Made by a program: the position numbers and the translations under genes. A DNA stretch of 57,391 nt from positions 1 through 57,391 of the forward strand of contig MNXA01000017.1 in assembly GCA_001871195.1 (NCBI GenBank), in the 5' to 3' direction. The notes under the pieces are model-generated. The model was not told the origin of the DNA. It made no database searches and saw only the letters and a list, made by a program, of their open reading frames with translations. Source of the stretch: Zetaproteobacteria bacterium CG1_02_55_237. GTDB taxonomy: Bacteria; Pseudomonadota; Zetaproteobacteria; Mariprofundales; Mariprofundaceae. How positions within the stretch are numbered: position 1 is the stretch's first letter; each line of letters begins with the position of its first letter. Of the stretch, positions 1 to 57,391 are shown in pieces.

Positions 1-162
1 TGCTTGCGTCAAACGCTTGTCCATCAACCCAGCTTCGCCTTCCCCCTGATAACGCTCTACATAACGCCGGAAGTTACGCTCGCTCATGCCGAGCAGTCGT
101 CCCGCCTCTTCCTGGGTCAACTGGCCTCTCTGCCAACCACCATATGCCTCATCAAATCTCAT
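1..162 (-). CDS. Transposase N-terminus, ISNCY-like (cut by window edge)
   Basis: Reading the minus strand from the ATG at 162 gives 54 uninterrupted codons to the window edge. The product begins MRFDEAYGGWQ and continues LTQEEAGRLLGMSERNFRRY, a helix-turn-helix typical of the N-terminus of ISNCY (ISDol1/IS1202-like) transposases. The start is well supported: AGGAGGT lies 7 bases upstream. The catalytic DDE part lies outside the window, so I cannot say whether the element is complete. It points away from the response regulator gene. Family assignment is from memory of related N-termini; the transposase identity is fairly sure, the exact family less so. Confidence 0.75.
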   Translation of the reverse strand, partial: MRFDEAYGGWQRGQLTQEEAGRLLGMSERNFRRYVERYQGEGEAGLMDKRLTQA

Positions 163-229
163 CTTCCTGACCTCCTGTAACACTGTCGTTCGTCTCATCT
201 CTGATTACCTCTCGGGTAATCTTCAGACC

Positions 230-269
230 GGACAACTTATGAGCTACTGATGAGGACAGGTTATGTGCT
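230..269. repeat. Paired imperfect direct repeats at the IS end
   Basis: GGACAACTTATGAGCT (230-245) and GGACAGGTTATGTGCT (254-269) match at 13 of 16 positions with starts 24 bases apart. They lie just upstream of the transposase gene, where the terminal transposase-binding sites of an insertion sequence would be. I could not find the far end, so the exact IS boundary and any target duplication remain unknown. Confidence 0.45.
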
Positions 270-318
270 GCCGACACGAAAGAATGATTAGGATGCTGGA
301 TGTCATTAAAAGTTATAG

Positions 319-340
319 AGTCTCCATGGAGGTGGAGACT
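319..340. other. Hairpin in response-regulator upstream region
   Basis: AGTCTCCA (319-326) and TGGAGACT (333-340) form a perfect 8-bp stem with a 6-base loop. No T-run follows on either strand, so it does not look like a factor-independent terminator. Closer to the gene, CACCGCGGTG (397-406) is a perfect 10-base palindrome immediately before the ribosome binding site. Either could be an operator for the response regulator gene; this is speculative. Confidence 0.3.
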
Positions 341-416
341 ACAAACCACATTGGGCAAAAACATGCCGATACCGGTTTGAAGAAGTAACGATTAGACACC
401 GCGGTGGGGAATTGAT

Positions 417-1046
417 ATGAAAATTCTGATTACCGACGATCATGCCCTGCTGCGCGACAGCCTTTCGCTATTGCTGACGGGCCGATTCGGCAGTGATCTT
501 CAGTTGCTGCATGCGGAAAATGGTCACATCGCTCTGCAGCAGGTTGAAACGCATGCCGATCTTGATCTGATCCTGCTGGATATCGACCTGCCGGACATCC
601 ACGGCTTCCAGGTTCTTAAGCAGATTGCCCAGCAGGCCCCCAGCCTTCCGGTCATTGCCGTGTCAGGCAGCATTACCCCCCATTTCATACGCCAGTGCAT
701 CAGCCTCGGCGCCTCAGGTTTCATCCCCAAAACATCCAGTGGAAAAGGCATGCTTTCGGCTATCGAGCTGGTGCTGGGCGGTGGCAGCTATGTGCCGCGC
801 GAAGCATTTGAGGATGAAGAAGACCCCAAGCGGCCAAATCATGTGAAGACTGAAACCTCACTAACCCTGCGCCAGATCGAGGTATTAAAACTGATCCGCA
901 AGGGGCTATCCAATGAGGCAATTGCCGAAGTTCTTGGCATCAGTCTCACCACGGTGAAAAGTCATGTGCGCAGTATTCTTGAGAACCTCAACGTAAAGAA
1001 CCGCACCGAGGCCGTGAACGAAGCCCTGCTGCTTAATCTGTTGTAA
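417..1046 (+). CDS. NarL/FixJ-family response regulator
   Basis: The 209-residue protein has an N-terminal receiver domain (about 1-120) with acidic pocket D7/D8, phosphoacceptor D55 in LILLDIDLPD and the conserved lysine in GFIPKTS. A LuxR-type helix-turn-helix follows at about 148-209 (LTLRQIEVLKLI, then GISLTTVKSHVRSIL). Such proteins are DNA-binding transcription regulators switched by aspartate phosphorylation. Start ATG is preceded by GGTGGGG. The gene runs tail-to-tail into the hybrid histidine kinase gene and the two coding regions overlap by 14 bases, so the kinase is the natural candidate partner, although its own C-terminal receiver would allow other phosphotransfer routes. The signal and target genes cannot be read from sequence. 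Confidence 0.9.
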   Translation: MKILITDDHALLRDSLSLLLTGRFGSDLQLLHAENGHIALQQVETHADLDLILLDIDLPDIHGFQVLKQIAQQAPSLPVIAVSGSITPHFIRQCISLGASGFIPKTSSGKGMLSAIELVLGGGSYVPREAFEDEEDPKRPNHVKTETSLTLRQIEVLKLIRKGLSNEAIAEVLGISLTTVKSHVRSILENLNVKNRTEAVNEALLLNLL

Positions 1047-3036
1047 TCGGAAAATGCCGCTCCAGAAATAATCCCAGCTTTTGCGCGGCCACGGGTTTGT
1101 GCAGCAGCGGAAATCCTGCGGCCGAGGCCTCCTGCATACGTGAAGGTTCGGTATCACCGGTAAGCAACAATGCCGGGATATAGCTTCCTGCCAGCGCATG
1201 CAGGGCGCGGATGGCATCCACGCCGGTGGTATTGTCACGCAGGCGAAAATCAGCAATCACAGCATCCGGAGTACGCTTGACCTTCCGCATCGTGGCAAGG
1301 GCTTTTTCTCCGTCACCGAAGCTCATCACCTCGCATTGCCATTGCTCCAGCATTATGCCCAGGCTGTCGCGCATCTGGGGATCATCATCAATCACAAACA
1401 CCAGCCTGCCATGGAAATTCCTCATCTCGGCAGCTTCCTCTCGCTGCATTTCTATCTGCACATCGCCCGTTGCCAGCGGCAGATCGAAGGAGAACACAGA
1501 GCCTCGCCCCGGGCGCGATTTCAGAGCGATGCGCCCGCCCAGCATCCGGCTCATACGACTGGCGATAGACAGGCCAAGACCCACGCCCTTTCTGCGATCC
1601 CGCTCCGGATTACCAAGCTGCACAAATTCCTGAAAGATTTCTTCCTGCCTGCCCTCATCGATACCAGGGCCGGTATCCCACACCTCAACACGAACCCCAT
1701 CCACCCTGCGACGCGCGGCCAGAAGGATGCCGCCCTGTGTCGTGTAGCGAAGGGCATTGCTGATCAGGTTGGAAATGATTTCCTTGACGAATACAGGGTC
1801 TGAATTGACCCGTAGCAAACCTTGGGGAATGTGAAGGCGCCAAGTCAGGCCGGCGTTTACGGCAGTCGCCTGATATTGCGCATGCAGATCGTTCAGCATG
1901 CTGCCAATATCGAACGGCTCCACATGCGGCTGTATCTGGCCCGCATCCAGCTGTGAAATATCAAGCAACCTGTCCAGCAGCCCACCGACATCCCTGTGCG
2001 CCATCTGCAACTTGCCGACAATCATTTTTTCCCGCGGCTCACTGAGACGTTCGGCTAGCACATCAAGGTACAGACGCATGGCCTGCAGGGGCTGGCGCAG
2101 GTCGTGGCTGGCTGCTGCCAGAAAGCGTGACTTGGCTGTATTTGCTGCATCCGCCTGTTGCTTGGCAAGATCGAGCGCCATAGCAGTCTTCTTCCGCTCA
2201 CTGATATCTTCCTGCACAGCCACATAGAAACTGATATCCCCGTGTTTATCCCGAACCGGCGCGACAGCCGAGGACTGACAATACAACTCGCCGTTTTTCC
2301 TGCGATTCAAAAACTCACCACGCCATGTTTTACCTACCGAAACCATCCGCCACATATCAAGATAGGTCGCCTTCGGGGTAAGTCCGGAGCTCTGGAACCG
2401 CGGGTTTTTTCCAAGCACTTCTTCCGAGGAATAACCGGAAATCTTCTCAAAGGCAGGATTAACATGGACAATAGATGCCTGACTATCGGCGATAATGATG
2501 CCGACAGGGCTATTCTCCACGGCCAGCGCAAGGGTTTGCAACTTCTCCTCAGCCGATATCAGATCACTGACATCGCGGAACGTTCCCTCTACGCCGGCTG
2601 CATGCCCCTGATCATCCCGGTAAACATGACAATTAACGGATATCCAGAGCACATCCCCATTTCTATGGCGTAGTCTTATTCTAAAATCAGACACAGACCC
2701 ATCGCTCGAAAGCAGCCTGAGTAGAACATCCCGCTCTGACGCATCTACATAAAAGTCCGTCACCAAGCGTCCACGGATCTCTTGCGCGCTAAAACCGGTC
2801 AGAGCCTTAACCGAAGGCGTGATCATCAAAATACGGCCCTTATCATCGGTGCGGTAAAGCACTTCCTGCATGTGATCGAAGATGGATTGCAACTCGGCAG
2901 TTCGCCGCCGCACCATCCTGCGTAGAGAGGCCATAAAAAATACGCCGACGACCAGAAGCAACAACAGTGTTCCGGCCAGAATCTGCCATTGCAGGATCTG
3001 GACCGCGCCAAAGAAATCGGACACTAAATTGATCAA
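1033..3036 (-). CDS. Hybrid sensor histidine kinase with two PAS domains
   Basis: Product of 667 residues. It has one membrane segment near the N-terminus (about 18-36), two PAS domains (about 48-160 and 168-280), then HisKA with the phosphorylated His311 in ASHDLRQPLQ, a HATPase domain with N-box near 423-430 and G-boxes DTGPGID (454-460) and GVGLGLS (484-490), and a C-terminal receiver with D596 as likely phosphoacceptor. With only one N-terminal membrane segment and no large periplasmic loop, sensing is probably cytoplasmic through PAS. The start appears to be TTG at 3036, next to the TAG of the upstream deaminase gene, suggesting translation by re-initiation; a GTG four codons later is an alternative. 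It overlaps the convergent response regulator gene by 14 bases. Confidence 0.88.
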   Translation of the reverse strand: MINLVSDFFGAVQILQWQILAGTLLLLLVVGVFFMASLRRMVRRRTAELQSIFDHMQEVLYRTDDKGRILMITPSVKALTGFSAQEIRGRLVTDFYVDASERDVLLRLLSSDGSVSDFRIRLRHRNGDVLWISVNCHVYRDDQGHAAGVEGTFRDVSDLISAEEKLQTLALAVENSPVGIIIADSQASIVHVNPAFEKISGYSSEEVLGKNPRFQSSGLTPKATYLDMWRMVSVGKTWRGEFLNRRKNGELYCQSSAVAPVRDKHGDISFYVAVQEDISERKKTAMALDLAKQQADAANTAKSRFLAAASHDLRQPLQAMRLYLDVLAERLSEPREKMIVGKLQMAHRDVGGLLDRLLDISQLDAGQIQPHVEPFDIGSMLNDLHAQYQATAVNAGLTWRLHIPQGLLRVNSDPVFVKEIISNLISNALRYTTQGGILLAARRRVDGVRVEVWDTGPGIDEGRQEEIFQEFVQLGNPERDRRKGVGLGLSIASRMSRMLGGRIALKSRPGRGSVFSFDLPLATGDVQIEMQREEAAEMRNFHGRLVFVIDDDPQMRDSLGIMLEQWQCEVMSFGDGEKALATMRKVKRTPDAVIADFRLRDNTTGVDAIRALHALAGSYIPALLLTGDTEPSRMQEASAAGFPLLHKPVAAQKLGLFLERHFPITTD

Positions 3037-3037
3037 C

Positions 3038-3625
3038 CTATTCCCGCCGACCGTTATAAATCAGACCGTTCATTGCATGATAATCGGCAAGGACCCTGGC
3101 TGCTTCATTACTGCAAACATCGGTTAACACATGGATGCCACGTTTTTCCAATTCTCCGATCCAATCCGGGTGCTTCGGCCCCTCATCAAAACCGATGCGC
3201 TGCGCATCAAGAGCTGAAGCACCACAAACTAGTTGCCGGATGCCCGACCACGGAATAGCTCCGAAACACATCGCACAGGGCTCGCAGCTGGTCACAAGCT
3301 CGCAGCGCGGCAGCCCCTTGGCACCCAAATCAAAGCTGCCCAGTGTCGCTTGTACCCCTGCAATGGCCAGCATCTCGGCATGTGCAATGGAGCTGTTCAG
3401 AGGCACAACCCGGTTTACCCCGGCGGCAATCAGCCGCCAACTGTCCATATCAAAAATAGCAGCGCCGAACGGTCCTCCGCTGCCCTTCTCAATATTCAGC
3501 CGTGAAAACTCGATCACCAGCCGCATACGCGCCTCAACCGTCGGAAAGCTCCCGGTTTCAGCAGCGACCCGCTCAACAAGCCATTGCGGCAGCATGTTCT
3601 CCTGTTCAAACATTCGTCTGACCAT
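3038..3625 (-). CDS. Cytidine/guanine deaminase-superfamily protein
   Basis: A zinc-dependent deaminase fold is shown by HAEMLAI and CEPCAMCFGAIPW, the HAE and PCxxC motifs that bind zinc and carry the catalytic glutamate. Flanking sequence (GGPFGAAIFD and VNRVVPLNSSIAHAE) most resembles guanine deaminase and nucleoside/tRNA-adenosine deaminase relatives; the exact substrate is not decidable here. I start it at ATG 3625, which overlaps the end of mnmA by 20 bases; ATG 3613 preceded by GGGATGG is an equally possible start. The frame is open further upstream but that part is inside mnmA. Neighbouring mnmA is a tRNA modification gene, so a nucleic-acid substrate is possible, but a purine salvage role is more usual for this subfamily. 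Confidence 0.8.
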   Translation of the reverse strand: MVRRMFEQENMLPQWLVERVAAETGSFPTVEARMRLVIEFSRLNIEKGSGGPFGAAIFDMDSWRLIAAGVNRVVPLNSSIAHAEMLAIAGVQATLGSFDLGAKGLPRCELVTSCEPCAMCFGAIPWSGIRQLVCGASALDAQRIGFDEGPKHPDWIGELEKRGIHVLTDVCSNEAARVLADYHAMNGLIYNGRRE

Positions 3626-4736
3626 CCCGATGAACAGCCTGCACAATGCCACCGCCGAGCAGCTCCTGTCCCGCGTAGACGGCCGCCACCTGACCGGGCG
3701 CTGAGGGCTTCTGCGGGGTGTCGAACACCAGCTCGTAATCATCGCCTTGCATGGTCAACGAACAGGCAGCGGGCTTCATCTGATAGCGCACCTTGGCAAT
3801 CAGTTTTTCTCCATCGACAGGCTGCCGGATCCATTCTGCTTCCCCCACCTCCACTCGCCGGATCATCGCCTCGGCGGGATGTGCCACGACAACCCGCGCC
3901 GTCACACCATCCAGCGCCACCACATGCCACGGCCCGTCAGACAAATTCAGCCCCTTGCGCTGGCCGAGGGTGTAATGGGCAATGCCCTGGTGGGAACCCA
4001 AACGATTTCCCTCCGTATCGATAATATCGCCCGGCACAAAACCGGCACTCGCCCCTTCACGCTTGAGAAAGGCGATGCGATCACCGGCCGGAATAAAACA
4101 GATATCCTGGCTTTCGTGCTTCTCGGCGGTGAGCAGATTGTAATGCCGGGCCAGCTCGCGCGTTTCATCCTTTTGCAGATTACCCACCGGAAACAGGATG
4201 CGCGAAGCCTGCCGCCGGCTGATGGTGGCGAGAAAATAGCTCTGGTCCTTGTGATCATCCGCACCGCGGAATATGCGCACGCCGGACTCATCATCATGCC
4301 GCTGCACATAATGCCCGGTGGCAACATAGGCTGCTTCCAGTTCATCGGCGGCATCCAGCAGTGCCCCGAATTTCACAAAGCGGTTGCAACGTTCACAGGG
4401 ATTCGGCGTGCGCCCGGATTCGTAATCGGCAATGAAGGGATCAATCACATTGTCGCGAAAGTTGTCGCGCATATCCATGGAGTAAAAAGGAATACCGATC
4501 TGATCGCTGACCCGGCGCGCATCATAGGCATCGTCGAGCGAACAGCAGGAGCCGTGCCCGGCCACTTCCTCTCGCGAATAATCCCATACATGCAGGAACA
4601 CACCGATCACATCGGCACCTGCATCCTTGAGCAGGGCAGCCATAACAGAAGAATCCACCCCGCCACTCATCGCGGCCACCACCCTCACTCCGCGCAGGTG
4701 GGACAAAGACTTTATCAGGGATTCAACATTAGCCAT
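3606..4736 (-). CDS. mnmA: tRNA-specific 2-thiouridylase MnmA
   Basis: MnmA puts sulfur on C2 of the wobble uridine (U34) of Lys, Glu and Gln tRNAs, using ATP and a protein persulfide. The 376-residue product has the PP-loop SGGVDSS at about 24-30 that adenylates uridine, the first catalytic cysteine in TPNPCERCN and the second in ESQDICFIP, and the C-terminal beta domain. Length is normal for the family (E. coli about 368). ATG at 4736 matches the usual N-terminal position of the PP-loop. Its 3' end overlaps the deaminase gene. A dispersed repeat (4795-4964) lies in the 5' flank, so its promoter must be inside or beyond that repeat. Confidence 0.96.
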   Translation of the reverse strand: MANVESLIKSLSHLRGVRVVAAMSGGVDSSVMAALLKDAGADVIGVFLHVWDYSREEVAGHGSCCSLDDAYDARRVSDQIGIPFYSMDMRDNFRDNVIDPFIADYESGRTPNPCERCNRFVKFGALLDAADELEAAYVATGHYVQRHDDESGVRIFRGADDHKDQSYFLATISRRQASRILFPVGNLQKDETRELARHYNLLTAEKHESQDICFIPAGDRIAFLKREGASAGFVPGDIIDTEGNRLGSHQGIAHYTLGQRKGLNLSDGPWHVVALDGVTARVVVAHPAEAMIRRVEVGEAEWIRQPVDGEKLIAKVRYQMKPAACSLTMQGDDYELVFDTPQKPSAPGQVAAVYAGQELLGGGIVQAVHRDGQTNV

Positions 4737-4794
4737 TCGCGCAGCATACCCTGCCCTGTCGGTGCTACAAACATGATTGATGCTTTCGACTTTC

Positions 4795-4964
4795 GGGCCC
4801 CACTTGTAACCGTGCCGGACAGGGCGCTTGCCCGGCGGGGCCTTGCGCGAAAAAAGGCGTTTGTCCTGCCGGTTCGCGCCCGCCGGGCGAGTGCCCGGGC
4901 CGGGAATTCTCGGCTACCCGTGGGCGGCCTTCTTTGCTTCTTTCTTGGCCGCACAAGAAAGAAG
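4795..4964 (+). repeat. Dispersed 170-bp repeat, copy A
   Basis: This stretch between mnmA and the ubiquinone gene aligns end to end without gaps to 44761-44930; by my count 28 of 170 positions differ. It ends in an 11-bp inverted repeat, CTTCTTTCTTG (4937-4947) with CAAGAAAGAAG (4954-4964). Conserved internal blocks include CTTGCCCGGCGG and CGCCCGCCGGGCGAGTGC, which are themselves partly complementary. No gene is evident in it, although all frames are fairly open because of its GC content. It may be a REP-like or non-autonomous mobile element. Confidence 0.85.
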
Positions 4965-4988
4965 ATAAAAGTTCACGCGAGAAGGCCT

Positions 4989-6191
4989 TCAGGAAATCTG
5001 TTTGGGGAGGTTCAGGGAAAGACCTGTGGCGCGGCGCATCAGCAGATGTTTCAACGCTCCGGCATTGCCGACGATGCGCATACCGGCATCGCGCAAAGCC
5101 GCCACACCGGGCAGATCGGACGTGAACAGATGGTGGAATCCCTCCATGCCGCCCATCACTGCCAGCACATCCGGCATGCGGTTGTTCCGCATGCGCGAGA
5201 GCACATCCATGCTACCGTAATCCTCGCGGAAGCGTTTGGCATCGGAAATTTCCTGAGCCAGCGACATGGCATCGCGAATACCCAGATTCACGCCCAGGCC
5301 CGCCAGCGGATGCACCTGATGCGCCGCATCGCCGATCAGGGCAAGGCGTGGCCGCACCATATGCTTGGCCAACTGGCTGCGCAGCGGGAAAGCGGCGCGC
5401 TCGCCGACCTCCTGGATAAGGCCCAGCTGCGGCCCGAAAGCCAGTTGCAATTCAGCCAGGAAAGTAGCGTCGTCCAACGCCATAAGGCGATCAGCCTCGG
5501 CATCGTCGGCACTCCACACAATCGAGCACAGGCCATCGGTCATGGGTAGCATGGCCAATGGCCCCGTTGATAGAAAGCGCTGATAAGCCACACCGCGATG
5601 CCCGAACTGCGGCTTTACCGTGGCCACGATGCCGCGCTGCATAAAACGATGGCTCCACACCTGAATGCCGGCCTGCGAACGCAGCCAGGAATTGCCGCCA
5701 TCAGCCCCCACGACCAGCGGCGTGTGCAGCACGCGCCCGTCATCGAGCACCACCTCGACATGCGAAGCCTTCCACACCACGCTATCCACACTCGCCGGGC
5801 AGCACCATTCAATATGCTCAGAGTCATGCACCACCTGCATCATAGCAGCGGAAAGCACGCTGTTTTCAACCAGAAAGCCGAGCTCTTCCATGGCCGCTTC
5901 CTCGGCTTCAAAACGAATGCTGCCGAAACGCTGGCCATCGAAGATACGCATGCCGGCAATGGGCTGAGCATGCCTGCCGATATACTCCCACACCCCGATG
6001 CCGCGCAGCATCTGCACGGTACCGGCGACAATCGCTGATACCCGGCAGTCGCGCCCGAGAGAAAGGCGCGGCGCGGCCTCTGCGCGCTCAAGCACCACCA
6101 CCGCAAGACCCGTCTCCTTCAGCGCACAGGCCAGCGCCAGGCCAACCATGCCGCCGCCGACAATCACCACATCCACTTGTCGTGCCTTCAT
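4989..6191 (-). CDS. UbiH/UbiF/UbiI-family FAD hydroxylase
   Basis: A flavin monooxygenase of the ubiquinone-biosynthesis hydroxylase family, 400 residues from the chosen start. It shows the N-terminal FAD dinucleotide motif VDVVIVGGGMVGLALA, the DG motif LVVGADGGNSWLR, and the GD motif ALIGDAAHQVHPLAGLGVNLG. These enzymes hydroxylate the ubiquinone ring with O2 and NADPH. I start at ATG 6191 (MKARQVDVV), which overlaps the upstream TGA in an ATGA; a 16-residue N-terminal extension is open but lies inside the neighbouring gene. It is the second gene of a two-gene unit with the UbiH-like gene; which ring position each attacks (C1, C5 or C6) cannot be told from sequence alone. Confidence 0.88.
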   Translation of the reverse strand: MKARQVDVVIVGGGMVGLALACALKETGLAVVVLERAEAAPRLSLGRDCRVSAIVAGTVQMLRGIGVWEYIGRHAQPIAGMRIFDGQRFGSIRFEAEEAAMEELGFLVENSVLSAAMMQVVHDSEHIEWCCPASVDSVVWKASHVEVVLDDGRVLHTPLVVGADGGNSWLRSQAGIQVWSHRFMQRGIVATVKPQFGHRGVAYQRFLSTGPLAMLPMTDGLCSIVWSADDAEADRLMALDDATFLAELQLAFGPQLGLIQEVGERAAFPLRSQLAKHMVRPRLALIGDAAHQVHPLAGLGVNLGIRDAMSLAQEISDAKRFREDYGSMDVLSRMRNNRMPDVLAVMGGMEGFHHLFTSDLPGVAALRDAGMRIVGNAGALKHLLMRRATGLSLNLPKQIS

Positions 6192-7417
6192 GCCGCACCT
6201 CCCTGCTGCGCCAGACCGGCCGCACGTTTTAACAACCATTTACGCAGGGCGGGCAGCCTGTCCATGCCGGCCATGCCAAGGCCGCGCGCCAGTTTCACAG
6301 GTAGCAGATCGGCACAGAAAATGGCATTCAACCCTTCGGTGAAAGCAGTCACGGATGCTGTGTCGACACAGCGCTTCTGGGCATATTCCTCAAGCACGAC
6401 AGGCGCGCCAATATCGCGCCCGCCTTGCACAGCACTGCGCAACGCTGCACTTAAATCCGCCACATCACGCAGACCCAGATTCAGACCCTGCCCGGCGACC
6501 GGATGCATGGTATGCGCGGCATTACCGATCAGGGCCACGCGGGGAGCGGTGAAATGTTCGGCAACGCGATACTCAAAGGGGAACAGGGCGCGCGGCCCGG
6601 CCTCCACAAACCCACCGAGGTGTGCCTGCATGCCCTGCCCGGCAGCATCCTCTAGGGCCTGCATAAAACAGGCATCGTCCAGCGCCATAATGCGGCTCGC
6701 CTCGCGCGGTGCCAGCGTCCAGACAAGGGAATAGCGCCCGGCATCAAGCGGCAGAAAGGCCAGTGGACCATCCGGGCGAAAGCATTCATGCGCCACATCG
6801 TGGTGCGCAATCTTGGGAGTAACGGAAGCAACCAGTCCGAAACGGTTGTGATCCCAGCCGCGACTTCCGATGCCGCACAGCCTGCGCACGAGACTCATCG
6901 TACCATCGGCACCGACCAGCAAGCGGGCATACAGATTGCGCTCGCCATCCACATCCCGGACACCCACACGCACGCCATCCACATCCACGGCAAGCGTCCG
7001 CAGCTGTGCCGGAGCCAGCACCTGCACATCCTCCGGCATCGCCTTATACATCGCGCTCAGGATATGCGCGTTCTGCACGACATAGCCCAGCGCCTCGACA
7101 TCCGCCTCGCCGTGATGCATACCGACCTCGCCGCGATTGCCCGGCTCACAAACGTGCACCTTGCGAATCGGCGCCACGCCAGCCCTGACAACATCCTGCC
7201 AAACGCCGAGTTGCTCAAGATGGCGATGCGAACCGTGCGACAGCGCTATCACCCGTTCCGGCAGTGAACTCGGAAAGGTATCAATACCATGTGCCTCGAT
7301 CATGGCCACGGAAAGACCCATGCGGGAAGCTGTCATCGCCAGCGCTGCGCCGGCCAATCCGCCACCGACAATCGCCAGATCACATTTCAACTGATTATTA
7401 TTATGTTTGACTGACAA
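6188..7417 (-). CDS. ubiH: UbiH-like ubiquinone biosynthesis hydroxylase
   Basis: Second flavin monooxygenase of the same family, about 409 residues. It has [16 protein letters not shown] (FAD binding), [14 protein letters not shown] (DG motif) and [24 protein letters not shown]. The N in place of D in the last motif (GNAAHT) is, as I recall, typical of UbiH rather than UbiF/UbiI, which supports the symbol. There is no good ATG; I choose TTG at 7417 because AAGGGAGAGGGAG lies directly in front of it. Another TTG at 7450 is possible. It is the first gene of the pair and its TGA overlaps the ATG of the next gene. Presence of two O2-dependent hydroxylases fits an aerobic or microaerophilic respirer using ubiquinone. 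Confidence 0.82.
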
Positions 7418-7516
7418 CTCCCTCTCCCTTGCATAGCCCTCAACACTCAAACCTCGCCACTTTCCCGAGGTATAATCCTTACATGCCCGAGGGGCAAGAC
7501 CAAGACTGTCCGAAGC

Positions 7517-7545
7517 TTGACACTTAGCACCCCGATGACAATGCT
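7517..7545 (+). promoter_or_regulatory. Possible tRNA-Leu promoter
   Basis: A perfect -35 hexamer TTGACA (7517-7522) lies 55 bases before the tRNA. Seventeen bases on, AATGCT (7540-7545) is only a weak -10, so this is a tentative call. TATAAT at 7471-7476 further upstream has no recognisable -35 partner. Confidence 0.3.
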
Positions 7546-7576
7546 TCGCGCCTGTTTTACCGCTGCTCTCTCTTAT

Positions 7577-7663
7577 GCCGGGATGGTGAAATTGGTAGAC
7601 ACGCCAGACTCAAAATCTGGTTTCCGTGAGGAAGTGCCGGTTCGACTCCGGCTCCCGGTACCA
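7577..7663 (+). tRNA. tRNA-Leu(CAA)
   Basis: An 87-base class II tRNA folds cleanly. Acceptor arm GCCGGGA pairs with TCCCGGT, the anticodon stem CCAGA/TCTGG holds loop CTCAAAA with anticodon CAA (reads UUG), the long variable arm is TTCC-GTGA-GGAA, and the T loop is TTCGACT. The 3' CCA is encoded. The first acceptor pair is a G-U wobble. It lies 93 bases before metH and both point the same way, so some metH message could start at the tRNA promoter. Confidence 0.97.
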
Positions 7664-7756
7664 TCTTTAGAGGCCCCTCCACGTTTCACGAAAAATCCTG
7701 CCGTGTTAGGCTGCGTGCCTTCCAATAGAATCATACCTTGTCGACAGGATGAAGCC

Positions 7757-11466
<3,710 letters not shown>

Positions 11467-11467
<1 letters not shown>

Positions 11468-12963
11468 TGCGCGCTGACGCGGTAATGATTGCCGGTCTGA
11501 TGCAGCAAAGCGGTGTCGGCTTCGGCACCAGCGGCGCACGTGGACTGGCCAGCGATATGACGGATAAAGTCTGCTACGCCTACACAGCCGCCTTTCTCGA
11601 CTGGTTGAATGAGGCAGGCCTGCTCTCCACCGACAAGCGGGTTGCCATCGCAGGCGATTTTCGCCCGAGTACGCCACGCATCATGGCCGCCGTTGGCATG
11701 GCTGTGTACGACGCCGGACTCACACCGCTCAACTGCGGCTTTATCCCGACGCCTGCCGTAGCGCTGTGTGGCCTGAAATACGATATCCCGGCCATCATGG
11801 TGACCGGCAGCCATATCCCGGATGACCGCAACGGTATCAAGTTCTACAAACCCGAAGGGGAAATCCTCAAGGACGATGAACAGGCCATGACGGCGCGCAG
11901 CATTGTCATACCGGCAGGCCTTTTTGATGGTCGCGGTGCAGTACTTGCAGCCCGCCCCTTGCCGCAGATCGATAAGAAAGCTCAGGAAGATTATATCCGC
12001 CGCTACACCGATTTCCTTCCACCGCATTGTCTGAATGGTAAACATATCGGCGTGTATCAGCATTCGACGGTTGCCCGCGATATTATGGCCGAGGTATTCA
12101 GGGCCCTGGGTGCTGAAGTGACCTGTCTGGGTAGATCGGAGCACTTCATTCCTGTGGATACCGAGGCCATCCGTGCCGAGGATGTAAAACTGGCCAGGGC
12201 TTGGAGCAGCGAATACGGCTTCGATTGCATCGTGTCCGCGGATGGCGACGGCGACCGGCCGCTGGTGTCCGATGAGCATGGCAACTGGCTGCGTGGCGAT
12301 GTCGCCGGCATTCTCTGCGCCCGTTATCTGGGCGCCCAAAGCATTGCGACCCCTGTCAGCTGCAACTCGGCGGTAGAAAAATGCGACTGGTTTTCACACG
12401 TCACTCGCACACGCATCGGCTCACCCTTTGTCATCAAAGCTATGCAGCAGGCACATGCCTGCAGCGCACAAGGTATTGTCGGCTACGAGGCCAACGGCGG
12501 TTTTCTGACCGGCGGCGACATCACCCTGCATGGACAAACACTTGCCGCCCTGCCGACGCGTGATGCGCTGATTGTTCCGCTGACCATCCTGTTGCTCGCT
12601 GCCGACTCAGGAACAACGATTTCCGGTCTACTAGACTCCCTGCCGCAACGATTCACGGCCAGTGACCGCATCAAGAATTTCCCTACCGAGCTCTCGAAGG
12701 CACGGCTCGCCGCACTGGATAGCGGTGATGCAACTGCGAACATACGGGCTGCACAGGCATTGCTGGGAGAACAGTTCGGCAAGGTGGTTAGTGTAGATAC
12801 TACCGACGGCATCCGTATCAGTTTCGCCACCGATGAAGTGGTGCATCTGCGCCCCTCCGGTAATGCGCCCGAATTGCGCTGCTACACCGAGGCGGCCAGC
12901 GAGACTCGCGCCGTGGAGATGAACCGTACCTGCCTTAAGCTGCTCGCCAGTTGGCGCCCATGA
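11467..12963 (+). CDS. Phosphohexomutase (phosphomannomutase/phosphoglucomutase family)
   Basis: Product of 498 residues of the alpha-D-phosphohexomutase superfamily, which interconverts hexose 1- and 6-phosphates. Seen motifs are GVGFGTSGARG near the N-terminus, the phosphoserine loop MVTGSHIPDDRNG (Ser115; the classical form is TASHNP), the metal site SADGDGDRP, a sugar-binding loop GYEANGG and the phosphate-binding C-terminus LRPSGNAPELR. Substrate (mannose, glucose or an amino sugar) is not certain. Start ATG 11467 overlaps the TAA of metH (TAATG), and its own TGA overlaps the next ATG, so all three genes are likely translated in series. No functional reason for coupling to metH is evident. 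Confidence 0.87.
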
Positions 12964-13637
12964 TCCCCTTCGACGAAATCGATAAGGCCTCCGATCACGG
13001 CGGCATCATGCGCCTGTATCAACGCGGCGAGGAATGGTCCATCCGCGTGGATAAGCAGGGTGAACTGATGAACAGCCGTGCACACAACTCGGAGGATGTG
13101 CTGGCCGAGCTTGCCTGTGCGCACGTGGCCGGACGAAAATCGATACACCTTCTGGTTGGTGGGCTGGGCATGGGCTTTACCCTGCGCGCCGCCCTGGACC
13201 ATGCAGGTCCCGATGCCACGGTAACCGTATCCGAGCTTGTGCCGGCTGTGGTGCGCTGGAACAGGGAACATCTGGGTGCGCTGGCCGGATTCCCGCTCAA
13301 CGATCCGCGCGTTGTCGTGCTGGAGCAGGATGTCGGCCGCGTTATGCGTGAGCATGAGGAATGTTTCGATGCGATCATGCTGGATGTGGACAACGGGCCG
13401 GACGCATTCACCCGCGAAGACAATGAATCTCTATACGGCTATCCCGGGCTGAATAATGCCTATGATGCCCTCAAGCCCGGCGGCGTGCTGACTGTCTGGT
13501 CGGCAGCACCCGACCAGTCATTCGCCCAGCGCATGATGAAGGTCGGCTTTGATGTCGAGGAGCGGCGCGTGCGTGCAGTTGCCACGGAAAGCGGTGGTCG
13601 GCATACCATATGGATTGGCATTCGGCCGACAGGCTAA
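12960..13637 (+). CDS. Spermidine-synthase-like Rossmann-fold protein
   Basis: Product of 225 residues with a SAM-dependent methyltransferase type fold. It has the glycine loop LLVGGLGMGFTLRAALD, the acidic strand end TVSELVPAVVRWNR and the block FDAIMLDVDNGPDAF, as in SpeE-like proteins. Compared with true spermidine synthases (about 280 residues) it is short and lacks the N-terminal beta domain, so it may not make polyamines; such proteins are often annotated only as spermidine-synthase-like. ATG 12960 overlaps the preceding TGA in ATGA. Third gene of the metH-mutase-SpeE-like unit. Confidence 0.72.
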   Translation: MIPFDEIDKASDHGGIMRLYQRGEEWSIRVDKQGELMNSRAHNSEDVLAELACAHVAGRKSIHLLVGGLGMGFTLRAALDHAGPDATVTVSELVPAVVRWNREHLGALAGFPLNDPRVVVLEQDVGRVMREHEECFDAIMLDVDNGPDAFTREDNESLYGYPGLNNAYDALKPGGVLTVWSAAPDQSFAQRMMKVGFDVEERRVRAVATESGGRHTIWIGIRPTG

Positions 13638-13651
13638 GACTATAAAGATGA

Positions 13652-13690
13652 CAGGGCTGATGATGCTCTAGGGCACACCATCAAGCCCTG
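13652..13690. terminator. Hairpin between convergent genes
   Basis: CAGGGCTGATG (13652-13662) and CATCAAGCCCTG (13679-13690) pair with a single bulge. It sits between the end of the SpeE-like gene and the end of hppA, where a shared terminator would be expected. T-tracts are poor on both strands, so a terminator role is only likely from position. Confidence 0.4.
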
Positions 13691-13701
13691 CCATAAACTT
13701 A

Positions 13702-15735
13702 TCAGACAATCATGCCGACAATCAGCAGGGCGACAATATTGACGATCTTGATCATCGGATTTACAGCCGGACCCGCCGTATCCTTGTAGGGATCGCCGAC
13801 GGTATCGCCGGTGATCGAAGCCTTGTGCGCCTCGGAACCCTTGCCGCCATTGTGTCCGTCTTCGATGTACTTCTTGGCATTATCCCATGCACCACCGCCA
13901 ACAGTCATGGAAAGGGCCACGAAGATACCGGTGATGATGCTGCCAACCAGCAGGCCGCCCAGCGCCTTGGGACCGAACGTAAAGCCTACGATAATCGGCA
14001 CGGCAACCGGAATCAGCGATGGGATAATCATCTCTTTCAACGCCGATTTTGTCAGGATATCAACAGCCTGCGAATAATCAGGGCATGCAGTCCTGTCCAT
14101 AATACCGGGGATCTCCTTGAACTGCCGGCGCACCTCGATGACGATGCTCTGTGCTGCACGGCCTACCGATTCGATGGTCAGGGCGCTGAACAGATAGGGC
14201 AGCAGACCACCGATAAACAGGCCGATAATGACCTGGTAATCGGAGAGGTCGAAGCGCACCTCACCAACGTAACGCGATAATTCATGCGTGTAGTCCTGGA
14301 AGAGAACCAGCGCAGCCAGGCCTGCCGAGCCAATGGCATAGCCCTTGGTCACAGCCTTGGTGGTGTTGCCCACGGCATCCAGCGGATCGGTAACAGCACG
14401 CACCTCGGCAGGAAGCTCGGCCATCTCGGCAATACCGCCTGCATTGTCGGTAATCGGACCGTAGGCATCGAGTGCCACAATCATGCCGGCCATCGAAAGC
14501 ATGGCCGTTGCAGCAATAGCAATGCCGTAAAGCCCTGCCAGAGAATATGACGCATAGATACTCAGGCAGACTGCCAACACCGGCAGCGCCGTCGATTTCA
14601 GCGATAGACCAAGACCGGCAATCACATTGGTCGCATGGCCGGTTTCCGATGCCTTGGCAATCTTGTGCACCGGTGAAAACAGGCGGCTGGTGTAATACTC
14701 GGTAATCACCACCAGAGCCGCTGTCAGGGCAAGGCCGACCAGCGTTGTGCCATACAGATTCATCACTGAATACATACCGTTACCATCCATCAGCCACATG
14801 GTGATAGGCAGGAACAGGATTGCGGAAATCAGGCCGGAGACAATCAGGCCGCGATACAGTGCCTTCATCACCTTCAAATCAGCGCCGACTTTTACAAACC
14901 CGATGCCGATGATGGTCGCCACGATAGAAGCGCCGCCAAGCAGCAGCGGATAGACCATCGAATTGGCAAAGTTTGCAAAGGTGAGCGAGGCCAGCAGCAT
15001 CGTGGCGATCATGGTCACGGCGTAGGTTTCAAAAAGGTCCGCAGCCATACCTGCGCAATCACCGACATTGTCACCGACGTTATCGGCAATAACCGCAGGA
15101 TTGCGTGGATCATCCTCGGGAATTCCCGCCTCAACCTTGCCGACCAGATCGGCACCCACATCCGCACCCTTGGTGAAAATACCACCGCCGACACGGGCAA
15201 ACACGGAGATTAGCGATGCTCCGAAGGCAACGCCGATCAGGGGATGCAGCAAAGCTTTCGGATCATCATTTCCAAGCAACAACAAGGCCACGAAAAACAG
15301 AACCACGCCAAGCAGGCCCAGCCCCACCACCATCAGGCCGGTAACCGCACCGCCACGGAAGGCAACCTGCAGGGCTGCATCGCGTCCGCCGCTGGCAGCA
15401 GCTGCGGTTCGCACATTGGCCTTAACCGATATATTCATACCGATGAAACCGGCCGCACCGGAAAGAACCGCGCCGACCACAAAGCCGGCAGCCGTGCCGA
15501 GACCGACAAACATCAACAGGAGCGCTGTAAAAATCACGCCGACGATGAGAATGGTCTTGTATTGCCTCTTTAAATAGGCACGTGCACCAACCTCAATGGT
15601 TCCGGCGATTTCCTGCATGCGCTCGTTTCCCGCATCCAGACCAAGCACCCACTGAATCGATCGCCAGGCATAAAAAATGGCCCCAGCACCACAAGCGACG
15701 CTGATGGCCAAGGCCAATACTGAAATGTTATCCAT
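13702..15735 (-). CDS. hppA: Membrane-bound proton-pumping pyrophosphatase
   Basis: Product of 677 residues with about 16 membrane segments, hydrolysing pyrophosphate to pump H+ across the inner membrane. Catalytic loops are visible: [39 protein letters not shown] and the C-terminal [14 protein letters not shown]. The segment [21 protein letters not shown] carries Lys after GNTT, the mark of the K+-independent subfamily (K+-dependent enzymes have Ala there). Start ATG 15735 has AGGAG 9 bases upstream; the open frame extends 10 codons further but without support. Alone in its unit. It would let the cell recover energy from pyrophosphate released in biosynthesis, useful for an organism with little energy to spare. 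Confidence 0.95.
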
Positions 15736-15830
15736 GATTGTGAATCTCCTTGAAAGTGAACGCACGATACGCCCGTTGCGGAACTCATATAACCCTTAAT
15801 TTTGCTCAGGCTTTTCAGCATTAACAGGAT

Positions 15831-15861
15831 GCCGGAAGCACATATTGCACGTGCTTCCGGC
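15831..15861. terminator. Strong hairpin after AsmA-like gene
   Basis: GCCGGAAGCAC (15831-15841) and GTGCTTCCGGC (15851-15861) form a perfect 11-bp stem with a 9-base loop. It lies just downstream of the minus-strand gene ending at 15892 and upstream of hppA. The following T-tract is weak, so it may be a terminator or an RNA-stabilising structure. Confidence 0.5.
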
Positions 15862-15891
15862 GTATTGTCTTTGGTCTAATTATAACAGGTC

Positions 15892-16689
15892 TTATTTGCC
15901 GAGCAGTCCCTTGATCGCGCCTCCGATCTGATCGCCTGAGCCGCCGGCACCACCCAGCTTTTCCATCGCACCCTTTTGCAGATTACCTTTCAATTCATCG
16001 ACGGACTTGCCGAGATACTGCTGTACACCTACGCCCATCACAGCGCCCTGTACGTTCTTCAACATCGTATTGGAAAGCAGTTGTGCCACCTCCAGCGCCG
16101 TGGCCCCTCCGCTCTTCTTGCCGATATCTGTCAACTCAATGCGCGGCAGCGTCACGCTCTGCTGTTTCCCACTAAGGGCTGCAATGCGCATGCTTGCCTG
16201 CCCGCCTTCTATCACGAGTCTGCGAATGATGATCTTCACCTCATCCCCGCCAGCAGACTTTTCGGCAGCTGACCCAGAAGAAGCAGGGCGAGAAGACGCT
16301 GCCAGATTGCGTTTCAGGGCATCCAGATTGGAGGCCCCCGATTTGTCGATTTCGTAAAATACCTGCGGCGAACTGATGATGAGCTCATCAATGACCACCG
16401 GGTTTTTTGTCACGCTCGAGGTGTCTATCTTCGTGCTGATAGCCCCGAGCTGGAAGATATTTGCATCAGTAAACCCCTTCGGATTGCCCACGTTCAACCC
16501 GCCGATGGAGCCAGAACCGTCCTGCAGCTTGATCTGCACCTTGGCAACGGTGACCTGGGTTTGCGTGGCTTGAGAGCCAAAGGTTTCAATCGCCGTCTTC
16601 ACAATACCATCCAGAGAAGACCAGGCAAAAATCAGTGCCCCTGCAACAACAAGCAGCAGAACGCCCACGGCAATCAATAGCTTTTTCAT
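15892..16689 (-). CDS. AsmA-like membrane-anchored periplasmic protein
   Basis: Product of 265 residues. An N-terminal membrane anchor (about 2-24) is followed by a beta-rich region (VDELIISSPQVFYEID, VKIIIRRLVIEGGQASM) like that of AsmA/YhdP-type proteins, and a Gly/Lys-rich C-terminus. AsmA-like proteins are thought to shuttle phospholipids or assist outer-membrane assembly; this one is far shorter than the canonical members, so function is open. Start ATG 16689 has AGGAAGGAG at proper distance; the upstream ATG 16695 is too close to it. Monocistronic, with the strong hairpin 15831-15861 behind it. Confidence 0.6.
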   Translation of the reverse strand: MKKLLIAVGVLLLVVAGALIFAWSSLDGIVKTAIETFGSQATQTQVTVAKVQIKLQDGSGSIGGLNVGNPKGFTDANIFQLGAISTKIDTSSVTKNPVVIDELIISSPQVFYEIDKSGASNLDALKRNLAASSRPASSGSAAEKSAGGDEVKIIIRRLVIEGGQASMRIAALSGKQQSVTLPRIELTDIGKKSGGATALEVAQLLSNTMLKNVQGAVMGVGVQQYLGKSVDELKGNLQKGAMEKLGGAGGSGDQIGGAIKGLLGK

Positions 16690-16824
16690 ATCCATTCTCC
16701 TTCCTGATCTTTCATGTGCCAACGCCATTGTAGACAAGGCCTTGGGCAAAGGCCAATAAGAGCCCCCGTCTCATGAAGACGCCTGATCCTTGCCCCATCC
16801 ATAGGCAGCAGTCAGCATAGCCAC

Positions 16825-17010
16825 ATGTCGTTCTCCCTGCCTCTCAATCTTGTATTAGCTATTCTGCTGCTAAGCGCCTGCGGCGAATCGGTACAGCCGG
16901 AGCCCACGAATGAGGTGAAGGCCAAGGCCTTTGAGAACAATGCCACGGATACCGTTGGCGTGGCTGAAGGCAGCAAACAGGTATCCCCGTTCGGGAAACC
17001 AGCCCACTAG
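16825..17010 (+). CDS. Small lipoprotein (61 residues)
   Basis: A short protein with a hydrophobic N-terminus (LPLNLVLAILLLSAC) ending in a lipobox LSAC, so cysteine 19 would be lipidated after signal peptidase II cleavage. The mature part is only about 43 residues, acidic and without recognisable domain. No clear Shine-Dalgarno sequence is seen. It is followed within 20 bases by the end of the convergent nucleotidyltransferase gene. Probably real because of the well-formed lipobox; function unknown. Confidence 0.55.
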   Translation: MSFSLPLNLVLAILLLSACGESVQPEPTNEVKAKAFENNATDTVGVAEGSKQVSPFGKPAH

Positions 17011-17027
17011 AGATTTTCTGGCAAAGT

Positions 17028-18173
17028 TCAGGGCCGCAACATCACCCAAAATTCCCGCAACAAAATAATTGCCGCAGTGCTTATCTGTCGCATGCGTTTA
17101 CCCCAAAAACCACCTGTCGCGGAAGGGTCGGCATCCACCTGTTGGCGCACAGCAGCACTCGGCAAGATGGTTTCCTTCCAGAAAGCCATGCGGTGCAAGA
17201 AATCCGGCTGCATACGGGCAAACACGCGCTCGGCCAGAAACGGAACTGTCTCATGCTGCATAAATCGCCGGAATATCTGCTTCTCCCGCCAATCCATATC
17301 CGGACGCAAGCTATCAAGCAGGGATGCCGGAACGGGCGCTCCAAGATGAGCGTCGACATAGCTCAAGGCATAATAACAGGGGCGCTGCAGGGCATAGGTT
17401 TCAATCCCGCCCTGCACCGCAGGCCATGCTTCAGCCTGCCCGATGCGACGGGCCAGAAGCGCAATATCCCAAAGCCAGATAAGACCCTCGAAGGAATGCT
17501 TCATGGCATGAAAGCTTAGATAGGGAAGCAGCAGCGCCTCATCCACATGCAGGGCATCAACCCCCAACAGAGAACCACGCCGCGAGTGCCGGAAAAAATC
17601 ATCGGCACGCAATGGCGTGAGCAGCGCCCATGACGCGATGCGCTCAATGCCCAGCGGCTCGATATGCACATCCAGCATGACCTCACCACGGAAAAATAAT
17701 AGAGAATAACCGAGAATCAGGGAAAAACCCGCACTTACAAGCAGATCGACAACCTGCTGCGCATCCTTCTCAAGCATCAACACATCGATGTCTGTCTGCG
17801 GACGCAAGGTTGCCGGCGTATACAACACATCGGCAACGGCCTGCCCGCGCAACATAATCACATCGACATCCGCATCGGCAAACAAAGCTAACACCTCAGC
17901 TGCCACTGCCCTGAGCATCAGCGTATGCGCCATCTGCCCGCGCAGCGGCTGTTCGATGCATTGCGCCCTGATCGCCGCATCAAGACTAATATCCTGCTGT
18001 TGCAGCGTGTGCCAGACACAAGCACCCACACCTTCGCGCCAGGCCTGCTCCCAGAAAGCCTTATCTGACAGGAAATCATCTGCCTGCAACTGCATAATAT
18101 CCCCACCCAACAGGCGCGCATATTGCGCCCTCAAAAAAGCGCCGTCAGATTCAGCATTCGCATGATTTAGCAT
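17028..18173 (-). CDS. Nucleotidyltransferase-family protein of the peptide locus
   Basis: Product of 381 residues resembling the uncharacterised nucleotidyltransferase family PF14907. The core DVDVIMLRGQAVADVLY followed by LRPQTDIDVLMLEKD and MLDVHIEPLG gives the acidic residues expected of a pol-beta-like fold (DIDVL and a later DVH). Homologues are common beside PqqD-like and HPr-kinase-like genes in lasso-peptide and other modified-peptide loci. It is divergent from the first small peptide gene with 57 bases between the starts, so both may share a control region. Possible roles are nucleotidylation of the peptide or of a carrier; none is proven. Confidence 0.75.
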   Translation of the reverse strand: MLNHANAESDGAFLRAQYARLLGGDIMQLQADDFLSDKAFWEQAWREGVGACVWHTLQQQDISLDAAIRAQCIEQPLRGQMAHTLMLRAVAAEVLALFADADVDVIMLRGQAVADVLYTPATLRPQTDIDVLMLEKDAQQVVDLLVSAGFSLILGYSLLFFRGEVMLDVHIEPLGIERIASWALLTPLRADDFFRHSRRGSLLGVDALHVDEALLLPYLSFHAMKHSFEGLIWLWDIALLARRIGQAEAWPAVQGGIETYALQRPCYYALSYVDAHLGAPVPASLLDSLRPDMDWREKQIFRRFMQHETVPFLAERVFARMQPDFLHRMAFWKETILPSAAVRQQVDADPSATGGFWGKRMRQISTAAIILLREFWVMLRP

Positions 18174-18230
18174 CAGCGCCTATATTAGGGCATAGGATGA
18201 AGGAATCCATCGGCTAAAAGAGAGGTTGCA

Positions 18231-18512
18231 ATGAGCAAAGAAATTAAATCACACAAGGAAGACCCTGCCTCGCAAACCCGTCGTCGCCTGCTCAAGCTCG
18301 GTGCCTATGTCCCGCCAGCGATTATCGGCATGGCCATTATCAGCGGTCTGCCCGGCACTTCACATGCAAAACAAACAGTAACCAATCAGGGCTCCTGCAA
18401 GCCATCAGCCTGCAGGCCCTGCGTTACATTGGCAACCAGCCCACAACTGACGGCTAAAGAATTGAAAAAACTTCAGGGACAATGCTTAACAGCACAGAAA
18501 ACCTTCAAGTAA
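18231..18512 (+). CDS. Small Cys-rich peptide with Tat-type leader, candidate precursor 1
   Basis: A 93-residue protein. Residues about 17-46 form a twin-arginine-like signal: TRRRLLK, then a hydrophobic LGAYVPPAIIGMAIISG and a possible signal peptidase site after SHA (position 46). The mature part holds SCKPSACRPC and one further cysteine (GQC) near the end. AGAGGT lies 6 bases before the ATG. It is paralogous to the next gene: both share LLKLGAYVPPAI, PGT, and GSCKPxACxPC. It lies in line with radical SAM, PqqD-like and HPr-kinase-like genes, so I infer it is a substrate of those enzymes. Alternative: a small exported metal- or electron-carrying protein needing maturation. Confidence 0.75.
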   Translation: MSKEIKSHKEDPASQTRRRLLKLGAYVPPAIIGMAIISGLPGTSHAKQTVTNQGSCKPSACRPCVTLATSPQLTAKELKKLQGQCLTAQKTFK

Positions 18513-18651
18513 ATTTACTCAGGGTATAATCCGAAATATCTGCATCCATCTTCCCCTGCGGTCAATTAACCACCGGTAATCCATCCGCTTTGCATCTCAA
18601 GCCCACAGCCCAATCAATCCATATTGAGACTTTATCTCACCAGGACTAGGG

Positions 18652-18687
18652 TTGAGCGATGCATGGGGGCACATTGCGGTCTATAAT
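18652..18687 (+). promoter_or_regulatory. Weak promoter candidate before peptide gene 2
   Basis: TATAAT (18682-18687) lies 34 bases before the ATG of the second peptide. TTGAGC (18652-18657) is the nearest -35-like sequence but the 24-base spacing is too long, so if real the promoter may be activator dependent. A second TATAAT at 18525-18530 just after the first peptide gene is equally uncertain. The 209-base gap between the two peptide genes otherwise shows nothing clear. Confidence 0.25.
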
Positions 18688-18721
18688 CATGTAGCTGGAG
18701 CAGCCTGGCAGGGAGTAAGCT

Positions 18722-19009
18722 ATGACGGAAAAGAACCTTACAAACGTGATCAACAAAGATGTCATCGCAAGCATGGAAGATACTGTCTCGCGGTCCCGTC
18801 GCCACCTGCTCAAGCTTGGCGCCTATGTACCACCAGCCATCGTCGGCATGGCCTTCATCAGCAGCATGCCCGGTACGGCGAACGCCGGGAGCGCTGGCTC
18901 ATGCAAGCCAACAGCCTGCAAGCCTTGCATGAGTGGCGGCAAGAAAAGTGATGCTGAAAAAAATAAGGACCGTGTGGATTGCGCGATCTCGCAACGACAA
19001 AGGGAATAG
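18722..19009 (+). CDS. Small Cys-rich peptide with Tat-type leader, candidate precursor 2
   Basis: A 95-residue paralogue of the preceding small gene. It has SRRHLLK, the core LLKLGAYVPPAIVGMAFISS, a possible cleavage site after ANA, then GSCKPTACKPC and a later cysteine (VDCA). The C-terminal tail is rich in Lys, Glu and Gln and is not conserved with peptide 1. GGGAG lies 6 bases before the ATG. The duplication is visible in DNA as well, especially over the leader core and the Cys motif. It is followed 78 bases later by the radical SAM gene. As with peptide 1, the role as modification substrate is inferred from context. Confidence 0.78.
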   Translation: MTEKNLTNVINKDVIASMEDTVSRSRRHLLKLGAYVPPAIVGMAFISSMPGTANAGSAGSCKPTACKPCMSGGKKSDAEKNKDRVDCAISQRQRE

Positions 19010-19087
19010 CAGAAGAATGCTCGTCTATGCCTTGAATAAGACTGCCTGAAAATTAATCCCCCCTGCGTATCAATACCTTAATCACCC

Positions 19088-20326
19088 TTGCCTGCTGAAT
19101 TCATACCACAGAGTGCACCTGATCGCGCACCACAAATCCTGCACCTGCCGGATGGTGGCTTAGTGCTATGCGAGCAGCTTGGTGGGCAGATTGGCCTCAC
19201 TCATATGCACAGCGGTGCAAGCATCACGCTTAGCGGGGTGTTTGCCGAACGCCTGTGCAGGCATCTTGATGCCCCTGAGGACACCCCCTTTCCGGCGCTG
19301 GGACCACTAAGCCGCCAACATCCATGGTTGGAACAGATGCAATCTGTTGCCCCGAATCCTTCAAACCTGTTGCTCGGTGATGGCTTGGGTATGCTGTTCA
19401 TCGAACTGACCGATCGCTGCAATGAAAGCTGCCTTCACTGCTATGCCGAATCTGCTCCGGAGCGCTCGGCCCGCCTGAGTCATGAAGAAATTCAACGCGT
19501 GCTGGAGGAGGCGCTCAAGTTGGGCGACCCTGCCGTGCAATTCACCGGCGGTGACCCCCTGCTGCATCCTGATTTATGCTTTGCCGTGCAAACGGCACGC
19601 GAGCTGGGCTATCAGATGCTGGAGATATATACCAACGGGCTGGCTCTTGGCGAGGCGCTGCTTGCACAACTTCTTCCGCATCAGCCTTCCTTCGCCTTTT
19701 CTGTCTATTCCCATGAGGCCGCAGTGCACGATGCCATCACCCGAACACCGGGCAGCCTGATGCGCACCTTAAAAGCCATGCGCCGCGTGCAGGCTGCAGG
19801 ACTGCCTCTGCGCGTCGGCATGATTCTGATGGCCGAGAACCGGGGTATGGAGGAAGCCACATTCGCTTTCCTGCAGGCGGAACTTGGGCTGGATGCAACC
19901 CAGTTCGGTACCGATGTGGTTCGTTCAACCGGCCGCGGTGAATTCATGCGCAACAATCAGCCAGACAACTCACGCCTGCAACGTTTCCGTCATCGAGTAG
20001 ATACACCGCAAGAAGACACCTCTGCCCCTTCGGAAGAAGACGAGGGAAATCCAGTGCGCCAGGGCAAGCTGTGCATCAGTGCCAGCGGCGATGTCTTCCC
20101 CTGTATTTTCTCGCGACGCACAACACTGGGCAATATCCGCAAGCAGTCCCTAAGCGATATACTGGGATCGCTGGAGCAGCGCACCTTATCCGCACCGTCG
20201 ACAGAACGCTGGCAGCAATGCCGGGAGAGTTTAAGCTGCAGCGATTGTCAGGCCATTGCCTATCTGTTGCAGGATGCCGGGCGAATCATTCCCATCAAAC
20301 AGGGAGGTACGCATGTCGCTACCTGA
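19088..20326 (+). CDS. Radical SAM/SPASM peptide-maturase-like enzyme
   Basis: Product of about 412 residues. A 100-residue N-terminal region without assigned domain precedes the radical SAM core, whose 4Fe-4S cluster motif is C111, C115 and C118 (TDRCNESCLHCY), followed by FTGGDPLLHPD. The C-terminal SPASM region has C329, C339, C378, C384 and C387 (GKLCISASGDVFPC, then CRESLSCSDC), expected to hold auxiliary clusters. Such enzymes modify peptides or small proteins, for example with thioether or C-C links. No ATG is available: a stop precedes at 19079-19081, and the first usable start is TTG 19088 without a clear Shine-Dalgarno, so expression may be low. It overlaps the PqqD-like gene by 14 bases. 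Confidence 0.88.
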   Translation: MPAEFIPQSAPDRAPQILHLPDGGLVLCEQLGGQIGLTHMHSGASITLSGVFAERLCRHLDAPEDTPFPALGPLSRQHPWLEQMQSVAPNPSNLLLGDGLGMLFIELTDRCNESCLHCYAESAPERSARLSHEEIQRVLEEALKLGDPAVQFTGGDPLLHPDLCFAVQTARELGYQMLEIYTNGLALGEALLAQLLPHQPSFAFSVYSHEAAVHDAITRTPGSLMRTLKAMRRVQAAGLPLRVGMILMAENRGMEEATFAFLQAELGLDATQFGTDVVRSTGRGEFMRNNQPDNSRLQRFRHRVDTPQEDTSAPSEEDEGNPVRQGKLCISASGDVFPCIFSRRTTLGNIRKQSLSDILGSLEQRTLSAPSTERWQQCRESLSCSDCQAIAYLLQDAGRIIPIKQGGTHVAT

Positions 20327-20618
20327 ACTACCGGAAAAGGTTGGCAACCTGATCGGTGAAGAACTGGAAGGCCTGAATGAGATGATCTATGTCCGTCCGG
20401 AGGATGGGGCCAGCTTCTCCCTGAACATGACTGCCGCCAGCATTCTTGAATTATGCGACGGAAAGCGCAGTCGTGTTGAAATCGCCCGCTTGCTGGCCGA
20501 TGCCCTGCCGGCTGGAACAGCTCCCGATCAGGCAAAAATCAGCGACGATGTCGATGCCATACTGGCAAACTTTGTCGACTACGGTCTGATTTATGCCGAT
20601 GCCGAAGCCCCCGACTGA
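20313..20618 (+). CDS. PqqD-family peptide chaperone (RiPP recognition element)
   Basis: Product of 101 residues with the PqqD-type winged helix: MIYVRPEDGASFSLNMTAASILELCDGKRSRVEIARLL, then a helix and the NFVDYGLI end. PqqD-like proteins bind leader peptides and present them to the modifying enzyme. ATG 20313 has GGGAGGT 5 bases upstream; an open extension upstream lies within the radical SAM gene. It overlaps the radical SAM gene before it and the kinase-like gene after it, fitting a single operon. Close in type to the PqqD proteins of systems with HPr-kinase-related proteins. Confidence 0.88.
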   Translation: MSLPELPEKVGNLIGEELEGLNEMIYVRPEDGASFSLNMTAASILELCDGKRSRVEIARLLADALPAGTAPDQAKISDDVDAILANFVDYGLIYADAEAPD

Positions 20619-21495
20619 GAAACGCCAGAAACCACCTTTCATGCTATCCATCACGCTGAACATCGCGCACCTGCGCGTTCGTATCCATTGCACTGAATCA
20701 GGCTGTAGCAAGGGTATCGAGGCACTTACCGCGCTGTATGAGCACAGCGAAGATGCAGACGGTGCAGACCTTTGCTTTACCATCAAGTCCTCCGCCGATG
20801 GCATAGCGCTTGCCTGCGATGGCGAATATATCTGGACGGGGAAAGAGGCTGGCGAGGTAGTCGCAGCCTTCGAATGGGCCTTCTACAACCACACCATTGC
20901 CATGCTTTATCCAGCCTTTGTCTCATTGCATGCCGCCACCGTAAGCTGGCAGGGGCACGGCATCACTATTGCCGGCACATCAGGGGCCGGTAAATCCAGC
21001 CTGTGCACTGCCGCGCTGCTGCACGGCGCCGACTATTTCAGCGATGAATATTCACTGCTCGATAAGAAGGGATACATCACACCCTTTCCACGTCCGTTGC
21101 AATGGGACAACAACGATCATCCGGCTTTCTCACGACAAGACATGCATGACTCCGGGCTGTTTGGCGAAGGAAGCTACGCATTCACCGGCCACGATGGGCA
21201 ACCCGTCACCTCCCTGCTCTGGCATCCAAGGCATCTGGGCATAGCGCCGACGAAGATGTCCCTGCTGATCCTGCCACGTTTCGATGCATCGATTGCTGCA
21301 GTCCAAGTCGAGCATGTGCTGCGCAGTCAGGCACTGATGGAACTGGCGGAGGAAATGCATCACAAACTGCCGGTGCAGGAACGCCTGCGCGAACTGCATC
21401 ATCGCATCCCCGAAACCACTCGATTTGTGCGCATCATCTTCCCGGATGTGCATCAGGCATGGAAGCAGGTGGAGCAACTGCTGACGAAAGGCTGA
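20593..21495 (+). CDS. HPr-kinase-related protein (HprK-like)
   Basis: Product of up to 300 residues related to the P-loop C-terminal domain of HPr kinase/phosphorylase. It has the Walker A motif GTSGAGKSSL (about 128-137), an upstream YPAFVSLHAATVSWQGHG and downstream HGADYFSDEYSLLD, as in HprK-related kinase A proteins associated with PqqD-like and nucleotidyltransferase genes. In paeninodin-type lasso peptide loci such kinases phosphorylate the peptide; a similar role here is inference. The start is uncertain: ATG 20593 overlaps pqqD by 26 bases, ATG 20641 is an alternative. It ends 7 bases from the convergent transporter gene. Confidence 0.82.
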   Translation: MPMPKPPTEKRQKPPFMLSITLNIAHLRVRIHCTESGCSKGIEALTALYEHSEDADGADLCFTIKSSADGIALACDGEYIWTGKEAGEVVAAFEWAFYNHTIAMLYPAFVSLHAATVSWQGHGITIAGTSGAGKSSLCTAALLHGADYFSDEYSLLDKKGYITPFPRPLQWDNNDHPAFSRQDMHDSGLFGEGSYAFTGHDGQPVTSLLWHPRHLGIAPTKMSLLILPRFDASIAAVQVEHVLRSQALMELAEEMHHKLPVQERLRELHHRIPETTRFVRIIFPDVHQAWKQVEQLLTKG

Positions 21496-21502
21496 ACCTG
21501 TA

Positions 21503-22657
21503 TTACCGACCAGGTAGCCCTTGGCGTGGCAATTGCAGACTCGCCCCGATACCCAGCAGAGCTAACACCGCGCAGACAAAAAAGGCGGATGAGAAATCAG
21601 CCGCACCATTGCCCTGCGTGGCAATCCAGCCGCAACCCATGATACCGATGGCCGTTCCCAAGCCGAAACCGGTAGCAGAATACCAGCCCTGTGCACTGGC
21701 CCGTCGGTGACTTGGTGCCAGTCGCTGCACCCAGGTGACGGCATTGATATGAAAGGCGGCGAAGCTTGCCGCATGCAACAGCTGTAACAGCAACAGCCAG
21801 ATCAGAGCGGTTGTCAGACCCATCCCCAGCCAGCGTAGCGCCGCCAGCAGCAGGCAGGCAGAAAGCAACAGTGCGGGTGCAGCTGCGGCCACCGGACGGG
21901 AATAGCGCCACATCAAAACAATCTCGGCCAGCACACCAAGCACCCAGAACGCGCCAACCTGCCAACCGGAATAGCCGGCCTGCAACAGATAAAGGCTGAA
22001 AAATCCGTAGTAGGCGCCATGTGAGGCCTGCATGATAAAACCGACCAACAGCAACCATTTCAGACTATGTTGCATCCCGCCGAGATGTCCTGCCTGCTCC
22101 TCGGCCTCTATCGAGCGATCGGGAAAACCAATGGCCGATATGGCCGTCACAAGCATCAGCACCGCTAGCCAATAAGGGAAGGCCAAAGATGCGTTATCGG
22201 CCAACCACAAGCCACCGAGCAGGGATGCGGCAACAAAACCAATGGAACCCCAGACACGCAATTTCCCATAATCGATCAGCGCCGCTTCCGACACAGCAAC
22301 CGATAACCCATCGGCCAGTGGCAGAACTGCCGCCCAAAGGCAGCCAAAGGCCAACACCAGTACAGCCAGCATCCAGTCAGACGAAGCCCATGGAAACATG
22401 CAAGCCAGCACGCCGGCGGCCAGCGATGCAAACAGGATGAAACGCGCCGGGCGTGGGTGAGCATCAAGCGCATGCCCGGCAATGGGTGGAGCCAACACCT
22501 TGGCAATGGACAACAGGCCGGTAAACAAGCCGATGGCTGCAACATCCATACCCCGGCCTGCCAAATACACCGGAAAAAACGGCAGCACGATGCCCAAGGC
22601 TGCGAAATAGGCGGCGTAGAACAGGCGGATATGATGCAGAGAGGCATGTGAAACCAT
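21503..22657 (-). CDS. MFS transporter, HcaT/phenylpropionate-permease-like
   Basis: Product of 384 residues with about 12 membrane segments. The N-terminal YAAYFAALGIVLPFFPVYLAGRGMDVAAIGLFTG and the cytoplasmic LRVWGSIGFVAASLLGG are typical of the MFS_1-like family named after the 3-phenylpropionate transporter HcaT. Substrate cannot be inferred, since family members occur widely without aromatic catabolism genes. It converges on the HPr-kinase-like gene with a 7-base gap; whether it belongs to the peptide locus as an exporter is open, and the opposite direction argues against. It is divergent from the beta-propeller lipoprotein gene with 62 bases between starts. Confidence 0.8.
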   Translation of the reverse strand: MVSHASLHHIRLFYAAYFAALGIVLPFFPVYLAGRGMDVAAIGLFTGLLSIAKVLAPPIAGHALDAHPRPARFILFASLAAGVLACMFPWASSDWMLAVLVLAFGCLWAAVLPLADGLSVAVSEAALIDYGKLRVWGSIGFVAASLLGGLWLADNASLAFPYWLAVLMLVTAISAIGFPDRSIEAEEQAGHLGGMQHSLKWLLLVGFIMQASHGAYYGFFSLYLLQAGYSGWQVGAFWVLGVLAEIVLMWRYSRPVAAAAPALLLSACLLLAALRWLGMGLTTALIWLLLLQLLHAASFAAFHINAVTWVQRLAPSHRRASAQGWYSATGFGLGTAIGIMGCGWIATQGNGAADFSSAFFVCAVLALLGIGASLQLPRQGLPGR

Positions 22658-22719
22658 GCCGCCATGCTATCCATAAACCGGCGCTTGCGCCGCATTGCTG
22701 ATTCTCACACAGTTGCATC

Positions 22720-23799
22720 ATGCGATTTGTCACAGTCCGAATTCCGACCCTGTTTTCCCTATTGCTGATTCTGTCTTTTGGCATATCCCTCAGCGCCTGC
22801 GACATGAACCCCACCGGCCTGCAAGTGGAAGCTGGCTGGCAGCAGCACTCCGTTGCTGTCTGGCGCAACAGCAACCCGGATATGCTGGCACTTTCCCCGA
22901 ACGGCAAGTGGCTTTATGTCAGCTGTGAGACCAAAGCAAGCCAGAATGCCCCAAGCCTGGCCGCCATCAATCTTGAAAATGGGAAGCAATTTTTCCTGAT
23001 TTTCGGTCTGATGCGCGCCGATGCGCTCAAATTCGCCCCCGATGGCAGCCTGTGGATCGGAGAGGAGTTTCCCGAGGGACTGATCTGGCGCGTTACCGAT
23101 ATCGACAAGCTGCCGGTCGAGCAGACCGTGGACCGGTTAAACCTGAATGCCAGTCATGCCGCTATCGTGCCGTTCAGGGCGGCCGGTCGATTTACCCACG
23201 AAGGTCTCACATTCTCAAACGATGGACACTTTGCCTATCTGGCCGATGAAGACAAAGCCGGTTCCATCTATCGCCTCAATCTGGCCAAGCGCAGCCTGAG
23301 TGTGCTTGATGAGTCACTGCAATGGCGCGAGGTGGAAGATCCGGATGAAGCCCGAGCCACAGCGCGCCATTTGCATGCGGCAACCTTCAATCGTCTGGAA
23401 GATATGGAGACCCTGCCGGATGGACGCATTCTGCTGGCCGAAACCGATGCCGGAAAAGTACTGGTCCTCTCCGACCATGGCACAAAGGCCAGCATCGAAA
23501 CGCTGCTGCATGATGAGCGCATCGCCCACCCCGACAACCTGGCCTGGGATGAGAAACGCCAACTGTTGTGGATTACCGATGACGGCAAACCCTCGGGCCT
23601 TTGGGCATGGGATGGCCGGGAGGTGCGCCGCATTGCCCTGCACCGCAAGGCCGAAATTACCGGTGTGTTACCCATTGGCGATGATATCTACATCAATCTG
23701 CAGGGAATGAAGAACGGTTCGGAACTGACTGTCCGACTGTTTGAGAGAAGTTTTGCGGATACACCCGCCGATCAAGCCGAATCTGCAAGCGAGGATTAA
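22720..23799 (+). CDS. Beta-propeller lipoprotein
   Basis: Product of 359 residues. An N-terminal signal with lipobox LSAC (Cys about 27) predicts lipid anchoring. The body has repeated propeller-type blades: PDMLALSPNGKWLYVSCE, ADALKFAPDGSLWIGEEF, HEGLTFSNDGHFAYLADED, MEDMETLPDGRILLAETD style strands and HPDNLAWDEKRQLLWITDD, similar to NHL/SMP-30 or PhoX-like (DUF839) folds. Enzymatic activity cannot be assigned: no metal ligands stand out. Expected in the periplasm attached to a membrane. It stands alone, facing ubiD tail-to-tail. Confidence 0.7.
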   Translation: MRFVTVRIPTLFSLLLILSFGISLSACDMNPTGLQVEAGWQQHSVAVWRNSNPDMLALSPNGKWLYVSCETKASQNAPSLAAINLENGKQFFLIFGLMRADALKFAPDGSLWIGEEFPEGLIWRVTDIDKLPVEQTVDRLNLNASHAAIVPFRAAGRFTHEGLTFSNDGHFAYLADEDKAGSIYRLNLAKRSLSVLDESLQWREVEDPDEARATARHLHAATFNRLEDMETLPDGRILLAETDAGKVLVLSDHGTKASIETLLHDERIAHPDNLAWDEKRQLLWITDDGKPSGLWAWDGREVRRIALHRKAEITGVLPIGDDIYINLQGMKNGSELTVRLFERSFADTPADQAESASED

Positions 23800-23829
23800 A
23801 CTCTAAGCCCGCAGATACCGGACCCCGTT

Positions 23830-25302
23830 CTATTGTTCCTCAATCAGCCCCAGTTCACGCACCAGCGCATCCGCACGTTCCTGCACATCGGCTGACATGA
23901 CAATTGGTCGCCCCCATTCTCGTGTCGTTTCGCCTTCCCATTTATTGGTCGCATCGATCCCGACCTTGGAACCTAGGCCAGACACAGGTGAGGCGAAATC
24001 GAGATAATCGATCGGCGTATTCTCGGCAAAGGTGAAATCACGCGCCGCATCCGAACGGGTGGATATCGCCCAGATTACCTCCGGCCACGAACGACAATCG
24101 ATATCATCATCCACGACGATGATGAACTTGGTGTACATGAACTGACGCAGGTAGGACCAGACACCGAACATCACGCGCTTGGCATGGCCGGCATAACCCT
24201 TTTTCATCGACACCACTGCCACGCGATAGGAGCACCCCTCCATGGGCAGGTAGAAATCAACGATCTCGGGAAACTGCTTGCGCAAAATCGGCACAAACAC
24301 TTCATTGAAGGCCAAGCCGAGCACAGCCGGTTCATCCGGCGGCTTACCGGTGTAGGTAGAGTGATAAATCGCATCCTTACGCATGCTCATGCGCTCGACT
24401 GTGAATACCGGAAACTTATCCACCTCGTTGTAATAGCCGGTATGATCGCCGAACGGACCTTCCTCGGCATATTCATCCAGCGATACATGTCCTTCGAGCA
24501 CAATCTCGGCACTGGCCGGCACCTGCAGGGGCACGCTCAGCCCCTCGCAAAGCACCGTTTTGCTGCCGCGCAACAGACCTGCGAACTGGTATTCGGAGAG
24601 TGTGTCCGGCACCGGTGTGACAGCTGCCAGAATAGTGGCCGGATCAGCGCCGATCACCACGATACAGGGGAAATTACGCGCACCTGCAGCCTTGGCCTCG
24701 CGGTGGTCCTGCGCCCCGCCGCGATGCTTGAGCCAGCGCATGATCAGTTTGTTTTTACCGATAAGCTGCTGCCTGTAAATGCCAAGATTGTGGCGTTCCT
24801 TGTTCGGCCCTTTGGTAACCACCAGGCCCCAGGTAATCAGCGGTGCTGCATCCTCCGGCCAGCAGGTCTGGATGGGTAGCAGACCCAGATCGACGTCATT
24901 GCCAACCAAAGATACTTCCTGCCACGCAGCCTTTTTGACCACCTTCGGGCTCATATCCAGCACCTTGCGGTACATCGGCAGCTTCTCCCAGGCATCGCGC
25001 ATACCCTTGGGTGGCTCCGGCTCCTTGAGCGCGGCCAGTAGTTCGCCGATGTCGCGCAGTCCGTCCACCGATGCCAGCCCCATGCCCAGCGCAATACGCT
25101 CCGCCGTGCCGAACAGATTGGTCAGCATCGGCATGTCGTGCCCTCTCACGTTCTCGAAAAGCAGTGCAGGACCGCCAGCCTCAAGCACCCGGCTTGATAT
25201 TGCAGTGATCTCAAGCTCAGCCGAAACCTCAGCGCTGATGCGCTTGAGTAAACCGCGCTTTTCCAGGTCGGCAATAAAGCTGCGCATGTCCGGATAGCTC
25301 AA
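23830..25302 (-). CDS. ubiD: UbiD family decarboxylase (4-hydroxy-3-polyprenylbenzoate decarboxylase)
   Basis: Product of 490 residues; UbiD removes the carboxyl group of the polyprenyl-hydroxybenzoate precursor of ubiquinone using prenylated FMN made by UbiX (not in this window). It matches UbiD from end to end, for example [21 protein letters not shown], the [19 protein letters not shown] block near the cofactor site and [21 protein letters not shown]. The start is TTG 25302, which lines up with the start of the E. coli protein and overlaps the TGA of the upstream STAS gene (TTGA); ATG 25287 is the alternative. Coupling to an anti-anti-sigma gene is unusual. Confidence 0.94.
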
Positions 25303-25634
25303 GCCACGTCTGCCTGCGACTCGATATCGAACACCGTATCCAATTTGGCCAGCTCGAAGATATCACGCACATTGTCGCAAAGGCCGGAGAGTACAAAACG
25401 CCTGCCCTCGGCCGCGCGACTCCACTGCAAACCCTCTACCAGCGTGGCCAGACCGGCCGAATCAATAAAGCCAACACCACTGAGATCAACATGGATCTGC
25501 TGTTGCTTGGCATTCAACATGGGTTTGAGCTGCTTACGCAAGGCCATTGCAGTGTGAATGTTGACCACGCCGCTGAGTACCAGCCGCGCAGCACCATTCG
25601 CATGTTTGGTTTCGCTTATATCAAGCTTCATCAT
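25299..25634 (-). CDS. STAS-domain anti-anti-sigma factor
   Basis: Product of 111 residues forming one STAS domain: [31 protein letters not shown], the central [23 protein letters not shown] with the phosphorylatable serine in DSAGLA, and [14 protein letters not shown]. Proteins of the SpoIIAA/RsbV type bind anti-sigma kinases when unphosphorylated. The gene follows an RsbW-like kinase gene by 8 bases and leads into ubiD with a TTGA overlap. ATG 25634 or the immediately following ATG 25631 may be used; AGGGAG lies upstream. Confidence 0.88.
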
Positions 25635-25642
25635 TCTGCTCC

Positions 25643-26065
25643 CTATCTCAAATACTTGATGAGCCGCCAGCGATTGCCATCGGCCAACGCCTCGTGCTCA
25701 ACCTTATCCATCACCGCGCGCATCAGGTGCATGCCAAGCCCCCCGGGCTTCACCTCTTCTCCATGATAAGGCACCGGCCAGCCCAACATTTCATCCTTAA
25801 GCAGCGGCGCCGCATAATCGCGCAACTCAAAACTAAGCATATCGCCCTGCCAGGAGGTAGACATCTCGACCTTCCCTTCCTGCCCCTTATAACCGTGCTG
25901 TGCAATATTGGCGAACAACTCATCCACGGCCAGGATCATACGATTGATCTGCTTGTCGGACAGGCCGACACGATGCCCCATCACCTCCACCATGGAGGAA
26001 AGCACATGCACACAATCGCAAGCGCTGTTCAGGTTGCAACTCAACTGACTATCAGAATCGGCCAT
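25643..26065 (-). CDS. RsbW-like anti-sigma factor kinase
   Basis: Product of 140 residues of the HATPase_c_2 type: MILAVDELFANIAQHGYKG carries the N-box Asp/Glu-Asn, and DYAAPLL with PGGLGMHLMRAVMDKVEH supplies the ATP-lid and G-box. Such kinases phosphorylate a STAS partner, here very likely the product of the next gene, and sequester a sigma factor or another target. No sigma factor and no PP2C phosphatase gene are in view, so the output may be something other than a sigma factor. The 95 bases upstream (26066-26160) show no gene. Confidence 0.88.
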   Translation of the reverse strand: MADSDSQLSCNLNSACDCVHVLSSMVEVMGHRVGLSDKQINRMILAVDELFANIAQHGYKGQEGKVEMSTSWQGDMLSFELRDYAAPLLKDEMLGWPVPYHGEEVKPGGLGMHLMRAVMDKVEHEALADGNRWRLIKYLR

Positions 26066-26160
26066 GACGCTATTCCACGCGTGCCATGCTTGGATTGCAA
26101 GACCTTGGACCCATCAAGCGAGAGAGCAGAAATAATGCGACAAACCAGCAAACGGCGTGC

Positions 26161-26973
26161 TTATTCGCTGTGTGCCTTTTGCAGGGCCTGCTGCACCGCA
26201 CTGGCGCGCTGCAACCACACCTGCCGCCGGATCGGATCCGTTTCCATTTCAGTAGCCAGATTAAGCGCCTGCAACATCAGCCGGGGATCCCCTGCACGAC
26301 GCAACAAATCGAGCGCCTGATTCAAATGCTTCCAGGCGGAATTTTCTGTCACGCCGTCCAGCGCTGCTTTGCTGCGTATAAGTTCAGCCAGCCCAAGATG
26401 AGCCCGAGCCGCATAGATAAACCCGGAGCGATCCTGCCCGACCAACTCCAGCACCCGGCCATAGGCATGGCGCGCCAGATCAGACTGATGCCTTAGCTGG
26501 GCCAAGCGGGCGGCGGCGAGGTGAACATCAATGGGAAAGGAATCAGGCACCTCAAGCAGATTGTCACTTTCAGCAACCTTACCTTCAGTCGAATCACGCT
26601 CATCCAGCAGCGCCAGCGCCAGACCAGCGCGCTGCCTGTTCACCGCATCATGCACCTCGTCTGCCTGCCGCATAGCCTGCAAATAAGCTGCGCGCGCTGC
26701 TGTTGTATCACCGCTGGCGGCATAGGCACGGCCAAGGTTGTACCAGCCGAGCGACATCAAACGCTCATCATCGGCAAGCGTTGCCGCCTGCAAGGACTTC
26801 TCGAACAGCATCTGGGCGCTTTTCCACTGCTCCCGACCCAGTGCATCCACCCCTGCCCGCGCCAAGCCCTCGGCTCTCGCCTGATAGGGATTGGTTACCT
26901 GCGTTTGCGGCGGCTCATGCCTTGTCGCACATGCCACCATGCACAGCAGAAGAATCAGGCCAAGGGTTCTCAC
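26161..26973 (-). CDS. TPR lipoprotein of the MCE operon
   Basis: Product of 270 residues. N-terminal signal with lipobox MVAC (Cys15) is followed by TPR-like helices, for example LARAGVDALGREQWKSAQMLFEKSLQAA and MSLGWYNLGRAYAASGDTTAARAAYLQAM. No enzymatic motif. It is the last gene of the four-gene transport unit and its ATG overlaps the TGA of the MCE gene in ATGA. In Mla systems an outer-membrane lipoprotein (MlaA) or periplasmic carrier completes the pathway; this protein is unrelated to those in sequence but may fill the place of a partner. Confidence 0.78.
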   Translation of the reverse strand: MRTLGLILLLCMVACATRHEPPQTQVTNPYQARAEGLARAGVDALGREQWKSAQMLFEKSLQAATLADDERLMSLGWYNLGRAYAASGDTTAARAAYLQAMRQADEVHDAVNRQRAGLALALLDERDSTEGKVAESDNLLEVPDSFPIDVHLAAARLAQLRHQSDLARHAYGRVLELVGQDRSGFIYAARAHLGLAELIRSKAALDGVTENSAWKHLNQALDLLRRAGDPRLMLQALNLATEMETDPIRRQVWLQRASAVQQALQKAHSE

Positions 26974-27977
26974 GGAGCTACATCCATGGCCGGTGGCGCA
27001 ACCAGCTCACTACCCGTCGGCTTCGCTTCACTCGCCCCCCCGCCCAACCAGGAACTCCTGATTGAACCGGCCAGACGCCGCATCTCCACCATGGCATCAC
27101 GCGATTCCTGTGCCAATCCGGGCAGCTCCGGCGTCAACTGCTGCAAATCCGCAGCAATGCCATTGAGCGAACGGCTCAAATCATCCAGGCGCTCCACCAG
27201 CGCCCGACTCTGGGCCAGCGCCTCCGGTGCCTGACGGCGCAACTCTTCAGTTAACGGCACGATATTCTTCAGCACCTGAGCGGTCTGCTGCAGGGATTTG
27301 GCCAGATGTTCACCTGCACCGTTATCAGCCAGCTGCTGCGATAAACGTTCGAACTGCATTGCTGCTTCCGATACGCGCACGATGGTCTGCTGGATGGCGC
27401 CCTGATCCACGCCCTGTGTGGCAGCCCGTATGTTCGCAGTGGCCAAACGCACATCGCCCTGCGGATTATTCAGCCAACGGGCCAGTTGCACCAGTTCGCC
27501 AAGCAGTGAATCCGCACTGGCTACGGCCGGCTTCATATCCATCAACAACTGCTCCAGGGTGGCCTGTTCGCGAAATGGCAGCTGCGCACCATCATCCAGC
27601 ATCGCGGTTTGCACATCGCCGGATGTCACTTCAACAATTTCCTGCCCCAACAGGCCGGGCTTGACCAGTTGTACCGTACTTCCCTGATGCAGCATGCCGC
27701 GATAACGATCAAGCAGACGCAGCGCAATGCGCACCTCGCCGCGCGGTTGCAGCTCGATATCATCAACCCGGCCGACGGTAAAACCCTGAAACTTCACCTC
27801 CTGCCCGACAAAAAAGGCGGAAGCAGAGGGCGGCGCAACATAAAGCGTGAATTTGCGGGCAAACAGCTCGGTGCGCAGCGTAGCCACCAGCAACAGGGCC
27901 ACGATGGCGCCCAGCCCCAGCATCACGAACCAGCCCACTTTGCGGCGAATGCCATCCACGAAATTTCCCCTTGTCAT
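26970..27977 (-). CDS. MCE/MlaD-family lipid-binding protein
   Basis: Product of 335 residues. N-terminal membrane anchor (about 15-35) precedes one MCE domain (KFTLYVAPPSASAFFVGQEVKFQGFTVGRVDDIELQ to about residue 130), then a long helical tail rich in Leu and Gln (about 150-320) that can form a coiled-coil channel or needle. MCE proteins form hexamers in the periplasm that carry lipids between membranes. Start ATG 27977 overlaps the TGA of the ATPase-like gene in ATGA; a longer open N-terminus lies in the other gene. Confidence 0.88.
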   Translation of the reverse strand: MTRGNFVDGIRRKVGWFVMLGLGAIVALLLVATLRTELFARKFTLYVAPPSASAFFVGQEVKFQGFTVGRVDDIELQPRGEVRIALRLLDRYRGMLHQGSTVQLVKPGLLGQEIVEVTSGDVQTAMLDDGAQLPFREQATLEQLLMDMKPAVASADSLLGELVQLARWLNNPQGDVRLATANIRAATQGVDQGAIQQTIVRVSEAAMQFERLSQQLADNGAGEHLAKSLQQTAQVLKNIVPLTEELRRQAPEALAQSRALVERLDDLSRSLNGIAADLQQLTPELPGLAQESRDAMVEMRRLAGSIRSSWLGGGASEAKPTGSELVAPPAMDVAP

Positions 27978-28606
27978 AAGGTCTCCTCTGCACTGGCAAA
28001 TTCCAGACTCTGACAAAAATTCAGCCCCGAACCATCCTGCGCCGAGGCGGAAAGATACAAGACTCCGGCGCCAAGCTGCTCAACAACATCGCAAAAAAGG
28101 TGCCGGAACATATTCTGTCGATGCGGCTGAATGCCGCTATGCGCATCCTGAACAACAATAAAATCGGGGCACATCAGCATGGCGCGAGCCAGTGCTATGA
28201 CCGCATGCATATATGTGGAGCGCTCACCGGCCTGCTCATCCAGCTTTTCAGCAATATCAAGTCGCCTGGCTACTTCCGGCAAGGCCTCGGTAGCGCGAAC
28301 GATCTCGACATCCCGACCGGCATACAGGAAGGGCAACAGAATATTCTCGCGCAGGCTCAAATTGGCCAGCGTGCTGCATTGATTCAACATGCAGGCCACG
28401 CGTTCCGAGAATTTCTCGCTGCCACCGGGAAAATCGCCCTCGTCCGTTTCCAGCCACACACCGCTTCCCGGCATGTTCATCTGCTTCAGCCACTCAAGCT
28501 GATAACGGCGCGGCATCACCAGCCGCCGCTTCTCGCCATGCAGCACATACCCTGCCGACACCTCGACATCGAGCAGTGACATCGCTTCCCAGCACAGGCG
28601 CGTCAT
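27974..28606 (-). CDS. Degenerate ABC ATPase-like subunit without Walker A
   Basis: Product of 210 residues in the position of MlaF. Recognisable ABC elements are the Q-loop region MLNQCSTLANLSLRENILL and the block AGERSTYMHAVIALARAMLMCPDFIVVQDAHSG, matching the signature, Walker B and D-loop in order. But no GxxGxGKS P-loop exists; the place is taken by VMPRRYQLEWLKQMNMP, and Walker B has Q-D instead of D-E. So ATP hydrolysis seems unlikely unless a frameshift hides the motif; the frame is clean and neighbours are intact. ATG 28606 overlaps the TGA of the permease gene (ATGA). The frame stays open 27 codons upstream but within the permease gene. Confidence 0.8.
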   Translation of the reverse strand: MTRLCWEAMSLLDVEVSAGYVLHGEKRRLVMPRRYQLEWLKQMNMPGSGVWLETDEGDFPGGSEKFSERVACMLNQCSTLANLSLRENILLPFLYAGRDVEIVRATEALPEVARRLDIAEKLDEQAGERSTYMHAVIALARAMLMCPDFIVVQDAHSGIQPHRQNMFRHLFCDVVEQLGAGVLYLSASAQDGSGLNFCQSLEFASAEETL

Positions 28607-29424
28607 AGCAGGCTCCGGAATAACGCAATGCTCACATCGGCAAACACCATCAGCATCAAACCCCACAGCACGCCCCGCGTGGTGCACACTGGAATCTGAT
28701 TCGGATTATTTCCGGCCCGTGCCCCCTGAAACAGCAGCATGGCACAGCTGAGCAGTGGATAGAGCAAGCCCTTCGCAGCGAGCAACAGCATACCGTCGAG
28801 ACTGGCGCCACGCCGCACCTCAAGCAGGAACTGGGTAAAATTCATCTCATTGGTCCATGCCAGCATCAGGCCGCCCATCCAGATAGAGGCACCGGCAAAC
28901 AGCATGGTCAGAATCAGACCGCAAAGACCAAAGGCAAGAAAGCGGGGCAGGAACAAATACTCCACCGTGGATATACCCATGCTTTTCAGCAGCATGTCTT
29001 CACCGCGCACATGCATATGGCCGATCTCGGTGACCACCGCGACACCTGAACGGGCCAGCAGGAACACCCCGACAATAAGCGGCGCCATTTCCTGCACCAG
29101 TAACGCATTGAGCAGCTTGCCGATCAGGGATGGGTCATTGAGTTGGCGGGCAAACGGTACAACGCTGTACACGGCCGTAGCGCCGGCCAGCACAATCATG
29201 GTCGCCACCCATGGCAGGCTTTGTACCCCGGTAAAGTAAACCTGACGAATCAGCACATGCATTACCGCAGGGCGCGCAACCCATTTCAGGCGCACAAATT
29301 GGCGCAGCATGGCGGCAACAAACACATAAAACTGCCCCATTCCGGCCAGCAGATGCAGGGTAGCCTCACCGATAACTTCTGCGCGGCTGTTCCATCGTCC
29401 TGAATATGTCGTGCTCATGTCCAT
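28603..29424 (-). CDS. MlaE/YrbE-family permease
   Basis: Product of 273 residues with about 5-6 membrane segments and the family core VQEMAPLIVGVFLLARSGVAVVTEIGHMHVRGEDMLLKSMGI, the conserved loop of MlaE proteins. It would form the inner-membrane part of a lipid transporter with the MCE protein. First gene of a four-gene operon whose members overlap by 4 bases each. ATG 29424 is used; ATG 29418 two codons later is nearly as good. The typical MlaE loop has E-LG-M; here ITEIGHMHV is similar, supporting function. Confidence 0.88.
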   Translation of the reverse strand: MDMSTTYSGRWNSRAEVIGEATLHLLAGMGQFYVFVAAMLRQFVRLKWVARPAVMHVLIRQVYFTGVQSLPWVATMIVLAGATAVYSVVPFARQLNDPSLIGKLLNALLVQEMAPLIVGVFLLARSGVAVVTEIGHMHVRGEDMLLKSMGISTVEYLFLPRFLAFGLCGLILTMLFAGASIWMGGLMLAWTNEMNFTQFLLEVRRGASLDGMLLLAAKGLLYPLLSCAMLLFQGARAGNNPNQIPVCTTRGVLWGLMLMVFADVSIALFRSLL

Positions 29425-29518
29425 GCCTGCATTGTAGGGGAAGAAGGCGGATTATGTGTTATATATGTCACAAGTAAGTCCATTTATCCTTTCAGTCGAC
29501 ATCGGCCAGTCAGGCAAA

Positions 29519-29557
29519 AGATGCAGTTGATTCTATGCTGAAACAGAGACTGCATCT
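29519..29557. promoter_or_regulatory. Inverted repeat before ppiD
   Basis: AGATGCAGT (29519-29527) and ACTGCATCT (29549-29557) are perfect 9-base inverted arms separated by 21 bases. It lies in the 225-base region between the divergent permease and ppiD genes, which otherwise shows no clear promoter. Possible operator; the long loop makes a terminator unlikely. Confidence 0.3.
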
Positions 29558-29649
29558 ATTCCACACTTGTTGCACCTTTCCACCCCCTTGGGTAGCGTCG
29601 CGCAGCCGGTTAAATGCCGGTTTTACAGTCTTCTCAAGGGGTTTTTCCC

Positions 29650-31566
29650 ATGCTCGAAAGCATTCGTAATCAGGCCCAGTCGTGGATCGCCAAACTTATT
29701 CTGGGCGGTGTTGCACTGTCCTTTGTTCTGTGGGGCGTCGGCGATTACTTCACACAGGCTCAGATACAGACAGTTGCCGAGATAGATGGCACACCCATTA
29801 CCGATACGGAATTCATCGTCGCTTATGAGCGCCAGATGGGCACCTACCGGTCCCTGCTCGGCAAACAGTTCTCCAAGCAGGCGATGGAAGCGCTCGGGCT
29901 CAAACAGGAGACCATACAAACCCTGATTAACCGCCGCCTGATACTCAGCGAGGCAGGCAGCATGGGCCTGGTCGCACCGCAGGATGTACTGCTGGCGACA
30001 GTACGCAGCGATCCCTCCTTCCAGTCGGCTGGCAGCTTCGATGTCCAGCGCTATCAGGTGCTGACTCGTAATATGGGCTTTCGCACACCGACCGACTACG
30101 AGGCGAATCTTCGCCTGGACCTGATTGCCGATGGTCTGCAAAAGGCACTGACGCAAAGCGCGACGGTAAGCGAAACAGCCATTCGCGATGCCTATGCAAG
30201 CCAGTATGAGCAACGCGAAGTTGCGGCACTGATCATTGAGCCATCCGCGGTGGAAAAAAAGGTGAAGATTGACGACAAGCAAGCGCGTGACTTTTTCGCT
30301 GCTCATAAGGATGCCTATCGTTCACCTCTCAGGCTGAAAATGAATGTGGTAGCCATCGACGCAAAGAAACTGGCCGCAGACATGAAGGTGGATGAGGCCG
30401 ATATTCAGGCTGCCTACGAAGAGCACCAAGATCGCTATATCCAGCCGGAAACCCGCCACGCGCGTCATATCCTTATCGCGCTGCCTAAAAATGCTGATGA
30501 GGCAAAACGTAAAGCCGCTCAGGCTAAAATTGACAAAGCCCTGAAGGCAATCAAGTCAGGCAAATCGTTTGCCGATGTTGCCAAGAAGATGACCGAGGAC
30601 AAGACCACTGCCGCCAGCGGCGGGGACATCGGCTACCTGCCGCAGGGTGCAACAGTTTCAGCCTTTGATGCTGCCCTCTTTGCCATGCAAAAGGGGGAAA
30701 TCAGCGACGTGGTTGAAACCCAGTTCGGACTGCACATTATCAAGCTTGAGGATATCAAGCCGGAGCATGTAAAGACGCTGGATGAAGCACACGATGCCCT
30801 GCAGAAGGAACTGGCTCTGGCCAAAGCGGATGAAGAGGCCTACAAATTGTCGCAGGATCTGGACGATGCCCTGGGACGTGAAGGTTCGCTTAAGGCTGCG
30901 GCCGACAGCATCAACCTGACGGTGGTGCAGTATGGTCCTGTCAGCCTCGAGGAAGCGCGCGCCTACCCGGTATTCGGCAATGACGCCCAGCGCAGCAGCC
31001 TGTTTTCCCGCCAGCCGGGAGACGCTGTTGAGGTTAGCGAGCTGGACAAAGCCCTGTTTGTTGCTATCGAAGTGACAGAGCGTGTTGACCCGGCCAACCT
31101 GCCATTCGAGAAGGTCTCGACACAGGTATACGAAGATGCCAAACAGGCCGCTTCCTTCGATCAGGCCCGCAAACTGGCAGACGACATCCTCGCGCAGGCA
31201 TCTGCCAAGCCGCTCGATAAACTCGCCCAACAGTATGCTGTTCCTCTCTATCTTTCCAAGCCGGTGCGTAGCAATGGAGAGGGGGACTCCGATGCAAAAT
31301 GGCTGTCGCCGGCTGTGCTTCAGGCTGCATTCAGCCTGAAGGAAGGTGCTGTTGCCGATCAGGTTCTGGAGGTCAACAAGGGCTTGGCGATTATCCAAGT
31401 AAAGCATATTACTGAAGCCGATGCAGCCGACTTTGAGAAGCAGCGAGCAACGATTCGTGATGCCTTGCAGCGCTCGGAGGGGGCTGTGCGCTTTGCCCGC
31501 TGGATGGCGAACACACGTGCGCGCCATGACATTAAAATTGATCAGGCTGTGCTGGAGAAGCTCTGA
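29650..31566 (+). CDS. ppiD: Periplasmic folding chaperone / peptidyl-prolyl isomerase PpiD
   Basis: Product of 638 residues, inner-membrane anchored with the bulk in the periplasm. Order: short cytoplasmic N-terminus (MLESIRNQAQSWIAKLI), one membrane segment (about 14-35), SurA_N-type chaperone region, a parvulin domain (about 265-355; TRHARHILIALPKNADEAKRKAAQAK, then GGDIGYLPQGATVSAFDAALFAMQKGEISDVVETQFGLHIIKLED) and a C-terminal region resembling a second, degenerate one. PpiD helps newly exported proteins near the Sec translocon. ATG 29650 has AAGGGG 7-8 bases upstream; an upstream in-frame start 12 codons earlier lacks support. Confidence 0.92.
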   Translation: MLESIRNQAQSWIAKLILGGVALSFVLWGVGDYFTQAQIQTVAEIDGTPITDTEFIVAYERQMGTYRSLLGKQFSKQAMEALGLKQETIQTLINRRLILSEAGSMGLVAPQDVLLATVRSDPSFQSAGSFDVQRYQVLTRNMGFRTPTDYEANLRLDLIADGLQKALTQSATVSETAIRDAYASQYEQREVAALIIEPSAVEKKVKIDDKQARDFFAAHKDAYRSPLRLKMNVVAIDAKKLAADMKVDEADIQAAYEEHQDRYIQPETRHARHILIALPKNADEAKRKAAQAKIDKALKAIKSGKSFADVAKKMTEDKTTAASGGDIGYLPQGATVSAFDAALFAMQKGEISDVVETQFGLHIIKLEDIKPEHVKTLDEAHDALQKELALAKADEEAYKLSQDLDDALGREGSLKAAADSINLTVVQYGPVSLEEARAYPVFGNDAQRSSLFSRQPGDAVEVSELDKALFVAIEVTERVDPANLPFEKVSTQVYEDAKQAASFDQARKLADDILAQASAKPLDKLAQQYAVPLYLSKPVRSNGEGDSDAKWLSPAVLQAAFSLKEGAVADQVLEVNKGLAIIQVKHITEADAADFEKQRATIRDALQRSEGAVRFARWMANTRARHDIKIDQAVLEKL

Positions 31567-31581
31567 TGCCGGATAAGAAAA

Positions 31582-31606
31582 AGGCCGGTCAGATTATGAC
31601 CGGCCT
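31582..31606 (-). terminator. Terminator of tRNA-Ala
   Basis: AGGCCGGTCA (31582-31591) and TGACCGGCCT (31597-31606) form a 10-bp stem with a 5-base loop. On the minus strand the stem is followed by TTTTTCTTATCC, a proper T-tract, so it ends the minus-strand tRNA transcript. On the plus strand it also lies just after ppiD but without a T-run. Confidence 0.88.
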
Positions 31607-31612
31607 GTCGAA

Positions 31613-31688
<76 letters not shown>

Positions 31689-31728
31689 GTTTCCTGCCGA
31701 TCGCGAGTCGCGTTCGTCAAGGTCGCGC

Positions 31729-31757
31729 ATTGAGCCATAGCAGGGAAATGTTGTCAA
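31729..31757 (-). promoter_or_regulatory. Probable tRNA-Ala promoter overlapping trpE 5' end
   Basis: On the minus strand TTGACA (31757-31752) is a perfect -35, followed after 17 bases by CTCAAT (31734-31729), a weak -10. The start point would be near 31722, leaving a leader of about 34 bases. The -35 abuts the trpE start codon at 31759, so transcription of the two may interfere. Confidence 0.45.
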
Positions 31758-31758
31758 C

Positions 31759-33237
31759 ATGGTTTTGACCCAAACCGAGCCTGATTCCCATCTCTACCGG
31801 CGCACCCTTTCTGCCGACTGCCTGACACCGCCGGCTGTTTTCGCTCGCCTGCTCGAACAGGGCGACTGTTTCCTGCTTGAGTCGGCTGAAGGTGGAGAAC
31901 GCTGGGGCCGTTTCAGCATCCTGGCCATCAGTCCGGCATGTCGTGCCGTAAGTAAAGGCAGCGCCACCCATCTGGTGCATCGCGATGGTTCCGAGGAGGT
32001 CTTTTCCGGTGACATCCTGCAATGGCTGCGCCAGCAGGTGATCGCCCAGCCAGCACCAAAGGCCGATGACCTTCCCTTTGCCGGTGGTGCAGTCGGCTTT
32101 TTCGGTTACCAGCTTGTCTCCCATTTCGAAGGCATCCCCGCCGATCTGCCCGATCCGGTTGGGGCACCTGAATCCGCTTTCCTGCTTGTCGATCGCTTCA
32201 TGGTCTTCGACAACCTGCGCGGCACCCTGACCTGCTGCGTACGCCTGCCGAAGGATGAATCAAGTGAAGCTCAGAAAGTTCTGGATGGTATGGAACGCAG
32301 CCTTTACAAGGGCAATGCTGCAGCAGCAATGAATCTTGATGCGGTCGATACCGCCCACGTATCACCCGAGGCACAAACCACGCAGGCGGATTTCGAGGCC
32401 GCAGTAAGCCAGGCCAAGGAGTACATCCTCACCGGTGATATCTTTCAGGTTGTGTTGTCGCAGCGCTTCTCTAAAGATTTAGCCTGCTCGCCTTTCGATA
32501 TTTATCGCGCCGTGCGCTACATCAATCCTTCGCCCTATCTTTTCTACCTGCATATCGGCGACACCATTCTGGTCGGCTCATCACCGGAAATTCTGGTACG
32601 CAAGGATGGCGATAAAGCCATCGTTCGCCCCATCGCCGGCACGCGTCCACGCGGCAAATCGGCAGATGAGGATGCAGCCCTAGCCGAAGAACTGCTGGCT
32701 GACACCAAGGAACTGGCTGAACATGTAATGCTGGTTGATCTGGGTCGCAACGATCTGGGGCGCGTATGTGAATACGGCACGGTGCAACTTACCGAATCGA
32801 TGGCCATCGAGCGCTATTCGCACGTCATGCACATCGTTTCGCAGGTAGAAGGGAAACTCAGGGCCGATACCGATGCGATCGACCTGCTCGCTGCTACTTT
32901 CCCGGCAGGCACCGTATCCGGTGCCCCCAAGGTGCGTGCCATGCAGATCATTCACGAATTGGAACCGGTCGCGCGCGGCCCGTATGCCGGCTGCGTCGGC
33001 TACCTCGGTTACGGCGGTGAACGCATGGATACGGCTATTGCGATTCGTACCGCAGTAATTCATGGTGGCCGCGTGCACATTCAGGCAGGCGCCGGCATCG
33101 TGGCTGATTCGGTGCCAAGAAATGAGCATATCGAATGCGTCAACAAGGCCTCGGCCATGTTCCGTGCTGTGGCCCTGGCCGAGGCACAACAGCAACACAA
33201 TGCGCCTTCAGATATAGAGGATGGGCAACAGTCATGA
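31759..33237 (+). CDS. trpE: Anthranilate synthase component I
   Basis: Product of 492 residues that turns chorismate into anthranilate with ammonia from TrpG. The C-terminal chorismate-binding domain has [59 protein letters not shown], and [22 protein letters not shown], all characteristic. The N-terminal part includes the LLES motif ([17 protein letters not shown]), the tryptophan feedback site. ATG 31759 has AGGGA 11 bases before it. The stop overlaps the ATG of trpG. No leader peptide with Trp codons is seen in the 70 bases to the tRNA gene, so attenuation by that route is unlikely. Confidence 0.97.
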
Positions 33238-33800
33238 TGCTGGTCATCGACAACTACGATTCCTTCACCTTCAATCTGGTGCAGTATCTCGGTGAATTGG
33301 GTCAATCCCCCGAGGTTCACCGCAACGACCGTATCAGCACAGACGATATTGCCGCCATGCAGCCTTCGCATATCCTGATCTCACCCGGCCCCTGCACGCC
33401 ACTTGAAGCCGGTATTTCTGTGGACACGATCCGCCGCTTTTCAGGATACATCCCGATACTCGGTGTCTGCCTCGGTCATCAGTCCATCGGCGAAGCCTTC
33501 GGCGGCAAGGTAGTCCGTGCGCCCCGCCTGATGCATGGCAAGACCAGCCCGATTTTGCACGATGGCAGCGGTATCTTCGCCGGCATACCATCGCCGTTTA
33601 CCGCCACGCGTTATCACTCCCTGATTGTCGAGGGACCATTGCCGAGCGTGCTACGCCGCACGGCATGGACCGCCGAGGGGGAGCTAATGGGGCTGGCACA
33701 TATCGAACACCCAACCTTCGGGGTGCAGTTTCATCCCGAATCCATCCTCACGGAACACGGCCATACCATGCTGCAGAACTTCCTGAACAGCAGTATTTAA
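33234..33800 (+). CDS. trpG: Anthranilate synthase component II (glutamine amidotransferase)
   Basis: Product of 188 residues, class I glutamine amidotransferase supplying NH3 to TrpE. It opens with [18 protein letters not shown]; the catalytic cysteine lies in [16 protein letters not shown], and the His-Glu pair is in [11 protein letters not shown]. Start ATG 33234 overlaps the trpE stop; ATG 33237 directly behind it would serve equally. No fused TrpD domain, so it is the separate form. Confidence 0.96.
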
Positions 33801-33837
33801 ATTTCGCCACTTCGGATGGGAAAGGTCAGGAGATAAT

Positions 33838-34869
33838 ATGAGCATCGCAATTCAACAGGCGCTTGGGCTGATTCAGGCTGGGGTTTCCATCAACAGTGAG
33901 GAAACGGAGGCGATTTTCGGCCAGATCATGCGCGGCGAGGCCACTGATGCCCAGATCGGCGCATTGCTTATGGGCATGTCCATCCGTGGTGAAACCCCTG
34001 ATATGATTGCCGGCGCAGCCCGTGCCATGCGTGCAGCAGCAACGCGCATCACGCCTGCTGCCAAAGGGCTGCTCGACACCTGCGGCACCGGCGGCGACGG
34101 CGCCTCCACCTTCAACATCTCGACCACCGTTGCTATTGTGGTTGCAGCCTGCGGTGTTCCGGTTGCCAAGCACGGCAATCGCGCCATTTCCAGCAGATCG
34201 GGAAGTGCCGATGTGCTGGAAACGCTCGGCGTGAAGCTTGATATCCCGCCGCCCAAGGTGGCTGAATGCATCGACACGGTCGGCATCGGCTTTCTCTTTG
34301 CCCCCGGCCACCATCCGGCCATGAAATATGCCGCCGGTCCGCGCCGCGAACTCGGCATGCGCAGCATTTTCAATCTGCTCGGGCCGCTGACCAACCCGGC
34401 CGGCGCAGAATATCAGGTGCTCGGCGTATTCTCCCGGGAAAAGCTGGATCTCGTGGCAGGTGCGCTCAGCCAGCTAGGTGCACAGCGGGCACTGGTCGTA
34501 CACGGGCGCGATGGTCTCGATGAAATCACCACCGCAGGCATCACCGATGCCGTCTGGGTGGAAAAGGGTGCAGCACTCCGCCCCTTTGAAATCGATCCGG
34601 CTGCTTTCGGTATGCCCTATGCAGATGCTGCTGCTCTGGCTGGTGGCTGCTCACGACGAAATGCCGCCATCCTGCTCGATATTCTGGGCGGAATGCGGGG
34701 AGCGCCGCGCGATATCGTCCTGCTCAATGCCGCCGCGGCCCTTTGGGTTGCCGGTCGCGCAGATGGTATTGCAGCAGGCCTGCGCCTGGCCTCAGAAGCC
34801 ATTGATTCAGGCCGGGCTAAAGCCAAGCTCGATGAACTGATTGCATTTACCAAGGCCGCCGGCGAATGA
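33838..34869 (+). CDS. trpD: Anthranilate phosphoribosyltransferase
   Basis: Product of 343 residues that joins anthranilate to phosphoribosyl pyrophosphate. Motifs: [19 protein letters not shown] (PRPP binding), [33 protein letters not shown] and [14 protein letters not shown]-type block ([20 protein letters not shown]). Start ATG 33838 has AGGAG at ideal distance. It follows trpG by 37 bases and its TGA overlaps the trpC ATG. Confidence 0.97.
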
Positions 34870-35654
34870 GTTCGATTCTTAACGAAATCGCGGCTTACAA
34901 ACGCGGTTGGGTTGCCGTTTGCAAGACACGATACAGCGAAGCCGAACTGCTGCGGCAAGCAGCGGACTATAAACCACGCAACTTCAGCGCTGCATTGGCC
35001 GAACGGATCGAACGGAAGCAGAATGCAGTTATCGCCGAGGTTAAGAAAGCATCGCCATCCAAGGGAATCATACGTGACGATTTTGATCCTGTAGCCATTG
35101 CCGGTGCCTATGCAAAGGCTGGCGCCAACTGTCTTTCCGTGCTGACCGACGTGCACTACTTTCAAGGCTCGGATGACTATCTGCGCCAGATCAGGCATGC
35201 CGTGGAGCTGCCTATTCTGCGCAAGGATTTCATGCTTGACCCCTATCAGGTGATCGAAGCGCGTGCCATGGGCGCCGATGCGGTTCTTCTCATTCTCGCC
35301 ATGCTGAGTGATGCGCAGGCGGCAGAACTGGCCGCCACCGCACGCGAACAAGGTCTTTGCATTCTTCCCGAGGCGCACAACAGGGAGGAGCTTGAGAGGG
35401 CGCTTTTGCTGGAGACCCGGCTTATCGGCATCAACAACCGCAACCTGCACGATTTCTCCATCAGCCTTGAGACAACGATTGAGCTACTACCGGATGTTCC
35501 ACAGGATAAAATTCTCATCACCGAATCAGGCATTCATACCCCTGCAGATATCAGGCGCATGAATGAAGCAGATGTTTATGGCTTTCTCGTCGGTGAATCA
35601 CTTATGCGTCAACCCTGTCCCGGCGCGGCACTTATCTCTCTGCTTAAGCGCTAA
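34866..35654 (+). CDS. trpC: Indole-3-glycerol-phosphate synthase
   Basis: Product of 262 residues, TIM-barrel enzyme closing the indole ring. Seen are [77 protein letters not shown] and [15 protein letters not shown], the catalytic Lys/Glu blocks. ATG 34866 overlaps the trpD stop (ATGA). Last gene of trpEGDC; trpF, trpB and trpA are not in this window, a split known in many proteobacteria. Confidence 0.97.
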
Positions 35655-35673
35655 TCAGTGCATTAATAGCAAA

Positions 35674-35691
35674 AGGCGCCCGGAGGCGCCT
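35674..35691. terminator. Short GC hairpin between trpC and lipoprotein gene
   Basis: AGGCGCC and GGCGCCT pair around the loop CGGA. On the minus strand it is followed by TTTTGC, so it best fits the end of the minus-strand lipoprotein transcript; it may also stop trpC messages, though the plus strand has no T-run. Confidence 0.6.
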
Positions 35692-35714
35692 CTGCAATGA
35701 GCAACACTCAAAGA

Positions 35715-36473
35715 TCAGGGATTGGCCTGCTGGGATTCAGCGCCCGGGATTGTTGCGTCGGGTGCCGGAGCCGTCGCCCCTGAGGTCTCGGGTTCTTGAA
35801 CAGATTGTGCCTCCAGCATGCCCAAACGTTCCTCCGTGGCGGAAAACAGCTCATTTGCCACCTTACGTTTGATTTCCTTGAACACCCAGTGATTATTTGT
35901 GTAGACCTGTCCAAGCGTTCGTATCTGCAACTGGGTCTTACCATCCTGCATGCGGAAAATGCGCACGATAAAGCGATAGCGTGTTGGCATCGGGCCGCCA
36001 CCAAACACATTCATTGCCGCACTCATATAACTTCCCGCATCTCCCGAACCCTGACGTATCCATGCAGTCGTAATCGTCCCGCTTGGAGAATCTACGCTTT
36101 CCACGGGCATATTTAGCGAGGTCATACCATCCACGACCGCAGAAAACACCTCGGCTGCACTTTTATCATACAAACGGGCATCAAGACTGATGGCCTTGCC
36201 GGCAATGGCCTCTTTTTCCTCTGCAGTCATCTTCACGTCGCCACGCGCAGCAGCCACAGCCACCTGATCGGGCATCGGCACACTAACTTCATCACGCAGT
36301 TGCGGCGGAACATCAAGCGGAGCCCTTCCCTCAACTGCGGGATTATCGGTACTGCCACGGGCATAAGCAGGCTTGTTGTCATCCACCTCCCACATCTTGA
36401 AAATACCACCACCACTACAGGCAGACAGGGATATGGCAATCAGCATCAGGGAGAGAGAAAGATTTCTTTTCAT
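35715..36473 (-). CDS. BamC-like outer-membrane lipoprotein
   Basis: Product of 252 residues with lipobox LSAC (Cys19) after a short signal (MKRNLSLSLMLIAISLSAC). The segment APLDVPPQL is as in BamC/NlpB, where it precedes the two helix-grip domains; the later stretch (AEVFSAVVDGMTSLNMPVESVDSPSGTITTAWI) also matches a BamC-like domain, but only one is present. Alternatively a DUF3576-type lipoprotein. The C-terminus is Ala/Pro/Glu-rich. ATG 36473 chosen because it gives a normal signal; an open frame of 15 codons precedes it. Confidence 0.6.
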   Translation of the reverse strand: MKRNLSLSLMLIAISLSACSGGGIFKMWEVDDNKPAYARGSTDNPAVEGRAPLDVPPQLRDEVSVPMPDQVAVAAARGDVKMTAEEKEAIAGKAISLDARLYDKSAAEVFSAVVDGMTSLNMPVESVDSPSGTITTAWIRQGSGDAGSYMSAAMNVFGGGPMPTRYRFIVRIFRMQDGKTQLQIRTLGQVYTNNHWVFKEIKRKVANELFSATEERLGMLEAQSVQEPETSGATAPAPDATIPGAESQQANP

Positions 36474-36642
36474 GGGCGGCATTCCACCGGCTATCCCACG
36501 AAAGGTCAACAAGAACAAAGTAATTTTACCACAGAGAGCATGATGTGATGGAAAGATGGTAATCTAGGAAAGGTAAATATTTAGACCTTACTTCTCCATT
36601 ATCGGTCATTGCCTCCTCGGCATACTCATGTGATTCATAAAA

Positions 36643-36668
36643 AAAGGGAGGCCCGAGGGCCTCCCTTT
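36643..36668. terminator. Strong terminator after cyc2
   Basis: GGGAGGCCC (36646-36654) and GGGCCTCCC (36657-36665) form a stem flanked by A-runs and T-runs. On the minus strand the stem is followed by seven T, giving a classical factor-independent terminator 38 bases after the cyc2 stop. It could work in both directions. Confidence 0.92.
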
Positions 36669-36705
36669 CTTTTCCTTTTGGGAAGTATCTCCGAAGAGAT
36701 GCTTC

Positions 36706-37941
36706 TTACATGAGGGCTTCGAACTCCAACATGGTGGACTTGGTGGTGGTTGAAACGCCAGCCAAGGTAGCCTTGTCGTTGTTGTACACGAGGTTCAGCT
36801 CGAAGTTCTGGTAGATTTCATAGAAAGCAGCCAGATGTGTGCGGTTGGTCTTGGTCTTTGCCAAGCCTGTCGGGTCGCTGTTGATGCTACGCAGACCAAC
36901 GCCGAAACCGATGTTGTGCAGCGGCTTGACTTCAGCACGGAGGCCCCATGCGTCCCACTTACCGGCCTGAGCAGCACCACCGAAGAAGTTGGTGGCAGCA
37001 TTGGCAGTCGTCTTGCCCTTGGCCTGAGCAATATCAGCATAGATACCGAGGGAGGTGTCGCCGATGTCGCCCTGAGCCTGGAAGTCAACAAACTGCAGGT
37101 TCATGTTGAACACGCCAGCACCAGCAACAGGACCAGGAGTAGCAACAAGCTTACCAGCCTGACCGGTGACGAAACCGACACCAATCATGGAGTCAAAACC
37201 GCCCAGATCGAGGTTCACGTGAGCACGAACCAACTTGGCCAGCTTAATGCCTACGTTGGTGCCCTGAGCACCAGTCGGAGCGACCAGAGCGAACTGAACG
37301 TCAGCCATGTCGTTGCCAGCCCATGCGCCAACGCCGATGATGTTGGCACGGAAGCCGGAGGCCTGAACAGCGGACACGTCGGAACCAGCCAGCTTACCAC
37401 CGTGCTGACCGAAAACGTTCGAGGTTTCCATCACAGCGGAAGCGCCGAAGCTGGAGTTATGAGCGCCGACACCGACCTTGAAGCCGCCGACGTCGAAGGA
37501 GTTTACCAGCTGCCAGTTACCGACAGTGACGGAGCCAGTCATGGAGTTAGCAAACTCAACGAATGCGCCGGAGTTGGAGCCGATACGGCCAGCGATCAGG
37601 ATCGGGGTCTCGGAAGGAACGGACCACACGCCAGCAGAACCCAGAGCGGTCTTGGTGTTGGTGTAGTTGCCACGAATCACGACGGTTGCGTTCAGAACGG
37701 CTGGGATGGACATGTTGTCATCCTCAACCAGAGCCTGATCGCCGACATCGGTGAAGGAGTTCTTCTTGAAAGAACGACCGAAGGCGTTGATGGCCGGGAA
37801 GGTCTGGAAATGGCAGCTCAGGCAAGCAGCGCCGGTCTGGCGTGCAAACGCCGGAATTGCTTCAGCTGTGGTCGGGGCCAGCGCAATGCTGGAAACCGCG
37901 ACGAGGCCGAAAGCAGCAGCAGAAAAAATCATTTTTTTCAT
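36706..37941 (-). CDS. cyc2: Cyc2-type outer-membrane monoheme cytochrome-porin (iron oxidase)
   Basis: Product of 411 residues. A signal peptide (MKKMIFSAAAFGLVAV, cleavage likely after AEA at 28) leads to IPAFARQTGAACLSCHFQTF with one heme site, C40, C43 and H44, followed by PAINAFGRSFKK. This short cytochrome segment preceding a long beta-strand-rich domain without further Cys is the arrangement of Cyc2, the fused cytochrome-porin that oxidises Fe(II) at the cell surface and passes electrons inward. The remaining 350 residues show alternating hydrophobic strands and Gly/Asn/Thr-rich turns expected of a 16-strand barrel. Codon use is markedly biased, as in highly expressed genes. ATG 37941 has AGAGGA 9 bases ahead. 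It stands alone with its own promoter and terminator. Confidence 0.88.
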   Translation of the reverse strand: MKKMIFSAAAFGLVAVSSIALAPTTAEAIPAFARQTGAACLSCHFQTFPAINAFGRSFKKNSFTDVGDQALVEDDNMSIPAVLNATVVIRGNYTNTKTALGSAGVWSVPSETPILIAGRIGSNSGAFVEFANSMTGSVTVGNWQLVNSFDVGGFKVGVGAHNSSFGASAVMETSNVFGQHGGKLAGSDVSAVQASGFRANIIGVGAWAGNDMADVQFALVAPTGAQGTNVGIKLAKLVRAHVNLDLGGFDSMIGVGFVTGQAGKLVATPGPVAGAGVFNMNLQFVDFQAQGDIGDTSLGIYADIAQAKGKTTANAATNFFGGAAQAGKWDAWGLRAEVKPLHNIGFGVGLRSINSDPTGLAKTKTNRTHLAAFYEIYQNFELNLVYNNDKATLAGVSTTTKSTMLEFEALM

Positions 37942-38056
37942 GTGATGTTATCCTCTTTGGTTTTTTTGCCCTTACCATACGGCTTGGGCTGAATTTTTGT
38001 CTCCCCTCCGATTTCGCACTTTCTAAGAATGCGTTCCCTTCCGGGAGGACTGGCGA

Positions 38057-38085
38057 ACTATGGGGGGACTCCATCATAGGGTCAA
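38057..38085 (-). promoter_or_regulatory. Likely cyc2 promoter
   Basis: Minus strand: TTGACC (38085-38080) and CATAGT (38062-38057) separated by exactly 17 bases, 5 and 4 matches to the sigma70 consensus. The start point near 38050 would give a 5' untranslated region of about 110 bases, which contains an AAAAAAAC run but no evident riboswitch. Confidence 0.5.
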
Positions 38086-38087
38086 CA

Positions 38088-38108
38088 TGATACACAGCCT
38101 GTGTGTCA
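38088..38108. promoter_or_regulatory. Near-perfect palindrome upstream of the cyc2 -35 box
   Basis: Arms TGATACACAG (38088-38097) and CTGTGTGTCA (38099-38108) are complementary at 9 of 10 positions around a single central base. It lies three bases before the -35 hexamer, the normal place of a dimeric activator. A CRP/FNR-family or other dimeric regulator is possible; no consensus is matched exactly. Confidence 0.5.
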
Positions 38109-38175
38109 TATTGTCACACCGCTCATTTTCGCTTCATATAAATAAGGATAGGGGACTTAATAATATATATATAGT

Positions 38176-39882
38176 TCAGCTGAGTGATGGATATTCTGTT
38201 CCCAGCATCTCAATCAATGGGGCCAGCTCTTTCTCGTAACGCTTCCAGCGGTCAACTGATTTGGAATACATCGACTGGCGCACCTGCATAATACTGGCCG
38301 TTTCAACCCGATGACCTGCGTTCTGAAACTCCAAGCATTGGTCACTCCACCCCAGGCCGCAGAACTCGAGCAACCGGCGCGTTTCATCCTCCTGCCTTTC
38401 CACCAGATCCTCATAGCGCAACTCATAAAAGCTCTCCGCCGGCAGAATCTTCCGCCAATGCTGCATCAGGGAAAGGTATTGCCTGTAATACATGCCCAGC
38501 GTATCCAGACGCAGGCCATAATCGTAGCTTGAGCCGCTCAGGTTCGAGGTAAAAATGGACAAGCAGGTGTCCAGCGGATGGCGCCGAACATGAATGATTC
38601 TTGCATGCGGCAAGGCACAATGGATCGCACCGAGCATGCGAATGTTACTCAGGGATTTGTCAGTAATCCGTTTGCAAACAGGTCCCGAGGCATAAAGCCT
38701 TTCGACATACAGGGTGCCGATCCTCATCCACTGCGTCGGTGAAAATTTCGCCATCTCCTCCAAGGTCAGACCCTTATCAGGATGTAGGCTGGCGAGAGCA
38801 TTCTCGAACATACTGCTTTCACCTCGACCGCTGCATTCCGGATGCGCGGCGAGGATCTGTTCGGTTAACGTGCTTCCACAACGCGGCATGCCGACGATAA
38901 ACACTGGAGCATCAGCATCCACACTGCCCCGGTGTTCAAGCACTCGGGCGGTAAAGCATCGACCGATTTCGTCCAGGTGAGCAAGCTCGGCAGCTGCATT
39001 GTATGTGCTGTGCTTTGCGCGAATCTCATTGGCCATACGAAAATGTAAGAAAGCTGCATCGTAGTCATGCAATCTTTGCAGACACTTGGCCAACGCGACA
39101 TGCAAGTCGACACGCTCGGGAGAATCAGGAGCAATATGTTCCAGTGCTCGATGGATCGCTCCAATCATCGGATCATCCGCAGAGGAAGGCATCTTTATCT
39201 CGGCCAGCAAAGCAAGTGCCGGAGCATGGTCGGGCCGAAGGGAAAGGAGCTGTTCGAGACTGGCCTGCGCCGCACTCATGTCGCCGACCTGCATTTCGGT
39301 CGCCGCCTTCTCGTATTGCCCCCGCAGATGCCCAGGGAAACGGATGAGCAATGCAACAAAACTTTTGAGTGCCTCATGCGTGTAGCCAAGATCGCGGCAA
39401 GCGATAGCTAACATCAACGCGTCTTCAGCATTGGTCAGTTGTTGCTTCTGAACGCGCCGAAGATACTCCCCTGCCTCCGCATTGCGCCCCAAAGCCTGCA
39501 AGGCCCGGCAAGCGCCTAAAAGGGCCTGTTGTTCATTCGGCTTCAAACGCTCCGCTTCCTGGTATTCGACCAGTGCTTCATCGGCCCGGCCTGTTTCCAA
39601 CAACACGAAACCGAGATTGATGCGAAACTCGTATCGCCTCGGGGCCTGCTTCACGGCTTGTCGGAAAAACAGCATGCCATCCTCGGGGCGGGAGGTTGCG
39701 AGACACATCCCTCCACGCATGTTCGCCACGTCCGGATTCCCGGGCTGGATAGATTCGATACGCTTGCAAAGATTTTCGCACATACCGAAGCTCTGTGACA
39801 TATAGGCATGCGCCGCCTGCTCGATAAGCTGACTTAGTTGTCGTTTCTGGTTATTCGAAAGCCCTCGGGGTCTTGCCTTCAA
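38176..39882 (-). CDS. TPR-repeat sulfotransferase family protein, downstream copy
   Basis: Product of 568 residues. About the first 300 residues are tetratricopeptide-like helices (for example GFVLLETGRADEALVEYQEAERLKPNE); the C-terminal half is a sulfotransferase with the 5'-PAPS loop VFIVGMPRCGSTLTEQIL (about 328-345) and the 3'-phosphate region IIHVRRHPLDTCLSIFTS. These enzymes transfer sulfate from PAPS to a protein or sugar; TPRs may hold the acceptor. Start is TTG 39882 with GGTGGGAA upstream; no near ATG. A stop-to-start gap of 64 bases separates it from its paralogue, with which it is alike throughout in domain order. Confidence 0.85.
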   Translation of the reverse strand: MKARPRGLSNNQKRQLSQLIEQAAHAYMSQSFGMCENLCKRIESIQPGNPDVANMRGGMCLATSRPEDGMLFFRQAVKQAPRRYEFRINLGFVLLETGRADEALVEYQEAERLKPNEQQALLGACRALQALGRNAEAGEYLRRVQKQQLTNAEDALMLAIACRDLGYTHEALKSFVALLIRFPGHLRGQYEKAATEMQVGDMSAAQASLEQLLSLRPDHAPALALLAEIKMPSSADDPMIGAIHRALEHIAPDSPERVDLHVALAKCLQRLHDYDAAFLHFRMANEIRAKHSTYNAAAELAHLDEIGRCFTARVLEHRGSVDADAPVFIVGMPRCGSTLTEQILAAHPECSGRGESSMFENALASLHPDKGLTLEEMAKFSPTQWMRIGTLYVERLYASGPVCKRITDKSLSNIRMLGAIHCALPHARIIHVRRHPLDTCLSIFTSNLSGSSYDYGLRLDTLGMYYRQYLSLMQHWRKILPAESFYELRYEDLVERQEDETRRLLEFCGLGWSDQCLEFQNAGHRVETASIMQVRQSMYSKSVDRWKRYEKELAPLIEMLGTEYPSLS

Positions 39883-39946
39883 AGTCTATTCCCACCCCTC
39901 CCGGATCAACGGCTTGGCTGCATAAAGCACTGCAAGGCAGTCATGG

Positions 39947-41641
39947 TCAACTGATCCCAAGGATTCTGATAAGGGGTTGCAGATGTTGCTCATACGGTTT
40001 CCATGCTGCAACCGAGTCCTTGTAAATGGAACGCCGCACCTGTGCCACACTTGTCGTAGATACCACGTTTCTTACTTGAGTGAATTGAAGGCAGTCATCG
40101 CTCCAAGGAAGGCCACAGTAATCCAGCAGCTTACGAGTTTCTTCCTCCTGATTAGTCACCAATGCCTCGTAATCCATTTCGTACATGGCCCCAGACGGCA
40201 ATACATCCCGCCAGTGCTGCATTAGTTTGAGATACATACGGTAGTAATATCCCAGTTCACCGAGGTTAAAACCATAGCCGAACTGCCCGCCTGCCAGATT
40301 GTTTTTGAAGATCGAGAAACAGGTGTCTAACGGATTACGCCGAACATGGATGATTCTAGCTCGAGGAAGCGTACAATGAATTGCTCCAACATAACGGATA
40401 TTAGTCAGCGACTTGTCAGTAATGCGCTTTGCGTCTGGCATGTCGGATCTCAGGCGCTGCAGATAGGCTGTGCCTAATTCGCGCCACTGATCCGGAGAAA
40501 AAGATGTCATGCGTTCAAGCGTGAGTACATTTTCATCGCTGTGGTAATCCAGCAGGGCATTCTTGACAAAAGTTTCACTTTCTCCCCTGCTCACCACATC
40601 GGGATGGGCTGCCAGTATCTGCTCGGACAGCGTGCTTCCACAGCGGGGCATGCCAAGAATAAAAATCGGGGTTTCATCCTCAATACCACTGTTTCTCATA
40701 CAAACATCGGGCGTATAAAAGCGCATGATTTCCTGCATATGCACCAGTTCCTCGTCCGCATTATAGGTACTTTGCTCATGACGCAGATTGTTGCCTTCCA
40801 TGATGAACTCCCAGGCGCGTTCAACATTCCCCATATCGCCCATCGCCTTGGCCAAAGCAAATGCGAGATTGGTCCGATCCACAGGCCTGCCTGCCGACTG
40901 CCGGTACTGATCCAGCATGGCACGAAGGATATCATCATCCGGATCCCTGAATTTTGTTACATCCGACACAAAGGTGTACAAACTGGAGTTGTTAGGTGCC
41001 AACCTCAGTGCCTCGCGGGCCTCACGCTGAGCCTCTTTGAAATCTCCTTCCTGCAAGGCAATCTGGGCGATCCCCAAATGCGCTTCAGCACAATCAGCCT
41101 GTATGGCCAAAACATTATCAAGACAAGCTCTGGCTCTTTCCAGCTTCGCCAGTGAGAAGCATGCACGAAACATGGCCAACAGCAGGTCTGTATTAGCTGG
41201 ATCAACAGCAAGCAAAGGCTCCAGAATCGTACAAGCCTGTTTATGTTCGCCTATCCTGATCAGGCATTGCACCAAGCCTATAGCAGCCTCAACAGACTTC
41301 GGCTCCAGAGTCGTGGCGGACTTGAATCTTTTCAGGGCATCAAACGGCATTCCCTGAGTCAGATACAGCTTCCCCAGATTTAGATGGAAGTCGGCACGCC
41401 GGGGAGCGGCATTTATGGCTCGGACAAAAAACGTTTCAGCATGCTCAAAACGGCCGTTCTGGATTGCAAGCACCCCCCTGAAATTAGCCACATCAGGATT
41501 ATTCGGTTGAATCCGATCCACCTTTTGCAGCAAGGACTCAAGAACATCAAGACGACGCAATCTCATTGCCTGGGTTGCCTGGCCGAGCAGCTCCTGAACC
41601 TTGCGCTTCTTATTGTTTGATAATTTCTTTATTTTTTCCAT
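39947..41641 (-). CDS. TPR-repeat sulfotransferase family protein, upstream copy
   Basis: Product of 564 residues and same layout as its neighbour: TPR helices over about 1-280, then IFILGMPRCGSTLSEQILAAHPD (PAPS loop) and ARIIHVRRNPLDTCFSIFKNNLAGG. Near the end both copies share a QVRxSIYKDSVxxWKxYE-like block. I choose ATG 41641 with GGGAAAG 6 bases ahead; ATG 41668 directly after the SEC-C gene stop lacks a ribosome binding site. The two genes probably arose by tandem duplication and have since diverged. Substrate unknown; extracellular polysaccharide is one possibility. Confidence 0.85.
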   Translation of the reverse strand: MEKIKKLSNNKKRKVQELLGQATQAMRLRRLDVLESLLQKVDRIQPNNPDVANFRGVLAIQNGRFEHAETFFVRAINAAPRRADFHLNLGKLYLTQGMPFDALKRFKSATTLEPKSVEAAIGLVQCLIRIGEHKQACTILEPLLAVDPANTDLLLAMFRACFSLAKLERARACLDNVLAIQADCAEAHLGIAQIALQEGDFKEAQREAREALRLAPNNSSLYTFVSDVTKFRDPDDDILRAMLDQYRQSAGRPVDRTNLAFALAKAMGDMGNVERAWEFIMEGNNLRHEQSTYNADEELVHMQEIMRFYTPDVCMRNSGIEDETPIFILGMPRCGSTLSEQILAAHPDVVSRGESETFVKNALLDYHSDENVLTLERMTSFSPDQWRELGTAYLQRLRSDMPDAKRITDKSLTNIRYVGAIHCTLPRARIIHVRRNPLDTCFSIFKNNLAGGQFGYGFNLGELGYYYRMYLKLMQHWRDVLPSGAMYEMDYEALVTNQEEETRKLLDYCGLPWSDDCLQFTQVRNVVSTTSVAQVRRSIYKDSVAAWKPYEQHLQPLIRILGIS

Positions 41642-41668
41642 TTGTCTTTCCCGAAAGTCGTCATACAT

Positions 41669-42418
41669 CTACACATGCGCCGCCACCAAACCTAGCCAAT
41701 AGCGAATGAGCACACGGCTGTAGTCGTCGCCATTGACTGAGACATCGAGCAGATCCACAAGTTCAACGGTGTATTCATTCGGAATATGATAGACAGCACC
41801 GGATGTTTCCCACACACCACCGGTCTGCATCAGGCGCAGACCAACGGTATCGCCGACATCAAGCATGCGGCTGATCCATTTATCCTCAATCGGCACAGGC
41901 TTGTCCTTGGCCGCTGATTCCCCATTGGCACGGCATACTTGAAGACTGAAGCTTTCACCCGGCGCACAATCAACCACCCGATATAAGCGCAGCGCATTCT
42001 TGCCAAGTTGTTTCAGATAATCGCTCTGCTCCCCAGTCAGATCGAGACTGGCATCCAGCAGCAATTTGAAAACTTTTTGCTTCTTGCTCTTCTTTTTATC
42101 ATCCGGAGCTATATCAAATTCACCCTCAGAGATCAGGTATTCCAGCAGATTGGTATCGTGAATATGCTTGATAGCAGGATCCGCAGTTGAAATGCCCTTG
42201 CGTTGACCGGCATCGACACCGTCAAACCAGACTTCCTCCACCCAGTGGGCCAGCGCATCGCCATGTTGCTGAGTAATCCAGTTCACAGCGTCCTGCACCA
42301 CCTCGCGATTGCCGGCGCGGACCGCCGACAGATTGCGCTCTTCCAGCATGCAGCACTTCTTGTATTTCTTGCCGCTGCCGCATGGACAGGGATCATTGCG
42401 TTCAGCTTTATGAACCAC
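41669..42418 (-). CDS. SEC-C zinc-motif protein
   Basis: Product of 249 residues. The N-terminus has the SEC-C motif RNDPCPCGSGKKYKKCC, the zinc-binding end found also in SecA. The rest has no domain I recognise; a Lys-rich stretch (DDKKKSKKQK) divides it at about residue 107-116. Start GTG 42418 has AGGAG 5 bases before it. It is directly followed by the sulfotransferase gene pair (27 bases to the chosen start). Role unknown; SEC-C motifs often mediate binding to other proteins or ribosomes. Confidence 0.75.
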   Translation of the reverse strand: MVHKAERNDPCPCGSGKKYKKCCMLEERNLSAVRAGNREVVQDAVNWITQQHGDALAHWVEEVWFDGVDAGQRKGISTADPAIKHIHDTNLLEYLISEGEFDIAPDDKKKSKKQKVFKLLLDASLDLTGEQSDYLKQLGKNALRLYRVVDCAPGESFSLQVCRANGESAAKDKPVPIEDKWISRMLDVGDTVGLRLMQTGGVWETSGAVYHIPNEYTVELVDLLDVSVNGDDYSRVLIRYWLGLVAAHV

Positions 42419-42542
42419 GAAAACTCCTTATCGCCGGGCACTATCTTATAAGTAATCCCTCAGCGGGTTAATTCATTACGAACTGGTCGGGAAGCATGAA
42501 CGGCATGCGCCTTTGCATCAAGGGCTTGCGCTCCGCACAAGC

Positions 42543-44666
42543 TCATTTCTTTTTTCGTCGTTTCCAATTCCCGCCATTTTTCCGCTGCCGGGATTCGAAC
42601 CGTCCGACAATATTACTTTGCTCAGCACCGGCAGGCACGAGACATTGATTGCCGCTGCCGATCAACTCACTGCGCCCCATTTTCTTCAATGCCTCACGCA
42701 GCAACGGCCAGTTGGCCGGATCGTGGTAGCGCAGAAAGGCCTTGTGCAGCTCGCGCTGTTTCTTGCGTTTGGGTGTGAATACAAGTTCGCTATTCCGACC
42801 GATGCGCCGTAGGGGGTTGCGGCCCGAATGATACATGGCGCTCGCCGTGGCCATGGGTGATGGCAGGAAGGCCTGCACCTGATCGGGCTTGAAATGGTTG
42901 TGCTTCAACCACAGGGCGAGATTGAGCATATCCTCATCAGTGGTTCCCGGATGAGCGGCAATAAAATAAGGAATCAGGTACTGCTTCTTGCCCGCCTTGG
43001 CCGAGAAATGATCGAACAGCTTGCGGAAGGCCTCGAAGCTACCCACACCCGGCTTCATCATCTTACCCAGTGGGCCATCCTCGGTGTGCTCCGGGGCAAT
43101 CTTCAGATAGCCACCGACATGGTGCGTAGCCAATTCCTCGACATACTCGGGAGAGCGCACGGCCAGGTCGTAACGCAGGCCAGATGCGATAAACACCTTC
43201 TTGATACCCGGAAGCGCCCTCGCCCGGCGATACAGGTGAATCAGTGGCGCATGATCGGTGTTCAGGTTCTTGCAGATATCGGGGAACACACAGGACGGCA
43301 AGCGACAGGCCGCTTCGATCTCGCGCGATTTGCAGGCCAGCCGATACATATTGGCAGTCGGCCCGCCGAGATCGGAAATCACCCCGGCAAAGCCCGGCGT
43401 CTTGTCGCGGATCGCCTCGATTTCACGCACAATCGAATCCTCGGAGCGACTCTGGATAATGCGCCCCTCATGCTCGGTGATGGAACAGAAGGTGCAGCCA
43501 CCGAAACAGCCGCGCATGATATTCACGCTGGTTTTGATCATCTCGTAGGCGGGGATTTTCGAACGTCCATAACTATCGTGCGGTCGACGCGAATACGGCA
43601 GGCCGAATACCCAGTCCATCTCCGGGGTGGTGAGCGGAATCGGTGGCGGATTCAGCCACACGTCGCGTTCACCATGCCGCTGCACGAGCGCCCGCGCATT
43701 GCCCGGGTTGGTCTCCAGATGCATCAGTCGTGAGGCATGCGCATACAGCACAGGGTCGTCCTTCACCTGCTCAAACGATGGCATGCGAATCACGGTATGT
43801 GCTGCATCCAGCCTGCGCAAGAAAATACGGATGGGCTGTGCCTGAGTTGGAGCATCGGCAGGGGCTGAGGCCCCCGTGCTGCATGTAGCGGACTGTTTTT
43901 CCTCCTGCATGGCATAAGGGTCCGCATGGGTAATCAGTTCGCCCGGGGTATCCACCTCTGTAGAGGCAATCTCCGTCCAGCCGGCCGGCACCTCTCGGCG
44001 CATCACCGCCGTGCCGCGCATGAATCCCATCTCCGTCACCGATTCGCCTGCATCCAGACGCTTGGCAATCTCCACGATCTGCCGCTCGGCATTGCCGTAC
44101 ACCAGCATCTCAGCCTTGGAATCAGGAAGCACCGAGCGGCGCACCGTGTCCGACCAATAATCGTAGTGGGCGATTCGGCGCAGCGATGCCTCAATACTGC
44201 CGATGATCACCGGCACGCCCTTGAATGCCTCGCGGCAGCGCTGGGCATAGACCGTCACCGCCCGATCCGGGCGCAGGCCTGCGGCACCATCCGGGCTGTA
44301 AGCATCCTCACTGCGGATGCGTCGCTCCGAGGTGTAGCGATTGACCATCGAATCCATATTGCCGGCCGTCACGCCATAGAACAGGCGCGGCCTGCCCAGC
44401 GCCCGGAAAGCATCCGCCGAATGCCAGTCGGGCTGGGAGATGATGCCGACCCGAAAGCCATGCGCCTCCAGCACCCGGCCAATCACTGCCATGCCGAAAC
44501 TGGGGTGATCCACATAGGCATCGCCGGTAACGATGATGATATCGCATGTGTCCCAGCCGAGCTCATCCATCTCCCGACGGGACATGGGCAACTGCGGTGC
44601 CGCAGGCGCGGAAGCCGCACAGATTGTGGCGGGAGCTTCAGCCGATTGATTCAAAGACCGCTTCAT
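42543..44666 (-). CDS. YgiQ-family radical SAM protein
   Basis: Product of 707 residues matching the UPF0313/YgiQ family along its length. N-terminal B12-binding-like half ([31 protein letters not shown], then [19 protein letters not shown]) precedes the radical SAM core with C387, C391 and C394 ([18 protein letters not shown]), then the typical [20 protein letters not shown] and [15 protein letters not shown]. The reaction is not established for the family. A low-complexity Ala-rich insert occurs near 255-280. Upstream lies the repeat-rich gene-free stretch. Confidence 0.9.
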
Positions 44667-44760
44667 CGCACCAGCCTAACCCATCCTCGATAATTTTTCT
44701 CAGTATCCAGCCCCTACACAAATTAAGCTCTGGTTCTGTCTTAAAGGTTTGCCTATTTAC

Positions 44761-44930
44761 GGGTCCCACTTGTAGCTGTGCCGGCCCGGGTGCTTGCCCG
44801 GCGGTGCCTTGCGTAAATAAAGGGGGCCTCATTCCCGGTTTGCGCCCGCCGGGCGAGTGCACGGACCGGAAATTCACAGCTACCCGTGGGTGGCCTTCTT
44901 TGCTTCTTTCTTGGCCACTCAAGAAAGAAG
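44761..44930 (+). repeat. Dispersed 170-bp repeat, copy B
   Basis: Gap-free partner of 4795-4964 (84 percent identical by hand count). It begins with GGGTCCCACTTGTAGCTGTG and ends in the same 11-bp inverted repeat, CTTCTTTCTTG (44903-44913) with CAAGAAAGAAG (44920-44930). Both copies are oriented the same way on the plus strand and both lie upstream of a minus-strand gene. Confidence 0.85.
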
Positions 44931-44995
44931 GAGGCTCATGGGCACAGTGCTTCAGGTAGCTGTTCGGGTTCCTCATAACGTGGATAGGTTCTTTT

Positions 44996-45050
44996 CTTCT
45001 TCTTTGCGTGCTCAAAGAAGAAGCAAGACAATTCGGCCGTCTGCCGAATT
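44996..45050. other. Two adjacent strong hairpins
   Basis: First: CTTCTTCTTTG (44996-45006) with CAAAGAAGAAG (45013-45023), 11-bp stem, 6-base loop. Second: AATTCGGC (45030-45037) with GCCGAATT (45043-45050), 8-bp stem, 5-base loop. The first resembles the terminal hairpin of the 170-bp repeat, so it could be a remnant of another copy. Confidence 0.6.
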
Positions 45051-45108
45051 GGACGCCCAAAGGGCGCCCGCAGGGCGAGGGGTATAAATGCCCCGTGTCA
45101 AAAAAAAC

Positions 45109-45282
45109 CGTGAGAAAGCTGTGAATTCCCAGGCTGGCTACTTATCCGGCGGGCGCAAACCGGGAATGAGCCCCCCTCTTCTCGCGCTAGTCCTCCGGAT
45201 AAGCACCCATCCCGGCACAGCTTTAAACGGGGCCCGGAGTCAAAGGCAAAAAAACGGCCGGCGCAGCTACAAGTGGGAACCA
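45109..45282 (-). repeat. Degenerate inverted copy C of the dispersed repeat
   Basis: On the minus strand it starts with the same CCCACTTGTAGCTG block and contains the CTCATTCCCGGTTTGCGCCC segment of copy B almost unchanged, then GGGAATTCACAGCT. Its middle carries an extra AGCTGTGCCGGG block, so it is a mosaic rather than a plain copy. The terminal hairpin is missing. Confidence 0.65.
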
Positions 45283-45298
45283 AAGGTAAAAACAGGCG

Positions 45299-45330
45299 AA
45301 AAAAAAGCCCCGGAGACCGGGGCTTTTCTG
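45299..45330. terminator. rpoC terminator
   Basis: GCCCCGG (45307-45313) and CCGGGGC (45317-45323) with loop AGA; on the minus strand eight T follow the stem. It lies about 40 bases after the rpoC stop and ends the rpo operon. T-runs on the plus side make it potentially bidirectional. Confidence 0.92.
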
Positions 45331-45361
45331 TTTGCTGACAGACAGCGCTTGAAAAAACCGC

Positions 45362-49540
<4,179 letters not shown>

Positions 49541-49543
49541 GGC

Positions 49544-52500
49544 TTAGCTCTCCTGACTTACTTTTGGTCGTTTGACCATTTCAAGGTCAATACCCAGGGC
49601 ATTGAGTTCCTTGGTCATCACATTGAACGATTCCGGAATACCGGCGTGGAAGGTCATATCGCCGCGTACGATGGATTCGTACATGGCGGTGCGTCCGGCC
49701 ACGTCATCCGACTTAACGGTGAGCATTTCCTGCAAGGTATAGGCAGCGCCGTAGGCCTGCAGCGCCCACACTTCCATTTCACCGAAGCGCTGACCGCCGA
49801 ACTGTGCCTTACCGCCCAGCGGCTGCTGGGTGACCAGGGAGTACGGACCGGTTGAACGAGCATGAATCTTCTCGTCGACCAGATGGTGCAGCTTGAGGAT
49901 ATACATATAGCCGATGGTCACATGGTGATCGAAGGCATCGCCGGTCTTGCCGTCAAACAGCTGTACCTGACCGGATTCAGGCAGATCGGCAAGCCTGAGC
50001 AAGTCGCGAATCTGGCCTTCCTTGGCGCCGTCGAACACCGGAGTGGCAATAGGTACGCCACCCTTCAACTGCTCAGCCAATTCGACCAGGTCTGCCTTGT
50101 TCATGGCGCTGATCTTTTCCACGGCATCGCTATCGCCGGCATAGGCCTGCAACATGAAGTCCTTGAGTTCCGAACCTTCGCTACGGCTGTTAAGAATATT
50201 GGCGATCTTGCGGCCGAGACCATGTGCAGCCAGTCCCATATGAATCTCAAGGATCTGACCGATGTTCATACGTGAAGGCACGCCCAACGGATTCAGACAG
50301 ATATCCACCGGGGTTCCGTCAGCCATGTACGGCATATCTTCTTCCGGAACGATAATGGAGATAACGCCCTTGTTACCATGCCGGCCGGCCATCTTGTCGC
50401 CCGGCTGCAGCTTGCGCTTCACGGCCAGGAACACCTTGACTACCTTGATCACGCCCGGCTGCAACTCGGAACCCTCGCGGGCCTTGGAAACCTTGTCCTC
50501 GAAACGCTTCTCCAAACGGGCGCGCTCCTTGTCCATGCTTTCCAGAATACCGGCTACGTTCTCGTTAACCTGATCGTCATCCACAGAAATAGCGGAAAGC
50601 TCGCGCAGCTTCTGACCTTCGAGATAGGCTGCTGTAATTTCATCGCCCTTCTTCAGGCCCTTGGCCTTGACTGCCTTGCGGCCGGCAAACAGCTTGTTCA
50701 GACGCGCCACCACGTTGGCTTCAAGAATACGGCGCTCTTCTTCCTTATCGCGGTAGAGCAGTTCAACTTCCTCTTCCTCGATGAATCTGGCGCGCTCGTC
50801 CTTTTCGTCGCCGCGGCGGGTAAACACCTGCACGTCGACAACCACACCCTCATCGCCCGGCTTGACGCGCAAGCTGGTGTCGCGCACATCGGATGCCTTC
50901 TCACCGAAGATGGCACGCAGCAGTTTCTCTTCAGGAGAGAGCTGGGTTTCACCCTTGGGGGTAATCTTGCCGACCAGAATGTCGCCCGGCTTGACCTCGG
51001 CACCAACGACGGCAATACCCGAATCGTCGAGATGACGCAGCGCATCCTCACCGACGTTGGGAATGTCACGGGTGATTTCTTCATCGCCCAGCTTGGTCTG
51101 ACGGGCTACGCATTCAAACTCCTCGATATGAATCGAGGTGTAGACATCTTCACGCACCAGCTTCTCGGAAATAACAATAGCATCCTCGAAGTTGTAGCCG
51201 CGCCATGGCATGAAGGCGAGCAGCGCATTGCGTCCGAGGGCCAGTTCGCCCTGATCCGTGCTTGGTCCATCGGCAATGATTTCACCGAGGTGCACAGCAT
51301 CGCCAACCTTAACCAGCGGACGCTGGTTGAAGCAGGTGTTCTGGTTTGAACGGCGGTACTTGAACAGACGGTAGATATCCACGCCCGGCTCGCCTTCCAC
51401 CTGCTCGGAATCGTTTACACGCACCACGATACGGCTGGCATCAACACTTTCCACCACGCCACCACGGCGCGCAGCCATGGCTACACCCGAATCGCGTGCC
51501 ACCGAGGCTTCCATACCGGTGCCGACCAGCGGCTTCTCGCTGCGCACCAACGGCACAGCCTGGCGCTGCATGTTGGAGCCCATCAATGCACGGTTGGCGT
51601 CATCATGCTCAAGGAACGGAATCAGACCGGCGGATACGGAAATCACCTGACTCGGCGATACGTCCATGTAATCAATCTGTTCAGGCGCGGCCATGATGAA
51701 GTCGCCGTTCTGGCGACACTGAATGACATCAACCTCGAAATTACCGTCTGCACCGACCTTGGCGTTGGCCTGGGCGATAACATGATTTTCCTCGGCGATG
51801 GCCGACAGGTACTCAACCTCGTCGGTCACCTTGCCGCCAACCACCTTGCGGTATGGCGTTTCAATAAAGCCGAACTCGTTAATCTTGGCAAAGCAGGACA
51901 GCGAGTTGATCAGACCGATGTTCGGACCTTCAGGCGTCTCAATAGCGCACATGCGGCCATAATGGGTCGGATGCACGTCACGCACCTCAAAGCCGGCACG
52001 TTCGCGCGACAAGCCGCCCGGGCCGAGTGCTGAGAGGCGACGCTTATGCGTCACTTCGGAAAGCGGGTTGGTCTGATCCATGAACTGGGACAGCTGCGAG
52101 GAACCGAAGAATTCGCGAACAGCGGCAATCATCGGCTTCGCATTGACCAGATCGGAAGGCATCATTTCATTCAGATCGCCAGAGCTCAGACGCTCACGGA
52201 TGGCGCGCTCCATGCGCACCAGCCCAAGACGAATCTGGTTCTGCAACAGCTCGCCGACCGAACGCAGACGACGGTTGCCAAGATGGTCGATATCGTCTGC
52301 TTCGCCAATACCGTCGCGCAGCTTAAGCAGCGTGTCCATGGTCAGCAGGATGTCTTCGTTGCGCAGTGTGGTCTTGTCCAGCGGCACATCGGCATCGTTG
52401 ATGCCCAGGCGGCTGTTCAGTTTCATACGGCCAACGCGCGACAGGTCGTAGCGGCTGGCATCGTAGAACAGTGATTCAAATAGCGCACGTGCGGTTTCCA

Positions 52501-53662
52501 CCGTCGGTGGCTCACCAGGACGCATCATGCGATAGATTTCAACGCGCGCCTCTTCCTTACTCTGCACATCGTCAAGGCGCATGGTGTCGGCCAGCCACGG
52601 ACCGCGGCGGAAGGCATCGATAAACAGGCACTCAAACTGCTTGATACCGGCAGCCTTCAGTGCATCAAGCGTCTCCACGGAAACTTCTGCATTGGTATCG
52701 ACAATGATTTCGCCACCGTCAGCCAGAATTGGCGCAGCGACATATTCGCCGACCACTGCTTCCTGCGGCACATCAATCCACTTTACATTGGCCTCGGTCA
52801 GGCGTTTGATGGCCAGCGGGGTCACCTTCTTGCCTTCGGCCACAACCGGTTTGCCGTCCACCTTGATGGCGGTCGACGCGCGGCTGCCGAGCAACTGCTC
52901 AGGCACAAACTTCATCTGCATGCCCTTGCTGTCGAAACGGAAGGTGCGACGCTCGTAAAAACGGTCAAGAATCTCCTGCTGGTTAAAGCCCAGGGCCTTG
53001 AGCAGCACACCGGCCGGCATCTTGCGACGCAGATCGATGCGGAAATTCACCTTGTCCTTGGCATCGAATTCAAAATCAAGCCAGGAACCGCGATACGGAA
53101 TAATGCGGGCCTTGAACAGGAACTTGCCCGAAGCCTGCGTTTTGCCCTTGTCATGATCGAAGAACACACCGGGAGAGCGGTGCATCTGCGATACAATGGC
53201 GCGCTCGGTACCGTTGATAATAAATGAACCGTGATCGGTCATCAGCGGGATTTCGCCCATATAGACCGACTGGTCGCGAACCTCGCGCACTGTGCGCTGC
53301 ACATTGGAGCGCGAGCCGCTCTTACCAGGATTAGCCTCATACACCGTCAAGCGAAGATTCACCTTAACCGGCAGAGCATAGGTCATGTCGCGGCGACGGC
53401 ACTCGTCGAGATCGTAACGCGGCGGGCTGTATTCCAGCGCCACAAAATCCAGCTGGGCATTTCCGGCATAATCCCGGATTGGAAACACACTCTGGAACAC
53501 CTCAGCCAGGCGAGACTCGTTAATATCGGTCTGACCCTGTCCAACACCAAGAAATTCGATGAAGGAATCTGTCTGCAGGCGAAGCATGTTCGGCATAGAG
53601 ATTGCCGGACGGATACTGCCAAAGTTTTTACGAATGCGTTTTACAGAAGTGTGCCTTGCCAT
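49544..53662 (-). CDS. rpoB: RNA polymerase beta subunit
   Basis: Product of 1372 residues. The rifampicin region is normal: [30 protein letters not shown]. Other blocks include [14 protein letters not shown]-type ([16 protein letters not shown]), [15 protein letters not shown] and [20 protein letters not shown] at the C-terminus. No resistance-type residue is obvious in the rifampicin cluster. ATG 53662 lies 110 bases after rplL, with a hairpin in between, as in other bacteria where polymerase synthesis is tuned separately from L7/L12. Confidence 0.99.
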
Positions 53663-53705
53663 GTTGTAACCTCGCCAAAAGTTTCAGAAATGCGAAAAGG
53701 ACAAG

Positions 53706-53730
53706 CCCCGGCAGCGATTTGCTGCCGGGG
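53706..53730 (-). terminator. rplL-rpoB intergenic attenuator hairpin
   Basis: CCCCGGCAG (53706-53714) and CTGCCGGGG (53722-53730) form a 9-bp stem. On the minus strand, the transcribed one, only CTTGTCC follows, so termination is partial at best, which fits an attenuator allowing less rpoB than rplL transcription. The plus strand has a better T-run (TTTTGTCTTT). Confidence 0.6.
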
Positions 53731-53772
53731 TTTTGTCTTTGACTACCCGTGCGTAAACAAGAAAGCTATTGC

Positions 53773-54153
53773 TTACTTGAGTTCTGCCGTTGCTCCCTGC
53801 TCTTCCAGCTTGGCCTTGATCTCTTCGGCCTGTGCCTTAGGAAGGCCTTCCTTGACTGCCTTAGGAGCGGCTTCCACCAGATCCTTGGCTTCCTTCAGAC
53901 CCAGACCGGTCAGTTCGCGAACGACCTTGATCACCTGAATCTTCTTGTCGCCTGCTGCGGTCAGGACCACATCAAACTCAGTCTTCTCTTCTACAGCGGC
54001 TGCAGCTGCGGCCGGGGCTGCGGCAGCTGCCACAGGGGCGGCTGCGGAAACGCCGAACTTCTCTTCCAGTGCGCTCACCAGCTCGGACATTTCAAGAACG
54101 GTCATGCTCTCGATTGCTGCAATCAGTTCGTCTTTGGTTAATGCTTTTGCCAT
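53773..54153 (-). CDS. rplL: 50S ribosomal protein L7/L12
   Basis: Product of 126 residues: N-terminal dimer region ([31 protein letters not shown]), an Ala-rich hinge (about 33-52) and the C-terminal factor-binding domain ([36 protein letters not shown]). It forms the ribosome stalk that recruits translation GTPases. ATG 54153 is preceded by AAAGGAGC. It follows rplJ by 53 bases. Confidence 0.98.
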
Positions 54154-54206
54154 TTTCTAGCTCCTTTGCTATTTGCTATTTCGTTTTATTAGGGGGTATC
54201 AGTTGG

Positions 54207-54725
54207 TTATGCGGCTTGTTTCTGGTCACGAATGGCGGCCAGGGTACGTGCAAACGAAGCCGGAACCTCGTTGAGCGTGCGTACAAAGCCGGACAGTGGC
54301 GCCTGCATACTGCCAAGCAATCTGGACAGCAATACTTCGCGCGACGGCAGGCTTGCCAGTGCTTTGACGTCAGCCTCACCCAGACGCTTGCCATCGAGTA
54401 CGCCGCCGAGAATCTTCAGCGCCTCATTCTTCTTGGCAAAGTCGGATAATGCCTTGGCCAGTGCGACCGGGTCGTTGCCGTAGGCAATGGCTGTCGGGCC
54501 GGAGAAAAACTCCTCCGCCGCGGTAAAGCCTGTACCTTCAGCAGCACGACGTGCCAGCGTATTCTTCACGACCTGCATATGCACCTTGGCAGAGCGCAAA
54601 TCCCGGCGCAGGCTTCCCATCTGAGCCACGGTCAAGCCGCGGTAGTGGGTAACCACACCAGTATTTGCTTCAAGCCAGGCGGTATGCAGTGTTTCGACTA
54701 CGTTCTGTTTGTCTTGCCGATTCAC
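54207..54725 (-). CDS. rplJ: 50S ribosomal protein L10
   Basis: Product of 172 residues holding the L7/L12 stalk to 23S rRNA. Typical regions are THYRGLTVAQMGSLRRDLR and VKNTLARRAAEGTGF. The start is GTG 54725, preceded by AGGAGGTAGAT; the nearby ATG in that stretch is out of frame and meets TGA at once. The L10 leader lies upstream. Confidence 0.97.
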   Translation of the reverse strand: MNRQDKQNVVETLHTAWLEANTGVVTHYRGLTVAQMGSLRRDLRSAKVHMQVVKNTLARRAAEGTGFTAAEEFFSGPTAIAYGNDPVALAKALSDFAKKNEALKILGGVLDGKRLGEADVKALASLPSREVLLSRLLGSMQAPLSGFVRTLNEVPASFARTLAAIRDQKQAA

Positions 54726-54759
54726 ATCTACCTCCTTCTTATTTTCGATCCGCTAGAAG

Positions 54760-54890
54760 GAGCTTAGCGCTAACCATCTATGCAGGATGTTTCCTATTAA
54801 GCCCCGGCTAATCCCGTGGCACCCGCAGTCTTTGACGGACCGTTATGCTAGCCACCGCCCCCGAAGGGGAGACGACTATTTGTTCAAGCC
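54760..54890 (-). promoter_or_regulatory. L10 leader (autoregulatory mRNA element)
   Basis: The 170-base gap between rplA and rplJ read on the minus strand has the conserved L10 leader core, CCGTCAAAGACTGCGGGTGC (54838-54819), plus the hairpin CCCCTTCGGGG nearer its 5' side. In E. coli L10 with L7/L12 binds this kink-turn region and blocks rplJL translation. Boundaries are approximate. Confidence 0.85.
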
Positions 54891-54895
54891 TGTGT

Positions 54896-55582
54896 TTACA
54901 GGCTACCTGTATCGATCGTTACGCCTGCACCCATGGTGCTGGAAACGACAACGCTCTGCATGTAACGACCCTTGGATGAAGCCGGCTTCATGCGATTGAG
55001 TTCGTCCACCAGAAAGCGGGCGTTCTCGATCAGCTTGGCTGCATCAAAGGAACGACGACCCACCGGTGCATGAATCACACCAGCCTTGTCGGTACGAACC
55101 TCGATCTGACCGGACTTCACGGCTGCGACGGTTTTCGCCACATCCATGGTCACAGTGCCGAGCTTGGGGTTTGGCATCAGGCCGCGCGGACCGAGTACAC
55201 GGCCGAGCTTGCCGACCTGACCCATCATGTCCGGGGTTGCCACCACGCGGTCGAAGTCGAGGAAGCCAGCCAGCACTTTCTCTACCAGATCGTCGGCACC
55301 AACCACATCGGCACCGGCCTTCTCAGCCTCTTCAGCTTTCGGGCCACGTGCGAAAACAGCCACGCGAACGGTCTTGCCTGTGCCATGCGGCAGGCTGATT
55401 GAGCCACGCACCATCTGATCGGCATGCCGCGGGTCTACACCCAGCTTGACTGCCATATCGACGGACTCGTCGAATTTTGCTGCCGGCTGAGCCAGCACAG
55501 CCTCTACAGCTGCATCCAGCGATACGGGCTGCTTGGGGGCCACCTCACGGGCGGCCTTCATGCGTTTAGAAATTTTTGCCAT
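54896..55582 (-). CDS. rplA: 50S ribosomal protein L1
   Basis: Product of 228 residues; full-length match to L1 with [65 protein letters not shown] and [25 protein letters not shown]-like end ([12 protein letters not shown]). L1 binds 23S rRNA at the E-site stalk and represses the rplKA message. It follows rplK by 11 bases. Confidence 0.98.
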
Positions 55583-55593
55583 CGTCGTCTCCC

Positions 55594-56022
55594 TCAGCCT
55601 TCGACTTCAAGGCCCATCGAACGGGCCGTGCCAGCGATGATCTTCATGCCTGCTTCGGCATCGTATGCGTTCAGATCAGACTTCTTGAGTTCGGCAATCT
55701 CACGCAGCTGCGCCGAGGTTACCTTGCCAACCTTTTTCTTGTTGGGTTCGGCACTGCCTTTCTGAAGCTTGGCAGCCTTGAGCAGCAGATAAGATGCCGG
55801 CGGGGTCTTGGTGACAAAATCAAAAGAGCGGTCTTTGTATACACTGATGACCACTGGAATCGGCATGCCGGCTTCCATTTCCTGCGTCTTGGCATTGAAT
55901 GCCTTGCAGAACTCCATGATGTTAACACCGGCCTGTCCCAGAGCGGGGCCGACGGGCGGGGCAGGATTGGCCTTGCCGGCCGGCACCTGCAGTTTAACGA
56001 GCTTTGTTACTTCCTTAGCCAT
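55594..56022 (-). CDS. rplK: 50S ribosomal protein L11
   Basis: Product of 142 residues with the N-terminal domain ([40 protein letters not shown]) and the rRNA-binding C-terminal domain ([40 protein letters not shown]). Normal length. Preceded by nusG with a 15-base gap. Confidence 0.98.
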
Positions 56023-56037
56023 ACCATTGTCCTCCTT

Positions 56038-56568
56038 TTAACCCTTCTCGACCTGGACAAAATCGAGTTCCACGGGTGTTGGTCTGCCAAAAATGGATAC
56101 ACTCACCTTCAGCTTCGCCTTATCTTCCATCACCTCTTCAACGACACCGTTAAAGGAAGCGAACGGACCATCCATCACGCGCACGGCATCGCCCACATCA
56201 AACATAACCTTGGGCTTCGGCCGTTCCACGCCTTCTTCAATCTGCTGCTTCAGCGACTCAACTTCACGCAGCGGCATTGGCCGCGGCTTGCCGCTCGAAC
56301 CGAGAAAGCCTGAAACCTGCGGCGTGTCTTTGACGACATGCCAGGTCTCATCATTCATTTCCATTTCCACCAGCACATAGCCGGGGAAAAACTTGCGCTG
56401 ACTGGTCACCTTCTGACCATTCTTCAGCTCGACGACTTCTTCGCGCGGCACAATAATCTCACCGAACTGGTCGGTCAGCCCGGAACGCTCAATACGCTCC
56501 TTCAGCTGCTCGACAACCTTGTCCTCGAAACTCGAATACGCCTGAACCACATACCAATTTTTGGCCAT
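56038..56568 (-). CDS. nusG: Transcription elongation/antitermination factor NusG
   Basis: Product of 176 residues: NGN domain ([37 protein letters not shown]) and KOW domain ([23 protein letters not shown]). It binds RNA polymerase and links it to Rho or the ribosome. ATG 56568 shares its first base with the last base of the secE stop; the frame stays open into secE but is not coding there. Confidence 0.98.
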
Positions 56569-56756
56569 CAAATCACCTTCTGTACAAGCCAGCCGAGAAT
56601 GCCGTCGACTGCCCACAGGAAAAGCGCCACAAAGATAACCATCACCAGCACCATGAGAGTGGACTGAATGGCTTCTTTACGCTCCGGCCAGACGACCTTT
56701 TTGGCCTCTGCCCGCACTTCGCGCATGAACTGTTGTGCTGCCGCGATACGGCTCAT
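56568..56756 (-). CDS. secE: Preprotein translocase subunit SecE
   Basis: Product of 62 residues of the short, single-membrane-segment type: [41 protein letters not shown]. It clamps SecY in the inner membrane. ATG 56756 has GAGGA 7 bases upstream; a GTG two codons earlier is less likely. It follows tRNA-Trp and overlaps nusG by one base. Confidence 0.96.
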
Positions 56757-56797
56757 AAACACATCCTCGCTGTCTGGATTCTCTGGGCCTGTTTAAC

Positions 56798-56873
56798 TGG
56801 CAGGCCAGGAGGGACTCGAACCCCCAACCCCCGGTTTTGGAGACCGGTGCTCTACCAGTTGAGCTACTGGCCT
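56798..56873 (-). tRNA. tRNA-Trp(CCA)
   Basis: A 76-base cloverleaf on the minus strand. Acceptor arm AGGCCAG pairs with CTGGCCT, the anticodon stem CCGGT/ACCGG carries loop CTCCAAA with anticodon CCA, and the T arm is TGGGGGTTCGAGTCCCTCC-like. The 3' CCA is encoded. Its place between rpmG and secE is the usual one in proteobacteria. Confidence 0.97.
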
Positions 56874-56878
56874 ATTGG

Positions 56879-57031
56879 TTAAACCTTTCCTTCACTGTGC
56901 AATGTATGCTTGCGGCAAAACGGGCAATACTTGCGCAGCTTCAACTTCTCAGTCGTCGTACGCTTGTTCTTGTCCGTGGTGTAGTTCTTCCGCTTGCAAT
57001 CGGCGCAAGCCAAACTCAGCAAATCACGCAT
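56879..57031 (-). CDS. rpmG: 50S ribosomal protein L33
   Basis: A 50-residue protein translated from ATG 57031: it begins [17 protein letters not shown], with cysteines C9, C12, C36 and C39 as two CxxC zinc pairs, so the zinc-binding form, and ends [22 protein letters not shown] matches L33 exactly in pattern. TAA ends five bases before tRNA-Trp, so the tRNA is cut from the same transcript. Confidence 0.96.
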
Positions 57032-57051
57032 ATCTCAAACTCCAGGGGCGA

Positions 57052-57085
57052 CAAAGCGGCGGCAGCGTTAACTGCCGCCGCTTTG
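57052..57085 (-). terminator. Hairpin after tuf
   Basis: CAAAGCGGCGGCAG (57052-57065) and CTGCCGCCGCTTTG (57072-57085) are a perfect 14-bp stem with a 6-base loop directly after the tuf stop. T-tract is absent on the minus strand, so termination may be partial, letting some message run into rpmG and the tRNA. Confidence 0.65.
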
Positions 57086-57095
57086 GCCATCGTTC

Positions 57096-57391
57096 TTACT
57101 TGATAATTTCGGTTACGACGCCAGCGCCGACCGTACGACCACCTTCGCGAATTGCGAAACGCAGTTCCTTGTCCATGGCAATCGGCGTCAGCAGTTCGAC
57201 AATCATCGAAACGTTGTCGCCGGGCATCACCATCTCTGTTCCCTCAGGCAGGGTCACCGAACCGGTAACGTCTGTCGTACGGAAATAAAACTGCGGACGG
57301 TAGCCATTGAAAAACGGCGTATGACGGCCACCTTCTTCCTTGGTCAGAATATAAGCCTCTGCCTTGAAGTTGGTGTGCGGCGTGATCGAAC
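57096..57391 (-). CDS. tuf: Elongation factor Tu, C-terminal part (window edge)
   Basis: The last 97 codons of EF-Tu on the minus strand: [20 protein letters not shown], then [21 protein letters not shown] and the end [17 protein letters not shown]. This is domain 3 and the end of domain 2-3 junction. The N-terminal GTPase part lies beyond the window. It precedes rpmG, tRNA-Trp and secE as in many proteobacteria. Confidence 0.98.

Follow-up and report, generated by a model that had tools for sequence, protein, structure and literature searches.

A candidate RiPP cassette in Zetaproteobacteria pairing Cys-x-Pro peptides carrying Tat-type leaders with radical SAM, PqqD, HprK-like and nucleotidyltransferase proteins

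What do a radical SAM enzyme, a PqqD-type protein, an HprK-like kinase and a nucleotidyltransferase do beside two short Cys-rich peptides? These genes lie between positions 17028 and 21495 of the window (the whole stretch of 57,391 nucleotides that was analysed), which belongs to an assembly of 2.33 Mb. An earlier note had picked them out as neighbours at one locus; on rereading, all of the genes are open and intact, and family matches were found for the enzymes and the PqqD-type protein. The locus has the make-up of a RiPP cluster, with short precursors, a conserved leader joined to a variable core and adjoining modifying enzymes, and modification of the peptides is predicted. The reading to which we assign a probability of about 0.75 is that the cassette is a RiPP pathway, in which the PqqD, radical SAM, HprK and nucleotidyltransferase (NTase) proteins act on Cys-x-Pro peptides whose product would be exported by Tat.

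The NTase gene (17028–18173, minus strand), recognised as PF14907-type by a Pfam match, is divergent from the peptide genes; all the others are on the plus strand in the order peptide 1, peptide 2, radical SAM/SPASM, PqqD and HprK-like. Precursor peptide 1 (93 aa, 18231–18512), called from its open reading frame and conserved position, is followed by its tandem paralogue, precursor peptide 2 (95 aa, 18722–19009), and by the radical SAM/SPASM peptide maturase (412 aa, 19088–20326), identified from Pfam, profile and model evidence, for which the TTG at 19088 is the sole common start codon. The gene for the PqqD-type leader-binding protein, a stand-alone RRE of family PF05402 (20313–20618), shares 14 nt with the maturase gene, in keeping with the earlier description of the plus-strand genes as overlapping or closely spaced, and the HprK/PEPCK-fold kinase, assigned on fold and conserved residues, occupies 20593–21495. 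M17 (20641) is the more likely start of the kinase than the first ATG at 20593: alignments with homologues begin at about residue 13–27 or later, and residues 1–16 (20593–20640), which are not conserved among homologues, are poorly modelled. In the stretch that separates the peptides from the radical SAM gene no terminator was found on the plus strand, and promoter-like sites did not rise above chance. An MFS_1_like transporter gene (21503–22657, minus strand) is convergent with the kinase gene; it was dropped as a cassette member, being a conserved neighbour in just 9 of 26 loci and missing in Ghiorsea.

The two peptides, rightly described as paralogous, are 48% identical. At the DNA level a repeat search between them returned a 128-nt leader block (75%) and a 33-nt GSCKPxACxPC block (88%), as expected if selection had acted on the leader and the core motif. 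The twin-arginine-type leaders, RRRLLKLGAYVPPAIIGMAIISGLPGTSHA in peptide 1 (18279–18368) and RRHLLKLGAYVPPAIVGMAFISSMPGTANA in peptide 2 (18797–18886), follow the consensus xRRxLLKxxxYxPPAxLGxM...A. The arginine pair is present in 38/38 aligned precursors, a count that is partly circular, since RR and Y-x-x-P belonged to the motif with which some of the precursors were collected; both are likewise present in precursors retrieved by BLAST searches that used just the window peptides as queries. An A-x-A type site was located by eye some 25–30 residues beyond the RR motif, and is weaker (VMG, ALG) in the class B precursors described below. Judged by motifs, the features of a Tat substrate are all there, namely the twin-arginine motif, a hydrophobic stretch and the A-x-A type site. 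Putative Tat export of the product, already suggested in the earlier note, is supported by the invariant RR, the later A-x-A type site and the TatC encoded in the genome.

The cores fall into four classes, with Cys-x-Pro units common to all. Class A, found in the window's genus and two other genera, consists of GSCxPSACxPC followed by a variable charged tail; the window holds this conserved motif as GSCKPSACRPC, with two C-x-P units, in peptide 1 (18390–18422) and as GSCKPTACKPC in peptide 2 (18896–18928). Class B, from Ghiorsea and others, has 13–15 Cys around NACCPC, class C has the core SCAPCFCAPCGRSGEKN, and class D, as defined on six loci (L054, L056, L057, L058 and L060 of Myxococcota and L059 of Planctomycetales), has CNPNxCNP-type repeats. 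A fifth variant, SCSPNCCAPAG, occurs in genome G007. The cores contain 106 C-x-P units against 34.9 expected, with none of 2000 shuffles as high, and the enrichment also holds in each core class separately. The peptides matched no Pfam, NCBIfam or PHROGs family (PHROGs gave nothing specific) and stand outside every curated family, and the equivalog matches listed for the enzymes are far below cut-off.

Within Zetaproteobacteria the cassette was found in Mariprofundaceae, Ghiorsea and others. Strong radical SAM matches (>400 bits) occur in 37 of 78 genomes of the order, and the leader peptide profile (E <1e-6) hits the identical 37 and none of the remainder; HprK was found in those 37 and, as a contig-edge fragment, in G065. 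Fisher's test for co-occurrence gives p 4e-23, with counts that are not independent, as the genomes are related. The cassette is near-universal within several genera, and one genus (g9) lacks the radical SAM, peptide and HprK genes in all sampled genomes. In a phylum-wide sample of 398 genomes that includes the 78, none of the roughly 320 other Pseudomonadota has the peptide. A single further radical SAM match outside the order lies in a distant locus of another kind (locus L174, contig C78 of G098, a genome of another family) and was set aside, having two tandem radical SAMs without PqqD, HprK or NTase matches. A variant form of the cassette is present in Myxococcota and on one Planctomycetales contig.

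The same gene order recurs in about 30 loci. Where the contig is long enough, Zetaproteobacterial loci have a divergent NTase, one or two peptides, radical SAM, PqqD and HprK, G037 and G074 being the exceptions; the suggested search for co-occurrence of the leader with the other genes likewise found PqqD, HprK and NTase in every such locus, bar two split-locus genomes. The peptide slot is nearly always the open reading frame directly 5' of the radical SAM gene and divergent from the NTase. Apparent orphan peptides in G007 and G076 lie at contig ends adjoining an NTase, the orphan in G037 is part of a second locus with the NTase still there, and in G074 a satellite (L169, C1:78500-82500), separated from the main cassette by about 20 kb, combines an NTase with a class B peptide and an additional PqqD but has no radical SAM. 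The arrangement is more than chance, because the gene set is conserved across 12 genera of Zetaproteobacteria at about 40–70% maturase identity. Peptides occurring without the enzymes, or a radical SAM clustering elsewhere with another substrate, had been named as observations that would speak against a common pathway; neither was encountered in the genomes and loci compared.

This linkage also bears on the idea that the peptides are plain Tat-exported metal binders, with the enzymes serving some other substrate such as a small-molecule cofactor. Twin-arginine leaders and many free Cys would by themselves fit periplasmic metal binding, but none of the 78 genomes has the peptide in the absence of the enzymes, the slot of the peptide is nearly constant, the core classes follow the maturase clades, the PqqD family binds leader peptides and the closest solved maturases have peptide substrates; we regard this idea as unlikely. 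In the tree of radical SAM sequences, classes A, C and D each form one clade, and the core-class labels need 5 changes, the smallest possible number, compared with 18.9 on shuffling.

The maturase matches PF04055 with 72 bits and the SPASM family with 34.5 bits (cut-off 21.5). Its CxxxCxxC motif, formed by C111, C115 and C118 as the earlier note had it, is invariant in 21 homologues. The SPASM cysteines that were also claimed hold in part: the family match stands, but only five C-terminal Cys are conserved (C329, C339, C378, C384 and C387), so the domain is reduced from the full seven-Cys form, which suggests a single auxiliary cluster. The protein models as a CteB/SkfB/SuiB-like RiPP maturase (pLDDT 82, with CteB, SkfB and SuiB the best structure matches), and a profile search agrees, with a 70-bit match to SkfB over a stretch including the SPASM part. 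Among the matches listed no NCBIfam equivalog for a maturase exceeds its cut-off, and plasmid homologues comprise only generic radical SAM matches below 36%. The N-terminal domain has secondary structure suggestive of an RRE; a fused RRE was not adopted because profile comparison with PqqD by hhalign gave a probability of 1.7. A viperin-like defence protein was likewise discarded, as the PADLOC pVip matches do not extend beyond the radical SAM core and the remainder misfits.

PqqD proteins are known binders of leader peptides. The PqqD of the cassette matches PF05402 with 41 bits (cut-off 23.4), and its recognition element is present and kept in the extended loci. The kinase is predicted to adopt a PEPCK/HprK fold (pLDDT 94) and conserves H113, the Walker A motif GTSGAGKSS and D151-E152, which places it in the HprK/PEPCK superfamily; two Myxococcota kinases and the Planctomycetales kinase retain the His and the P-loop. 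With 14.8 of 240 bits to TIGR00679 and 15.9 of 33.3 bits to PF07475, it falls outside bacterial HPr kinase/phosphatase. The NTase matches PF14907 with 106 bits (cut-off 31.2) and has the invariant residues R109-G110, D128-x-D130 and D168-x-H170. None of the solved sequences matches the kinase or NTase profiles.

The earlier note had likened the locus to HprK-related systems, and one could take it for a cassette of the HPr-rel-A type (HprK-related kinase A, PqqD and NTase) to which a radical SAM gene was added. The kinase does match TIGR04352 (E 4e-19), and the cassette includes an NTase of PF14907; yet the kinase scores 68.7 bits against a cut-off of 200, and PqqD scores 16.6 against 35 for TIGR04353. 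Since neither protein reaches its family cut-off, the analogy is reduced to distant kinship, and an HPr-rel-A cassette is a very improbable account of the locus.

A RiPP pathway could run as follows. As expected from its family, PqqD would bind the leader at RRxLLKxxxYxPPA and provide the radical SAM/SPASM enzyme with the core; this enzyme, to judge by its closest solved relatives, would most likely join core Cys to neighbouring residues by thioethers. If paeninodin and pseudomycoidin are a guide, the HprK-like kinase may then phosphorylate a core Ser/Thr; the precursors lack the uniform C-terminal Ser of paeninodin, and the phosphorylation site is not obvious. The NTase could subsequently attach a glycosyl or nucleotidyl group, as in pseudomycoidin. 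The folded product would leave via Tat, with signal peptidase cleaving at the A-x-A site.

In most relatives outside the window's genus an ATP-grasp ligase gene lies convergent to and just 3' of HprK (for example L033:8381-9535, L027:8496-9680 and L029:8408-9598, all on the minus strand). Strong matches to this ligase occur in 23 of 78 genomes, all of them cassette-bearing if G065 is counted through the HprK fragment on its ATP-grasp contig, and two have the ligase on another contig. It is missing from the window's genus and looks like an optional tailoring step. Three Acidobacteriota loci encode a different short peptide of the YRKPEFRxERVFETxALSCGK type (L094:4022-4306, L082:3903-4364, L100:6998-7291) along with PqqD, radical SAM and NTase, and in L094 HprK too; they look like a separate, related RiPP system.

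Where the product acts is a further point. A sactipeptide or ranthipeptide bacteriocin cluster, making a thioether-bridged antimicrobial that HprK and NTase would tailor, is improbable: the maturase resembles SkfB, CteB and SuiB and the cores are variable and Cys-rich, yet the leader is Tat-type, no ABC exporter, C39 peptidase or immunity family was recognised among the neighbours common to the loci, and the genes are present almost throughout some genera but in none of the sampled members of another, while bacteriocins are patchy. A housekeeping periplasmic role is favoured over that of a bacteriocin because the genes are so widely and stably present within genera, and because no exporter, peptidase or immunity genes were recognised in the compared neighbourhoods. 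The product of the RiPP pathway probably acts in the periplasm, for instance as a metal-binding or redox peptide, a role suggested by Cys content and distribution.

A broader proposal, put forward tentatively and at somewhat less than even odds, is that the cassette represents a new RiPP class: a Tat-exported peptide in which the radical SAM enzyme crosslinks repeated Cys-x-Pro units and the kinase and NTase (joined by the ATP-grasp ligase in many relatives) attach a further phosphate-linked group, giving a periplasmic metal or redox peptide of iron oxidisers. Radical SAM, kinase, nucleotidyltransferase and sometimes ATP-grasp enzymes acting on one peptide with a Tat-type leader would be a rare union; the open-access literature searched does not describe the gene combination, and no RiPP work on Zetaproteobacteria surfaced in the searches. 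If correct, folded, crosslinked RiPPs would be able to use Tat, the uncharacterised HprK-like and PF14907 enzymes would gain substrates, and there would be a concrete candidate for the way in which iron oxidisers deal, on their cell surface, with metals or redox stress.

Several known systems share parts of this design. Sactipeptide and ranthipeptide maturation (SkfB and CteB, with SuiB for streptide) also employs a radical SAM/SPASM enzyme on a ribosomal precursor, a feature found here, whereas the cassette has a stand-alone PqqD, a five-Cys C-terminal domain and a twin-arginine leader, adds HprK and NTase, and shows no exporter or peptidase. HPr-rel-A systems (TIGR04352/TIGR04353) likewise combine an HprK-related kinase with a PqqD-type protein, but both cassette proteins are far under the curated cut-offs, and the radical SAM enzyme and Cys-x-Pro peptides are additional. 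In the biogenesis of the quinohemoprotein amine dehydrogenase small subunit, the SPASM enzyme QhpD introduces several thioethers into the Cys-rich peptide QhpC, which ends in the periplasm. The proposed pathway similarly has a SPASM enzyme and a Cys-rich peptide reaching the periplasm, although no QhpD model is among the matches listed and no dehydrogenase subunits were recognised in the cassette. The pseudomycoidin and paeninodin lasso loci encode an HPr-kinase homologue and a nucleotidyltransferase by the precursor, the kinase acting before the NTase (PMC8498205). In contrast to these phosphorylated or phosphoglycosylated lasso peptides, the cassette has a radical SAM enzyme and neither a lasso cyclase or protease nor a uniform C-terminal Ser. 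Bufferins are MNIO-modified, Cys-rich RiPPs for which copper chelation has been reported; their Cys-containing precursors have a cleavable signal peptide, which may contribute to the sequence that is recognised (PMC12452194). They rely on a Sec signal and MNIO, whereas the cassette has a Tat-type signal with radical SAM, PqqD, HprK and NTase; bufferins, being RiPPs that contain Cys and are made from precursors with a signal peptide, can by analogy be considered its nearest functional counterpart.
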